Positions 1 to 41,644 of a stretch of 41,644 nt of DNA are shown one piece after another. The notes under the pieces are model-generated. The model was not told where the DNA came from and made no database searches. It worked only from the letters and a program-made list of their open reading frames with translations. The stretch is from Alphaproteobacteria bacterium (GTDB taxonomy: Bacteria > Pseudomonadota > Alphaproteobacteria > VGDZ01), in NCBI GenBank assembly GCA_016869515.1, contig VGDZ01000023.1:1-41644 (forward strand), in the 5' to 3' direction. How positions within the stretch are numbered: position 1 is the first letter of the stretch; each line of letters begins with the position of its first letter. The translations under genes were made by a program, and so were the position numbers.

Positions 1-1
1 C

Positions 2-139
2 ACGGCCGGCGACGAGGCCGACCGGCTTTATCGCCGGCTGGGCTGGGTCGAGGTCGGCACGGTGCCGGGCTTTGCACTGTGGCCGGACGGACGGCCCTGC
101 GACACGACCTATTTCTACAAGCGGATCGATCGCGGCTGA
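2..139 (+). CDS. GNAT family N-acetyltransferase, C-terminal fragment
   Basis: The window opens inside this gene, and only the last 45 codons are present, ending in TGA at 137-139. The visible residues LYRRLGWVEVGTVPGFALWP followed by DTTYFYKRI are typical of the end of a GCN5-related acetyltransferase. Here the R/G-x-x-G/A acetyl-CoA-binding part lies upstream of the window and the tail forms the last beta strands. The substrate cannot be told from this fragment. Its stop codon shares one base with the ATG of the next gene (TGATG), so the two are probably translated together. The family is fairly clear from the tail; the specific function is unknown. Confidence 0.75.
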   Translation, partial: TAGDEADRLYRRLGWVEVGTVPGFALWPDGRPCDTTYFYKRIDRG

Positions 140-975
140 TGGATTCGGTCCTGGTCGCGGCCGCCTTGTTCAGCGCCTTCCTGCATGCCGCCTGGAACGC
201 GGCCATCCGCCAGGCGGACGACACCGATTCCGCCATGGCGGCGCAGGTCGTGACCTCGGGTCTGATCGGCTTGCCGCTGTTGCTCTTCTTTCCGTTGCCG
301 GGGCCGGCGGCTTGGCCGTGGCTGGCCGCCTCGACCGGATTCAACATGCTGGCGATGCTGGCGATCCTGCGCGGTTACGCCGCCGGCGGCGGCTTCGGCC
401 TGGTCTATCCGGTGACGCGCGCGGTCTCGCCGCTGCTGGTGGCGCTGCTGGCGGTTTGGATCATGGGCGAGCGGCTGAGCGCGCTCGGCCTGACCGGCGT
501 CGCGCTGATCGCGGGGGCGGTCGGGCTGTTCGCGGTCGGCCAGGATTGGCGACGACCGGGGGCGCTGGCGTGGTCGGTGGTGGCGGGCGTGTTCTCGGCG
601 GCCTATATCGTCTGCGATGCGCAAGGCGCGCGCGCCTCGGAATCGGCGCTGGGCTACGGCGCGGCGATGTCGGTGGTCAATGCGCTGGCCTTCGGCGCCA
701 TCCACACGCTGCGCGGGCGCGGCTCGGTGCGGCTGGCGCTGCGGACGCATGCGCGCATGGCGGCGCTGGCTTCCAGCGCCTCGATGACCTCGTATCTGCT
801 GATCATCTGGGTCTACGCCCAGGCCTCGGTCGCCATCGGCGCGGCCTTGCGCGACACCAGCATCGTTTTCAGCGCCATCATCGCCGCGCTGGTGCTGAAA
901 GAGGCCATGGGGCGCTGGCGGATCGCGGCGATCGGGCTGGCGGTTCTAGGCGTGATCGCGCTGCGGCTGGCTTAA
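139..975 (+). CDS. EamA/DMT-superfamily membrane transporter
   Basis: This 278-residue, almost wholly hydrophobic protein has two repeated EamA halves of about five membrane helices each. The first begins LVAAALFSAFLHAAWNAAIR and the second follows residue 140. That is the usual length and layout of drug/metabolite transporters of the inner membrane. The motif HAAWNA in helix 1 and a late GE-like turn before helix 5 fit the family. The ATG at 139 overlaps the stop of the acetyltransferase (TGATG), which favours it over the open frame further upstream, since that would run through the preceding gene. The gene ends tail-to-tail with the OsmC gene, sharing 4 nt. The transported substrate cannot be inferred. 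Confidence 0.85.
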   Translation: MDSVLVAAALFSAFLHAAWNAAIRQADDTDSAMAAQVVTSGLIGLPLLLFFPLPGPAAWPWLAASTGFNMLAMLAILRGYAAGGGFGLVYPVTRAVSPLLVALLAVWIMGERLSALGLTGVALIAGAVGLFAVGQDWRRPGALAWSVVAGVFSAAYIVCDAQGARASESALGYGAAMSVVNALAFGAIHTLRGRGSVRLALRTHARMAALASSASMTSYLLIIWVYAQASVAIGAALRDTSIVFSAIIAALVLKEAMGRWRIAAIGLAVLGVIALRLA

Positions 976-1442
976 TCGGAGAATTCGGGCTCGACCGTCA
1001 CCGGGAAGTTGACCGAATTGGCGACGAAGCAAAGGCGATGCGCCTCGTGGTGCAGCGCCTCGGCCTTGGCGCGATCGGACCCCGGCGCCAGCGTCGCCAG
1101 CGGCCGCAGCACCGCCGAAACGAAGCGCCCGCCGCCGTCGCCGCCTTCGGCCATGGTGCCTTCGGCGCGGTCGACATAGTCGGTGACGACGATCTTGGCC
1201 ACGGCGCAGAGATGCAGATACCACAGCATGTGGCAGGCCGAGAGCGAGGCCACCAGCATGTCCTCGGGATTGTAGCGCGCGCCGTCGCCGCGAAAGGCCG
1301 GATCGGACGAGCCCGGGATCGGCGGCTTGCCAGGGCTTTCGATGACGTGGTCGCGGCCGTAATCCTTGTAGCCCGAGGTGCCGCTGCCGCGATTGCCGGT
1401 CCAGCGCACCTGCGCAGAGTAGCGATGTTCGCGTCCGGCCAT
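972..1442 (-). CDS. OsmC/Ohr family protein
   Basis: This 156-residue OsmC-like protein is the usual size for this group of thiol-dependent peroxidases. The central helix carries SACHMLWYLHLCAVA with two cysteines. The first lies in the position of the peroxidatic Cys of OsmC and the second about nine residues later; in OsmC/Ohr proteins the paired Cys lies further apart in a separate helix, so the catalytic pair should be checked. The start MAGREHRYSAQVRW was chosen because it lies 1 nt after the thyX stop, giving a likely thyX-osmC operon. A role in organic hydroperoxide detoxification is inferred from the family. The 3' end overlaps the EamA gene by 4 nt. Confidence 0.85.
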   Translation of the reverse strand: MAGREHRYSAQVRWTGNRGSGTSGYKDYGRDHVIESPGKPPIPGSSDPAFRGDGARYNPEDMLVASLSACHMLWYLHLCAVAKIVVTDYVDRAEGTMAEGGDGGGRFVSAVLRPLATLAPGSDRAKAEALHHEAHRLCFVANSVNFPVTVEPEFSD

Positions 1443-1443
1443 C

Positions 1444-2385
1444 TCAGCCCGCCTCGCGGCCGAGCGCCGCCATCGCTTCGCGCCATTCGCGCGGGCTGAG
1501 GCCGGATTCCTTCTGGCCGACGCGCTTGCCGGCCAGCAGCGCCTTGACCAGCGCCAGCGCCTTGGCCGAAAGCGCGATGCCGCCCAGGCGGTAGTTGACG
1601 AAGGCGTCGTGGCACAGCGGCACCCAGCGCCGCGTGACTTCGAGCATGGCCTCGGCATAAACGCGGATCTCGTACTGGGCATGGGCGTCGGCGCGCAGCG
1701 ACAGGAAATGGAACAGATTGTGCAGATCGGTCTTCCAATACCATTGGGTATAGAAATTGAGGCTGAGGTTCATGCGCGCGAGTTCGCGGGCGAGGCCGCG
1801 GCGCTTGGCGTCGCGCGGCGTGCCGTCCGGGGTCTCGTTGAGCATCTCCTCGTAATGGTCGTAGACCCGGTTGGAATCGTCCTTGAGCAGCTTGAGCACG
1901 CGCACGGCCTCGGCTCCGCTCAGCACCTCGCCGCGGCCCTGGCGGTTGACCGCCGATTGCGCCGCCAGGTGCTTGGGGTCGGGCAGATAGAATTCGCGAT
2001 CCAGGATCGAATAGCGCGCCGAGTATTCGTTGACGTTGGCGGTGCGGTGCCGGATCCATTGCCGGGCGACGAAGATCGGCAGTTTGACGTGGAACTTGAT
2101 CTCGGCCATCTCGAACGGCGTGGTGTGGCGGTGCCGCATCAGGTAGTCGATCAGGCCCTTGTCCTCGGACACCTTGCGCGTGCCGCGGCCGTAGGAGACC
2201 CGCGCCGCCTGCACCACCGCGCCGTCGTCGCCCATGTAATCGACCGCCCGCACGAAGCCGTGATCCAGCACCGGCAGCGGCTGGAACAGGATCTCCTCCA
2301 GCGCCGGCACGGTCGGCCGGCGGGTGGGGAAGGTCTCGGCCCGGGCGGCGTCGATGTCGCGCCGCTCGGCTTGGCTGATGGTCAT
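1444..2385 (-). CDS. thyX: Flavin-dependent thymidylate synthase ThyX
   Basis: ThyX makes dTMP from dUMP using methylene-tetrahydrofolate, FAD and NADPH, replacing classical ThyA. The diagnostic RHR-x7-S signature is present as [15 protein letters not shown] in the first half of this 313-residue protein. Nearby residues [24 protein letters not shown] form the usual dUMP/FAD-binding region. Length is within the range of the longer alphaproteobacterial ThyX proteins. The ATG at 2385 has a GGAG Shine-Dalgarno about seven bases upstream. The downstream OsmC gene follows after 1 nt and is probably cotranscribed. Identification is secure. Confidence 0.97.
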
Positions 2386-2429
2386 GACGGGCTCCGAATC
2401 GGAGGCGATTTTAGCACCCGGCCGGGGCC

Positions 2430-2458
2430 TTCAAACCCGCCCGCCGAACGCCTATATT
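2430..2458 (+). promoter_or_regulatory. sigma70-type promoter of the tmRNA gene
   Basis: TTCAAA at 2430-2435 and TATATT at 2453-2458 are separated by exactly 17 bases. The predicted transcription start near 2463-2466 coincides with the expected 5' end of the acceptor piece of the permuted tmRNA. It lies between the divergent thyX start and ssrA. Confidence 0.75.
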
Positions 2459-2462
2459 AGGT

Positions 2463-2745
2463 GCGCCGGGCGACCGGCTATGGCGATAAACGCGACGTGG
2501 CATAGGCGATGCGGACCCGGGGGCAGTACCCGGCGCCTCCACCAAATTCCCGCGGTCTGGCGCGGGGCGATGGGGGCGACACAGGCTCGACGCGCGCAGT
2601 AAAGACGTCGACTTTCGCTCGGCATGGTTCCGCCGTTATCGGGCCAATCCAAGAGTGCCAACGATAACGACTTGGCTCTCGCGGCCTAACCAAACTTAGG
2701 CCACGCGGTCCGGGGGGAACCGGGCAACAGAATCCCCCCACTTTC
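2463..2745 (+). ncRNA. ssrA: Two-piece, circularly permuted tmRNA
   Basis: tmRNA rescues stalled ribosomes and tags the nascent chain for proteolysis. The acceptor piece (about 2463-2544) comes first and ends in CGCCTCCACCA at 2534-2544. An intervening loop of about 27 nt follows, and the coding piece starts with GGGGGCG at 2572. These two 7-mers pair as an acceptor stem with a G3-U70 wobble, the alanine identity element. A T-arm-like hairpin (CCGGG/CCCGG) precedes the CCA end. The tag frame GCC-AAC-GAT-AAC-GAC-TTG-GCT-CTC-GCG-GCC-TAA at 2657-2689 encodes ANDNDLALAA, with the usual ANDN start and a protease-recognised hydrophobic-Ala-Ala end. Downstream G and C runs at 2711-2738 can form a pseudoknot or hairpin. 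The exact 5' and 3' ends are estimates. The permuted order is the hallmark of alphaproteobacteria. Confidence 0.93.
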
Positions 2746-2794
2746 CTTTGACGTCGACCATTGACGCGCGGCGCGATGCGGCGAGACTGAGGCC

Positions 2795-4159
2795 ATGAGC
2801 GCGCGCGAGACCTGGTCCGGCCGCACCGGCTTCATCCTGGCGACGATCGGTTCGGCGGTCGGCCTGGGCAGCATCTGGAAGTTCCCCTACGAGGTCGGCA
2901 GCAATGGCGGCGGCGCCTTCGTGCTGTTCTATCTGGCCGGCCTGGCGCTGGTCGTGTGGCCCTTGATGCTGCTCGAATTCGCGCTCGGCCGGCGCGGCCA
3001 GGCCGATGCCGCGCGCGGCATCGCCGCCGTCGCCAAGGAGTTCGGCGCCTCGCCGCGCTGGGCCGGGATCGGCGTGCTGGGCACGCTGACCTCGTTCCTG
3101 ATCCTCAGCTTCTACGCCGTCATCGGCGGCTGGGCCTTGGCCTATGCGATCGAGGCGCTGACCGGGGTGGGAGGCATTGCCGCCGACGGCGCGGCGGCGC
3201 AGGCGCGTTTCGATGCCCTGCTGGCGTCGCCCGTGCGATTGGGCCTGCATCACTTGCTGTTCATGGTTGCGACCGTTGCCATTGTCGCCCTCGGCGTCAG
3301 GCGCGGCATCGAGCGCGCCTCCGAGATCATGATGCCGGCCTTGGCGCTGCTGATGGCGGCGCTGGCGGTCTATGGCGCGGTCGAGGGCGATGTCGGGGCG
3401 ACGCTCGACTATCTGTTCCGCTTCGATCCGGCCCGGATCGAGCCGCGGGTCGCGCTCGAGGCGCTCGGCCTGGGTTTCTTTTCGATCGGCGTCGGCTTGG
3501 CGGTGATGGTGACCTATGCCGCCTATGCCGAGGCCGCGATCGATTTGCGGCAGGTCGCGCTGATCACCATCCTGGGCGACACCGCGATTTCGTTCATGGC
3601 CGGGCTGGCGATCTTCCCCTTGGTGTTCGCCAACGGCCTGGACCCGGCGGGCGGTCCCGGGTTGATGTTCGTCTCCCTGCCGGTGGCTTTCGCCGCCATG
3701 CCGTTCGGCGGCGCGGCGGCGCTGGCTTTTTTCCTGCTGTTGACGGTGGCGGCATTGTCGTCGGCGATCTCGATGCTGGAGATGGCGGCGGCTTATCTGC
3801 GCCGCGCCCGGCAATGGTCGAGGATCCGGGCGGCGGTGGTCGCGGGCGCGGTGTGCTGGGTCCTAGGCTGGGCGACGGTGCTGTCGTTCAATCTGGGGAG
3901 AGAGTGGCGGCCGTTGGGATTGGTGCCCGGCTTCGAGGGCCTGGGCGCGTTCGAACTGCTCGACCAGCTGACGTCGAATCTGCTGCTGCCGTTGGGCGGC
4001 TTGGCGCTGGCGATCTTGGGCGGCTGGGCCTTGCCGCATGACCTCTTGGCCAAGGAACTGCGCTTGGGCGCGGGCGCGGCGCGCGCCTTGCGCTTCCTGC
4101 TGCGTTACTTCGCGCCGGCCGCGATCCTGGCCACGGCAGCAGCGCCGCTCTTGTTCTAA
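2795..4159 (+). CDS. Sodium-dependent transporter, neurotransmitter:sodium symporter family
   Basis: This 454-residue inner-membrane protein is of the LeuT/TnaT/MhsT type, which couples Na+ to uptake of amino acids or related compounds. The unwound first helix shows the signature [20 protein letters not shown] followed by [16 protein letters not shown], where substrate and sodium ligands lie in LeuT. About 11-12 membrane helices follow, as usual for bacterial members. An internal [12 protein letters not shown] stretch matches the helix 6 region. The ATG at 2795 has GAGG a few bases upstream. The stop overlaps the parC stop by 4 nt on the opposite strand. Substrate specificity is not evident. 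Confidence 0.93.
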
Positions 4160-6396
4160 CCGTTGTCGAATTTGTTGGAACGCGGGAAGCCCTTGGGCGG
4201 CAGGCGTCCGGCCTGGGCGCGCGCGCCCACCCAATCGCGCAACGCGGTCTCGCGGAACTCGCCCTGGGCGTTGCGCCAAACCAGGCCTTCCTTGAGCTTG
4301 AAGGCGCGCACGTCCGACAGCCCGCCCTGCTTGTGCTTTTGCAGCGTGATGCCGCGGCCGCGCGTCATCTCGGGCACGTCGGCCAGGGGGAAAATCAAGA
4401 GCTTGCGGTTGACGCCGATGCAGGCCAGATGGTCGGCGCCCTCGGGCACCACGGCGAAGGTCACCGCTTCCACCCCCGCGGGCAGATTGAGCACGATCTT
4501 GCCCTGGCGGGTGCCGGCGACGACCTCATCCTCCGGCGCTATGAAGCCGCGGCCGTCGCCGGCGGCGAAGATCAGCTTGCGGCCGCCCTTGAACGCCATC
4601 ATCTGGGCCACGTCCTCGGCCTCGCCCAGCTCGACCATCAGCCGGATCGGCTCGCCATGGCCGCGCCCGCCCGGCAGCTTGTCGCAAGCCAGGGTGTAGC
4701 AGCGGCCATTAGTGCCCAGGACCAGCAGCTTGTCGGTGGTTTCGGCGTGAAGGTGGAAGCGCGGCCCGTCGCCTTCCTTGAACTGCAGGTCCTGGTCGGC
4801 CGCGACATGTCCTTTCATCGCCCGCACCCAGCCCTTGGCCGAGCAGATCACCGTCACCGGCTCCTTCTCGACCAGGGTTTCCAGCGCCACCTCGACCGCC
4901 GGCGGCGGATCGGCCAGGCGCGTGCGGCGCTTGCCGTCCTTGCCCGAGGCAAAGGACTTCTTGACCTCGCGGATCTCGTTGGCGATGGCGGCCCAGCGCT
5001 TGTCCTCGTCCTTGAGCAGGCCGCGCAGGCCGGTCTGTTCCTTCTTCAGCCGGTCGTGCTCCTGCTTGATCTCCATTTCCTCGAGCTTGCGCAGGTTGCG
5101 CAGCCGCATGTTGAGGATCGCCTCGGCCTGGACCTCGCTCAGCTTGAAGGCCTTGATCAGCGCCGGCTTGGGCTCGTCCTCGCGGCGAATGATGCGGATC
5201 ACCTTGTCGATGTCGAGATAGACGATCAGATAGCCATCGAGGATTTCCAGCCGGCGCGCGATCTCGGCCAGGCGGTGCTTGGCGGCGCGCCGCAGCACTT
5301 CGTGGCGGTGGTCGAGGAAGGCGCGCAGCACCTCTCGCAGGCCCATCACCCCCGGCCGGTTGTTCGCGTCCAGCACGTTCATGTTGAGCGGCACGCGGGT
5401 TTCCAGGTCGGTCAGGCGGAAAAGGTGCTCCATCAGCACCTCGGCATCGACCTCGCGGTTCTTGGGCGCCAGCACCAGCCGCACGTCCTCGGCCGATTCG
5501 TCGCGCACGTCGGCCAGCAGCGGCAGCTTCTTCTCGCCCAGCAGCTCGGCGATGCGCTCGATCAGCTTCGACTTCTGCACCTGGTAGGGGATCTCGGCGA
5601 CCACGATCTGCCAGGTACCGCGCTTGCCCTCTTCCTTCTGCCAAGCGGCGCGCAGGCGGAACGAGCCGCGGCCGGTCTTGTAGGCCTCGATCACCGACTG
5701 GCGCGGCTCGACCAGCACGCCGCCGGTCGGGAAGTCGGGACCGGGGACCAACTCGGCCAGCTTGTCCGCCCGCGCCTGGGGGTGCTTGATCAGGTGCAGC
5801 AGCGCATCGCAAATCTCGCCGACATGATGCGGCGGGATCGAAGTCGCCATGCCGACGGCGATGCCGGCGGCGCCGTTGGCCAGCAGATTGGGGAAGCGCG
5901 CCGGCAGCACCACCGGCTCGTGCTCCGAGCCGTCGTAGGTCGGGCGGAAATCGACCATGTCCTGATCGAGGCCCGCCAGCAGCGCCTCGGCCACGGCGGT
6001 AAGGCGGGCCTCGGTGTAGCGCATGGCGGCGGCGTTATCGCCGTCGATATTGCCGAAATTGCCCTGGCCCTCGACCAGCGGATAGCGCACGGCGAAATCC
6101 TGGGCCAGGCGCACCAGCGCCTCGTACACCGCCTGGTCGCCATGGGGATGGAATTTGCCGATGACGTCGCCGACGACGCGGGCGCATTTCTTGAAGCCGG
6201 AAGCGGGATCGAGCCTGAGTTCGCGCATCGCGAACAGGAGACGGCGCTGCACCGGCTTGAGCCCGTCGCGCACATCGGGCAGCGAACGCGCCATGATGGT
6301 CGACAGCGCATAGGACAGATAGCGCTCGGCCAGCGCGTCTTTGAGCGAGACGTCCTGCACCGCGCCCGGATCGGGCGGCAAATCCAAAGCGGCCAT
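4156..6396 (-). CDS. parC: DNA topoisomerase IV subunit A
   Basis: ParC is the DNA cleavage and religation subunit of topoisomerase IV, which decatenates replicated chromosomes together with ParE. The 746-residue sequence begins with the type IIA topoisomerase breakage-reunion domain, and the catalytic tyrosine is Y127 in [10 protein letters not shown]. The [19 protein letters not shown] segment (about 83-101) is the quinolone-determining loop; it has Gln88 where E. coli ParC has Ser80. A coiled-coil arm lies around 440-480, and the C-terminal domain is short, matching ParC rather than GyrA. It starts 9 nt after recO, with which it forms an operon. Confidence 0.95.
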
Positions 6397-6405
6397 GGGC
6401 CGGGG

Positions 6406-7149
6406 TTATACACCAGATGTTGTGGTCGCGCGAGCGTAACGCTCTACCAGTCGAGTGCGGGCGGCCGGCATCGGCTTGTCCTGGGGATGCCAGATCTGGC
6501 GTTCGAGGAAATGGCCGGTCAGCGCCAACCCGGCGGCGAGATCCTCGGCCACCGCCGGCTGGCCGCGACCCGGCACCAGAAAACCCGGCAGGGGCAAGAG
6601 TCTTTCGCGCCATTGGCCCGCCGCGGCCAAGGTCACGGCACGACCGCTGCGGGGCGAGACGAAGGCGAGGCCGTCGCCCGCGCCGCTGAGCGCGCAGCGT
6701 TCGAGGTCAAGCGCGAAGCCGAGCGCCTCCAACAGCATCAGCTCCCAATGCACATAGGCCAGCGGCCAGTCGTCGAGCGCCGCCACGGCGTCGAGCAAGG
6801 CCAGCGTGGCGGCGTGAATTTCGGGATGCGGCTCGCGATCGGGCAGGACCGAATCGACCACGGCGCAAGCGGCCGCGAGGCCTTCGAGCTTGGCCGCGTC
6901 GTCCAGCAACGCCTCGGCGCGGTCGCGCTTGAGTTCGCAGGCGAAGCTGCCGAGATGGTCCGCCAGCCGCGCCCGCCATGCCGCCAGCACCTCGTTGCCG
7001 GGCTGATAGAGCCCGCGGCCGCGGCGACCGAAGGCGCCGCGCACCAGGCCGCGATGGCGGCCGTGATCGCGCGTCAACAGGCTGAGGACGGCGGCGTCCT
7101 CGCCATGCCGCCGCAGGCCCAGCACGATGCCCTCGTCGCTCCAATCCAT
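6406..7149 (-). CDS. recO: DNA repair protein RecO
   Basis: RecO helps RecR load RecA on SSB-coated gaps in the RecF pathway. This 247-residue protein begins MDWSDEGIVLGLRRHGEDAA, the conserved OB-fold start with a typical 'DEGIVL' entry and the later GLVRGAFGRRGRGLYQPGN segment. A helical domain follows with the ALVD/LLEALGF-like region, and the total length fits the family. It is followed by parC after 9 nt. In related genomes recO usually follows era directly; here the flagellin/phoX block lies between them, so recO must use its own promoter in the region 7150-7277. Confidence 0.92.
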   Translation of the reverse strand: MDWSDEGIVLGLRRHGEDAAVLSLLTRDHGRHRGLVRGAFGRRGRGLYQPGNEVLAAWRARLADHLGSFACELKRDRAEALLDDAAKLEGLAAACAVVDSVLPDREPHPEIHAATLALLDAVAALDDWPLAYVHWELMLLEALGFALDLERCALSGAGDGLAFVSPRSGRAVTLAAAGQWRERLLPLPGFLVPGRGQPAVAEDLAAGLALTGHFLERQIWHPQDKPMPAARTRLVERYARATTTSGV

Positions 7150-7184
7150 GACGGCGTGATGACACGGTTCGCCCGCCCGCGCCA

Positions 7185-7224
7185 GACCGCGATCGGTTGT
7201 CGAGGAATCGCGGTCGCGATTCCT
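7185..7224. repeat. Alternative inverted repeats between recO and the flagellin gene
   Basis: Two overlapping perfect inverted repeats are visible. GACCGCGAT (7185-7193) can pair with ATCGCGGTC (7207-7215), while AGGAATCGCG (7203-7212) can pair with CGCGATTCCT (7215-7224) over a 2-nt centre. They cannot both form at once. On the minus strand this lies just after the flagellin stop and before recO. No T-run follows on either strand, so an intrinsic terminator is not well supported. It may be a factor-dependent end, a protein site or a repeat remnant. Confidence 0.5.
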
Positions 7225-7229
7225 TGCGA

Positions 7230-7270
7230 GCCGTCAATCGCGATCCAGAGCGGGATACGAGGGCATGATC
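7230..7270 (+). repeat. Intergenic repeat R1 (inverted partner at 9047-9086)
   Basis: The 41-nt segment just downstream of the flagellin stop begins GCCGTCAATCGCGATCC and continues GAGCGGGATAC to GGGCATGATC. The reverse complement of 9047-9086 matches it with only a few substitutions and one 1-nt gap. Shorter direct matches occur at 8999-9012 (AGGGCATGATCGAT) and 9123-9135 (ATCGCGGTCCAGA). The repeat therefore recurs at the borders of the intact flagellin gene. Confidence 0.6.
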
Positions 7271-7277
7271 GATGTCG

Positions 7278-8900
7278 CTACTTGAAGAACCCCAGCACCG
7301 CGCGCGAGGAGGTCAGCGCGCCCTTGAGCGAATTCTGGACCAGCTGGGCCTTGACCCTGCCGGCGGCCAGGTTGGCGGCTTCCTTGCCGAGATCGGCGTC
7401 GACCAGCACGCCCAGGCCCTGGCGGTAGATGTCGCTCTGGTGGCCGGCATAGCTGGAGATCGAATCGAGCCGCCTGAGCGCCGAACCCAGCGAGGCCGCC
7501 TTCGAGCTGCAGTAGACGATGGCGTTGTTGATGATGGTCAGCGCGCCGGCCGGGTCGTTGAGCGGATCCATTTGCGACAGCCCAAGCGATTCCAGCGTGA
7601 CGTTGTGGTTCTGCACGGTGTAGCTGGTGCCGCCCAGTTCGGTCAGGGTCGAGATCGAATCGAGGCGGTTGAGCACGGTGCGCGGGCCGAAGCCGGAATA
7701 GGTGTAGGTGGTGGTGACCGAATAGCCGACGATGGCGTCGGTGATGGCATCGCCGTTGCCGTCGACGTTCTGAGTGGTGGTGGTGGTCGTCGCCTGGCTG
7801 CCCGAGGTCAGCGAAGCGAACCCGGTCAGGTTGATGGTGTGATTGGCCGAGAGGTTGAGCGTGGTCTCGGACGAACCGTCGCGATCGGCATCGAAGTCGA
7901 GCGTGGTGCCGGCGATCACCGAACCGCCCGATCCGGTCGCCACCTCGCCCGCGCCGCTGGCAGTCAGCAGGCCGGTGAGGGTCTGATTCAGGGTCTGGTC
8001 CATATCGACATCGTTGACGCCGGTGCCGAAAAAATCGATGCGGACGCGCGAGTCGCTCTGGCCGTCGATGGTAGCCGAAGTCGGGTCGGTGCCGCCGACG
8101 CTGCTTTGGTCGAGGTTGGAGCTGGTGTTGAACTGCACCCGCACGTCGGGCGCCGGATTGCCGGCGACGTCGAAGTTCTGGGTGCCGTTGCCGTTGCTGG
8201 TTTGATTGGTGACATCGACCGTGGTCGAGGTCGAGCTGGAGATGTTGGTGTTGACGTCGAAATCGCCGTCGAGGGCGTGGTCGATCTGGGTGTCGGTGGT
8301 CTGGCGGGTCGAGCTTTGCACCCCGCCCGCGGCCAGGCCGGTCTGGGGATCCAACCGGTAATCGGTGGTGTTGTCGGTATTGATGATGACGTCGGTGGTG
8401 CCGTTGGCCTGGTAGTCGATGGTCAGGCGGGTGGTGGTGCGGGCGGTCAGTTGCAAGGGCGTGTCGCCCTGGTTGGCCGGGCGCAAGAGGTTGACGCCGT
8501 TGAAGCTGGCGCCGTCGATGATCCAGGAATCGATCGCGGTGCGGATGGCGAAGATGTCGTCGCGCAGCGCGGTCTTTTCGTTGATGCCCAGCCCGCCGAT
8601 ATTGGCCTGGACCACCTTGGCCTTCATCTCGATCAGCAGGTCGCCGATCGCCTCGGTCGCCTTGAGCGCGGTCAGGGTGGTGGCGGTGGCCAGGCCCGAC
8701 TGGATGGCGATGCCGTTCAGGCCGGCGATGTTGCCCTTGAGGCTGTTGGAAATGACGTAGGAGCTGCGGTCGTCCTCGGGACCGGCGACGCGGGCGCCGG
8801 TCGCCACCTTGCGCAGGCTGGTGGCGACGAACTCGTCGTTGCGCCGCATCGCCTGCCGCGCGCCGTCGACTCCCGGTTGTACGTTGACCGACATCCCCAT
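7278..8900 (-). CDS. Flagellin
   Basis: This is the structural subunit of the flagellar filament, exported by the flagellar type III system. The 540-residue protein has the conserved N-terminal coiled-coil half (SLRKVATGARVAGPEDDRSS, then SLKGNIAGLNGIAIQ and DGASFNGVNLL) and a C-terminal half ending AAGRVKAQLVQNSLKGALTS and VLGFFK. The centre is Ser/Thr/Asn/Asp/Gly-rich, as expected for the surface-exposed D2/D3 region. The first ATG of MGMSVNVQPG was chosen because GGTGGA lies about 7 nt upstream; the second ATG, two codons later, is possible. A good sigma54-type promoter lies about 75-85 nt upstream. The gene is a tandem paralogue of the broken copy at 9217-10841, with the same reconstructed length. 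It is probably the functional copy of the two. Confidence 0.9.
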   Translation of the reverse strand: MGMSVNVQPGVDGARQAMRRNDEFVATSLRKVATGARVAGPEDDRSSYVISNSLKGNIAGLNGIAIQSGLATATTLTALKATEAIGDLLIEMKAKVVQANIGGLGINEKTALRDDIFAIRTAIDSWIIDGASFNGVNLLRPANQGDTPLQLTARTTTRLTIDYQANGTTDVIINTDNTTDYRLDPQTGLAAGGVQSSTRQTTDTQIDHALDGDFDVNTNISSSTSTTVDVTNQTSNGNGTQNFDVAGNPAPDVRVQFNTSSNLDQSSVGGTDPTSATIDGQSDSRVRIDFFGTGVNDVDMDQTLNQTLTGLLTASGAGEVATGSGGSVIAGTTLDFDADRDGSSETTLNLSANHTINLTGFASLTSGSQATTTTTTQNVDGNGDAITDAIVGYSVTTTYTYSGFGPRTVLNRLDSISTLTELGGTSYTVQNHNVTLESLGLSQMDPLNDPAGALTIINNAIVYCSSKAASLGSALRRLDSISSYAGHQSDIYRQGLGVLVDADLGKEAANLAAGRVKAQLVQNSLKGALTSSRAVLGFFK

Positions 8901-8971
8901 GTCTCGTTCCACCCGTAACGAATGCCGCTCCCGCTTGGCGTTCGTGCTTCGCCCTATTGCGCTGGGGGAAA

Positions 8972-8987
8972 TGCAAGCCGCATGCCT
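8972..8987 (-). promoter_or_regulatory. Candidate sigma54 (RpoN) promoter of the intact flagellin gene
   Basis: Read on the minus strand, the element is AGGCATG-CGGC-TTGCA. It matches the RpoN consensus TGGCACG-N4-TTGCW with the GG and GC doublets at the correct spacing and two mismatches. The predicted start of transcription is about 60 nt before the flagellin ATG. Sigma54 control of flagellins is established in some alphaproteobacteria such as Caulobacter. No equally good element was found before the broken paralogue. Confidence 0.6.
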
Positions 8988-9046
8988 GGAGGTAGCCCAG
9001 GGCATGATCGATCTGGCTTAAACCCCGCGGTTCAAGACAGAACGTG

Positions 9047-9086
9047 AATCATGCCCGGTATCCCGCTCAGGACCGCGATTCACGGC
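9047..9086 (-). repeat. Intergenic repeat R2, inverted copy of R1
   Basis: On the minus strand this reads GCCGTGAATCGCGGTCC, then GAGCGGGATAC and GGGCATGATT, closely matching 7230-7270. It is embedded in a larger palindrome with arms CGTGAATC (9043-9050) and GATTCACG (9077-9084). It lies in the 316-nt non-coding stretch 8901-9216 between the two flagellin genes. That stretch otherwise holds only the sigma54 element and short repeat fragments; no small gene is convincing there. Confidence 0.6.
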
Positions 9087-9216
9087 TTACATGGCTTCGC
9101 GACTGCGGCTCCATGCAAAGCGATCGCGGTCCAGAATTCCGCGGCTTTCGGGCGATCTCAGTCGGGAGGTGGGAAGAATTTGCCGGGTTCGGGGAGGGCA
9201 AACCGGCGCGAGCGAC

Positions 9217-10841
9217 TTATTGCTTGAACAGGCTCAGCACCGTGCGCGAGGACATGATCGAGGCCTTCATCGCCGCCTGGGCGAGGTCGGATTTGACCTT
9301 GGCCGAGGCCAGGATGGCGGATTCGCGGCCCATGTCGGCATCGACCAGCACGCCGAGGCCATCGCGATAGGTGTCGATCTGCTTGCTGGTGTAATCGGCG
9401 ATCGAGTTGATGCGCTTCAGCGCCGAACCCAGCGCCGCCGCCTTCGAGGCGCAATACTGGATCGCGGTGTTGATGATGGTCAGCGCCCCGGCCGGGTCGT
9501 TGGCGGGATCGAGCTGCGACAGGCCGAGCGATTCCAGGGTCACGTTCTGGTTGTTGACCGTGAAGCTGCTGCCGCTCAGGTCGGTCAGGGTCGAGATCGA
9601 GTCCAGCGCATTGCCCGAACTGCGCGGGCCGAAGCCGGAATAGGTGTAGGTGGTGGTGACGGAATAGTTGACGATGGCATCGGTGACCGCATCGCCGTTG
9701 CCGTCGACGTTGTTGGTCTGGGTGGTGGTGAAGCTTTGGCTGCCCGAAGTCAGCGAGGCGAAGCCGGTCAGGTTGATGGTGTGGCTGGCGGTGTAGTTGA
9801 GCGTGGATTCGAGGCTGCCGCTGGCGTCGGCGTCGAAATTGAGCGAGGTGCCGGAAATCACCGAACCGCCCGAGCCGGTCGCCACCTCGCCCGCGCCGCT
9901 GGCCGAGATCAGTCCGGTCAGGGTCTGGTTGAGGGTCTGGTCCATCACCACGTCGCGCCGGCCGGTATCCTGGAAATTGATCGCCACCCGCGAATCGCTC
10001 TGGCCGTCGGTGGTGACCGAAGTCGGGGCGCTGCCGCCGACGATGGTCTGATCGAGGTTCGAACTGGTCTGGAATTGCACCCGCACATCGGGCGCGGGGT
10101 TGCCGGCGATGTCGTAATTGGTGGTCTGGTTGGCATTCTGCTGCTGATTGGTGACGTTGGTGGTGGCCGCGGTCGAGCTCGACACGCTGTCGTTGATGTC
10201 GATGTCGCCGTCGAGCGCGTGGTCGATCTGGGTGTCGCTGCTCTGCTGGGTGGTGCTGAGCACGCTGCCCGCGGTGCTGGCGGTCTGCGGATCGAGGCGC
10301 TAGGTGGTGGTGTTGTCGGTGTTGATGATGATGTCGTTGCTGCCGTTGGCCTGGTAGTCGATGGTCAGGCGGGTGGTGGTGCGGGCGGTCAACTGCAAGG
10401 GCGTGTCGGCCTGGTCGTTGGGCTTCAGCAGGTTGACGCCGTTGAAGCTGGCGCCGTCGATGATCCAGTTGCCGATCGCGGTCCGGATCGAAAAGATATC
10501 GTCGCGCAGCGCGTTCTTTTCCGAGGTGCCGAGGCCCGAGGAATTGATCTGGACGATCTTGGCCTTCATCTCCAGCAGCAATTCGCCGATCGCCTCGGTC
10601 GCCTTGAGGCCGGTGGTGGTGGTGGCGGCGGCCAGGCCGGTCTGGATGGCGATGCTGTTGAGGCCGGCGATGTTGCCCTTGATCTGGGTGGCGATGACGT
10701 AGGAGCTGCGGTCGTCGGTCGCGCCGGCGACGCGTTCGCCGGTCGAGACCCGTTTCTGGCTCATTTCCAGAAACTGGTCGGTCTTTTTCAGCGCCTGGAC
10801 GGCGCCGTACATCCCGGGTTGGTGTTGACCGACATCGCCAT
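9217..10841 (-). pseudogene. Flagellin pseudogene: one frameshift and one amber codon
   Basis: This is a tandem paralogue of the intact flagellin gene. ATG at 10841 opens MAMSVNTNPG, aligning with MGMSVNVQPG of the intact copy. One base is then missing around 10813-10816 (CCGGGA-TGTAC against CCGGGAGTCGAC), so the rest lies in another frame, beginning MYGAVQALKK. At 10300-10302 an amber TAG stands where the paralogue has TAC (NTDNTTDYRLDPQ against NTDNTTT-stop-RLDPQ). Beyond it the frame is open to TAA at 9217. Restoring both sites gives 541 codons against 540 in the paralogue, so the lesions look recent. AAGGAG lies 22 nt before the ATG, too far for a good Shine-Dalgarno. Sequencing error at both sites, or amber readthrough, are alternatives. 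Confidence 0.85.
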
Positions 10842-11091
10842 GGCTTCGATTCGCGGACGCGATCTCCTTTTCCAATCAACAGTTTACCAGCAAGGCGTTA
10901 ACGACTCGTAGATATGGTAAGCCGCCACCGCGCCCGCCAAGCGACAGCTTGCCGCGCGGCAGAAACCACAGCCAAAACAACGAGTTAAGTCCTTTTCCAC
11001 GCACCGGACATAAATCCCTGCCCTCCTTCTGAGGCCAGTCGGCGTCGCTTTGCTCCCGGATTCAAAGTAACGTCGCGGAAGGCTAATGCAA

Positions 11092-13119
11092 ATGAACGCC
11101 GAAAGCCGGGCCAGGATCGAGAGGGGGTTTGCCGTGCATCGTTTCGATCGCTTCGACCGTTCCCAGGACAAGGGCATCAACCCGTCCGACAATGCGACGC
11201 TGGGCGAAGTCGTCGCCCGCCGCATCGGCCGCCGCGCGGCGATGAAGGGCGCGCTGGGCGCCAGCGTGATCGCTTCCGCGCTCGGTCCGGCGGCGCTGGC
11301 CAGCCGGCCGGCGCGGGCGCAGGCGCGGGACGGCGCGTTCAATTTCGTCGAGACCGAGGCCGGCATCGACGGCACCCACCATGTCGCCGCCGATCACGAA
11401 GTGCAGATCCTGCTGCGCTGGGGCGATCCGGTGCTGCCCGGCGCGCCGGCCTTCGATCCCTACAAGCAGAGTGCCGCCAGCCAGGCGACGCAGTTCGGCT
11501 ACAACTGCGATTACCTCGCCTTCATGCCGTTGCCGCTGGGCTCGCGCGCTTCGGACCGCGGCCTGCTCTGCGTCAATCACGAATACGCCTCGACCGAGCT
11601 GATGTTCCCCAACATCCCCAGCCGGCGCGGCTCGCTCGAGGAAAGCTTCAAGGCCATCACCGCCGACATCGCCAATGTCGAAATGGCGGCCCATGGCGGC
11701 AGCGTGGTCGAGGTGGCGCGCGGCGCCGACGGCGTCTGGCGGGCGGTCGCCGGCAGCCGCTTCAACCGCCGCATCACCCTCGACACGCCGATGATCCTGT
11801 CGGGACCCGCCGCCGGGCACGACCGCCTCAAGACCGCGGCCGATCCGACCGGGACCCGGGTCAACGGCATGGTCAACAACTGCGCCGGCGGCATGACGCC
11901 GTGGGGCACCTGGCTGACCGGCGAGGAGAACACGCACGGCTATTTCTGGGGCAAGCTGCCCGAGGGCCATGCCGAGACCAAGGCCCAACAGCGCTATGGC
12001 GTGCCCGGGCGCTGGTACAATTGGGGCGCCTATCACCCGCGCTTCGACGTCGGCAAGACGCCCAACGAGCCCAACCGCTTCGGCTGGGTGGTCGAGATCG
12101 ATCCTTACGATCCGGCCTCGACGCCGAAGAAGCGCACCGCGCTCGGCCGCGCCAAGCACGAAGGCGCCGAGACCATCGTCAATCGCGACGGGCGGGTGGT
12201 GGTCTATACCGGCGACGACGAGCGCTTCGAGTACGTCTACCGCTTCGTCAGCCGCGATCGCTACAACCCCAACGACCGCGCCGCCAACCGCGACCTGCTC
12301 GATCACGGCACGCTGTCGGTGGCGGCGTTCGCCGCCGACGGCAGCATGCGCTGGCTGCCGCTGGTGCATGGCCAGGGACCGCTGACCGCGGCCAACGGCT
12401 TCGCCAGCCAGGCCGACGTGCTGATCGAGGCGCGGCGCGCGGCCGATCTTCTGGGCGCGACCAAGATGGACCGGCCCGAGGATGTCGAACCCAATCCGCG
12501 CACCGGCAAGGTCTACATCATGCTGACCAACAACGCGCGCCGCACCGCCGCCCAGGTCGATCCGGCCAATCCGCGCGCGGCCAATCTGTGGGGCCAGATC
12601 GTCGAACTCAGCCCGCCCGGCGGCGATCATGCCGCCGATGTCTTCGCCTGGGACATGCTGATCCAGGCCGGCGATCCGGCGGTGGCCGAGGTGGGCGCCC
12701 GCTTCCATGCCTCGACCAGCCGCAACGGCTGGTTCGCCTGTCCCGACAACTGCGCCTTCGATTCCCAGGGGCGGATGTGGGTGGTGACCGACCAAGGCAC
12801 CGAATGGGCCAAGGCCTCGGGCCGCGCCGACGGCGCCTATGCCTTGACCACGGCCGGACCCGAGCGCGGGCGCTCGCGCCTGTTCTTCCGCGCCCCGGCC
12901 GGGGCCGAAGTCTGCGGGCCGATGTTCACGCCCGACGACACCACGCTGTTCCTGGCGATCCAGCATCCTGGCGCCGACGGCATGCGCGATTGGAAGGCCT
13001 TCGGGCGGACCACCAGCTTCGAGGATCCGGCGACGCGCTGGCCCGACTTCAAGCCCGACATGCCGCCCCGGCCCTCGGTGGTGGCGATCGTCCGCAAGGG
13101 CGGAGGGCGGGTGGGTTAG
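11092..13119 (+). CDS. phoX: PhoX family alkaline phosphatase, Tat-exported
   Basis: PhoX phosphatases (DUF839) release phosphate from organic phosphoesters in the periplasm using a Ca/Fe cofactor. The N-terminus carries a twin-arginine signal (IGRRAAMKGALGAS, then a hydrophobic run and ARAQA cleavage region), matching folded, metal-loaded export. The mature part shows the family segments LLCVNHEYAS, NNCAGGMTPWGTWLTGEEN, GRAKHEGAETIV and KMDRPEDVEPNPRTGKVYIMLTN. About 675 residues is a normal length. ATG 11092 is preferred over ATG 11086 because GGAAGG (11077-11082) is 9 nt away rather than 3. I see no convincing Pho box in the 210 nt upstream, so phosphate control is not shown. The stop overlaps the era stop by 4 nt. 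Confidence 0.9.
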   Translation: MNAESRARIERGFAVHRFDRFDRSQDKGINPSDNATLGEVVARRIGRRAAMKGALGASVIASALGPAALASRPARAQARDGAFNFVETEAGIDGTHHVAADHEVQILLRWGDPVLPGAPAFDPYKQSAASQATQFGYNCDYLAFMPLPLGSRASDRGLLCVNHEYASTELMFPNIPSRRGSLEESFKAITADIANVEMAAHGGSVVEVARGADGVWRAVAGSRFNRRITLDTPMILSGPAAGHDRLKTAADPTGTRVNGMVNNCAGGMTPWGTWLTGEENTHGYFWGKLPEGHAETKAQQRYGVPGRWYNWGAYHPRFDVGKTPNEPNRFGWVVEIDPYDPASTPKKRTALGRAKHEGAETIVNRDGRVVVYTGDDERFEYVYRFVSRDRYNPNDRAANRDLLDHGTLSVAAFAADGSMRWLPLVHGQGPLTAANGFASQADVLIEARRAADLLGATKMDRPEDVEPNPRTGKVYIMLTNNARRTAAQVDPANPRAANLWGQIVELSPPGGDHAADVFAWDMLIQAGDPAVAEVGARFHASTSRNGWFACPDNCAFDSQGRMWVVTDQGTEWAKASGRADGAYALTTAGPERGRSRLFFRAPAGAEVCGPMFTPDDTTLFLAIQHPGADGMRDWKAFGRTTSFEDPATRWPDFKPDMPPRPSVVAIVRKGGGRVG

Positions 13120-14024
13120 TCCGGCGGGCGGTCGAGGCCGAGATCGCGATAGGTCTCGGGGTCCTCGTCCCAGGCCTCGCGCACGCGGACATGCAGGGTG
13201 AGGTCGACGCGGCGGCCCAGCCAGGCCGCAATCGCGTCGGCCGCGGCGGTGCGGATCGCCTTGAGCCGCGCCCCCTTGGCGCCGATGACGATGCCCTTCT
13301 GGCCGGGCCGGGCGACGGTGACGGTCTGGCGGATGCGCACCAGCTTGGCTTCCTCGCCCAGCCATTGCTCGGTGGTCACGGTGGCGGCGTAGGGCAGTTC
13401 CTGGCGCAGCTGGAGATAAAGCTGCTCGCGGGTCAGTTCGGCCGCGATCACCCGCTCGGAGGCGTCCGAGAGCTGGTCCTCGGGATAAAGCCAGGGGCCG
13501 GACGGCACGGCCTCCGCCAGCCAGCGCTTGAGGTCCTCGACGCCGTCGCCTTTCAGCGCCGAGATCATGAACACGCGCTCGGGCGCGAGCGCGGCGTGAA
13601 GCCCGGCCGCGGCCGCGAGCAGGCTCTCGCGCTTGACCTGGTCGATCTTGTTGAGCGCCAGCGCCAGCCGCCGCCGGCCGCGCTCGAGCCGCGCGACGAT
13701 GGCCGCGGTCTCCTCGCCCTTCCAGCGCGCGGCATCGACCACCAGAAGGGCCAGATCGCAATCCTCGGCGCCGCGCCAGGCGGCCTCGACCATGGCGCGG
13801 TCGAGCCTGCGGCGCGGGGCGAAGATGCCGGGGGTGTCGACCAGCACCAATTGGCTTGTGCCCGCGACGACGATGCCGGCCAGCCGCCGGCGCGAGGTCT
13901 GCGGCTTGTCGGAGACGATCGCCAGCTTGGCGCCGAGCAGGGCGTTGAGCAGGGTCGACTTGCCGGCATTGGGCGCGCCGATCAGGGCGATCGTGCCGGC
14001 GCGGCGGTCGGGTTGGGCGCTCAC
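13116..14024 (-). CDS. era: GTPase Era
   Basis: Era is an essential GTPase that binds 16S rRNA and helps 30S subunit maturation. The 302-residue protein has G1 GAPNAGKST, G3 DTPG, G4 NKID, and G5 SALKGDGV in order. A C-terminal KH domain follows with RPGQKGIVIGAKGARLKAI, the RNA-binding GxxG loop. The GTG start at 14024 overlaps the rnc stop in GTGA, which fits translational coupling and places the start just before the conserved TIALIGAPNAGKS strand. It is the last gene of the rpoZ-to-era operon. It ends tail-to-tail with phoX. Confidence 0.96.
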   Translation of the reverse strand: MSAQPDRRAGTIALIGAPNAGKSTLLNALLGAKLAIVSDKPQTSRRRLAGIVVAGTSQLVLVDTPGIFAPRRRLDRAMVEAAWRGAEDCDLALLVVDAARWKGEETAAIVARLERGRRRLALALNKIDQVKRESLLAAAAGLHAALAPERVFMISALKGDGVEDLKRWLAEAVPSGPWLYPEDQLSDASERVIAAELTREQLYLQLRQELPYAATVTTEQWLGEEAKLVRIRQTVTVARPGQKGIVIGAKGARLKAIRTAAADAIAAWLGRRVDLTLHVRVREAWDEDPETYRDLGLDRPPD

Positions 14025-14737
14025 GCCGGGACGTCGAAGCGGGCCAGCATGGCCGCGGCCGCGGCCTGCTCGGCCAATTGCTTGCTGGTGCCTTCGCCCT
14101 CGACCGGCTCGAAGCCGACCACCAGCGCCGCCATGCGGAAGACCGGCTTGTGCGGCGGGCCATGGCGCTCGATCTGGCGATAGACCGGGGCCGGCAGGCG
14201 CCGTGCCTGGGCCCATTCCTGCAGCCGCGACTTGGCGTCCTTGGCCGGCGCGTCGGGCTCGGCGATGGCGGCACCCCATAGCCGCTCGACCAGCGCCTCG
14301 GCGGCCTGCAGCCCGGCGTCGAGATAGACCGCGGCCAGCACCGCCTCGAGCGCGTCGGCCAGGATGCCCTGCTTGTCGGCGCCGCCGGCCTCGGCCTCGC
14401 TGCGCGACAGCAGGATGTGCGGGCCGAGTTCGATCCGCCGCGCCACCTCGGCCAGGCCGGGCGCATCGACCATCGCCGCCAGCCGCCGCGTCAGCCCTTC
14501 CTCGGGCGAGCGCGGATGGCTGCGACAAAGCTTGTCGGCGATGACCAGGCCAAGCACGCGGTCGCCGAGGAATTCGAGCCGCTGGTTGTCGGGCGCATCG
14601 CCGCTGCGGCGCTGCGAGCCGTGGGTCAGCGCCTCGACCAGCAGTTCGCGCCGCGCGAAGCGGTGGCCGAGCCGCGCCTCGAGCGCGCTCAGCGGATCGG
14701 GCGGAACATCCGCGAGAAGCGGATCGCGCTCGGCCAT
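14021..14737 (-). CDS. rnc: Ribonuclease III
   Basis: RNase III cleaves double-stranded RNA, including rRNA precursors. The 238-residue protein has the signature NQRLEFLGDRVLG with catalytic E55 and D59, and the second acidic pair D128 and E131 in LADALEAV. A C-terminal dsRNA-binding domain runs from DAKSRLQEWAQ to the end (GTSKQLAEQAAAAAML). The first Glu of the usual NERLEFLGD box is Gln here; the four residues considered essential for catalysis remain. ATG 14737 has GGAG 8 nt upstream and overlaps the end of lepB by 49 nt; a TTG six codons earlier is less likely. Confidence 0.94.
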   Translation of the reverse strand: MAERDPLLADVPPDPLSALEARLGHRFARRELLVEALTHGSQRRSGDAPDNQRLEFLGDRVLGLVIADKLCRSHPRSPEEGLTRRLAAMVDAPGLAEVARRIELGPHILLSRSEAEAGGADKQGILADALEAVLAAVYLDAGLQAAEALVERLWGAAIAEPDAPAKDAKSRLQEWAQARRLPAPVYRQIERHGPPHKPVFRMAALVVGFEPVEGEGTSKQLAEQAAAAAMLARFDVPA

Positions 14738-15468
14738 CCCCAGGGCTCCAGCCAACCGGCGCTGCCGTCGGTCGAGAAGAACATCAAGTCGGCCCGGCCG
14801 ACCAGGTTCTCGGCCGGCACGAAGCCGACCCCCGCAGGCACGCGCGAATCGAGCGAATTGTCGCGATTGTCGCCCATGGCGAAATAATGTCCGGGCGGAA
14901 CGACGTATTCGCGGGTGTTGTCGAGATCGCCGTTGGCGTCGAGATCGAGGGTGAGAAAGCTGGTGCCGTCGGGCAGGGTCTCGCGGTACTGGGCCAGGCG
15001 CTGCAGCTGTCCGCTGCGGGTCAGATAGCGGAAATCCTCGACCCGCTCGCGCCGGATCGGCTGGCCGTCGAGATGCAGCACGCCGCCGCGCATCTGGATG
15101 CGGTCGCCCGGCAGGCCGACGATGCGCTTGATGTAGTCGGTCGAATTGTCGCGCGGCAGCTTGAACACCGCCACGTCGCCGCGCTTGGGCGGGGTCTCGA
15201 ACACCCGACCCTTGAACAAGGGCGGGCTGAACAGCATCGAATGGCGCGAATAGCCGTAGCTGAACTTGGAAACGAACAGGTAATCGCCGACCAGCAGCGT
15301 CGGCAGCATCGATTCCGAGGGGATGTTGAACGGCTCGTAGGCCAGGGTGCGGATGCCGAGCGCGATCAACCCGGCCCAGATCAGGCCGCGCACGGTGTGC
15401 CAGAAGCCCTCCTTCTTCTCGGGGGTCTCGGCGGGGGCCGGGGCCTGGGCGGCGGGCTTGTCGGTCAC
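14689..15468 (-). CDS. lepB: Signal peptidase I
   Basis: LepB removes signal peptides from secreted proteins on the periplasmic face of the inner membrane. A Pro/Ala-rich cytoplasmic start is followed by one membrane helix (about 24-44) and the catalytic serine S53 in PSESMLPTL. The general base is K114 in [14 protein letters not shown], and box E reads [11 protein letters not shown]. At 259 residues it is the usual alphaproteobacterial length with a single N-terminal anchor. The GTG start at 15468 overlaps the acpS stop by 4 nt (GTGA), and the 3' end runs 49 nt into rnc. Confidence 0.96.
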
Positions 15469-15881
15469 GGCGCGGCTTGCTGGCGCGGCACGGCGGTGAT
15501 CAGGACGATGGCCTGGGCCATCGGGTAGTCGTCGGTCAGCGTCAGGTCGATGCGCGCTTCCATGCCCGGCGGGACGAGGGATTCGAGCCGCGCCCGCGCG
15601 CCGCCGGTCAACGTCATGGTCGGCTGGCCCGAACTGCGGTTGGCGACGCCGAGATCGCGCCAGAAGACGCCGCGGCGAAAACCGGTGCCCAGGGCCTTGG
15701 CGCAGGCCTCCTTGGCGGCGAAGCGGCGGGCATAGCTGGCGGCGCGGGCGGCGCGGCGTTCGGAACGCCGCCGTTCCTCGGGCGTGTAGATGCGGGCGAG
15801 GAAACGCTCGCCGAACCGCGCCAGCGTCTTTTCGATGCGGCGGATGTCGACCAGATCGCTGCCGAGGCCGATGACCGTCAC
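15465..15881 (-). CDS. acpS: Holo-[acyl-carrier-protein] synthase
   Basis: AcpS transfers the phosphopantetheine arm of CoA to apo-ACP, activating it for fatty acid synthesis. The 138-residue protein starts [18 protein letters not shown], with the Mg-binding Asp of GxDxV/I, and carries [16 protein letters not shown], the second conserved motif with catalytic Glu. Size is normal for the family. The GTG start at 15881 overlaps the pdxJ stop in GTGA, and the stop overlaps the lepB start in the same way, so three genes are chained by coupling. Confidence 0.95.
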
Positions 15882-16636
15882 GCGCTGGCCTGTCCGGTGC
15901 CGGCGGCGCGGGCGCGGTCCATCAGCGCGCGCATGCGCTTGATCGAGGAATCGAGGCCGCCGAAGATCGCTTCGCCGATCAGGAAATGGCCGATGTTGAG
16001 TTCGACCACTTGCGGGATCGCCGCCACCGCGCCGACGCTGTCGAAGCCGAGGCCGTGGCCGGCATGGCATTCGAGGCCAAGCGTCTCGGCGGCGCGGGCG
16101 GCGGCGACGATGCGGCCAAGCTGGGCGGTGCGCGCGGCGCCCTCGGCCTCGCAATAGGCGCCGACATGCAGCTCGACCACCGGCGCGCCCAGGCGCTTGG
16201 CGGCCTCGAGTTGCGCCGGATCGGGTTCGACGAACAGCGAGACCCGGATGCCGGCCGCGCCCAGCCGGGCGACGAACGGCGCCAGCGCCGGCGCCATGCC
16301 CTTGACGTCGAGCCCGCCCTCGGTGGTGCGTTCCTCGCGCTTTTCGGGTACCAGGCAGGCGGCGTGCGGGCGATGGCGCAAAGCGATCGCCAGCATCTCC
16401 TCGGTCGCGGCCATTTCCAGATTCAGCGGCCGGTCGACCTCGCGGGCGAGGCGGGCGATGTCGTCGTCCGAAATGTGGCGGCGATCTTCGCGCAGATGCG
16501 CGGTGATGCCGTCGGCCCCGGCCGCCACCGCCGCCAGCGCCGCGCGCACCGGATCGGGATGCCGCCCGCCGCGGGCGTTGCGGATGGTGGCGACGTGGTC
16601 GATGTTGACGCCGAGCCGCAAAGGGCGCGCGGGCAT
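15878..16636 (-). CDS. pdxJ: Pyridoxine 5'-phosphate synthase
   Basis: PdxJ condenses 1-deoxyxylulose 5-phosphate with aminoacetone phosphate to make pyridoxine 5'-phosphate, the last ring-forming step of DXP-dependent vitamin B6 synthesis. The 252-residue TIM-barrel shows [17 protein letters not shown] at the start, [44 protein letters not shown] and [13 protein letters not shown] in the expected order. It lies 19 nt after pyrE and overlaps acpS by 4 nt. The pdxJ-acpS pair is a widespread arrangement. Confidence 0.97.
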
Positions 16637-16655
16637 GGTCTTGGCTCCCGGCCGG

Positions 16656-17237
16656 TTAGAGGCCGCGGCTGCCGGGCTTGACCGCCGGGATGGCGGCCAG
16701 CGCGGGCGGCAGCGCGTCGGGTTTGTAGTTCGGAATCGCCAGTTTCGCCAGCGCGACGTAGGGCACGCCGAGATCGAGCGCGCCCTCGGTGCGGTCGACG
16801 ATCGAGCCGACCCCGACCAGCACCCCGCCCAGCGCCGCTACCGCGGCGGCGCATTCGCGCGTCGACTTGCCGGTGGTGACGACATCCTCGATCACGACGA
16901 AGCGCTGGCCGGCGGCGACGTCGAAGCCGCGGCGCAGCGCCATGCGGCCCTCGACCCGTTCGGTGAACAGCGCCGGCCGGTCGAGCGCGCGGCCGACTTC
17001 GTGGCCGATGATCAGACCGCCCATGGCCGGCGACAGCACCAGGTCGATCGCGCCGACGACGGCTTCGGTCAAGCGGGTGGCCAGCGCGCGGCCCAGCGCC
17101 TCGGCGCGGCGGGGATGCATCAGCACCCGCGCCGACTGCATGTACTGCGGGGAGCGCAGGCCCGAGGACAGGATGAAATGGCCCGACAGCAGCGCGCCGG
17201 TGGCGCGGTAGTGATCGAGCACTTCGGCTTCGGTCAT
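16656..17237 (-). CDS. pyrE: Orotate phosphoribosyltransferase
   Basis: PyrE joins orotate to PRPP to form OMP in pyrimidine biosynthesis. The 193-residue protein contains the PRPP-binding motif [14 protein letters not shown] in its second half. An N-terminal substrate hood holds [20 protein letters not shown] and the flexible loop region contains [15 protein letters not shown]. Length matches the shorter alphaproteobacterial form. It starts 3 nt after the rsh stop and precedes pdxJ by 19 nt, so it is part of the rpoZ-era operon. Confidence 0.95.
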
Positions 17238-17240
17238 GGC

Positions 17241-19394
17241 TCAGTTCCGGGCTCGCTCGACGGCGTGGACATGGGCGGTGGCGCGCAGGGCGGCGATGAT
17301 GTTGGTGAGATGGCGCAGATTCGCCACCTCGATGTCCAGCACCATCTCGAAGAACTCGGGCGTGCGGTTGACGATCTTGAGGTTGCTGATGTTGCCCTGG
17401 TTCTTGGCGATCACCGCGGTCAGGCTGGCGAGGCTGCCGGGTTCGTTGCCGAGCACGGCGTGGATGCGGCCGACATGGAGCTTGGGATCGGCGGCCCCGG
17501 CCTCGTCCCAAGCCACGTCCAGCCAGCGCTCGGGCTGGTCGTTGAATTGCTCGAGCTGCTCGCAGTCGATGGTGTGGATGGTGACGCCGCGGCCGGTGGT
17601 GATGACGCCGACGATGCGATCGCCCGGCAGCGGATGGCAGCAGCCGGCAAAATGCAGCGCCATGCCCGGAATCAGGCCCTTGATCGGCACCGCCTCGCCC
17701 TCGCCGCGCTTGCCGCGCGCCTTGGCCAGCGGCACCACCTTGCCGGGATCGGCCTCCGGTTGCTTGAGCTGCGGCATCACCGCTTCCAGCACCTGGCGGC
17801 CGGTGAGGTCACCCTTGCCGACGGCGATGTAGAGATCCTCCGCCTCGCGCAGCTTGAGCGCGCTGAGCGCGGTGGCGAGCGCCGGGTCGGAGAATTCGTG
17901 GCCCTCCTGGCGGAAGGCCTTCTGCACGATCGCCTTGCCGAGGCCTTCGTATTGTTCGAGTTCGCGGGCGCGGATGAAGCGACGGATGGCCGAGCGCGCC
18001 CGCCCGGTGACGACGAAGTCGAGCCAGGTCGGCGAGGGCGAGGGCGTCTTGGAACGCAGGATCTCGACCTGGTCGCCGTTTTCCAGCCGCGAACGCAGCG
18101 GCATCATGCGGCCGTTGATCTTGCAGCCGACGCAGGAATCGCCGACCCCGGAATGGACCGCGTAGGCGAAGTCGACCGGCGTCGCCCCGCGCGGCAGCAC
18201 GATCAGGCCGCCCTTGGGCGAGAAGCAGAAGACCTGGTCCTGGAACATCTCCAGCTTGGTGTTTTCGAGGAATTCCTCGGGGCTGGAGGCATGCTCGAGG
18301 ATTTCCAGCAGTTCGCGGATCCAGCGGTACTGCGTGCCGCCGGTCTGGGTCTCGGGCTGCTTGTACTGCCAATGCGCCGCCACGCCCAGCTCGGCGGTCT
18401 GGTGCATGGCCTCGGTGCGGATCTGAACCTCGATGCGGTGCTTCTCGGGGCCGATGACGCTGGTGTGCAGCGAGCGATAGCCGTTGCGCTTGGGCGTCGA
18501 GATGTAGTCCTTGAACAGCCCCGGCACCATCGGATAGCGGGCGTGCACCAGGCCCAGCGCCCGATAGCAGATGGCGGGCTCGGAATCGGCGCAGACGATG
18601 CGGAAGGCCATGACGTCGGAAAGCTGCTCGAAGCTGACCGCCTTGCGTTCCATCTTGCGCCAGATCGAGAGCGGCCGCTTTTCGCGCCCGGTGACGCTGG
18701 CGGCGACGCCGCCGGCCTGGAGCGTGGCTTGCAGTTCCTGGGCGATGCGGCCCATCAGGTCGGTGCCCTGGGCGCGCAGGAAATCGAGCCGGGCGAGGAT
18801 CGAGGCATGGGCGTCGGGATTGGTCTCGCGGAAGGCCAGGCTTTCCAGCTCTTCCTTCATCTGCTGCATGCCGATGCGCTCGGCCAGGGGGACGTAGATC
18901 TCCATCGTCTCCTTGGCGATGCGGCGGCGCTTGGCCTCGTCCTTGATGAAATGCAGCGTGCGCATGTTGTGCAGCCGGTCGGCCAGCTTGACCAGCAGCA
19001 CGCGGATGTCGTTGGACATCGCCAGGAACAGCTTGCGGAAGTTTTCGGCCTGGCGCGAGCCGCCCTCGGGCAGTTCCAGCCGCGACAGCTTGGTGACGCC
19101 GTCGACCAGCTGCGCGATCTGCGGGCCGAAGGCGCGTTCGATGTCCTCGAGCGTCGCCAGCGTGTCCTCGACCGTGTCGTGCAGCAGCGCGGTGACGATC
19201 GAGGCGGAGTCGAGCCGGTAGTCGGCAAGGATGCCGGCGACCTCGATCGGATGCGAGAAATAGGGGTCGCCCGAGACCCGCTTCTGGGTGCCGTGCGCCT
19301 TCATGGTGTAGACATAGGCGCGGTTGAGCAGGTCCTCGTCGGCGCCGGGGTCATAGCCCCGCACGCGCTCGACCAGCTCGTATTGGCGCATCAT
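17241..19394 (-). CDS. rsh: Bifunctional (p)ppGpp synthetase/hydrolase, RelA/SpoT homologue
   Basis: This is the enzyme of the stringent response, making and removing (p)ppGpp. The 717-residue protein has an HD hydrolase domain with H48 and the H72-D73 pair in ALLHDTVEDT. The synthetase domain carries LFKDYISTPKRNGYRSLHT and EVQIRTEAMH. A TGS domain (VFCFSPKGGLIVLPRGATPVDFAYAVH split over about 380-440) and a C-terminal ACT domain complete the long RSH layout. Both catalytic halves look intact, so it is probably bifunctional, as is normal where only one RSH is present. It follows rpoZ by 51 nt. Confidence 0.95.
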   Translation of the reverse strand: MMRQYELVERVRGYDPGADEDLLNRAYVYTMKAHGTQKRVSGDPYFSHPIEVAGILADYRLDSASIVTALLHDTVEDTLATLEDIERAFGPQIAQLVDGVTKLSRLELPEGGSRQAENFRKLFLAMSNDIRVLLVKLADRLHNMRTLHFIKDEAKRRRIAKETMEIYVPLAERIGMQQMKEELESLAFRETNPDAHASILARLDFLRAQGTDLMGRIAQELQATLQAGGVAASVTGREKRPLSIWRKMERKAVSFEQLSDVMAFRIVCADSEPAICYRALGLVHARYPMVPGLFKDYISTPKRNGYRSLHTSVIGPEKHRIEVQIRTEAMHQTAELGVAAHWQYKQPETQTGGTQYRWIRELLEILEHASSPEEFLENTKLEMFQDQVFCFSPKGGLIVLPRGATPVDFAYAVHSGVGDSCVGCKINGRMMPLRSRLENGDQVEILRSKTPSPSPTWLDFVVTGRARSAIRRFIRARELEQYEGLGKAIVQKAFRQEGHEFSDPALATALSALKLREAEDLYIAVGKGDLTGRQVLEAVMPQLKQPEADPGKVVPLAKARGKRGEGEAVPIKGLIPGMALHFAGCCHPLPGDRIVGVITTGRGVTIHTIDCEQLEQFNDQPERWLDVAWDEAGAADPKLHVGRIHAVLGNEPGSLASLTAVIAKNQGNISNLKIVNRTPEFFEMVLDIEVANLRHLTNIIAALRATAHVHAVERARN

Positions 19395-19445
19395 CGCGGC
19401 CGGCCTCCGCCGGTCGCGGGCCGGGCGCGCCCTGGCGCGCCGGGG

Positions 19446-19829
19446 TCAGGCCTTGGGTTCGGCCGTCTCGTCGCCCAGCTCGGCATCGTCCGCGTCTTCG
19501 GCCGCGGCCGCCTTGACCGAGGCCTGGGCGCGCGCCGCCTCGTCCTGCATGGCGTTTTGCGACATCAGCAGCGACATGTCGTCCTCGACCGGCTCGTCGA
19601 TCTCGACCTGGCGCTGCATGCCGCGGATCACGGTCTCGCGCAGATCGGGCACGGCGACGGTGGCGTCGGCGATTTCGCGCAGCGCCACCACCGGGTTCTT
19701 GTCGTTGTCGCGGTCGACCGTCAGCGGCGCGCCCGAGGCGATCGAACGGGCGCGGTGCGACGCCAGCATCACCAGCTCGAAGCGATTGGGGACCTTGAGG
19801 ACGCAGTCCTCGACCGTGACGCGCGCCAT
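19446..19829 (-). CDS. rpoZ: RNA polymerase omega subunit
   Basis: Omega helps RNA polymerase assembly and, in proteobacteria, takes part in ppGpp binding. The 127-residue protein begins [20 protein letters not shown] and continues [10 protein letters not shown], then [18 protein letters not shown], the full conserved RpoZ domain. The last 50 residues are an acidic, Ala-rich tail common in alphaproteobacterial omegas. It heads the operon that continues into rsh, linking omega with the ppGpp synthetase. Its promoter is visible upstream. Confidence 0.95.
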
Positions 19830-19900
19830 GTCGGGTGGCTCCAGTGTCTCGCCCGTCAGTTCTAGGGCCTGCCGGGGCGGACGGCAAGCTCGGGGCCGGC

Positions 19901-19929
19901 CTTATAGCGGCCCGGAGGCGGGCTTGCAA
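19901..19929 (-). promoter_or_regulatory. sigma70-type promoter of the rpoZ operon
   Basis: On the minus strand TTGCAA (19924-19929) and TATAAG (19901-19906) are 17 nt apart. The predicted start near 19895 gives an rpoZ leader of about 65 nt. It is back-to-back with the plus-strand promoter at 19937-19965. Confidence 0.65.
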
Positions 19930-19936
19930 CAACGCG

Positions 19937-19965
19937 TTGACGGCCGCGCCGCGCCCGCCTATATG
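19937..19965 (+). promoter_or_regulatory. sigma70-type promoter of the NYN nuclease gene
   Basis: TTGACG (19937-19942) and TATATG (19960-19965) are exactly 17 nt apart on the plus strand. Transcription would start near 19972, leaving a 35-nt leader before the ATG at 20007. The -35 boxes of this and the rpoZ promoter lie only 7 nt apart, so polymerases probably compete. Confidence 0.65.
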
Positions 19966-20006
19966 GGCGGCATTGCAGTTCAAGTCATAGACGAAGGGAT
20001 ATAGCC

Positions 20007-20672
20007 ATGCTGTTCTATCCGCAGGAACGGGTCGCCTTGTTCATCGACGGCGCCAACCTGTTCTCGGCCGCGCGCGGCCTCGGTTTCGACATCGACTACA
20101 AGCGCCTGCTCGACGCCTTCCGCGGCAAGGCGCGGCTGATCCGCGCCTTCTACTACACCGCCGTGTTCGAGGATCAGGAATACAGCCCGCTGCGGCCGCT
20201 GGTCGACTGGCTGGACTACAACGGTTTCCGCGTCGTCACCAAGCCGACCAAGGAATTCGTCGACGCCGAAGGCCGCCGCAAGCGCAAGGGCAACATGGAC
20301 ATCGAGCTGGCGATCGACATGCTGGAGCTGGCGCCGCATGTCGACCACGTCGTGCTGTTCTCGGGCGACGGCGATTTCCGCCGCCTGATCGAGGCCATGC
20401 AGCGCAAGGGTGTGCGCTGCACGGTGGTCTCCTCGCTGCGCACCCAGCCGCCGATGGTGGCCGACGAATTGCGCCGCCAAGCCGACAATTTCGTCGAATT
20501 GCAGGACCTGGCCTCGATCATCCAGCGCGAACACGTGGCGCGCGATCCCAACGATCCGGCCATGTCGCGCCGGCCGCCGCGGCCGATGCCGGCCCAGGCC
20601 CAGGCCCAGGCGCCGACGGCGGCGCCGGCATCCGCTCCGGCACCCGGTCCCGAGCCGCACAGCCAGTCGTGA
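20007..20672 (+). CDS. NYN domain (LabA/DUF88-like) protein, putative RNase
   Basis: NYN domains are PIN-fold metal-dependent nucleases, and LabA/DUF88 members are thought to act on RNA. The conserved acidic residues are visible as RVALFIDGANLF (D14), KGNMDIELAIDML, and VVLFSGDGDFRRLIEAM, giving the expected acidic active-site cluster. The domain covers about residues 5-165; the remaining tail is Pro/Ala/Gln-rich and looks disordered. Length is normal for alphaproteobacterial members. The stop overlaps the GTG start of the uracil-DNA glycosylase gene (GTGA), so the two proteins are made together. The RNA target is unknown. Confidence 0.88.
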   Translation: MLFYPQERVALFIDGANLFSAARGLGFDIDYKRLLDAFRGKARLIRAFYYTAVFEDQEYSPLRPLVDWLDYNGFRVVTKPTKEFVDAEGRRKRKGNMDIELAIDMLELAPHVDHVVLFSGDGDFRRLIEAMQRKGVRCTVVSSLRTQPPMVADELRRQADNFVELQDLASIIQREHVARDPNDPAMSRRPPRPMPAQAQAQAPTAAPASAPAPGPEPHSQS

Positions 20673-21307
20673 CCCCGCCCGCCGGGCCGGCGGCGGATTG
20701 CGCGCTCTGTCCGCGGCTGAAGGCTTTCCGCGAGCGCAACCGCGCCCAGTTCCCCGATTTCCACAACGCCCCGGTGCCCGGCTTCGGCGCCTGGTCGGCG
20801 CGCCTGGCCATCGTCGGCCTGGCGCCGGGATTGAAGGGCGCCAACCGTACCGGGCGGCCGTTCACCGGCGACTATGCCGGCGACCTGCTCTACGCCACGC
20901 TGACCAAGTTCGGGCTGGCCGAGGGGGCCTATGAGCGGCGGCCGGACGATGGCCTGAGACTGGGCGGTTGCCGGATCGTCAACGCGGTGCGCTGCGTGCC
21001 GCCCGAGAACAAGCCCGTGCCGGCCGAAATCGGGACCTGCAATCGTTTTCTGGCCGAGGAGATCGCGGCCATGACCGGCATCCGCGCCTTCCTGGCCCTG
21101 GGCGCGATCGCCCACGGCGCCGCGCTGCGGGCGTTGGGGCTGAAGCCGGCGCGCTATCGCTTCGGCCATGGCGCGATCCACGACCTGCCCGACGGCCGCA
21201 TCCTCGCCGACAGCTATCACTGCTCGCGCTACAACACCAATACCGGCCGCCTGACGCCGGCGATGTTCGAGGCGGTGTTCGCAAGCGTCCTGCGCCGGAT
21301 CGGATGA
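20669..21307 (+). CDS. Uracil-DNA glycosylase, family 4/5 Fe-S type
   Basis: This enzyme removes uracil, and in family 5 also other deaminated bases, from DNA in base excision repair. Four cysteines, C11 and C14 (CALC) with C109 and C124 (AVRC and TCNRF), match the [4Fe-4S] ligands of the family. Motif 1 reads GLAPGLKGANRTGRPFTGDY and motif 2 HCSRYNTNTGRL. The GLAPG form without the usual catalytic Glu/Asp of family 4, together with the NTNTGRL end, favours family 5 (UDGb). The GTG start at 20669 overlaps the preceding stop by 4 nt. The C-terminus is at the normal place. Confidence 0.9.
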   Translation: MTPPAGPAADCALCPRLKAFRERNRAQFPDFHNAPVPGFGAWSARLAIVGLAPGLKGANRTGRPFTGDYAGDLLYATLTKFGLAEGAYERRPDDGLRLGGCRIVNAVRCVPPENKPVPAEIGTCNRFLAEEIAAMTGIRAFLALGAIAHGAALRALGLKPARYRFGHGAIHDLPDGRILADSYHCSRYNTNTGRLTPAMFEAVFASVLRRIG

Positions 21308-21356
21308 CCGGTTCCGGTGGCGCGGCCCCGCGCCGGCCCCATATAGTGATCGGACC

Positions 21357-22988
21357 ATGCCGGCCTCGACCGCAGCCCGAACCATCGCCCGCGAAGGCAC
21401 GCTGTGGGCCGCCTTCGTCCTTGTCTTCGTGGCGCTCGATTGGATCAGCCTGATCGAGCCGTTCGGGGCGCTTGGCATCGCGCCCTGGAATCCGGCCGCC
21501 GGATTCGCCTTTGCGTTCCTGCTCAAGCGCGGCCCCGGATTCGCCCCGGCGGTGGCGATCGCGGTCATGGTCGCCGACATGTTGCTGCGCAAGCTGGCGG
21601 CGGCGCCGATCGCCAGCGTGCTGGCGGCGATGGCGGTGGCGGGCGGATACGGGTTCGCGGCGAAAATGCTGCGCGCGCGCATCGGGCAGGCGCTGCGGCT
21701 CGAAGTCAGCGGCGAGGTCTTCGCCCTGCTGGCGGTCGCGCTTGGGGCTTCGCTGCTGGTGAGCCTGTTCATCGGCGGGCTGTACGTGAGCGCCGACATG
21801 GTGCCGATCGCGGCCCTGTTCGACACCGTGCTGCACCACTGGGTCGGCGACATCATCGGCATCGCCGTGGTCACGCCGTTTCTGCTGCTGGCGTTCCAGG
21901 CCTGGCCGCCGCCGCCGCTGCCGCGCCGCCTTTTGATCGAGTACGGCATCCAGTTCGCCGCCATCTGCGGCGGGCTGTGGGTCATCTTCGGGCTCGAGCC
22001 GATCGATCACCTCGAATATTCCTGGGTGCTGTTCCTGCCGCTGGTCTGGATCGCGTTGCGCGACGGGCTGATGGGCGCGACCTGGGGCGTGGCCGCAACC
22101 CAAATCGGCGTCATCATAGCCAGCCAGATCAAGAACCTGGACGGCGCCACCATCACCCAGTTCCAGATCTTGATGCTGGCGGTGGCGGCGACCGGGCTGT
22201 TTCTCGGCATCGCCGTCGACGAACGCCGGCGGGCCGAAACCCGCCTCAAGGCGCACGATGCGGAGCTGGCCCAGGCGATGCGGCTGGCGGCGACCGGCGA
22301 AATGGCGGGAGCGCTGGCGCACGAGTTGAACCAGCCGCTGACCTCGCTGATCGGATTTGCGCGCGCCTGCCAGGCGACGCTCGACGCCTCGGGCGACGAT
22401 CCCGCCGGGCGCGCGGCGGCGCGCGGCCTGATCGACCAGGCGGTACAACAGGCGCTGCGGGCAGGCGACATCATCCGGACCACGCGCGAATTCCTGCGCC
22501 AGGGCGAGGCAAGGATGGGGCACGCCAAGGTGTCCGAGCTGCTGGCGGCCGCGGTCGAGCTGATGCGCGCGCGCGCCGCCCGCCACCAGGTGGCGATCAC
22601 GGTGACCTGCCCGCCAAATTTGCCGGGCGTGCTGGCCGACGCCCTTCAAATCGAGCAAGTCGTCGTCAACCTGATCCGCAACGGCATCGATGCGCTGGTC
22701 GGCCGAATTGTCCCCGGAGGCGCGATCGCGATCTCCGCCCGGCTTGCGCCCGACGATCCCAACCTGATCGAGATCGCGGTGCGGGACAACGGGCCGGGCA
22801 TCGCCGCCGAGGTCGCCGACCGGCTGTTCACGCCCTATGCCAGCACCAAGGAGGCCGGCATGGGCCTGGGCTTGGCGATCAGCCGCTCGATCGTCGAGGC
22901 CCATGGCGGCCATATCCGCGCGCTTTCCGCCGAAGGTCGCGGTACCGACATGCGCTTCACGCTGCCGGTCTATGCCGATGTCGCCTGA
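21357..22988 (+). CDS. MASE1-domain sensor histidine kinase
   Basis: A membrane sensor kinase of 543 residues. The N-terminal 290 residues hold about eight membrane helices with the MASE1 marks WNPAAGFAFAFLL and HHWVGDIIGIAVVTPF. MASE1 is an integral membrane input domain whose ligand is usually unknown. There is no PAS domain. The phosphoacceptor is H322 in GALAHELNQPLTSL, followed by an ATPase domain with N box NLIRNGIDAL, G1 VRDNGPGI, and G2 GMGLGLAISRSIVEAHGG. It overlaps the response regulator gene by 11 nt and so forms a classic pair. The signal cannot be told from the sequence. Confidence 0.93.
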   Translation: MPASTAARTIAREGTLWAAFVLVFVALDWISLIEPFGALGIAPWNPAAGFAFAFLLKRGPGFAPAVAIAVMVADMLLRKLAAAPIASVLAAMAVAGGYGFAAKMLRARIGQALRLEVSGEVFALLAVALGASLLVSLFIGGLYVSADMVPIAALFDTVLHHWVGDIIGIAVVTPFLLLAFQAWPPPPLPRRLLIEYGIQFAAICGGLWVIFGLEPIDHLEYSWVLFLPLVWIALRDGLMGATWGVAATQIGVIIASQIKNLDGATITQFQILMLAVAATGLFLGIAVDERRRAETRLKAHDAELAQAMRLAATGEMAGALAHELNQPLTSLIGFARACQATLDASGDDPAGRAAARGLIDQAVQQALRAGDIIRTTREFLRQGEARMGHAKVSELLAAAVELMRARAARHQVAITVTCPPNLPGVLADALQIEQVVVNLIRNGIDALVGRIVPGGAIAISARLAPDDPNLIEIAVRDNGPGIAAEVADRLFTPYASTKEAGMGLGLAISRSIVEAHGGHIRALSAEGRGTDMRFTLPVYADVA

Positions 22989-23616
22989 ACCGATCGTCTA
23001 CATCGTCGACGACGACGAATCGGTGCGGCTGGGGCTGGGGGCGCTGTTGGTGGCCAAGGGCTACGCCGCGCTGGCCTTCCCCAGCGCCGAGGCCTTCCTG
23101 GCGGCCTTGCCCGAACGGCCGACCGGCTGCGCCTTGGTCGACATCCGCATGCCGCGCATGAGCGGGCTCGAACTTCAAAGCGAACTCAAGCGGCGCGGCG
23201 TCAGGCTGCCGATCGTCATCGTCACCGGCCATGGCGACGTGCCTGTGGCGGTGGCGGCCCTCAAGGCCGGCGCGGTCGATTTCCTCGAAAAGCCGTTCGA
23301 CGGCGAGGCGCTGCTGGCGGCGATCGCCGAGGCGCTGCGCATCGGCGCCTTGCCGCAGGTCGAACTACCCTTCGAACGCGGCGCGGTCGAATCCCGCTTC
23401 GCCCAGCTTTCGCAGCGCGAACGCGAGGTGATGGATTTGGTCGTCGCCGGCCAGCCCAACAAGGTCATCGCCCACCGGCTCAAGATCGCGCTGCGGACGG
23501 TCGAGATCCACCGCGCGCGAGTGATGGAAAAGACCGGCGCCCGCAGCCTGTCCGAACTGGTGCGCATGACGATTTGGCTTTCGCTGGCCGAGCCGCGCCC
23601 ACCCGATAGTGGTTAA
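22978..23616 (+). CDS. FixJ-like response regulator with LuxR-type DNA-binding domain
   Basis: A 212-residue transcription regulator. The receiver domain has the acidic pocket in VYIVDDDESV, phosphoacceptor D55 in ALVDIRMPRMSG, and the conserved Lys in DFLEKPFDGEAL. The output domain LSQREREVMDLVVAGQPNKV with IAHRLKIALRTVEIHRARVM is a LuxR/FixJ helix-turn-helix. The ATG at 22978 was chosen because it is next to the receiver and overlaps the kinase end; the ATG two codons earlier is possible. An 18-bp perfect palindrome spans the stop codon. Targets may include terC just downstream, but that is inference. Confidence 0.93.
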   Translation: MSPEPIVYIVDDDESVRLGLGALLVAKGYAALAFPSAEAFLAALPERPTGCALVDIRMPRMSGLELQSELKRRGVRLPIVIVTGHGDVPVAVAALKAGAVDFLEKPFDGEALLAAIAEALRIGALPQVELPFERGAVESRFAQLSQREREVMDLVVAGQPNKVIAHRLKIALRTVEIHRARVMEKTGARSLSELVRMTIWLSLAEPRPPDSG

Positions 23617-23623
23617 CCACTAT
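23606..23623. promoter_or_regulatory. 18-bp perfect palindrome across the regulator stop codon
   Basis: ATAGTGGTTAACCACTAT is fully self-complementary with no spacer and includes the TAA stop of the FixJ-like regulator. A perfect palindrome without a loop is more like a dimeric protein site than an RNA hairpin terminator. It lies 110 nt before terC. No T-run follows. Confidence 0.5.
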
Positions 23624-23685
23624 ATCGACCGATTTCCCGCGACCCTAGTTATGCAGCGACGGCTTGCTGATCGGTCGGCGGCCCG

Positions 23686-23707
23686 GCCGCCGGCGCATTC
23701 CGGCGGC
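23686..23707 (+). other. G+C-rich hairpin in the terC leader
   Basis: GCCGCCGG (23686-23693) and CCGGCGGC (23700-23707) form a perfect 8-bp stem with the 6-nt loop CGCATT. It ends 8 nt before the terC Shine-Dalgarno GAAGGG (23716-23721). There is no T-run, so it is not an intrinsic terminator. TerC genes are in some bacteria controlled by manganese riboswitches, but I do not recognise that fold here. Confidence 0.4.
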
Positions 23708-23732
23708 TGCAGCGCGAAGGGATTGCCGCGGC

Positions 23733-24530
23733 ATGTTCGATCTCGAGACCCTGTTCGGATTGCTGACGCTGACCGGCCTCGAAATCGTCCTCGGCATCGA
23801 CAACATCGTCGTCATCGCCATCATCGCTGCGACCTTGCCGGTGCATCAGCGCGAGCAGGCGCGCGTGATCGGGCTGTCGCTGGCGATGATCACGCGCCTC
23901 ATGCTGCTGTTCTCGATCGCGTGGATCGCGGGCTTGACCCAGCCCATGGTGATGGTCGGCAAGCTGGCATTGTCCGGGCGCGATCTGCTGATGCTGGGCG
24001 GCGGGTTGTTCCTGATCGTCAAGGCGGTGCGCGAGATGCACGAAGCGATGGAGGCGGCGCTGGCGCCCGAGGCCTCGCGCAAGCCGACCGGGTTTGCCAG
24101 CGCCATCGCCCAGATCGTCGTGCTCGACGTGGTGTTCTCGTTCGACTCGGTCATCACCGCGGTCGGCATGGCGCGCGAAATCTGGGTCATGGCCGCGGCC
24201 GTGATCATTGCCGTGTTCATCATGCTGATCGCCTCCGGGCCGATCATGCGCTTCATCCATGTCAATCCGACCATCAAGATGCTGGCTTTGGCGTTCGTGC
24301 TGCTGATCGGCATGGCGCTGGTGGCCGAGGGCATGGGCTTCGCCATCCCCAAGGGCTACCTCTACTTCGCCATGCTGTTCTCGGTGTTCGTCGAAAGCCT
24401 CAACGTCGCCATGGCCCGCCGCCGCCGTAAGGCCGAAGCCGAGGTGCAAGGCGGCGCATTGGCGCCGCCGTCCAAATCCGAGCCGCTGGCCGGCAATCCC
24501 GTGCCCGCCCAGCAACAAGGTTTGTCCTGA
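23733..24530 (+). CDS. TerC family integral membrane protein
   Basis: TerC proteins are inner-membrane proteins tied to tellurite resistance and, more recently, to manganese export. The 265-residue protein has about seven helices and the two family acidic motifs, GLEIVLGIDNIVVIAI in helix 1 and VVLDVVFSFDSVITAVGM after a cytoplasmic loop. These likely form the metal site. The later SVFVESLNVAMARRRRK ends the membrane part. ATG 23733 is chosen because MFDLETLFGLLTLTGLEIV is the standard N-terminus. The universal stress protein gene follows after 16 nt, suggesting a stress-related operon. Confidence 0.92.
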   Translation: MFDLETLFGLLTLTGLEIVLGIDNIVVIAIIAATLPVHQREQARVIGLSLAMITRLMLLFSIAWIAGLTQPMVMVGKLALSGRDLLMLGGGLFLIVKAVREMHEAMEAALAPEASRKPTGFASAIAQIVVLDVVFSFDSVITAVGMAREIWVMAAAVIIAVFIMLIASGPIMRFIHVNPTIKMLALAFVLLIGMALVAEGMGFAIPKGYLYFAMLFSVFVESLNVAMARRRRKAEAEVQGGALAPPSKSEPLAGNPVPAQQQGLS

Positions 24531-24546
24531 TCCAGGAGGTGCCGCC

Positions 24547-25020
24547 ATGACCACGATCCTGATCCCCGTCGACGGTAGTCGCCGCGACGAAGGCGTCATT
24601 CGCGGCCTGATCGCGCAATCCCGGCACGAGCCGGTGGGGCCGATCCATCTGCTCAGCGTGCAGCCGCAGCTGACAAGCTATGCCGGGCGCTTTCTCGCCC
24701 GCGACACCGTCAGGGATTTCCAGCGCGAGCGCGGCCAGCTGGCTTTGGCCCGCGCCCGCGCGCTCTTGGACGCGGCCGGCCTGCCCTATACCGCGCATGT
24801 CCGCGCCGGCAGCGCGGCCGAGACCATCGCCCAGACGGCGGCCGAAGTCCGGGCGCAGCAGATTCATCTCGGCATGAACGGCGGCAACTGGCTTTCCAGC
24901 CTGCTCGACTGGCTGTCGATCTCGCGGCTGCGCCGCCATGCCACCGTGCCGGTGGTGCTGACCATGACCCCCGACAGCGACCCGTTGCCGATCGGCGGGC
25001 TGACGACCAGCACGAGCTAG
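24547..25020 (+). CDS. Universal stress protein, UspA family
   Basis: A 157-residue UspA-fold protein. It begins TTILIPVDGSRRDE, the beta-1 strand and Asp typical of Usp, and the rest fits one alpha/beta domain, with HLLSVQPQL, a middle AGSAAETIAQTAAE, and QQIHLGMNGGNWLSSLLDWL, then ATVPVVLTM. The ATP-binding loop usually seen as G-x2-G-x9-G-S/T is poorly kept (GMNGGNW), so nucleotide binding is doubtful. A perfect AGGAGGT Shine-Dalgarno (24534-24540) gives high expected translation. It is followed by a strong terminator. The role is stress survival by family; details are unknown. Confidence 0.85.
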   Translation: MTTILIPVDGSRRDEGVIRGLIAQSRHEPVGPIHLLSVQPQLTSYAGRFLARDTVRDFQRERGQLALARARALLDAAGLPYTAHVRAGSAAETIAQTAAEVRAQQIHLGMNGGNWLSSLLDWLSISRLRRHATVPVVLTMTPDSDPLPIGGLTTSTS

Positions 25021-25054
25021 CCGCGCAGCGGTCCGAAGCGGTAGCGGGGCGCGC

Positions 25055-25092
25055 GCCGGTCGGGTTCACGGGGCCCGGCCGGCGTCTTTTTT
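25055..25092 (+). terminator. Intrinsic terminator after the universal stress protein gene
   Basis: GCCGGTCGGG (25055-25064) pairs over ten positions with CCCGGCCGGC (25074-25083), with one T-G wobble. The loop is TTCACGGGG. The stem is followed by TCTTTTTT (25085-25092). It ends the terC-usp unit and separates it from the convergent DUF4337 gene. Confidence 0.85.
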
Positions 25093-25105
25093 GGCGGAAC
25101 TCGAA

Positions 25106-25708
25106 TCAGCCTAGAAACGGCAGGTCGGCGAACAGGAAGAAGCCGTTGATCGTCAGCAGCGCCGCCACCCCGCCCAGGCCGGTGGCGAAGGTCAGCAGCA
25201 GCCGCGAGCTGGCGACGATCGACACCGAGGCCAGCACGATCGCGATCTGGAACAGCGCCTCGGCATAGTCGAAATAGGGATCCTGCTTGCGGGCGTGATC
25301 GCGCTGGGCCTCGAGCGTGCGGGCCTTGGCCATCAGTTCCTTGCGGCCCTCGCCGGTGTCGGGCTCGGAATCGTAGCGCTCGATGGTCTGCCAGTAGCGG
25401 TCCAAGCGACGCTGCATCATCTGCCGCGCCGGTTCGGGCAGGTCGCCGTCGCGCTTCAACACCATGTCGATCTCGTCCGCCGCCACCCGCAGCACGGTCT
25501 GGCGGACGGTCTTGGCCTGGTAGAAGGCCCAGGTGTTGGAGGCCTCGATGTTGGCGTTGGTCATTTCCTTGCTGGCATTGGCCGCGCCCAGTCCGGTGAT
25601 CGCCAACAGCATCGCCAATATGCCGATGATGATCGCCGCCGAGCGCTTGAAGCCTTCTTCGCCCTGCGAGTCGACATCCATCATTTCGGAAGCTTCCGCC
25701 GCTTTCAT
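25106..25708 (-). CDS. DUF4337 family membrane protein
   Basis: A 200-residue protein of unknown function that matches the DUF4337 layout. There is one N-terminal helix (SAAIIIGILAMLLAITGLGA), the conserved NANIEASNTWAFYQAKTVRQ segment, a charged helical middle that probably coils, and two C-terminal helices (FQIAIVLASVSIVASS and FATGLGGVAALLTINGFFLF). The start MKAAEASEM at 25708 has AGGGGAGA upstream. It lies 43 nt after the PimD-like gene and may share its transcript, but no functional link is known. Confidence 0.8.
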   Translation of the reverse strand: MKAAEASEMMDVDSQGEEGFKRSAAIIIGILAMLLAITGLGAANASKEMTNANIEASNTWAFYQAKTVRQTVLRVAADEIDMVLKRDGDLPEPARQMMQRRLDRYWQTIERYDSEPDTGEGRKELMAKARTLEAQRDHARKQDPYFDYAEALFQIAIVLASVSIVASSRLLLTFATGLGGVAALLTINGFFLFADLPFLG

Positions 25709-25751
25709 CGCCCGATCTCCCCTTTGCGGTCTCTTTTCGTGTCGCTGGCGC

Positions 25752-26885
25752 TCAAGACAAGTCGGCGAAACGCCGCTGATGCCAATCGGCATTGCCGAAG
25801 GCGACGTCGATCATGGTCAGACGCTTGAAATAGTGACCCACCGCCAATTCGTCGGTCATGCCCATGCCGCCATGAATCTGCACCGCTTCCTGGCCGACCA
25901 GGCGGGCCGAGCGGCCGATCTGGACCTTGGTCGCCGACAGCGCGCGCTTGCGGGTCTTGGCGTTGCGTTCGTCGAGATGCAGCGTGCCGTAAAGCGCCAT
26001 CGAGCGCGCCTCCTCGACGGCGATGGTCATGTCGACCATGCGGTGCTGCAGCACCTGAAAGCCGCCGATCGGCCGGCCGAACTGCTTGCGGGTCTTGGAA
26101 TACTGCACCGTCATGTCGGTCAGCACCGCCATTGCCCCCACCGCCTCGCTGCAGATTGCGGCGATGCCGTGGTCGACGACGCGTTCGAGCAGCGCCAGCC
26201 CGCCGTCGAGCGGGCCGAGCACGGCGGATTTCTCGACCCGCACCTTGTCCAGCGCCAAATCGGCCGCGCCCAGCCCGTCGACCGTGCGATAGCCGCGCAC
26301 GGTCAGGCCCTTGGCGGTCCTCGGCACCAGGAACAGCGACAGGCCGGTCTTGGCGCGCTGATTGCCCTTGGTGCGGGCGACGACCACGAAATGATCCGCC
26401 AGGTTGCCGCCATAGACCACGGCCTTGTGGCCGCTGACGACGAAACCGCCGCCGTCGGCCGCGGCTTGGGTCAGGCAGTCGGCCAGATCGTAGCGCGACT
26501 GGCGCTCGGCATAGGCCAGCGCCAGCTTGGTCTTGCCGGCGATCAGATCGGGCAGCAGCGCCTTTTTCTGGGCATCGTCGCCCGCCAGCGCCAGCGCGCC
26601 CCCGCCCAGCACCACGTTGGGCAGAAAAGGCTCCAGCACCAGCCCGCGGCCGAAGGCTTCCATGATAATCCCGGTCTCGACCGGTCCGCCGCCCAGCCCG
26701 CCATCGGCCTCGGCGAAGGCCACGCCCAGCCAGCCCAATTCCGCGAACTGCTTCCAGTGCGCCGGCTCGAAGCCGGCCTCGCTGCGCAGCACGCGGCGTC
26801 GGGTTTCGAAGGCGTAGGCCTCGCGCGCGAAACGCTCGACCTGGTCCTTGAGCAGCTGTTGTTCTTCGCTGAGCGACAAATCCAT
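25752..26885 (-). CDS. Acyl-CoA dehydrogenase, PimD-like small subunit
   Basis: FAD-dependent acyl-CoA dehydrogenases introduce the alpha-beta double bond in acyl-CoA. This 377-residue protein has the N-terminal helical domain (DLSLSEEQQLLKDQVERFA), the FGGG-like loop as GGLGGGPVETGIIMEAFGRGLVLEP, the beta domain, and C-terminal SKTRKQFGRPIGGFQVLQHR with VQIHGGMGMTDE. It resembles pimeloyl-CoA dehydrogenase small subunits. It follows the large-subunit gene after 3 nt, so a heteromeric enzyme is likely. The true substrate could be another dicarboxyl- or steroid-type CoA ester. Confidence 0.9.
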   Translation of the reverse strand: MDLSLSEEQQLLKDQVERFAREAYAFETRRRVLRSEAGFEPAHWKQFAELGWLGVAFAEADGGLGGGPVETGIIMEAFGRGLVLEPFLPNVVLGGGALALAGDDAQKKALLPDLIAGKTKLALAYAERQSRYDLADCLTQAAADGGGFVVSGHKAVVYGGNLADHFVVVARTKGNQRAKTGLSLFLVPRTAKGLTVRGYRTVDGLGAADLALDKVRVEKSAVLGPLDGGLALLERVVDHGIAAICSEAVGAMAVLTDMTVQYSKTRKQFGRPIGGFQVLQHRMVDMTIAVEEARSMALYGTLHLDERNAKTRKRALSATKVQIGRSARLVGQEAVQIHGGMGMTDELAVGHYFKRLTMIDVAFGNADWHQRRFADLS

Positions 26886-26888
26886 GGT

Positions 26889-28085
26889 TCAGAGTCCCAG
26901 GACGAATTTGGACAGGATGTTGCGCTGGATCTCGTTGGAGCCGCCGTAGATCGAGGACTTGCGCCAGTTGAAATAGGCCGGCGCCAGCGAGGCGGCATAG
27001 GCCGGGCCGATCGGCTCCTCGTTCCAGCCGTGCTCCAGCGCCTTGGGCAGGCTCGGATTGGCGTAGTAGCCGACCGCCTCCATCAGCAGCTCGGACAGGT
27101 TCTGCTGCATCTGGGTGCCGCGGATCTTGAGTATGTTGGCCTCGGCGCCGGGCTGCTTGCCGGCGTCGAGCTGGGCGAGGTAGCGCAGCTCGGTGTATTC
27201 CAGCGCCAGCAGTTCGATCTCGGTCTTGGCCAGCTTGAGGCGGAAATTCTCGTCCTCCTCCAGCTTGCGGCCGCCGACGATCTCGCTTTGGGCGATCTGC
27301 TTGAGGCGCAGCATCTGGCGCTGCGAGCGCCCGACCTGGGCGGTGCCGAAGCGCTCGTTGACCAACAGGAACTTGGCGTAGGTCCAGCCCTGGTTCTCCT
27401 CGCCGACGCGGTTCTCGACCGGCACTTTGACGTTGTCGAGGAAGACGTCGTTGATCTCGGCGCCGCCGTCCATGGTGACGATCGGCCGCACCGTCACCCC
27501 CGGCGTCTTCATGTCGATCAAGAGGAAGGTGATGCCTTCCTGCTGCTTGGCGGCGGGGTCGGTGCGCACCAGGCAGAAGATCCAATCGGCATATTGGGCG
27601 AGGGTGGTCCAGGTCTTCTGGCCGTTGACGACGTAGTGATCGCCCTCGCGCACGGCGCGGGTCTTGAGGCTGGCCAGGTCCGAGCCCGAGCCCGGCTCGG
27701 AATACCCCTGGCACCACCAATCGTCGGAATTGAGGATGCGCGGCAGGAAGCGGTCCTTCTGGGCCTGGCTGCCGAAGGTGTAGATCACCGGGCCGACCAT
27801 GGTGACCCCGAACGGCACCAAAGCGGGCGTGCTGTTCAGCGCCAGCTCGCGATCGAGGACATAGCGCTCGATCGGCTTGAGGGCGGGGCCGCCCCATTGC
27901 TTGGGCCAAGCCGGGGCGTAGAGGCCCGCGGCGTGCAGCTTCTTCTGCCAGGCGATGGTTTCGGCGCGGCCGAGCTTGAGGCCGGATTCGACCTTGGCGC
28001 GGATTTCGGGGGGGTGGTTTTCGTCGACGAACTTGCGCACCCGCGCCTGAAAAGCGCGCTGCGACCGGGTCAGGTTGAGATGCAT
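26889..28085 (-). CDS. Acyl-CoA dehydrogenase, PimC-like large subunit
   Basis: A 398-residue acyl-CoA dehydrogenase. The N-terminal part reads HLNLTRSQRAFQARVRKFVD, the flavin-binding beta domain contains WWCQGYSEPGSGSDLASLKT and VVNGQKTWTTLAQYADWIF, and the C-terminus has SSIYGGSNEIQRNILSKFVLGL. Layout and wording fit PimC-type large subunits of pimeloyl-CoA dehydrogenase. Paired alpha/beta acyl-CoA dehydrogenases often share one complete set of active-site residues between two genes, which explains the twin arrangement. GAGGGAGG lies before ATG 28085. Pimeloyl-CoA as substrate is inference from resemblance. Confidence 0.9.
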   Translation of the reverse strand: MHLNLTRSQRAFQARVRKFVDENHPPEIRAKVESGLKLGRAETIAWQKKLHAAGLYAPAWPKQWGGPALKPIERYVLDRELALNSTPALVPFGVTMVGPVIYTFGSQAQKDRFLPRILNSDDWWCQGYSEPGSGSDLASLKTRAVREGDHYVVNGQKTWTTLAQYADWIFCLVRTDPAAKQQEGITFLLIDMKTPGVTVRPIVTMDGGAEINDVFLDNVKVPVENRVGEENQGWTYAKFLLVNERFGTAQVGRSQRQMLRLKQIAQSEIVGGRKLEEDENFRLKLAKTEIELLALEYTELRYLAQLDAGKQPGAEANILKIRGTQMQQNLSELLMEAVGYYANPSLPKALEHGWNEEPIGPAYAASLAPAYFNWRKSSIYGGSNEIQRNILSKFVLGL

Positions 28086-28122
28086 GTCGGCCTCCCTCGC
28101 CGAAGACTCCCCGGGCGCTTGG

Positions 28123-29124
28123 TTAGACGGTTTGGCGCTTGGCGTCCAGGGCCAGCGCGGCCAGGTCGATCAGGCCGGCTTCGCCGGCATCCGAGCCGAA
28201 AGCGAGGCGCTCGCCGCCGGGCGAAAACGCCAGCGCCGTGATGGGTGCCTCGCCGCCCTCGCGCAAGCCGACGCCGCGCCGCCCGGCGAGATCGACCAGC
28301 TGGATGGCGCCCGATTCGTAACCGGCGGCGGCGATCGGCTGACTGGGATGGCAGGCGACGCGCATGACCAACGGCCCGCCCAGCCCGCCCAGTTCCAGCG
28401 GCGGCTTGCCCATCGGCCCTGGGCCCGAAAACGGCCAGGCGACGATGACGTCGGCGCCGGAGGTCACCAGCAGGTTGGGCCGGGCGGCGAAGGCGAAACT
28501 GCGCGGCTTGGCGGCATAGCCCGACATGCGCATGTCCTGGGCATCCGCCAGCCGCCAGCCGTGCAGCGCGTTCTCCTGCATGGCGGTGACGACGTATTTG
28601 CCGTCCGGGCTGACGGCCACCGCGAGATGCGAGCCCTTCCACGCCAGGCGCTTGGGTTCCTGGGTCTCGGGCTTGGTCCACCACAGGCTGACCCCGCCGT
28701 AATGCGCCACGGCGACGCGCTTGCCGCCGGGAAAGAAAGCGACGCCGCCGACGGTCGAGGGATGGAGGAAGGATTTCTGCCGGCCGTCGGCTTCGATCAG
28801 CACCGCCCGCTTGCCGACGCCGGCCAGGACGCGGCCGCCATCCACGGCCAGATGCTCGATCCATTGGCCGGGCCAGGCGGCGATCTCGGCCGGGGAATCG
28901 TCGGCGGCGATGCGCCGGAGTCGGCCGTCGTCGCCGCCGGCGATCAGGTCGGGACCCTGGGCGACCAGCGCGCTCATCGCGCCGTCCTGGCAGGCAAGAT
29001 CGATCCGCTTGTCGCCGCGGACGATCTGCACCCGCCCATCGCCCAAGGCCAGGCCAAGCCGGCCGCCGGCATCGAAGGCCAGCGCCGCGACATGGGCACC
29101 GGCCTGCCAAGTCAGGTCGGCCAT
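28123..29124 (-). CDS. WD40-repeat beta-propeller protein
   Basis: A 333-residue protein made of repeated four-strand blades. Repeats are seen as HVAALAFDAGGRLGLALGDG, LAVAVSPDGKYVVTAMQENALHGW, and ITALAFSPGGERLAFGSDAGEAGLID, i.e. WD40-type units with variable WD dipeptides. No signal peptide is present, so it is probably cytoplasmic. It starts 1 nt after the cobW stop and so is made with the zinc GTPase. Similar WD40-CobW pairs are known in alphaproteobacteria, which suggests a scaffold role in metal handling, but that is inference. Confidence 0.82.
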   Translation of the reverse strand: MADLTWQAGAHVAALAFDAGGRLGLALGDGRVQIVRGDKRIDLACQDGAMSALVAQGPDLIAGGDDGRLRRIAADDSPAEIAAWPGQWIEHLAVDGGRVLAGVGKRAVLIEADGRQKSFLHPSTVGGVAFFPGGKRVAVAHYGGVSLWWTKPETQEPKRLAWKGSHLAVAVSPDGKYVVTAMQENALHGWRLADAQDMRMSGYAAKPRSFAFAARPNLLVTSGADVIVAWPFSGPGPMGKPPLELGGLGGPLVMRVACHPSQPIAAAGYESGAIQLVDLAGRRGVGLREGGEAPITALAFSPGGERLAFGSDAGEAGLIDLAALALDAKRQTV

Positions 29125-29125
29125 G

Positions 29126-30136
29126 TCAGGCGGCGCAGGATTCGAAGCCTTGGCGCAACTTCTCGCCGTCGAGCTTGCGGCCGATGAACACCATCTGGCT
29201 GTGGCGCTTCTCGCCCGGCTGCCAGGGCTGGCCGGGCGCGCCGTCGGTCATCATGTGCACGCCCTGGAAGACGAAGCGCCGGTCCTGGCCCTTGAGATCG
29301 AGAATGCCCTTGGAGCGTAGGATGTCCTGGCCCTGGGTCGCCAGCAGGCTTTGCAGCCAGGGCCGGAACTTGTCGCCGTCCAGCGGCCGGTCGAGGCTCA
29401 AGGACACGCTGGCGATGCCGGCCGCGGCGATATGGTCATGGCCGTGATCGTGGTGATGGTGTTCATGCTCATGGTCGTGATCGTGGCCGCAATGCTCGTC
29501 GTGGACATGGGTCTCGACCGCCAGCCGCGCCAGATCGAAGGCGCCGCGATCGAGGATGGCATCCAGCGGCACCTGGGCGCGGGCGGCGCGATGGACGCGG
29601 GCCTGCGGGTTGAGACGGTGGATGCGCTGTTCGACGCGACGCAGGCCGGCCTCGTCCATCAGGTCGGTCTTGTTGAGGACGATGACGTCGGCGAAGGCGA
29701 TCTGCTCCTCGGCCTCGCGGCTGGCCTCGTCCAGCCGCCGGCCGATATGATAGGCGTCGACCACCGTCACCACCGCGTCTAGCCGCGTCGCGCGCTTGAT
29801 CTCGTCGTCGGCGAAGAAGGTCTGCGCCACCGGCCCGGGATCGGCCAGGCCGGTGGTCTCGACGACGATGGCGTCGAACTTGCCCTTGCGCCGCATCAGC
29901 CCCTGGATGACGCGGATCAGGTCGCCGCGCACGGTGCAGCAGATGCAGCCGTTGTTCATCTCGAAAACTTCCTCGTCGGCGCCGACCACCAGCTGGCCGT
30001 CGATGCCGATCTCGCCGAACTCGTTGACGATCACGGCGTAGCGCTTGCCGTGGGGTTCGGTCAGGATGCGGTTGAGCAGCGTGGTCTTGCCGGCGCCGAG
30101 ATAGCCGGTCAGCACGGTGACGGGGACTTGCGACAT
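29126..30136 (-). CDS. CobW/COG0523 family metallochaperone GTPase
   Basis: COG0523 GTPases deliver zinc or other metals to client proteins. The 336-residue protein has Walker [11 protein letters not shown] (11-20), the metal-binding CxCC as C64-I-C66-C67 in NNGCICCTV, Walker [11 protein letters not shown], and NKTD for guanine. Residues 210-235 form a His/Asp-rich loop (runs of HDH and HHHH), typical of zinc-linked members. The CobW C-terminal domain follows. ATG 30136 was chosen because the protein begins directly at the P-loop strand. It is divergent from the His-rich transporter gene, with a Zur-like half site between them. Zinc is more likely than cobalt because of this context. Confidence 0.92.
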
Positions 30137-30163
30137 GCGCGGGCGCTCCTGGGCGGGGCGGAG

Positions 30164-30174
30164 GATATAACATC
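30164..30174. promoter_or_regulatory. Zur-like half site between cobW and the CDF-type gene
   Basis: GATATAACATC on the plus strand (GATGTTATATC on the minus) matches one full half of the alphaproteobacterial Zur palindrome GATGTTATAACATC; the other half is degraded. It lies 28 nt before the cobW ATG and 67 nt before the divergent gene. The stronger Zur-type site at 34633-34662 shares the ATGTTATA core. Confidence 0.5.
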
Positions 30175-30240
30175 GCCCGCCGACGGAATCGACCTTGTCG
30201 CTTGACCCTGCGGCGCGGAATGGTTCTATCGACGCCGCGC

Positions 30241-30876
30241 ATGAGCGGACATCGCCACCACCACCATCGCCATCACCATCAGGCCGACGATGTGCCGGCT
30301 GGACCGGGCTATCGCCGGGCATTGTGGTTCGCGCTGGCGGTCAATGCCGGCCTGTTCGTGACCGAGGCGGTCGGCGGCCATGCCGCCGAGTCGGTGTCAC
30401 TATGGGCCGATGCGCTCGACTTCCTCGGCGACAGCGTGACCTATGCGCTGGCGCTGGCCGCCGCGGCGATGGCCCAGCCGACTCGCTCGCGCCTGGCCTG
30501 GGCCAAGGGGCTGTCGATGGCGGCGATCGGGCTGTGGGTGATCGGGCTGGCGGCCTGGCGGGCCGCGACCCACGCCGATCCCGAGCCCGCCACCATGGGC
30601 CTGATCGCGGTCTTGGCCTTGGCCGGCAACGTGGCTGCGGCGCTGGCGCTCTATCCGCACGCCGAGGGCGACAGCATGATGCGCTCGGTGTGGCTGTGCA
30701 CCCGCAACGATGCGTTGGGCAATCTGGCGGTGTTGGCGGCGGCGGCGGGCGTGTTCGGCACCGGCACGCGCTGGCCCGACCTGGCGGTGGCGGCGCTGAT
30801 GGCCGGGTTGGCGCTGCACTCCGGGATCGCCGTGATGCGCGCCGCGCGCGCCGAGCTTCAGAACGCCAGCACGTAG
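30241..30876 (+). CDS. Short cation diffusion facilitator-type transporter with His-rich N-terminus
   Basis: A 211-residue inner-membrane protein beginning [14 protein letters not shown], a probable metal-binding tail. Six helices follow. The CDF metal-site motifs are seen as [16 protein letters not shown] in helix 2 and [16 protein letters not shown] in helix 5. The usual cytoplasmic C-terminal domain of CDF exporters is absent, as in a known short subgroup. Zinc is the likely metal from the neighbours. ATG 30241 is preferred because the His tail starts there; ATG 30220 would add seven residues. The 3' end overlaps the porin gene by 19 nt. Confidence 0.82.
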
Positions 30877-31964
30877 CTCACCCGGCCGCCATAGGCCTTG
30901 GCCTCGACTGCTCTTTCGGTGGTCTCCCTCCAGCCCAACTCGACCAGCAGGCCGAAACCGAATTTGTAGCCGGCCGCAACCGCTTTCAACTGATCGGTGG
31001 TCTCGGCATTGGCGGCGTTGTTGCTTTGGCGGTTCTCGCGGCCGGTGCGCGAGGCCGCCAGGTACCATTCGTTCCAGCCCAGCCGCGCCCCGGAGGTCAA
31101 ATAGGAGCGGTTGGAGGTGCCGCCATCGACATGGTTGATCTGGGTCCACTCGACCAGCGGCCGCAGCGACCAGGCATCGTCGATCTTCCAGTCGTATTCC
31201 AGGCCGCCGACATAGCCTTCCTGGGTGAAGCGATTGTTGGTGCCGCGCGCCTGGCGCTGCATGCCGACGGTGTAGCCCAGGCCCTCGGCGAAACCGAATT
31301 TCTGGCCGGTCAACGCCAAGGTATAGGAGTCGAACTCGCCGTCGTTCGACACGCCGCCATCCGAACGATGGGTGCGGCCGCGGCGGCCTAGATTTCTGTC
31401 GTTGCGCTTGGGCGCATTGACCACGCTTTGCGACAGGAAACTGTGGTCGGCCTGGAACAGGCTGAAGGCCAGTTCGTGGCTGCCGGCCTTTTCCAGATCG
31501 GCCTTGTAGGCCAGGCCGGCGCCGATCTTTTCCTTGACCTCGTAGTCGGCCGCCAAAACATTGGCGTAGAGGCCGACGCTCTTGGCGGAATCGAATGCCC
31601 AGCCGAAGGCCGGACCGTATTTGCCGGCTCTAAGGGTGAAGCCGGCCTGTTCGTAATTGGCGAAAAGCTTCTCGAAATAGAATCCTTCGTCCTCGAAATA
31701 GCGCGAGTCGCGGGCGTTGTTGCGCACCTGCTCGCCCTTGATCGAGCCTTGCAGCGACAGGGCTTCGCTGGCCTCGGCCTTGAAGCCGAGATCGATCTCG
31801 GCGAAGGCGTTGTTGCGGCGATTGATCTTGGGTTGGGTATCGTAGAAGCGGTCGGCCTGGACTTTGGTCGACAGCTCGCCCGAAAGCTTGGGGTAGTCTT
31901 CGGCGACAGCCAGCGCCGGTAGCGCCGCCAGCACAGCAATCATGGTCTTGCGCAAAATACTCAC
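30858..31964 (-). CDS. Outer-membrane porin-like beta-barrel protein
   Basis: A 368-residue protein with a clear signal peptide (KTMIAVLAALPALAVA, cleavage about residue 21) and alternating hydrophobic strands rich in Tyr, Trp and Gly. It ends [10 protein letters not shown] with the terminal Phe required by the BAM complex, so it is an outer-membrane barrel. It is not a TonB receptor: there is no plug domain and it is too short. It starts 6 nt after znuA and is the last gene of the zinc-uptake operon, suggesting zinc-responsive entry across the outer membrane. The pore's specificity is inference. Confidence 0.85.
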   Translation of the reverse strand: MSILRKTMIAVLAALPALAVAEDYPKLSGELSTKVQADRFYDTQPKINRRNNAFAEIDLGFKAEASEALSLQGSIKGEQVRNNARDSRYFEDEGFYFEKLFANYEQAGFTLRAGKYGPAFGWAFDSAKSVGLYANVLAADYEVKEKIGAGLAYKADLEKAGSHELAFSLFQADHSFLSQSVVNAPKRNDRNLGRRGRTHRSDGGVSNDGEFDSYTLALTGQKFGFAEGLGYTVGMQRQARGTNNRFTQEGYVGGLEYDWKIDDAWSLRPLVEWTQINHVDGGTSNRSYLTSGARLGWNEWYLAASRTGRENRQSNNAANAETTDQLKAVAAGYKFGFGLLVELGWRETTERAVEAKAYGGRVSYVLAF

Positions 31965-31970
31965 CCCCGC

Positions 31971-32852
31971 TCAGTCGACCGCGTTCATCGCCGCGACCAT
32001 AACAGACAGGTTGTGCCGCAGCATGGCCAAAAAATCCGGGGCCGGACCGTCCGGCCGCGACAGCGTGTCGGCATAAAGCCGCGGGCCGAGCCGCGCCCCG
32101 GTTTCGCGCGCCAACCGCTCGGCCAGTCGGGTTTCGGCCGGGCTTTCGACCAGCACCACGCGCACGCCTTCCGCGCGCACGGCGCGGATCAGGCGCGCCA
32201 TCGCCTGGGCCGAGGGCTCGGATTCGCTCGAAAGACCCTTGAGGGCAAGAACGCGCAGGCCGAAGGCTTGGCCGAGATAGCCGAAGGCGTCGTGGCTGGT
32301 GACGATGCGTCGGCGCTCGGATGGGATGGCGGCGATGGCGGCGCGGTATTCGGCGGCGAGGCTTTCCAGCCGCTTGGCATAGTCTTCGGCCCGCGCGCGA
32401 TGGCCCGCCGCGCCCGCCGGATCGAGCGCCGCCAGCCCCTCGGCGATGGTGGCGACATAGCGCGCGGCCAGGGCCGGGTCCTGCCAGGCATGGGGATCGG
32501 CGCCGTGATGGCCGCCCTGGCGCGGAGCGATGCCGGCACTGGCGACGATGACGCGGGGCTTGGCGCCCGAAGCCTTGACCAGGCGTTCGACCCAAGGATC
32601 GAAGCCCAGGCCATTGACGATCACGACGCGGGCTTGCGCGAGCTTGCGCGCTTCGGCCGGGCCGGGTTGGAAACCATGGGCGTCGGTCTCGGGGCCGACC
32701 AGCACCTCGACCCTGACCGCCTCGCCGCCGACGACGCGGGTCAGGTCGGCCAGGATGCTGAAGCTGGCGACCGCCACGATCTCGGCGCGGGCCGGTATCG
32801 CGGCCAGCAACAGCGCGGCCAGGCTAAGCGCGCAGATGCGGGCTTTGGACAT
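31971..32852 (-). CDS. znuA: Zinc ABC transporter periplasmic substrate-binding protein
   Basis: ZnuA captures zinc in the periplasm and passes it to ZnuBC. The 293-residue protein has a signal peptide (ICALSLAALLLAAIPARA), and likely metal ligands H59 (TDAHGF), H121 (DPHAWQDP), H187 (TSHDAFGYL) and D262 (YADTLS) are in the order of cluster A-I binding proteins. The usual long His/Asp-rich loop is reduced to QGGHHGADPH. Zinc rather than manganese is favoured by the Zur-type operator and operon; Mn-specific relatives share the fold. The start overlaps znuB by 29 nt. Confidence 0.9.
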   Translation of the reverse strand: MSKARICALSLAALLLAAIPARAEIVAVASFSILADLTRVVGGEAVRVEVLVGPETDAHGFQPGPAEARKLAQARVVIVNGLGFDPWVERLVKASGAKPRVIVASAGIAPRQGGHHGADPHAWQDPALAARYVATIAEGLAALDPAGAAGHRARAEDYAKRLESLAAEYRAAIAAIPSERRRIVTSHDAFGYLGQAFGLRVLALKGLSSESEPSAQAMARLIRAVRAEGVRVVLVESPAETRLAERLARETGARLGPRLYADTLSRPDGPAPDFLAMLRHNLSVMVAAMNAVD

Positions 32853-33702
32853 GGCGTCGATAGAGCGAGTCCCTCGCTCCGACCGCGACCGAAAGCAAAT
32901 AGAGGGCGCCTGCGCTCAGCACGATCGCCGGACCCGAGGGCAGGTCGAGATGGAACGACAGCAGCAGGCCGACGACGGTGGCGGTCAGCGCGATCGCGGC
33001 CGCGACCAGCATCTGTGTCCACACTGTCTCGGCCCAGAACCGCGCCGCCGTGGCGGGCAGGACCAGGAGCCCGATCGCCATCAGCGTGCCCAGCGCGTGA
33101 AACGCCGCCACCAGATTCAGCACCAGGAGTCCGAGAAATCCCAGATGCGCCAGCGTGCCGAGCCCGCCGCCATGGGTCTTGAGGAAACCCGGATCGAGGC
33201 ATTCGACCACCAGCGCACGATAAAGCGCGGCCAGCCCCAGCAAAGTCAGGCTGGCCACCGCCGCCATCAGCCACAGCGCCGCGTCGTCCACCGCTAGCGC
33301 CGAGCCGAACAGCGCCCGTATCAGGTCGATCGGCGTGCCGGCGCGCGACACCAGCATCACCCCCAGCGCCAGCGCCAGGACGTAGAATCCCGCGAAACTG
33401 GCGTCCTCCTTCAGCGTCGTCGTCCGCGCCATCAGCCCCGACAGGCCGGCAACCAACAGCCCGGCCACGAGGCCGCCCAGGCTCATCCACCAGATCGACA
33501 GCCCCGCCAAAAGGAACCCCAGCGCCGCACCCGGCAGGATGGCATGCGACAGCGCGTCGCCCACCAGGCTCATGCGCCGCAGCACCAGGAACACGCCCAA
33601 CGGCGCCGCGCCCAGCGCCAGCGCCAGCCCGCCGACCAGCGCCCGGCGCATGAAGACGAACTCGGCGAAGGGCGCGATCAGTAGATCGTAAGGCGAGATC
33701 AC
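32824..33702 (-). CDS. znuB: Zinc ABC transporter permease
   Basis: Membrane channel of the zinc importer. The 292-residue protein starts VISPYDLLIAPFAEFVFMRR and has about eight to nine helices. It carries the family segment RRMSLVGDALSHAILPGAALGF (residues split across the first two helices) and GTLMAIGLLVLPATAA, the ABC-3 permease signatures. The GTG start at 33702 overlaps the znuC stop in GTGA; the longer open frame upstream would lie inside znuC and is not hydrophobic. It overlaps znuA by 29 nt. Confidence 0.92.
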   Translation of the reverse strand: MISPYDLLIAPFAEFVFMRRALVGGLALALGAAPLGVFLVLRRMSLVGDALSHAILPGAALGFLLAGLSIWWMSLGGLVAGLLVAGLSGLMARTTTLKEDASFAGFYVLALALGVMLVSRAGTPIDLIRALFGSALAVDDAALWLMAAVASLTLLGLAALYRALVVECLDPGFLKTHGGGLGTLAHLGFLGLLVLNLVAAFHALGTLMAIGLLVLPATAARFWAETVWTQMLVAAAIALTATVVGLLLSFHLDLPSGPAIVLSAGALYLLSVAVGARDSLYRRHVQSPHLRA

Positions 33703-34508
33703 GCCGCGCAGACCTCGGCCGCTTCGTCCCAGGCCGCGGTCAGGGCGCGGGCGCGCGTCAGGTTGACTTCGGCCAGGACGTCCGCCGTCGGCCCCCACGC
33801 CACCTTGTGCCGCGCCAGCAGCAGCGTCGCGGGGAAATGCCGCCGCACGCGGTCGAGTTCGTGCAGCACGGCGACGACGGTGCGGCCCTCGCCATGCCAG
33901 CGCGCGATCACGCCCATCAGGTCCTCGGCCGCGCGCTGGTCGATCGAGGCGAAAGGTTCGTCGAGCAGGATCAGCGGAGACTCTTCGAGCATCAAGCGCG
34001 CGAACAGCGCGCGCCGCAACTGGCCGGCCGAAAGCGTGGCGATCGGTCGGCGCTCGAACCCGGCCAGGCCGACCGCGTTCAGCGCCGCCTGGGCGCGGGC
34101 GCGATCCTCCTGCGATGCCGCGCCGAACGCCCCCAGCCGGCGCCAGTGGCCAAGCATGGCGAGTTCGGCCACGCTCACCGGCACCGCGCGGTCGAGTTCG
34201 GCCGCTTGCGGCAGATAGGCGATGCGCGCCGGATCGAGGCCGAAGCGTTCGATCCGTCCGGCGGCCGGGCGGATCAGGCCCATGACCGCCTTGAGCAAGG
34301 TCGACTTGCCGCCGCCATTGGGGCCGACGATCGCGGTCAACGAGCCGCGGACGAAACTGCCCGAGAGATGATGCACCGCCGGGTGGCGTTCGTAGGCAAG
34401 AGTGAGGTCCTCGAGGCGCAACGCTTCGGGTGCAGTTCCGCGTGCGCTGACCGCCGGCACCGGGCCGTGCGCATGGTCGTGTGTGGCCGGTTTCGGCGCG
34501 GCACTCAT
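33699..34508 (-). CDS. znuC: Zinc ABC transporter ATP-binding protein
   Basis: ATPase that powers ZnuAB. The 269-residue protein has Walker A GPNGGGKSTLL, signature LSAGQLRRALFARLML, Walker B LILLDEPFASID and the H-loop VVAVLHELD, all intact. The N-terminal 25 residues include HDHAHGP, a small His cluster that could bind metal. ATG 34508 lies 7 nt after the stop of the 37-codon membrane peptide gene and 4 nt before the end overlaps znuB. It is the first large gene behind the Zur-type operator. Confidence 0.92.
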   Translation of the reverse strand: MSAAPKPATHDHAHGPVPAVSARGTAPEALRLEDLTLAYERHPAVHHLSGSFVRGSLTAIVGPNGGGKSTLLKAVMGLIRPAAGRIERFGLDPARIAYLPQAAELDRAVPVSVAELAMLGHWRRLGAFGAASQEDRARAQAALNAVGLAGFERRPIATLSAGQLRRALFARLMLEESPLILLDEPFASIDQRAAEDLMGVIARWHGEGRTVVAVLHELDRVRRHFPATLLLARHKVAWGPTADVLAEVNLTRARALTAAWDEAAEVCAA

Positions 34509-34515
34509 CGCATTC

Positions 34516-34629
34516 TCACTGCGAGGCCCACCACACCGCCAACCACAGCAGGACCAGCGCCGGCAGCACCGCTGCCACGCGCCGGCCCAGGCCGGCCATC
34601 AAGGGCGAATTCCAGTCGGCGGGGGTCAT
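34516..34629 (-). CDS. 37-residue single-helix membrane protein leading the zinc operon
   Basis: A short frame begins ATG at 34629 and ends TGA at 34516. It encodes MTPADWNSPLMAGLGRRVAA followed by the hydrophobic run VLPALVLLWLAVWWASQ. That is a short polar start, two arginines, then one strong membrane helix, giving an N-in orientation by the positive-inside rule. The znuC ATG follows after 7 nt. The ATG lies only 3 nt from the Zur-type palindrome, with no Shine-Dalgarno, and the predicted transcript would start at or next to this ATG. It may be a small subunit or regulator of the ZnuBC importer, or a leader peptide. Function is not recognised. Confidence 0.6.
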   Translation of the reverse strand: MTPADWNSPLMAGLGRRVAAVLPALVLLWLAVWWASQ

Positions 34630-34632
34630 GGC

Positions 34633-34664
34633 GACAGAATGTTATAATGTAACATTTCTGTCAA
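34633..34664 (-). promoter_or_regulatory. Zur-type operator overlapping the zinc-operon promoter
   Basis: Arms AATGTTA (34638-34644) and TAACATT (34650-34656) form a perfect inverted repeat over TAATG. They are extended by GACAGA (34633-34638) and TCTGTC (34657-34662). The core ATGTTATA is that of alphaproteobacterial Zur boxes. On the minus strand TTGACA (34659-34664) is 17 nt from CATTCT (34636-34641), so the operator covers the spacer and -10 box. Transcription would begin near 34629. Repression by a Zur protein under zinc sufficiency is the natural reading. Confidence 0.8.
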
Positions 34665-34697
34665 ATGGCACCTATTTGTCCTTTGATGCGCGTCCCC

Positions 34698-34943
34698 TCA
34701 CATCGCCATGTCGAACAGCAGCAATTCGGCGTCTTGGGCGCGGTCGAGAACGATGGGGCCGGACGTGGAAATCGCGGCGCCGTCGCCGGCATCCAGCTTT
34801 TCGCCGTTGAGCGCGACCGGGCCGCGCCCGATCTGCACCCAGGCGCCGCGACCGGGGCGGAGGTGGTGGCGGATGCTCTCGCGGGCGGTCAGCAGCGCGG
34901 CATAGAGATCGACCTCGCGATGGACGGTCAGCGCGCCCTCGCG
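34698..34943 (-). pseudogene. Truncated pirin gene: 3' end only (direct repeat copy A)
   Basis: These 246 bases match the last 246 bases of the intact pirin gene (36522-36767) without gaps; I count 14 differences, none in about the first 90 bases from the stop codon. The translated end is the same: NGEKLDAGDGAAISTSGPIV and LLLFDMAM. Similarity begins exactly at the stop codon and ends abruptly at 34943. The upstream N-terminal three-fifths is missing, so the metal-binding residues are absent and this is a remnant. Confidence 0.85.
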
Positions 34944-35069
34944 GCTAATTCGCAGTGCGAAGAGTGGCACCGGGTCACATTTCTTGTCTTGGCGAGCGCA
35001 GGTGGCCGGAATTCTTGCTATGTCAGATACCTGGGATAAATATGGCGGCGAACAGCGGATCGAAAAACG
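34944..35069 (+). other. Non-coding stretch before the SGNH gene with weak promoter-like boxes
   Basis: No gene is convincing. TTGCTA followed after 16 nt by TAAATA, inside the stretch ending GGGATAAATATGG near 35045, could serve as a promoter for the SGNH gene. The base composition already shifts to A+T here. This is the junction between the pirin fragment and the inserted DNA. Confidence 0.35.
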
Positions 35070-36437
35070 ATGACCCTTGTCTATGGCGCGATCGGCATGT
35101 CCGGGCTGGCGGTCGGTTGCCTGTTCGCTTGGCAATATGGATCTTCCGCTCAGGACATCTATTCCGCCGCCTACATTGTCTTGTCGCTGGCAGCAGGCGC
35201 GGCGTTTCTCGGATTGGCGTTTTGGAGGGATGCGAGACGGCACGTGGTTGCCGCCGTCCTATGTTCGCCGGTGATCGCGGCCTATTTGTTCGAGGCCTAT
35301 GTCCAGACATTCCGGCCGCGCGAACATTCTTCCGTCGAAGGAAGCGCGGGCCTAGCGGCGACGGAAAGAGATCGTGATCGAAGATCGAGATGGGACGTGC
35401 TGGCCGAGCTCGAGGCCGGGACGTCGCCGGGAATCGTTCCAAGATACGTACCTTTCGTTCCGCCGCCATTGCGGATCGATGGACGCGAAATCGTTGTCAT
35501 GTCGGGGGTCGCGAACCGGGCGACGCTGTCGGGAAACGAGAACGGCTATTGGGTGACGTACAAATCCGATCGATTCGGGTTTCGCAACCCCGACCAGGTC
35601 TGGGACGCGCCTCGCGCCGATATCGTCTTGCTGGGCGATTCCTTCACGTTCGGCGCCGAGGTTCGCGATGACGAACATTACGCTTATGTCCTTCGTCAAC
35701 GCCATCCGGCGACAATCAATTTGGGCTATCCGTCTTCGGGGCCACTGGGCTATTTGGCGGCACTCACCGAATACGGCGCGGCGAAGAAACCGAAATTGGT
35801 GTTGATTTTCTTTTATGAGGGAAATGATGCCGCCGACATGGTTCGGGATTTCGCCTCGCCGGTACTGCGAAAATATCTGACGCCGGGTTTTCGCCAAGAT
35901 CTGGACCGGCAGCAGGGCGAGATCGAACTGGCGATGCTGCGGGTTATTTCGGAAGCCAAACGGCAATTTCGGATCTCACCGCCCGCCTTGGAACGTCGCG
36001 GGTTCGAACTGCAACGCTGGTTCAAGTTGCAGGAATTGCAGTTGCGGCTTGAATTGCCGTCTTTCTATGCCGCCGACCGCTTCGACCGATTTGTCGACGT
36101 GGAGTTGATGTCGACGATTTTCGAACGCATTCGGGAACTGGCCGAGTCCTGGCAAGGGCGGGCGGTCATCGTTTATCTCCCGGCCTGGCGCAACGGGCGA
36201 GACACGGAACGGACGACGCGCAGATTGGAAAGGGTTCGGGCGGGCATGATTGCCGCGGCCCAAAAAGCGGATTTACCGGTCATAGACACGCTGCCGGCTT
36301 TCCACCGGCACGCCACGCCCAATCGACTCAATGCCGGGGCGCCCAATCCCGGCGGACATTACTCGCCGGAAGGATACAAATTGGTGGGCGAAGTCGTGCT
36401 CCACCAACTCGAAACCATGAATTACGTTTCCCGATAG
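35070..36437 (+). CDS. Membrane-anchored SGNH/GDSL-type hydrolase or O-acyltransferase-like protein
   Basis: A 455-residue protein with about three N-terminal membrane helices (residues 1-80), then a soluble domain. SGNH blocks are visible: block I IVLLGDSFTFGAEV with the nucleophile Ser, a Gly in the SSGPLGY region, Asn in FFYEGNDAADM, and block V GGHYSPEGYKLVGE with the catalytic His. Such proteins often de-acetylate or acetylate surface polysaccharides, but the substrate is unknown. Base composition is markedly lower in G+C than neighbours (28 of 60 bases in 35761-35820) and codon use is less biased, which points to horizontal transfer. It lies between two pirin sequences. No strong Shine-Dalgarno is seen. 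Confidence 0.85.
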   Translation: MTLVYGAIGMSGLAVGCLFAWQYGSSAQDIYSAAYIVLSLAAGAAFLGLAFWRDARRHVVAAVLCSPVIAAYLFEAYVQTFRPREHSSVEGSAGLAATERDRDRRSRWDVLAELEAGTSPGIVPRYVPFVPPPLRIDGREIVVMSGVANRATLSGNENGYWVTYKSDRFGFRNPDQVWDAPRADIVLLGDSFTFGAEVRDDEHYAYVLRQRHPATINLGYPSSGPLGYLAALTEYGAAKKPKLVLIFFYEGNDAADMVRDFASPVLRKYLTPGFRQDLDRQQGEIELAMLRVISEAKRQFRISPPALERRGFELQRWFKLQELQLRLELPSFYAADRFDRFVDVELMSTIFERIRELAESWQGRAVIVYLPAWRNGRDTERTTRRLERVRAGMIAAAQKADLPVIDTLPAFHRHATPNRLNAGAPNPGGHYSPEGYKLVGEVVLHQLETMNYVSR

Positions 36438-36453
36438 CCACCTATTTTGACTT

Positions 36454-36475
36454 GGCCGATCCTGCTTGATCGGCC
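36454..36475. other. Hairpin after the SGNH gene
   Basis: GGCCGATC (36454-36461) and GATCGGCC (36468-36475) form a perfect 8-bp stem with a 6-nt loop. A second stem GGCCAA/TTGGCC lies just beyond (about 36482-36500). Neither strand has a T-run, so these are possible factor-dependent ends for the convergent SGNH and pirin genes rather than clear intrinsic terminators. Confidence 0.45.
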
Positions 36476-36521
36476 CTCCCGCGGCCAAATCGGTCTTGGC
36501 CCGCGAAAAGCACTCCGAACT

Positions 36522-36767
36522 TCACATCGCCATGTCGAACAGCAGCAATTCGGCGTCTTGGGCGCGGTCGAGAACGATGGGGCCGGACGTGGAAATCGCG
36601 GCGCCGTCGCCGGCATCGAGCTTTTCGCCGTTGAGCGTGACCGATCCCCGCGCGAGCTGCACCCAGGCGCCGCGGCCGGAGCGGAGGTGGTGGCGGATGC
36701 TCTCGCCGCCGGTCAGCAGCGCGGCAAAAAGATCGACCTCGCGATGGATGGTCAGCGCGCCCTCGCG
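36522..36767 (-). repeat. Direct repeat copy B: 3' end of the intact pirin gene
   Basis: Partner of 34698-34943 in the same orientation, exactly 1,824 bp away, with no gaps. The repeat covers the pirin C-terminal 81 residues and stop. Together the copies bracket the SGNH gene. Confidence 0.85.
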
Positions 36768-37226
36768 CCCGTCGCGCGCCGCGACCAGAACCAGCCGGCC
36801 GCGCTTGTCCGCGCTCGGGAAGGTCTTTTGCTCGTAGCCGGGGGCGAGGCCGCGGCGTTCGGGCAGGATCCAAATCTGCAGGAAATGCACCGGCTCGCTG
36901 TCAGAGGCGTTGAACTCGCTATGGCGGATGCCGGTGCCGGCCGACATGCGCTGGACATCCCCCGGGCGGATCGTCGAGCCGGTGCCGAGACTGTCCTTGT
37001 GCGCCAGCGCGCCCGACAGGACATAGGACAGGATTTCCATGTCGTTGTGGGGATGGGTGTCGAAGCCACCGCCGGGGACGACGCGGTCCTCGTTGATCAC
37101 CCGCAAGGGGCCGAAGCCCATATGGCTGGGATCGTGGTAATGGCCGAAGGAAAAGCTGTGGCGGCTGTCGAGCCAGCCGAAATCGGCGCGGCCGCGCGCC
37201 GCGGATTTGCGGAGGATCAGGGTCAT
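36522..37226 (-). CDS. Pirin family protein (YhaK-like cupin)
   Basis: Pirins are bicupin metal proteins; bacterial members have been assigned quercetinase or regulatory roles. The 234-residue protein begins MTLILRKSAARGRADFGWLD and has the metal ligands H58, H60 (FDTHPHND), H102 and E104 (RHSEFNAS). The RVINEDRVVPGGGFDTHPH and MSAGTGIRHSEFN segments are the family signatures. The C-terminal cupin is the half duplicated at 34698-34943. It starts 46 nt after the DyP peroxidase stop and may be cotranscribed. The exact activity is unknown. Confidence 0.92.
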   Translation of the reverse strand: MTLILRKSAARGRADFGWLDSRHSFSFGHYHDPSHMGFGPLRVINEDRVVPGGGFDTHPHNDMEILSYVLSGALAHKDSLGTGSTIRPGDVQRMSAGTGIRHSEFNASDSEPVHFLQIWILPERRGLAPGYEQKTFPSADKRGRLVLVAARDGREGALTIHREVDLFAALLTGGESIRHHLRSGRGAWVQLARGSVTLNGEKLDAGDGAAISTSGPIVLDRAQDAELLLFDMAM

Positions 37227-37272
37227 GATGCGGTGCTATGTCGGGCGGCGGGGCGGCGATTGCAAGCCTGGC

Positions 37273-38160
37273 TCACAGGCCAAGCGCGCCGAGATCGAGC
37301 CGCCCGGCCTTGAGCGGCGGGCACCAGAAATAGCCGCCGGTCAACGGCCGCGAAAACTGGAACAGGCCGTCGATCACGCCGTCGTCCTGGCCGGTCATGC
37401 GCCGGAGCTGGGCCTCGAAGGCGTCGAGCGAATGGCCGAAGGCGACGAACACCAGGCCTTCGCCGCGGCCGTCGCCCCACGGCATCGAGCGCCGCAAGAG
37501 GAAGGCCGGCGGCTGGAAATTTTCCTGAGCGGTGCGCTTGACATGGGCCGAGGCGGGGGCGTCGGCGATTTCCCGGTTGTCGCGCAGCCGGCGGCCAACG
37601 ATGGCGTCGCGCTGGCCGGGGGTGAAGGTCTCGAAGCGATCGAGGTCGTGGGCCCAGACCTGGACGGCGGCGAAGCTCGATCCGGCCAGGCCGCGGCCCT
37701 TGCCCTGGTGGATCGCGGCGCGCGCGGCGGCGGCGCCCTTCGGATTCTCGGTGCCGTCCTCGTAGCCGGTGAGATCGCGGCCGCCGCGGTACTTGAATCC
37801 GTCGACGACGCGGGTGGGATGGAAGGCGCCGCCCAAGCGCCCGAGCAGCGCCCGGCCGGCGTGAACCAGCTGGCCGCGCTCCTTGCCGCGCAGCCAACAC
37901 CAGAGATCGGCCTGGGTCGCAGGGACGGCGACGCCCTTGGCGCCCAGCGCCGGAAAGGCGCGCAGGCCGGGGATGCTGGCGCCAAGGCCGCGCACCAAGT
38001 CGGGGCCGAGGCCGACCACCAGATCGGGCCCCAGCGGCCGCGCCGCCAGCCTGGCCAAGCCTTCCGCCGGTTCGCGGCCGGGGACGGCGGAGAATGCGTA
38101 ATAGCGGCCGTGATCGGGCAGGGCGGCCAATATTCCGGGCTGGGGCAGGGCGCGGCTCAT
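37273..38160 (-). CDS. Dye-decolorizing (DyP-type) heme peroxidase
   Basis: DyP peroxidases use H2O2 at a heme to oxidise varied substrates. The 295-residue protein has the GxxDG-type motif as GYEDGTENP with catalytic D135, the proximal heme ligand H206 in SAHVKRTAQENF, and the distal Arg in FLLRRSMPWG. Two ferredoxin-like halves are expected, and the length and motif wording fit the YfeX-like group. No Tat or Sec signal is visible, so it is cytoplasmic. Pirin lies downstream on the same strand. Confidence 0.93.
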   Translation of the reverse strand: MSRALPQPGILAALPDHGRYYAFSAVPGREPAEGLARLAARPLGPDLVVGLGPDLVRGLGASIPGLRAFPALGAKGVAVPATQADLWCWLRGKERGQLVHAGRALLGRLGGAFHPTRVVDGFKYRGGRDLTGYEDGTENPKGAAAARAAIHQGKGRGLAGSSFAAVQVWAHDLDRFETFTPGQRDAIVGRRLRDNREIADAPASAHVKRTAQENFQPPAFLLRRSMPWGDGRGEGLVFVAFGHSLDAFEAQLRRMTGQDDGVIDGLFQFSRPLTGGYFWCPPLKAGRLDLGALGL

Positions 38161-38240
38161 GACGGGACGGGATGATAGACCGCCCGCCCGCGCTTGCCAT
38201 GGGGAAGATTACGGGGCGGGCATGGCGCCCGGGGGCCGCG

Positions 38241-38564
38241 TCAGCGCACCAGCCGCCGCTGCAGCAGGGTTTGCATGTCGCGCCGCCCGTCGACCACGCA
38301 ATAGACCGCGACCTTGCGGCCGACGATGCGGTAGATCGCGCGATAGGGCTTGTAATGAGCCTCGCGGAACGCGGTCATGCCGAGCGGCAGCAATTCCTTG
38401 GGGATGTTGCCGCGCTCGGGGAACTCGCTCAATTTGAGGCACGTGGCTTCCAGCGCCGACAGCAGGCGATCCGCCTTTTCGACCGAGTCGCTGCGGGCGA
38501 CGTAACGATAGATGTCCTCGATATCCCGCTCGGCGTCCTCGGACAGCAGGACCTCGTAGGCCAT
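38241..38564 (-). CDS. RelE/ParE family toxin
   Basis: A 107-residue type II toxin. It starts MAYEVLLSEDAERDIEDIYR and continues with ADRLLSALEATCLKLSEFPERG, then FREAHYKPYRAIYRIVGRKVAVYCVVDGRRDM, the standard ParE/RelE fold with C-terminal beta strands and the common Arg/Tyr residues. Such toxins cut mRNA at ribosomes or poison gyrase; which applies is not clear. The ATG at 38564 is 5 nt after the antitoxin stop, giving an antitoxin-first operon. Confidence 0.88.
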   Translation of the reverse strand: MAYEVLLSEDAERDIEDIYRYVARSDSVEKADRLLSALEATCLKLSEFPERGNIPKELLPLGMTAFREAHYKPYRAIYRIVGRKVAVYCVVDGRRDMQTLLQRRLVR

Positions 38565-38569
38565 GCCGG

Positions 38570-38842
38570 TCAGGTCCGGAGGCGGTTCCGGATGCGCGCG
38601 AAGGCCTGGCGCGCGGGGCGCAGCTTGCCGGCCTCGACCGCGCGGCCGGTCAGCGCCAGGACCTTCAGCAGCGCCATCGTCTCCTGGGTTTGCTCGTAGC
38701 TGGCAATGTCTTGCAGCACCGCCTTGGCCTCGCCGCGCAGGGTGATGACCAGCGGCTCGCCGCCCTCGGCCAGGTCGCGGATCACCGACGGCGCATGCGC
38801 CTTGACGTAGCTGATCGGCTTGACCCGTTGCGACAACGCCAT
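38570..38842 (-). CDS. Phd/YefM family antitoxin
   Basis: A 90-residue antitoxin. The N-terminal part, PISYVKAHAPSVIRDLAEGG then EPLVITLRGEAKAVLQDI, is the Phd/YefM DNA-binding and dimerisation domain. The rest is a helical, charged tail expected to wrap the toxin. It is directly followed by the toxin gene. Upstream is a palindromic operator over the promoter, as usual for autoregulated pairs. GGGAG precedes ATG 38842. Confidence 0.88.
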   Translation of the reverse strand: MALSQRVKPISYVKAHAPSVIRDLAEGGEPLVITLRGEAKAVLQDIASYEQTQETMALLKVLALTGRAVEAGKLRPARQAFARIRNRLRT

Positions 38843-38869
38843 GGCGCGCTCCCAATGTCGGTGCGATCA

Positions 38870-38904
38870 GACCGAATATAGTCCGAATTCGGTCCGACCG
38901 ACAA
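38870..38904 (-). promoter_or_regulatory. Promoter and operator of the toxin-antitoxin operon
   Basis: GACCGAA (38870-38876) and TTCGGTC (38888-38894) form an inverted repeat, with an inner perfect palindrome CCGAATTCGG (38883-38892). On the minus strand TTGTCG (38899-38904) is 18 nt from TATATT (38875-38880). The operator covers the -10 and spacer, fitting autorepression by the antitoxin or the complex. The predicted leader is about 25 nt. Confidence 0.7.
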
Positions 38905-38972
38905 ATGCAAGGGTTACGGCGTTCGCGAAGCAAGTGCGGCCATGCCCGGTGTGGGGGACGCCGTTCTTGCCG

Positions 38973-39464
38973 CTACTTCACCACCTCGTCGGGGTAGATG
39001 CCCCACAGCGCGTGGCGGGGGATCCAGCCGGTGGCTTGGGCCAGCTTGACCTGGCACCACTCGCCCTTGCATTTGAACAGGCGCCCCTGCGCGCCCGACT
39101 CGGCGATCGCCAGCGGGTAGGATTCGGCCTCGGGATCGCGCATCAGCCGGGCGCGGTCGGCGGTGACCAGCACGCTGCGGCGCCCCGACAGCAGACTGTG
39201 CTGCACCCAGCCTTCGGTGCCCGAAGCGTCGCGGATCCGCCGCCAGCCCTCGTATTCGGCCGTGATCTCGACCGGCATCGCCTTGTGGGTCAGTACCCAG
39301 GCCACCGGATATTGCGTGCCGGGGCCGGCGCGCAGGTTGACCCGATCCGATTTCAGGCTGGCGAAGCGCGGCAAGGGCAGGCCCGACTCGGCGGCGACCG
39401 CCGTCGCGGCCGCTGCCACAAGCCAGCATCCCAGCATCGCCGCAGCGAGCCCGCGAATCGCCAT
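38973..39464 (-). CDS. Periplasmic bacterial SH3-domain protein
   Basis: A 163-residue exported protein. It has a signal peptide (MAIRGLAAAMLGCWLVAAAA with cleavage after AVAA), then two SH3-like units. The first reads SDRVNLRAGPGTQYPVAWVL and EGWRRIRDASGTEGWVQ; the second is RARLMRDPEAESYPLAIAES with GEWCQVKLAQATGWI. Bacterial SH3 domains usually bind cell-wall material. The ATG at 39464 starts the signal peptide. It is divergent from the 2-hydroxyacid dehydrogenase gene, a pairing common in this class. Precise function is unknown. Confidence 0.87.
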   Translation of the reverse strand: MAIRGLAAAMLGCWLVAAAATAVAAESGLPLPRFASLKSDRVNLRAGPGTQYPVAWVLTHKAMPVEITAEYEGWRRIRDASGTEGWVQHSLLSGRRSVLVTADRARLMRDPEAESYPLAIAESGAQGRLFKCKGEWCQVKLAQATGWIPRHALWGIYPDEVVK

Positions 39465-39470
39465 GCGCCC

Positions 39471-39500
39471 GTTATGCCAAAGCCGCGATTCGCCGGTCAA
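39471..39500 (-). promoter_or_regulatory. Promoter of the SH3 protein gene, possibly leaderless
   Basis: On the minus strand TTGACC (39495-39500) and CATAAC (39471-39476) are 18 nt apart. Six bases separate the -10 box from the ATG at 39464, so transcription would start at or beside the initiation codon. No Shine-Dalgarno is seen. Confidence 0.5.
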
Positions 39501-39557
39501 GCCGCGGGCTTTGTCGCCGCGCCCGCGATTTGCTAGAGAGGACACGGAGGCCCTTGG

Positions 39558-40550
39558 ATGCCGACAAGCAAGAAGAAGCCGCTGGTCATCGTCACCCGCA
39601 AGTTGCCCGATGCCATCGAGACGCGGATGATGGAGCTGTTCCAGACCCGGCTGAACGCCGACGACCATGCCATGACCAAGCCCGAGCTGGTCGAGGCGGT
39701 GCGCACCGCCGACGTGCTGGTGCCGACCGTGACCGACCGCATCGACGCCGCCGTGCTGTCCCAGGCCGGTCCCAGTCTCAAGCTGATCGCCAGCTTCGGC
39801 ACCGGCGTCGATCACATCGACCTGGCGACCGCGCGCCAGCGCGGCATCATCGTCACCAACACCCCGGGCGTGCTGACCGAGGACACCGCCGACATGACCA
39901 TGGCGCTGATCCTGGCGGTCGGCCGCCGGCTGTCGGAGGGCGAGCGGCTGGTGCGCGCCGGCGCCTGGAAGGGCTGGGCGCCGACGGCGATGCTGGGCCA
40001 CCGGCTGTGGGGCAAGCGGCTGGGCATCATCGGCATGGGACGGATCGGCACGGCGCTGGCCAAGCGCGCGCGCGCCTTCGGCATGTCGATCCACTATCAC
40101 AACCGCAACCGCGTGCGCGAAGAGGTCGAGCAGGAGCTGGAGGCGACCTTCTGGGAAAGCCTGGATCAGATGCTGGCGCGGATGGACATCGTCTCGGTCA
40201 ATTGCCCGCACACGCCGGCGACCTATCACCTGATGTCGGCGCGGCGGCTCAAGCTGCTGCCGGCGCACGCCCTGATCGTCAACACCTCGCGCGGCGAGGT
40301 GATCGACGAGAACGCGCTGGCGCGGATGCTCAAGGCGGGCGAGCTGGCTGGCGCCGGCCTGGACGTGTTCGAGCACGAACCGGCGGTCAATCCCAAGCTG
40401 ATCGAACTCGAAAACGTCGTGCTGCTGCCCCACATGGGCTCGGCCACGATCGAGGGCCGGCTCGACATGGGCGAGAAGGTGCTGATCAACATCAAGACCT
40501 TCGCCGACGGCCACAATCCGCCCGACCGCGTCATCGCCACCATGTTCTGA
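39558..40550 (+). CDS. D-isomer-specific 2-hydroxyacid dehydrogenase (glyoxylate/hydroxypyruvate reductase type)
   Basis: NAD(P)H-dependent reductase of 2-oxoacids, probably glyoxylate or hydroxypyruvate. The 330-residue protein has the Rossmann motif GIIGMGRIGTALAKRARAFG and the substrate/catalytic residues in NTSRGEVIDENAL (Arg), GLDVFEHEP (Glu) and LLPHMGSAT (His). GTGVDHIDLATARQRGIIVTN is the usual entry segment. NRNR after the second strand suggests NADP preference. AGGAC precedes the gene; GGAGG lies 7-11 nt before ATG 39558. Confidence 0.93.
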   Translation: MPTSKKKPLVIVTRKLPDAIETRMMELFQTRLNADDHAMTKPELVEAVRTADVLVPTVTDRIDAAVLSQAGPSLKLIASFGTGVDHIDLATARQRGIIVTNTPGVLTEDTADMTMALILAVGRRLSEGERLVRAGAWKGWAPTAMLGHRLWGKRLGIIGMGRIGTALAKRARAFGMSIHYHNRNRVREEVEQELEATFWESLDQMLARMDIVSVNCPHTPATYHLMSARRLKLLPAHALIVNTSRGEVIDENALARMLKAGELAGAGLDVFEHEPAVNPKLIELENVVLLPHMGSATIEGRLDMGEKVLINIKTFADGHNPPDRVIATMF

Positions 40551-40556
40551 GCGGAC

Positions 40557-41315
40557 ATGCGCGGGCTGGCCGATCTTCGGGCGATCGTCACCGGCGCCGG
40601 CGGCGGCATCGGCCGGGCGCTGGTCAAGCGCCTGGGCGAGGAGGGCGCCGTCGTCGCCTGCTTCGATCGCACGCCCGAATTGGCGGCCGAGGCGGCGGCG
40701 TTGGCCGGGCCGCGGGCACGCGGCTACGCCGCCGACATCGCCGACTATGCCCAGGTCGAGCGCGCGGTCGCGGCCTGCGAGGCCGAGCTTGGGCCGATCG
40801 ACGCCCTGGTCAACAATGCCGGCTGGGACCGGGTCGGTCTGTTCCTCGACAGCAGGCCGGCGGAATGGGACCGGCTGATCGACGTCAATCTCAAGGGGCC
40901 GCTCAACCTGCATCGCGCCGTGCTGCCGGGCATGCTGGCGCGCAAGCGCGGCCGGGTGGTGACCATCGCCTCGGATGCGGGTCGCGTCGGGTCCTCGGGC
41001 GAGGCGGTCTATTCGGCCTGCAAGGGCGGGGTGATCGCCTTCACCAAGACCGCGGCGCGGGAACTGGCCGCCGCCGGCATCACGCTCAATTGCGTCTGCC
41101 CGGGGCCGACCGACACGCCGCTGTTGCAGTCCTTCGCCGGCGAGGGCGAGCAGGGCCAGCGCATCCTCGAAGGCCTCAAGCGCGCGATTCCGATGCGAAG
41201 GCTGGGCCGGCCCGACGACCTGCCGGGCCTGGTCGCGTTCCTGATTTCGGACGATGCCGCCTACATCACCGGCCAGACCGTCTCGGTCTCGGGCGGCCTG
41301 ACCATGGCGGGCTAG
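40557..41315 (+). CDS. Short-chain dehydrogenase, BadH-like (2-hydroxycyclohexanecarboxyl-CoA dehydrogenase type)
   Basis: A classical SDR of 252 residues. It has the cofactor motif VTGAGGGIG, NNAG (DALVNNAGWD), the catalytic Ser in VVTIASDAGRVGSS, and the Tyr-x3-Lys pair in EAVYSACKGG. The wording of the region around VLPGMLARKRGR, SSGEAVYSACKGGVIAF, NCVCPGPTDTPLL and VSVSGGLTMAG closely recalls BadH of Rhodopseudomonas palustris, which oxidises the ring hydroxyl in cyclohexanecarboxylate degradation. A MarR regulator follows, as badR sits near badH there. A generic SDR role cannot be ruled out. ATG lies 6 nt after the previous stop. Confidence 0.85.
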   Translation: MRGLADLRAIVTGAGGGIGRALVKRLGEEGAVVACFDRTPELAAEAAALAGPRARGYAADIADYAQVERAVAACEAELGPIDALVNNAGWDRVGLFLDSRPAEWDRLIDVNLKGPLNLHRAVLPGMLARKRGRVVTIASDAGRVGSSGEAVYSACKGGVIAFTKTAARELAAAGITLNCVCPGPTDTPLLQSFAGEGEQGQRILEGLKRAIPMRRLGRPDDLPGLVAFLISDDAAYITGQTVSVSGGLTMAG

Positions 41316-41325
41316 GGCGGACGAC

Positions 41326-41644
41326 GTGGCGCGGACTGCGGTCTATCGGCTCGAGGATCAGATCGGTTTCCTTTTGCGCAAGGCCCATCAGCGCGCCACC
41401 GGCATTTTCCAGACCCTGATCGGCGATGGCGCCATCACGCCCACCCAATACGCGGCGCTGGTCAAGCTGTCCGAGGCCGGACCCCTGTCGCAGAACCATC
41501 TCGGCCGGCTGACGGCGATGGACCCGGCCACCATCCAGGGCGTGATCCGGCGACTGGTCCAGCGCCGGCTGATCCAGCGCCGGCCCGATCCCGGCGACAA
41601 GCGGCGGGCGCGGCTCGCGCTCTCGCGGGCGGGCGCGGCGTTGG
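41326..41644 (+). CDS. MarR family transcription regulator (5' part), BadR-like
   Basis: The gene starts GTG at 41326, 10 nt after the BadH-like stop, with GGGCGG upstream, and runs off the window after 106 codons. It reads VYRLEDQIGFLLRKAHQRA, then GAITPTQYAALVKLSEAGPL, LGRLTAMDPATIQGVIRRLV, and RRPDPGDKRRARLALS. That is the MarR winged helix with recognition helix and the DxRxxRxxLT-type wing. BadR of R. palustris, a MarR regulator of cyclohexanecarboxylate genes, sits beside badH, which supports a similar role. The C-terminal dimerisation part is not seen. Confidence 0.85.
   Translation, partial: MARTAVYRLEDQIGFLLRKAHQRATGIFQTLIGDGAITPTQYAALVKLSEAGPLSQNHLGRLTAMDPATIQGVIRRLVQRRLIQRRPDPGDKRRARLALSRAGAAL

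Follow-up and report, generated by a model that had tools for sequence, protein, structure and literature searches.

A conserved small membrane protein gene before znuC, tied to one zinc importer subtype and encoding a candidate accessory subunit of the permease

Described zinc importers and the operon of the window

We know of no small subunit in the cluster A-I metal ABC importers. The ZniCBA importer of Klebsiella pneumoniae and Rhizobium leguminosarum resembles the operon predicted here both in its C-B-A gene order and in its zinc regulation. In the portions of the ZniCBA accounts consulted (PMC10797113, PMC12183173), only the C, B, and A subunits are described and the small gene reported below goes unmentioned; neither these portions nor those consulted on AztABCD invoke such a subunit to account for zinc uptake. 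The chromosomal position of the Klebsiella zniCBA genes (PMC10797113) matches the mltB-zniCBA-pncC locus of Enterobacter, which carries the small gene, and a Zur motif lies 153 bp before zniC in R. leguminosarum (PMC12183173), a spacing that leaves room for a small gene. In Neisseria (znuCBA, or MntABC), the small gene sits directly before znuC and overlaps it. The models of the AztABCD system of Paracoccus denitrificans resemble the large subunits of our operon, yet our proteins fall under the curated cutoffs, and the small gene is absent from the AztABCD loci examined (Paracoccus versutus, a Klebsiella plasmid, and Shinella).

CydX, KdpF, and AcrZ are, like the protein described here, about 30-50 residues long with one helix and few conserved residues, and they are encoded with or act on a large membrane complex, but their sequences and partners differ from those of our protein. 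CydX is oriented N-in, and whether it is present depends on the CydA subtype (PMC4325964).

The window, i.e., the whole stretch of 41,644 nucleotides analysed, is alphaproteobacterial contig VGDZ01000023.1 and contains a predicted zinc importer operon in the order small gene, znuC, znuB, znuA:

34638..34656, no strand assigned: Zur-type operator AATGTTATAATGTAACATT (plus strand), a palindrome unique in the genome that overlaps the small gene's presumed promoter
34516..34629, minus strand: gene for the small membrane protein (37 aa), which opens the operon; an open frame of a family found before znuC, with a predicted helix
33699..34508, minus strand: znuC / zniC, ABC ATPase (269 aa) that resembles AztA without reaching the AztA cutoff
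32824..33729, minus strand: znuB / zniB, ABC-3 family permease, alignable with the 7kyp permease over its full length
31971..32852, minus strand: znuA / zniA, ZnuA-type zinc substrate-binding protein

The small gene runs from an ATG at 34629 to a TGA at 34518-34516 and encodes 37 residues (MTPADWNSPLMAGLGRRVAAVLPALVLLWLAVWWASQ), and its stop is separated from the znuC ATG (34508) by 7 nt. These values reproduce the coordinates, minus strand, length, and location given in an earlier, sequence-only reading of the window. That reading had also described a clean N-in single helix with three Trp. AlphaFold2 predicts a single helix over residues 9-36, with pLDDT of about 97-98 across residues 21-37, and three Trp do fall within the helix, the whole peptide having four.

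The three large subunits of the window find their best or near-best NCBIfam models in AztA, AztB, and AztC but do not reach the curated cutoffs of these models (206/220, 246/280, and 248/350 bits, respectively), and no model match to AztD was found beside the operon, where the genes checked past znuA are porin-like, CobW, and WD40. The operon is thus not of the AztABCD type by these models, whereas its order of ATPase, permease, and binding protein with a Zur-type operator upstream is that of the ZniCBA/znuCBA type. The window's ZnuC has an N-terminal extension with His, and its ZnuB, the exact start codon of which is unsettled, also matches the ZnuB of 9oko.

Several neighbouring features were noted in passing. 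A porin-like secreted frame of 368 residues (30858-31964, minus strand) begins 6 nt past znuA, yielded no match in Pfam or NCBIfam, and is possibly a fifth gene of the zinc operon. Downstream of znuA there is also a CobW-family GTPase gene (29126-30322, minus strand) with a His-rich linker, its product scoring under the ZigA cutoff; a gene for a WD40-repeat protein comes next, at 28123-29124. Between the porin-like gene and the CobW gene, on the opposite strand, lies a frame (30202-30876, plus strand) with a His-rich N-terminus that, judged by eye, resembles a cation diffusion facilitator. On the other side of the operon, a direct repeat of 246 nt (34698-34943 and 36522-36767, 94% identical, spacing 1824) represents the 3' part of a pirin gene (36522-37226, minus strand) copied immediately upstream of the zinc operon, the left copy being a truncated pirin fragment; an SGNH/GDSL-type gene (35070-36437, plus strand) lies between the two copies.

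Conservation and distribution of the small gene

By itself, a 37-codon frame is unremarkable in GC-rich DNA, where short frames are common, and the frame before znuC could in principle have arisen by chance. The sequence-only reading had suggested looking for conserved short frames before znuC in relatives, and this search gave clear support. Loci were gathered blind to the small frame as the best ZnuC homologues from 385 genomes, and a profile was started from eleven frames picked by eye and then refined over the entire locus set. In 93 loci, the refined profile detected a short frame that stops at the znuC start or close to it; a homologous frame is carried by 93 of the 99 loci with a ZnuC scoring about 165 bits or more against that of the window. 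Two of the six misses are instructive: L148 has masked sequence, with the frame present further upstream, and L151 has a divergent candidate frame. No small frame was present in a paralogous znuA-znuC-znuB subtype (about 26 loci). Nearly all profile matches at E < 0.01 (93/94) are on the znuC strand, and a profile built without the window's own sequence still finds the window frame with E 3.5e-11 among the 754 frames of the window, the runner-up having E 0.17. This leave-one-out result, together with conservation in scores of genomes, refutes the chance reading, to which we attach a negligible probability.

The same picture emerged when a 54-member profile (A2) was run, blind to znuC, against the six frames of 399 Pseudomonadota genomes. 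Matches were obtained in 82 of these genomes, and 65 of the 70 matches inspected immediately precede a co-oriented znuC homologue (58 of 63 with the seed genomes excluded); the other five have E > 3e-4, and most of them fall inside unrelated longer frames. In 199 Actinomycetota genomes, there were seven matches at E up to 0.01 (best 7e-4), which is chance level, and they sit in frames of 144-572 aa, lengths unsuited to the small gene. Eleven further non-Pseudomonadota genomes reached through the loci had no small gene. Members of the small protein family accompany this importer type in many Alpha-, Beta-, and Gammaproteobacteria. We conclude that the frame is a genuine gene, belonging to a conserved family tied to one zinc importer subtype; the gene runs in the direction of znuC, mostly at a short distance from it, and lies near a Zur-type operator.

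In public records, a few members appear as hypothetical proteins (Skermanella rosea WP_203101353.1, Paracoccaceae plasmid LA6_005487, and Comamonas antarctica WP_175506313.1). The earlier description of the protein as undescribed holds for the sources searched: Pfam and NCBIfam gave no consistent match for 54 members, isolated weak ones only, and so placed them in no named family; the PDB contained no relative; the open-licence literature, as main texts, yielded no description of the family; and the main text of a Ribo-seq paper on S. meliloti contained no zinc-operon small protein. Further carriers include Azospirillum lipoferum 4B, Thioclava, Methylobacterium bullatum, Bartonella sp. HY038, Neorhizobium, Neisseria gonorrhoeae, and Enterobacter hormaechei. 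At the Enterobacter zniCBA locus, a TGTTATGTTATAACA palindrome lies shortly before the small gene, whose stop codon overlaps the start of zniC, and the gene table lists nothing at the small gene's position; the small gene is likewise not listed in the Neisseria gene table, which is incomplete for that record.

Selection on the peptide and predicted regulation of the operon

Across 151 members, Arg17 is present in 100%, Trp29 in 92%, Ala35 in 90%, Leu28 in 86%, and Trp34 in 84%, and position 13 is Gly or Ser in 90%; since the members were gathered by profile, these percentages lean towards the profile. Comparison of synonymous with non-synonymous change, also proposed in the sequence-only reading, supports a protein: for pooled within-genus pairs, which are not independent of one another, pN was 0.204 and pS was 0.426. 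Changes by codon position in within-genus pairs were distributed 329:268:529, and the ratio exceeded 1 in only one pair among those for which it could be computed. Substitution in the small gene is purifying. Charge bias gives an N-in orientation for 136 members and the opposite for 3, which, with the predicted helix, bears out the topology proposed earlier, and the small protein is accordingly a short N-in single transmembrane helix conserved as a protein. The conservation moment over the helix face was not significant (p 0.22).

Within the 3.69 Mb assembly, the Zur-type pattern TGTTAYNNTRTAACA is matched exactly only by the palindrome TGTTACATTATAACA at 34654-34640, and the genome encodes three FUR-family regulators. 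The Zur-type box ends 8-9 nt before the small gene's ATG, so the gene does start right at the operator, as had been observed. Since the ATG lies about 9 nt from the box and no clear ribosome-binding site is seen at the start, the message may be nearly leaderless. Zur-like boxes, counted at no fewer than 10/12 arm matches and no more than 250 bp upstream of the small gene, were present in 41 of 91 loci of relatives vs about 1.6 in shuffles. From this arrangement we infer that the small gene is expressed and is under Zur control. A main-clade locus without the small gene, L006 (G015), has a Zur-like box just 57 nt before the znuC homology and is a natural empty arrangement.

The position of the small gene, first after the operator, is also what one would expect of a leader or coupling frame whose translation controls znuC translation or transcription while the peptide itself is inert. 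Its stop is often near or overlapping the znuC start (for instance, as ATGA in Enterobacter and Neisseria), and translational coupling from the small gene to znuC is consequently likely, although exact gap values between the two genes are unreliable because start codons were chosen by script. An attenuation leader is nevertheless a poor description of this gene: a scan of 34400-34900 for terminators found none, an Rfam search of the small gene/znuC leader found no element, the 7-nt gap to znuC leaves no space for an attenuator, and the frames share no common run of regulatory codons. Moreover, members from three classes share the peptide sequence, in which certain Arg and Trp residues are near-invariant, and it is under purifying selection. 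The idea of a leader peptide controlling znuC, raised in the sequence-only reading, is for these reasons disfavoured, and we consider it rather improbable. As for a fusion or programmed frameshift producing a membrane-anchored ZnuC, the frame relation between the two genes varies (71, 17, and 5 loci) and no natural fusion was seen, and this candidate was rejected.

Linkage to znuC and znuB and the proposed role

The presence of the small gene tracks the ZnuC tree: across 195 labelled loci, it changes six times. Of 51 long loci, 13 lack znuA or have it inverted, as judged within each fetched locus stretch, and retain the order small gene-znuC-znuB, except that one of the 13 also has no detected znuB. 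The link is thus to the ATPase and permease and not to the binding protein. These observations bear on the reading in which the small protein is an independent membrane protein of the zinc-starvation response that merely shares the operon and has a partner other than the importer. Zur control alone would account for co-expression with the importer, a putative partner, but presence tracks one ZnuC subtype rather than zinc operons generally, and the gene is nearly always directly before znuC, leaving this reading highly improbable in our judgement.

Two exceptions to the pattern were observed. The AztABCD branch (L180, L183, and L260, with an AztD chaperone) lies inside the main clade but is without the small gene, an apparent loss. 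Conversely, one gammaproteobacterial group (L214, L222, L227, L230, L235, and L245) pairs the small gene with a ZnuC from the other clade, for which horizontal transfer or separate recruitment is possible; this pairing counts against the subunit reading set out below.

Coevolution signals were suggestive of ZnuB as the partner, though weak and confounded by relatedness. The partial distance correlation of the small protein was 0.198 with ZnuB vs 0.099 with ZnuC, the interval of the difference including zero. Columns that differ where the small gene is missing numbered 4 in ZnuB and one in ZnuC, and random sets gave a mean of 0.17 and a maximum of 2 ZnuB columns, the missing set being phylogenetically clumped. 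The small helix looks additional to the permease rather than split off from it: because ZnuB aligns end to end with the 7kyp permease, no permease helix appears to be missing, and a small protein replacing a missing helix was rejected.

A role in zinc sensing was also weighed, in which the small protein is a membrane-bound regulator: its N-tail would detect zinc in the cytoplasm and either close ZnuBC down (trans-inhibition) or pass the zinc on. At least 3 His precede the core in 17 of the 151 members, and at least 5 do so in 11 (examples are MASHDHHHSGHHDHHAHA and MSHEHAHAHEHVHEHAHDHAHD, and some members have long HxH runs). The gammaproteobacterial group listed above shares a conserved H-x-H-R-H...GPCHFSL tail, and given the N-in topology such tails would face the cytoplasm near the ATPase. 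However, His and Cys are few or absent in most members, that of the window included, which rules out metal binding as the common function, and the conserved part is the helix. A general regulatory role of this kind is therefore unlikely, and the His-rich tails would be a lineage-specific addition that hints at zinc handling rather than a core function.

The best explanation, in our view, is that the small single-pass protein would be produced alongside ZnuC and ZnuB, with Zur in control, and is probably an accessory subunit of the ZnuB-type (ZniB) permease. The protein would reside in the inner membrane with a cytoplasmic N-terminus, its helix packing against the permease, with Arg17 at the cytoplasmic boundary and Leu28-Trp29-x-x-Val-x-Trp34-Ala35 forming a putative contact in the outer half. 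There it may stabilise the ZnuB dimer or adjust its activity, in the way that CydX, KdpF, and AcrZ serve their large partners; where the N-tail is rich in His, zinc binding next to the channel's cytoplasmic exit may be a further role. Importers can function in the absence of the small protein, as the AztABCD clade and a few others are without the gene. An accessory subunit of ZnuBC had been put forward in the sequence-only reading, and conservation, the N-in helix, subtype linkage, and purifying selection all fit it; the physical partnership with ZnuB/ZnuC is the part that we infer.

Zinc importers of this type have been studied in Klebsiella, Neisseria, and rhizobia as three subunits only. 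We regard as evenly balanced the stronger proposal that the small protein is a widespread, overlooked fourth subunit of ZniCBA/ZnuCBA-type importers in Proteobacteria, Neisseria and Enterobacter among them, i.e., a permease-binding helix that in some lineages has a His-rich cytoplasmic tail sensing or handing over zinc. If so, it would, to our knowledge, be the first small subunit described for cluster A-I metal ABC importers, and work done without it, such as reconstitutions, structures, and deletion studies, may be incomplete. A small protein that tracks one transporter subtype offers a clean, testable case, and the profile is ready for annotating a gene that automatic pipelines usually miss.
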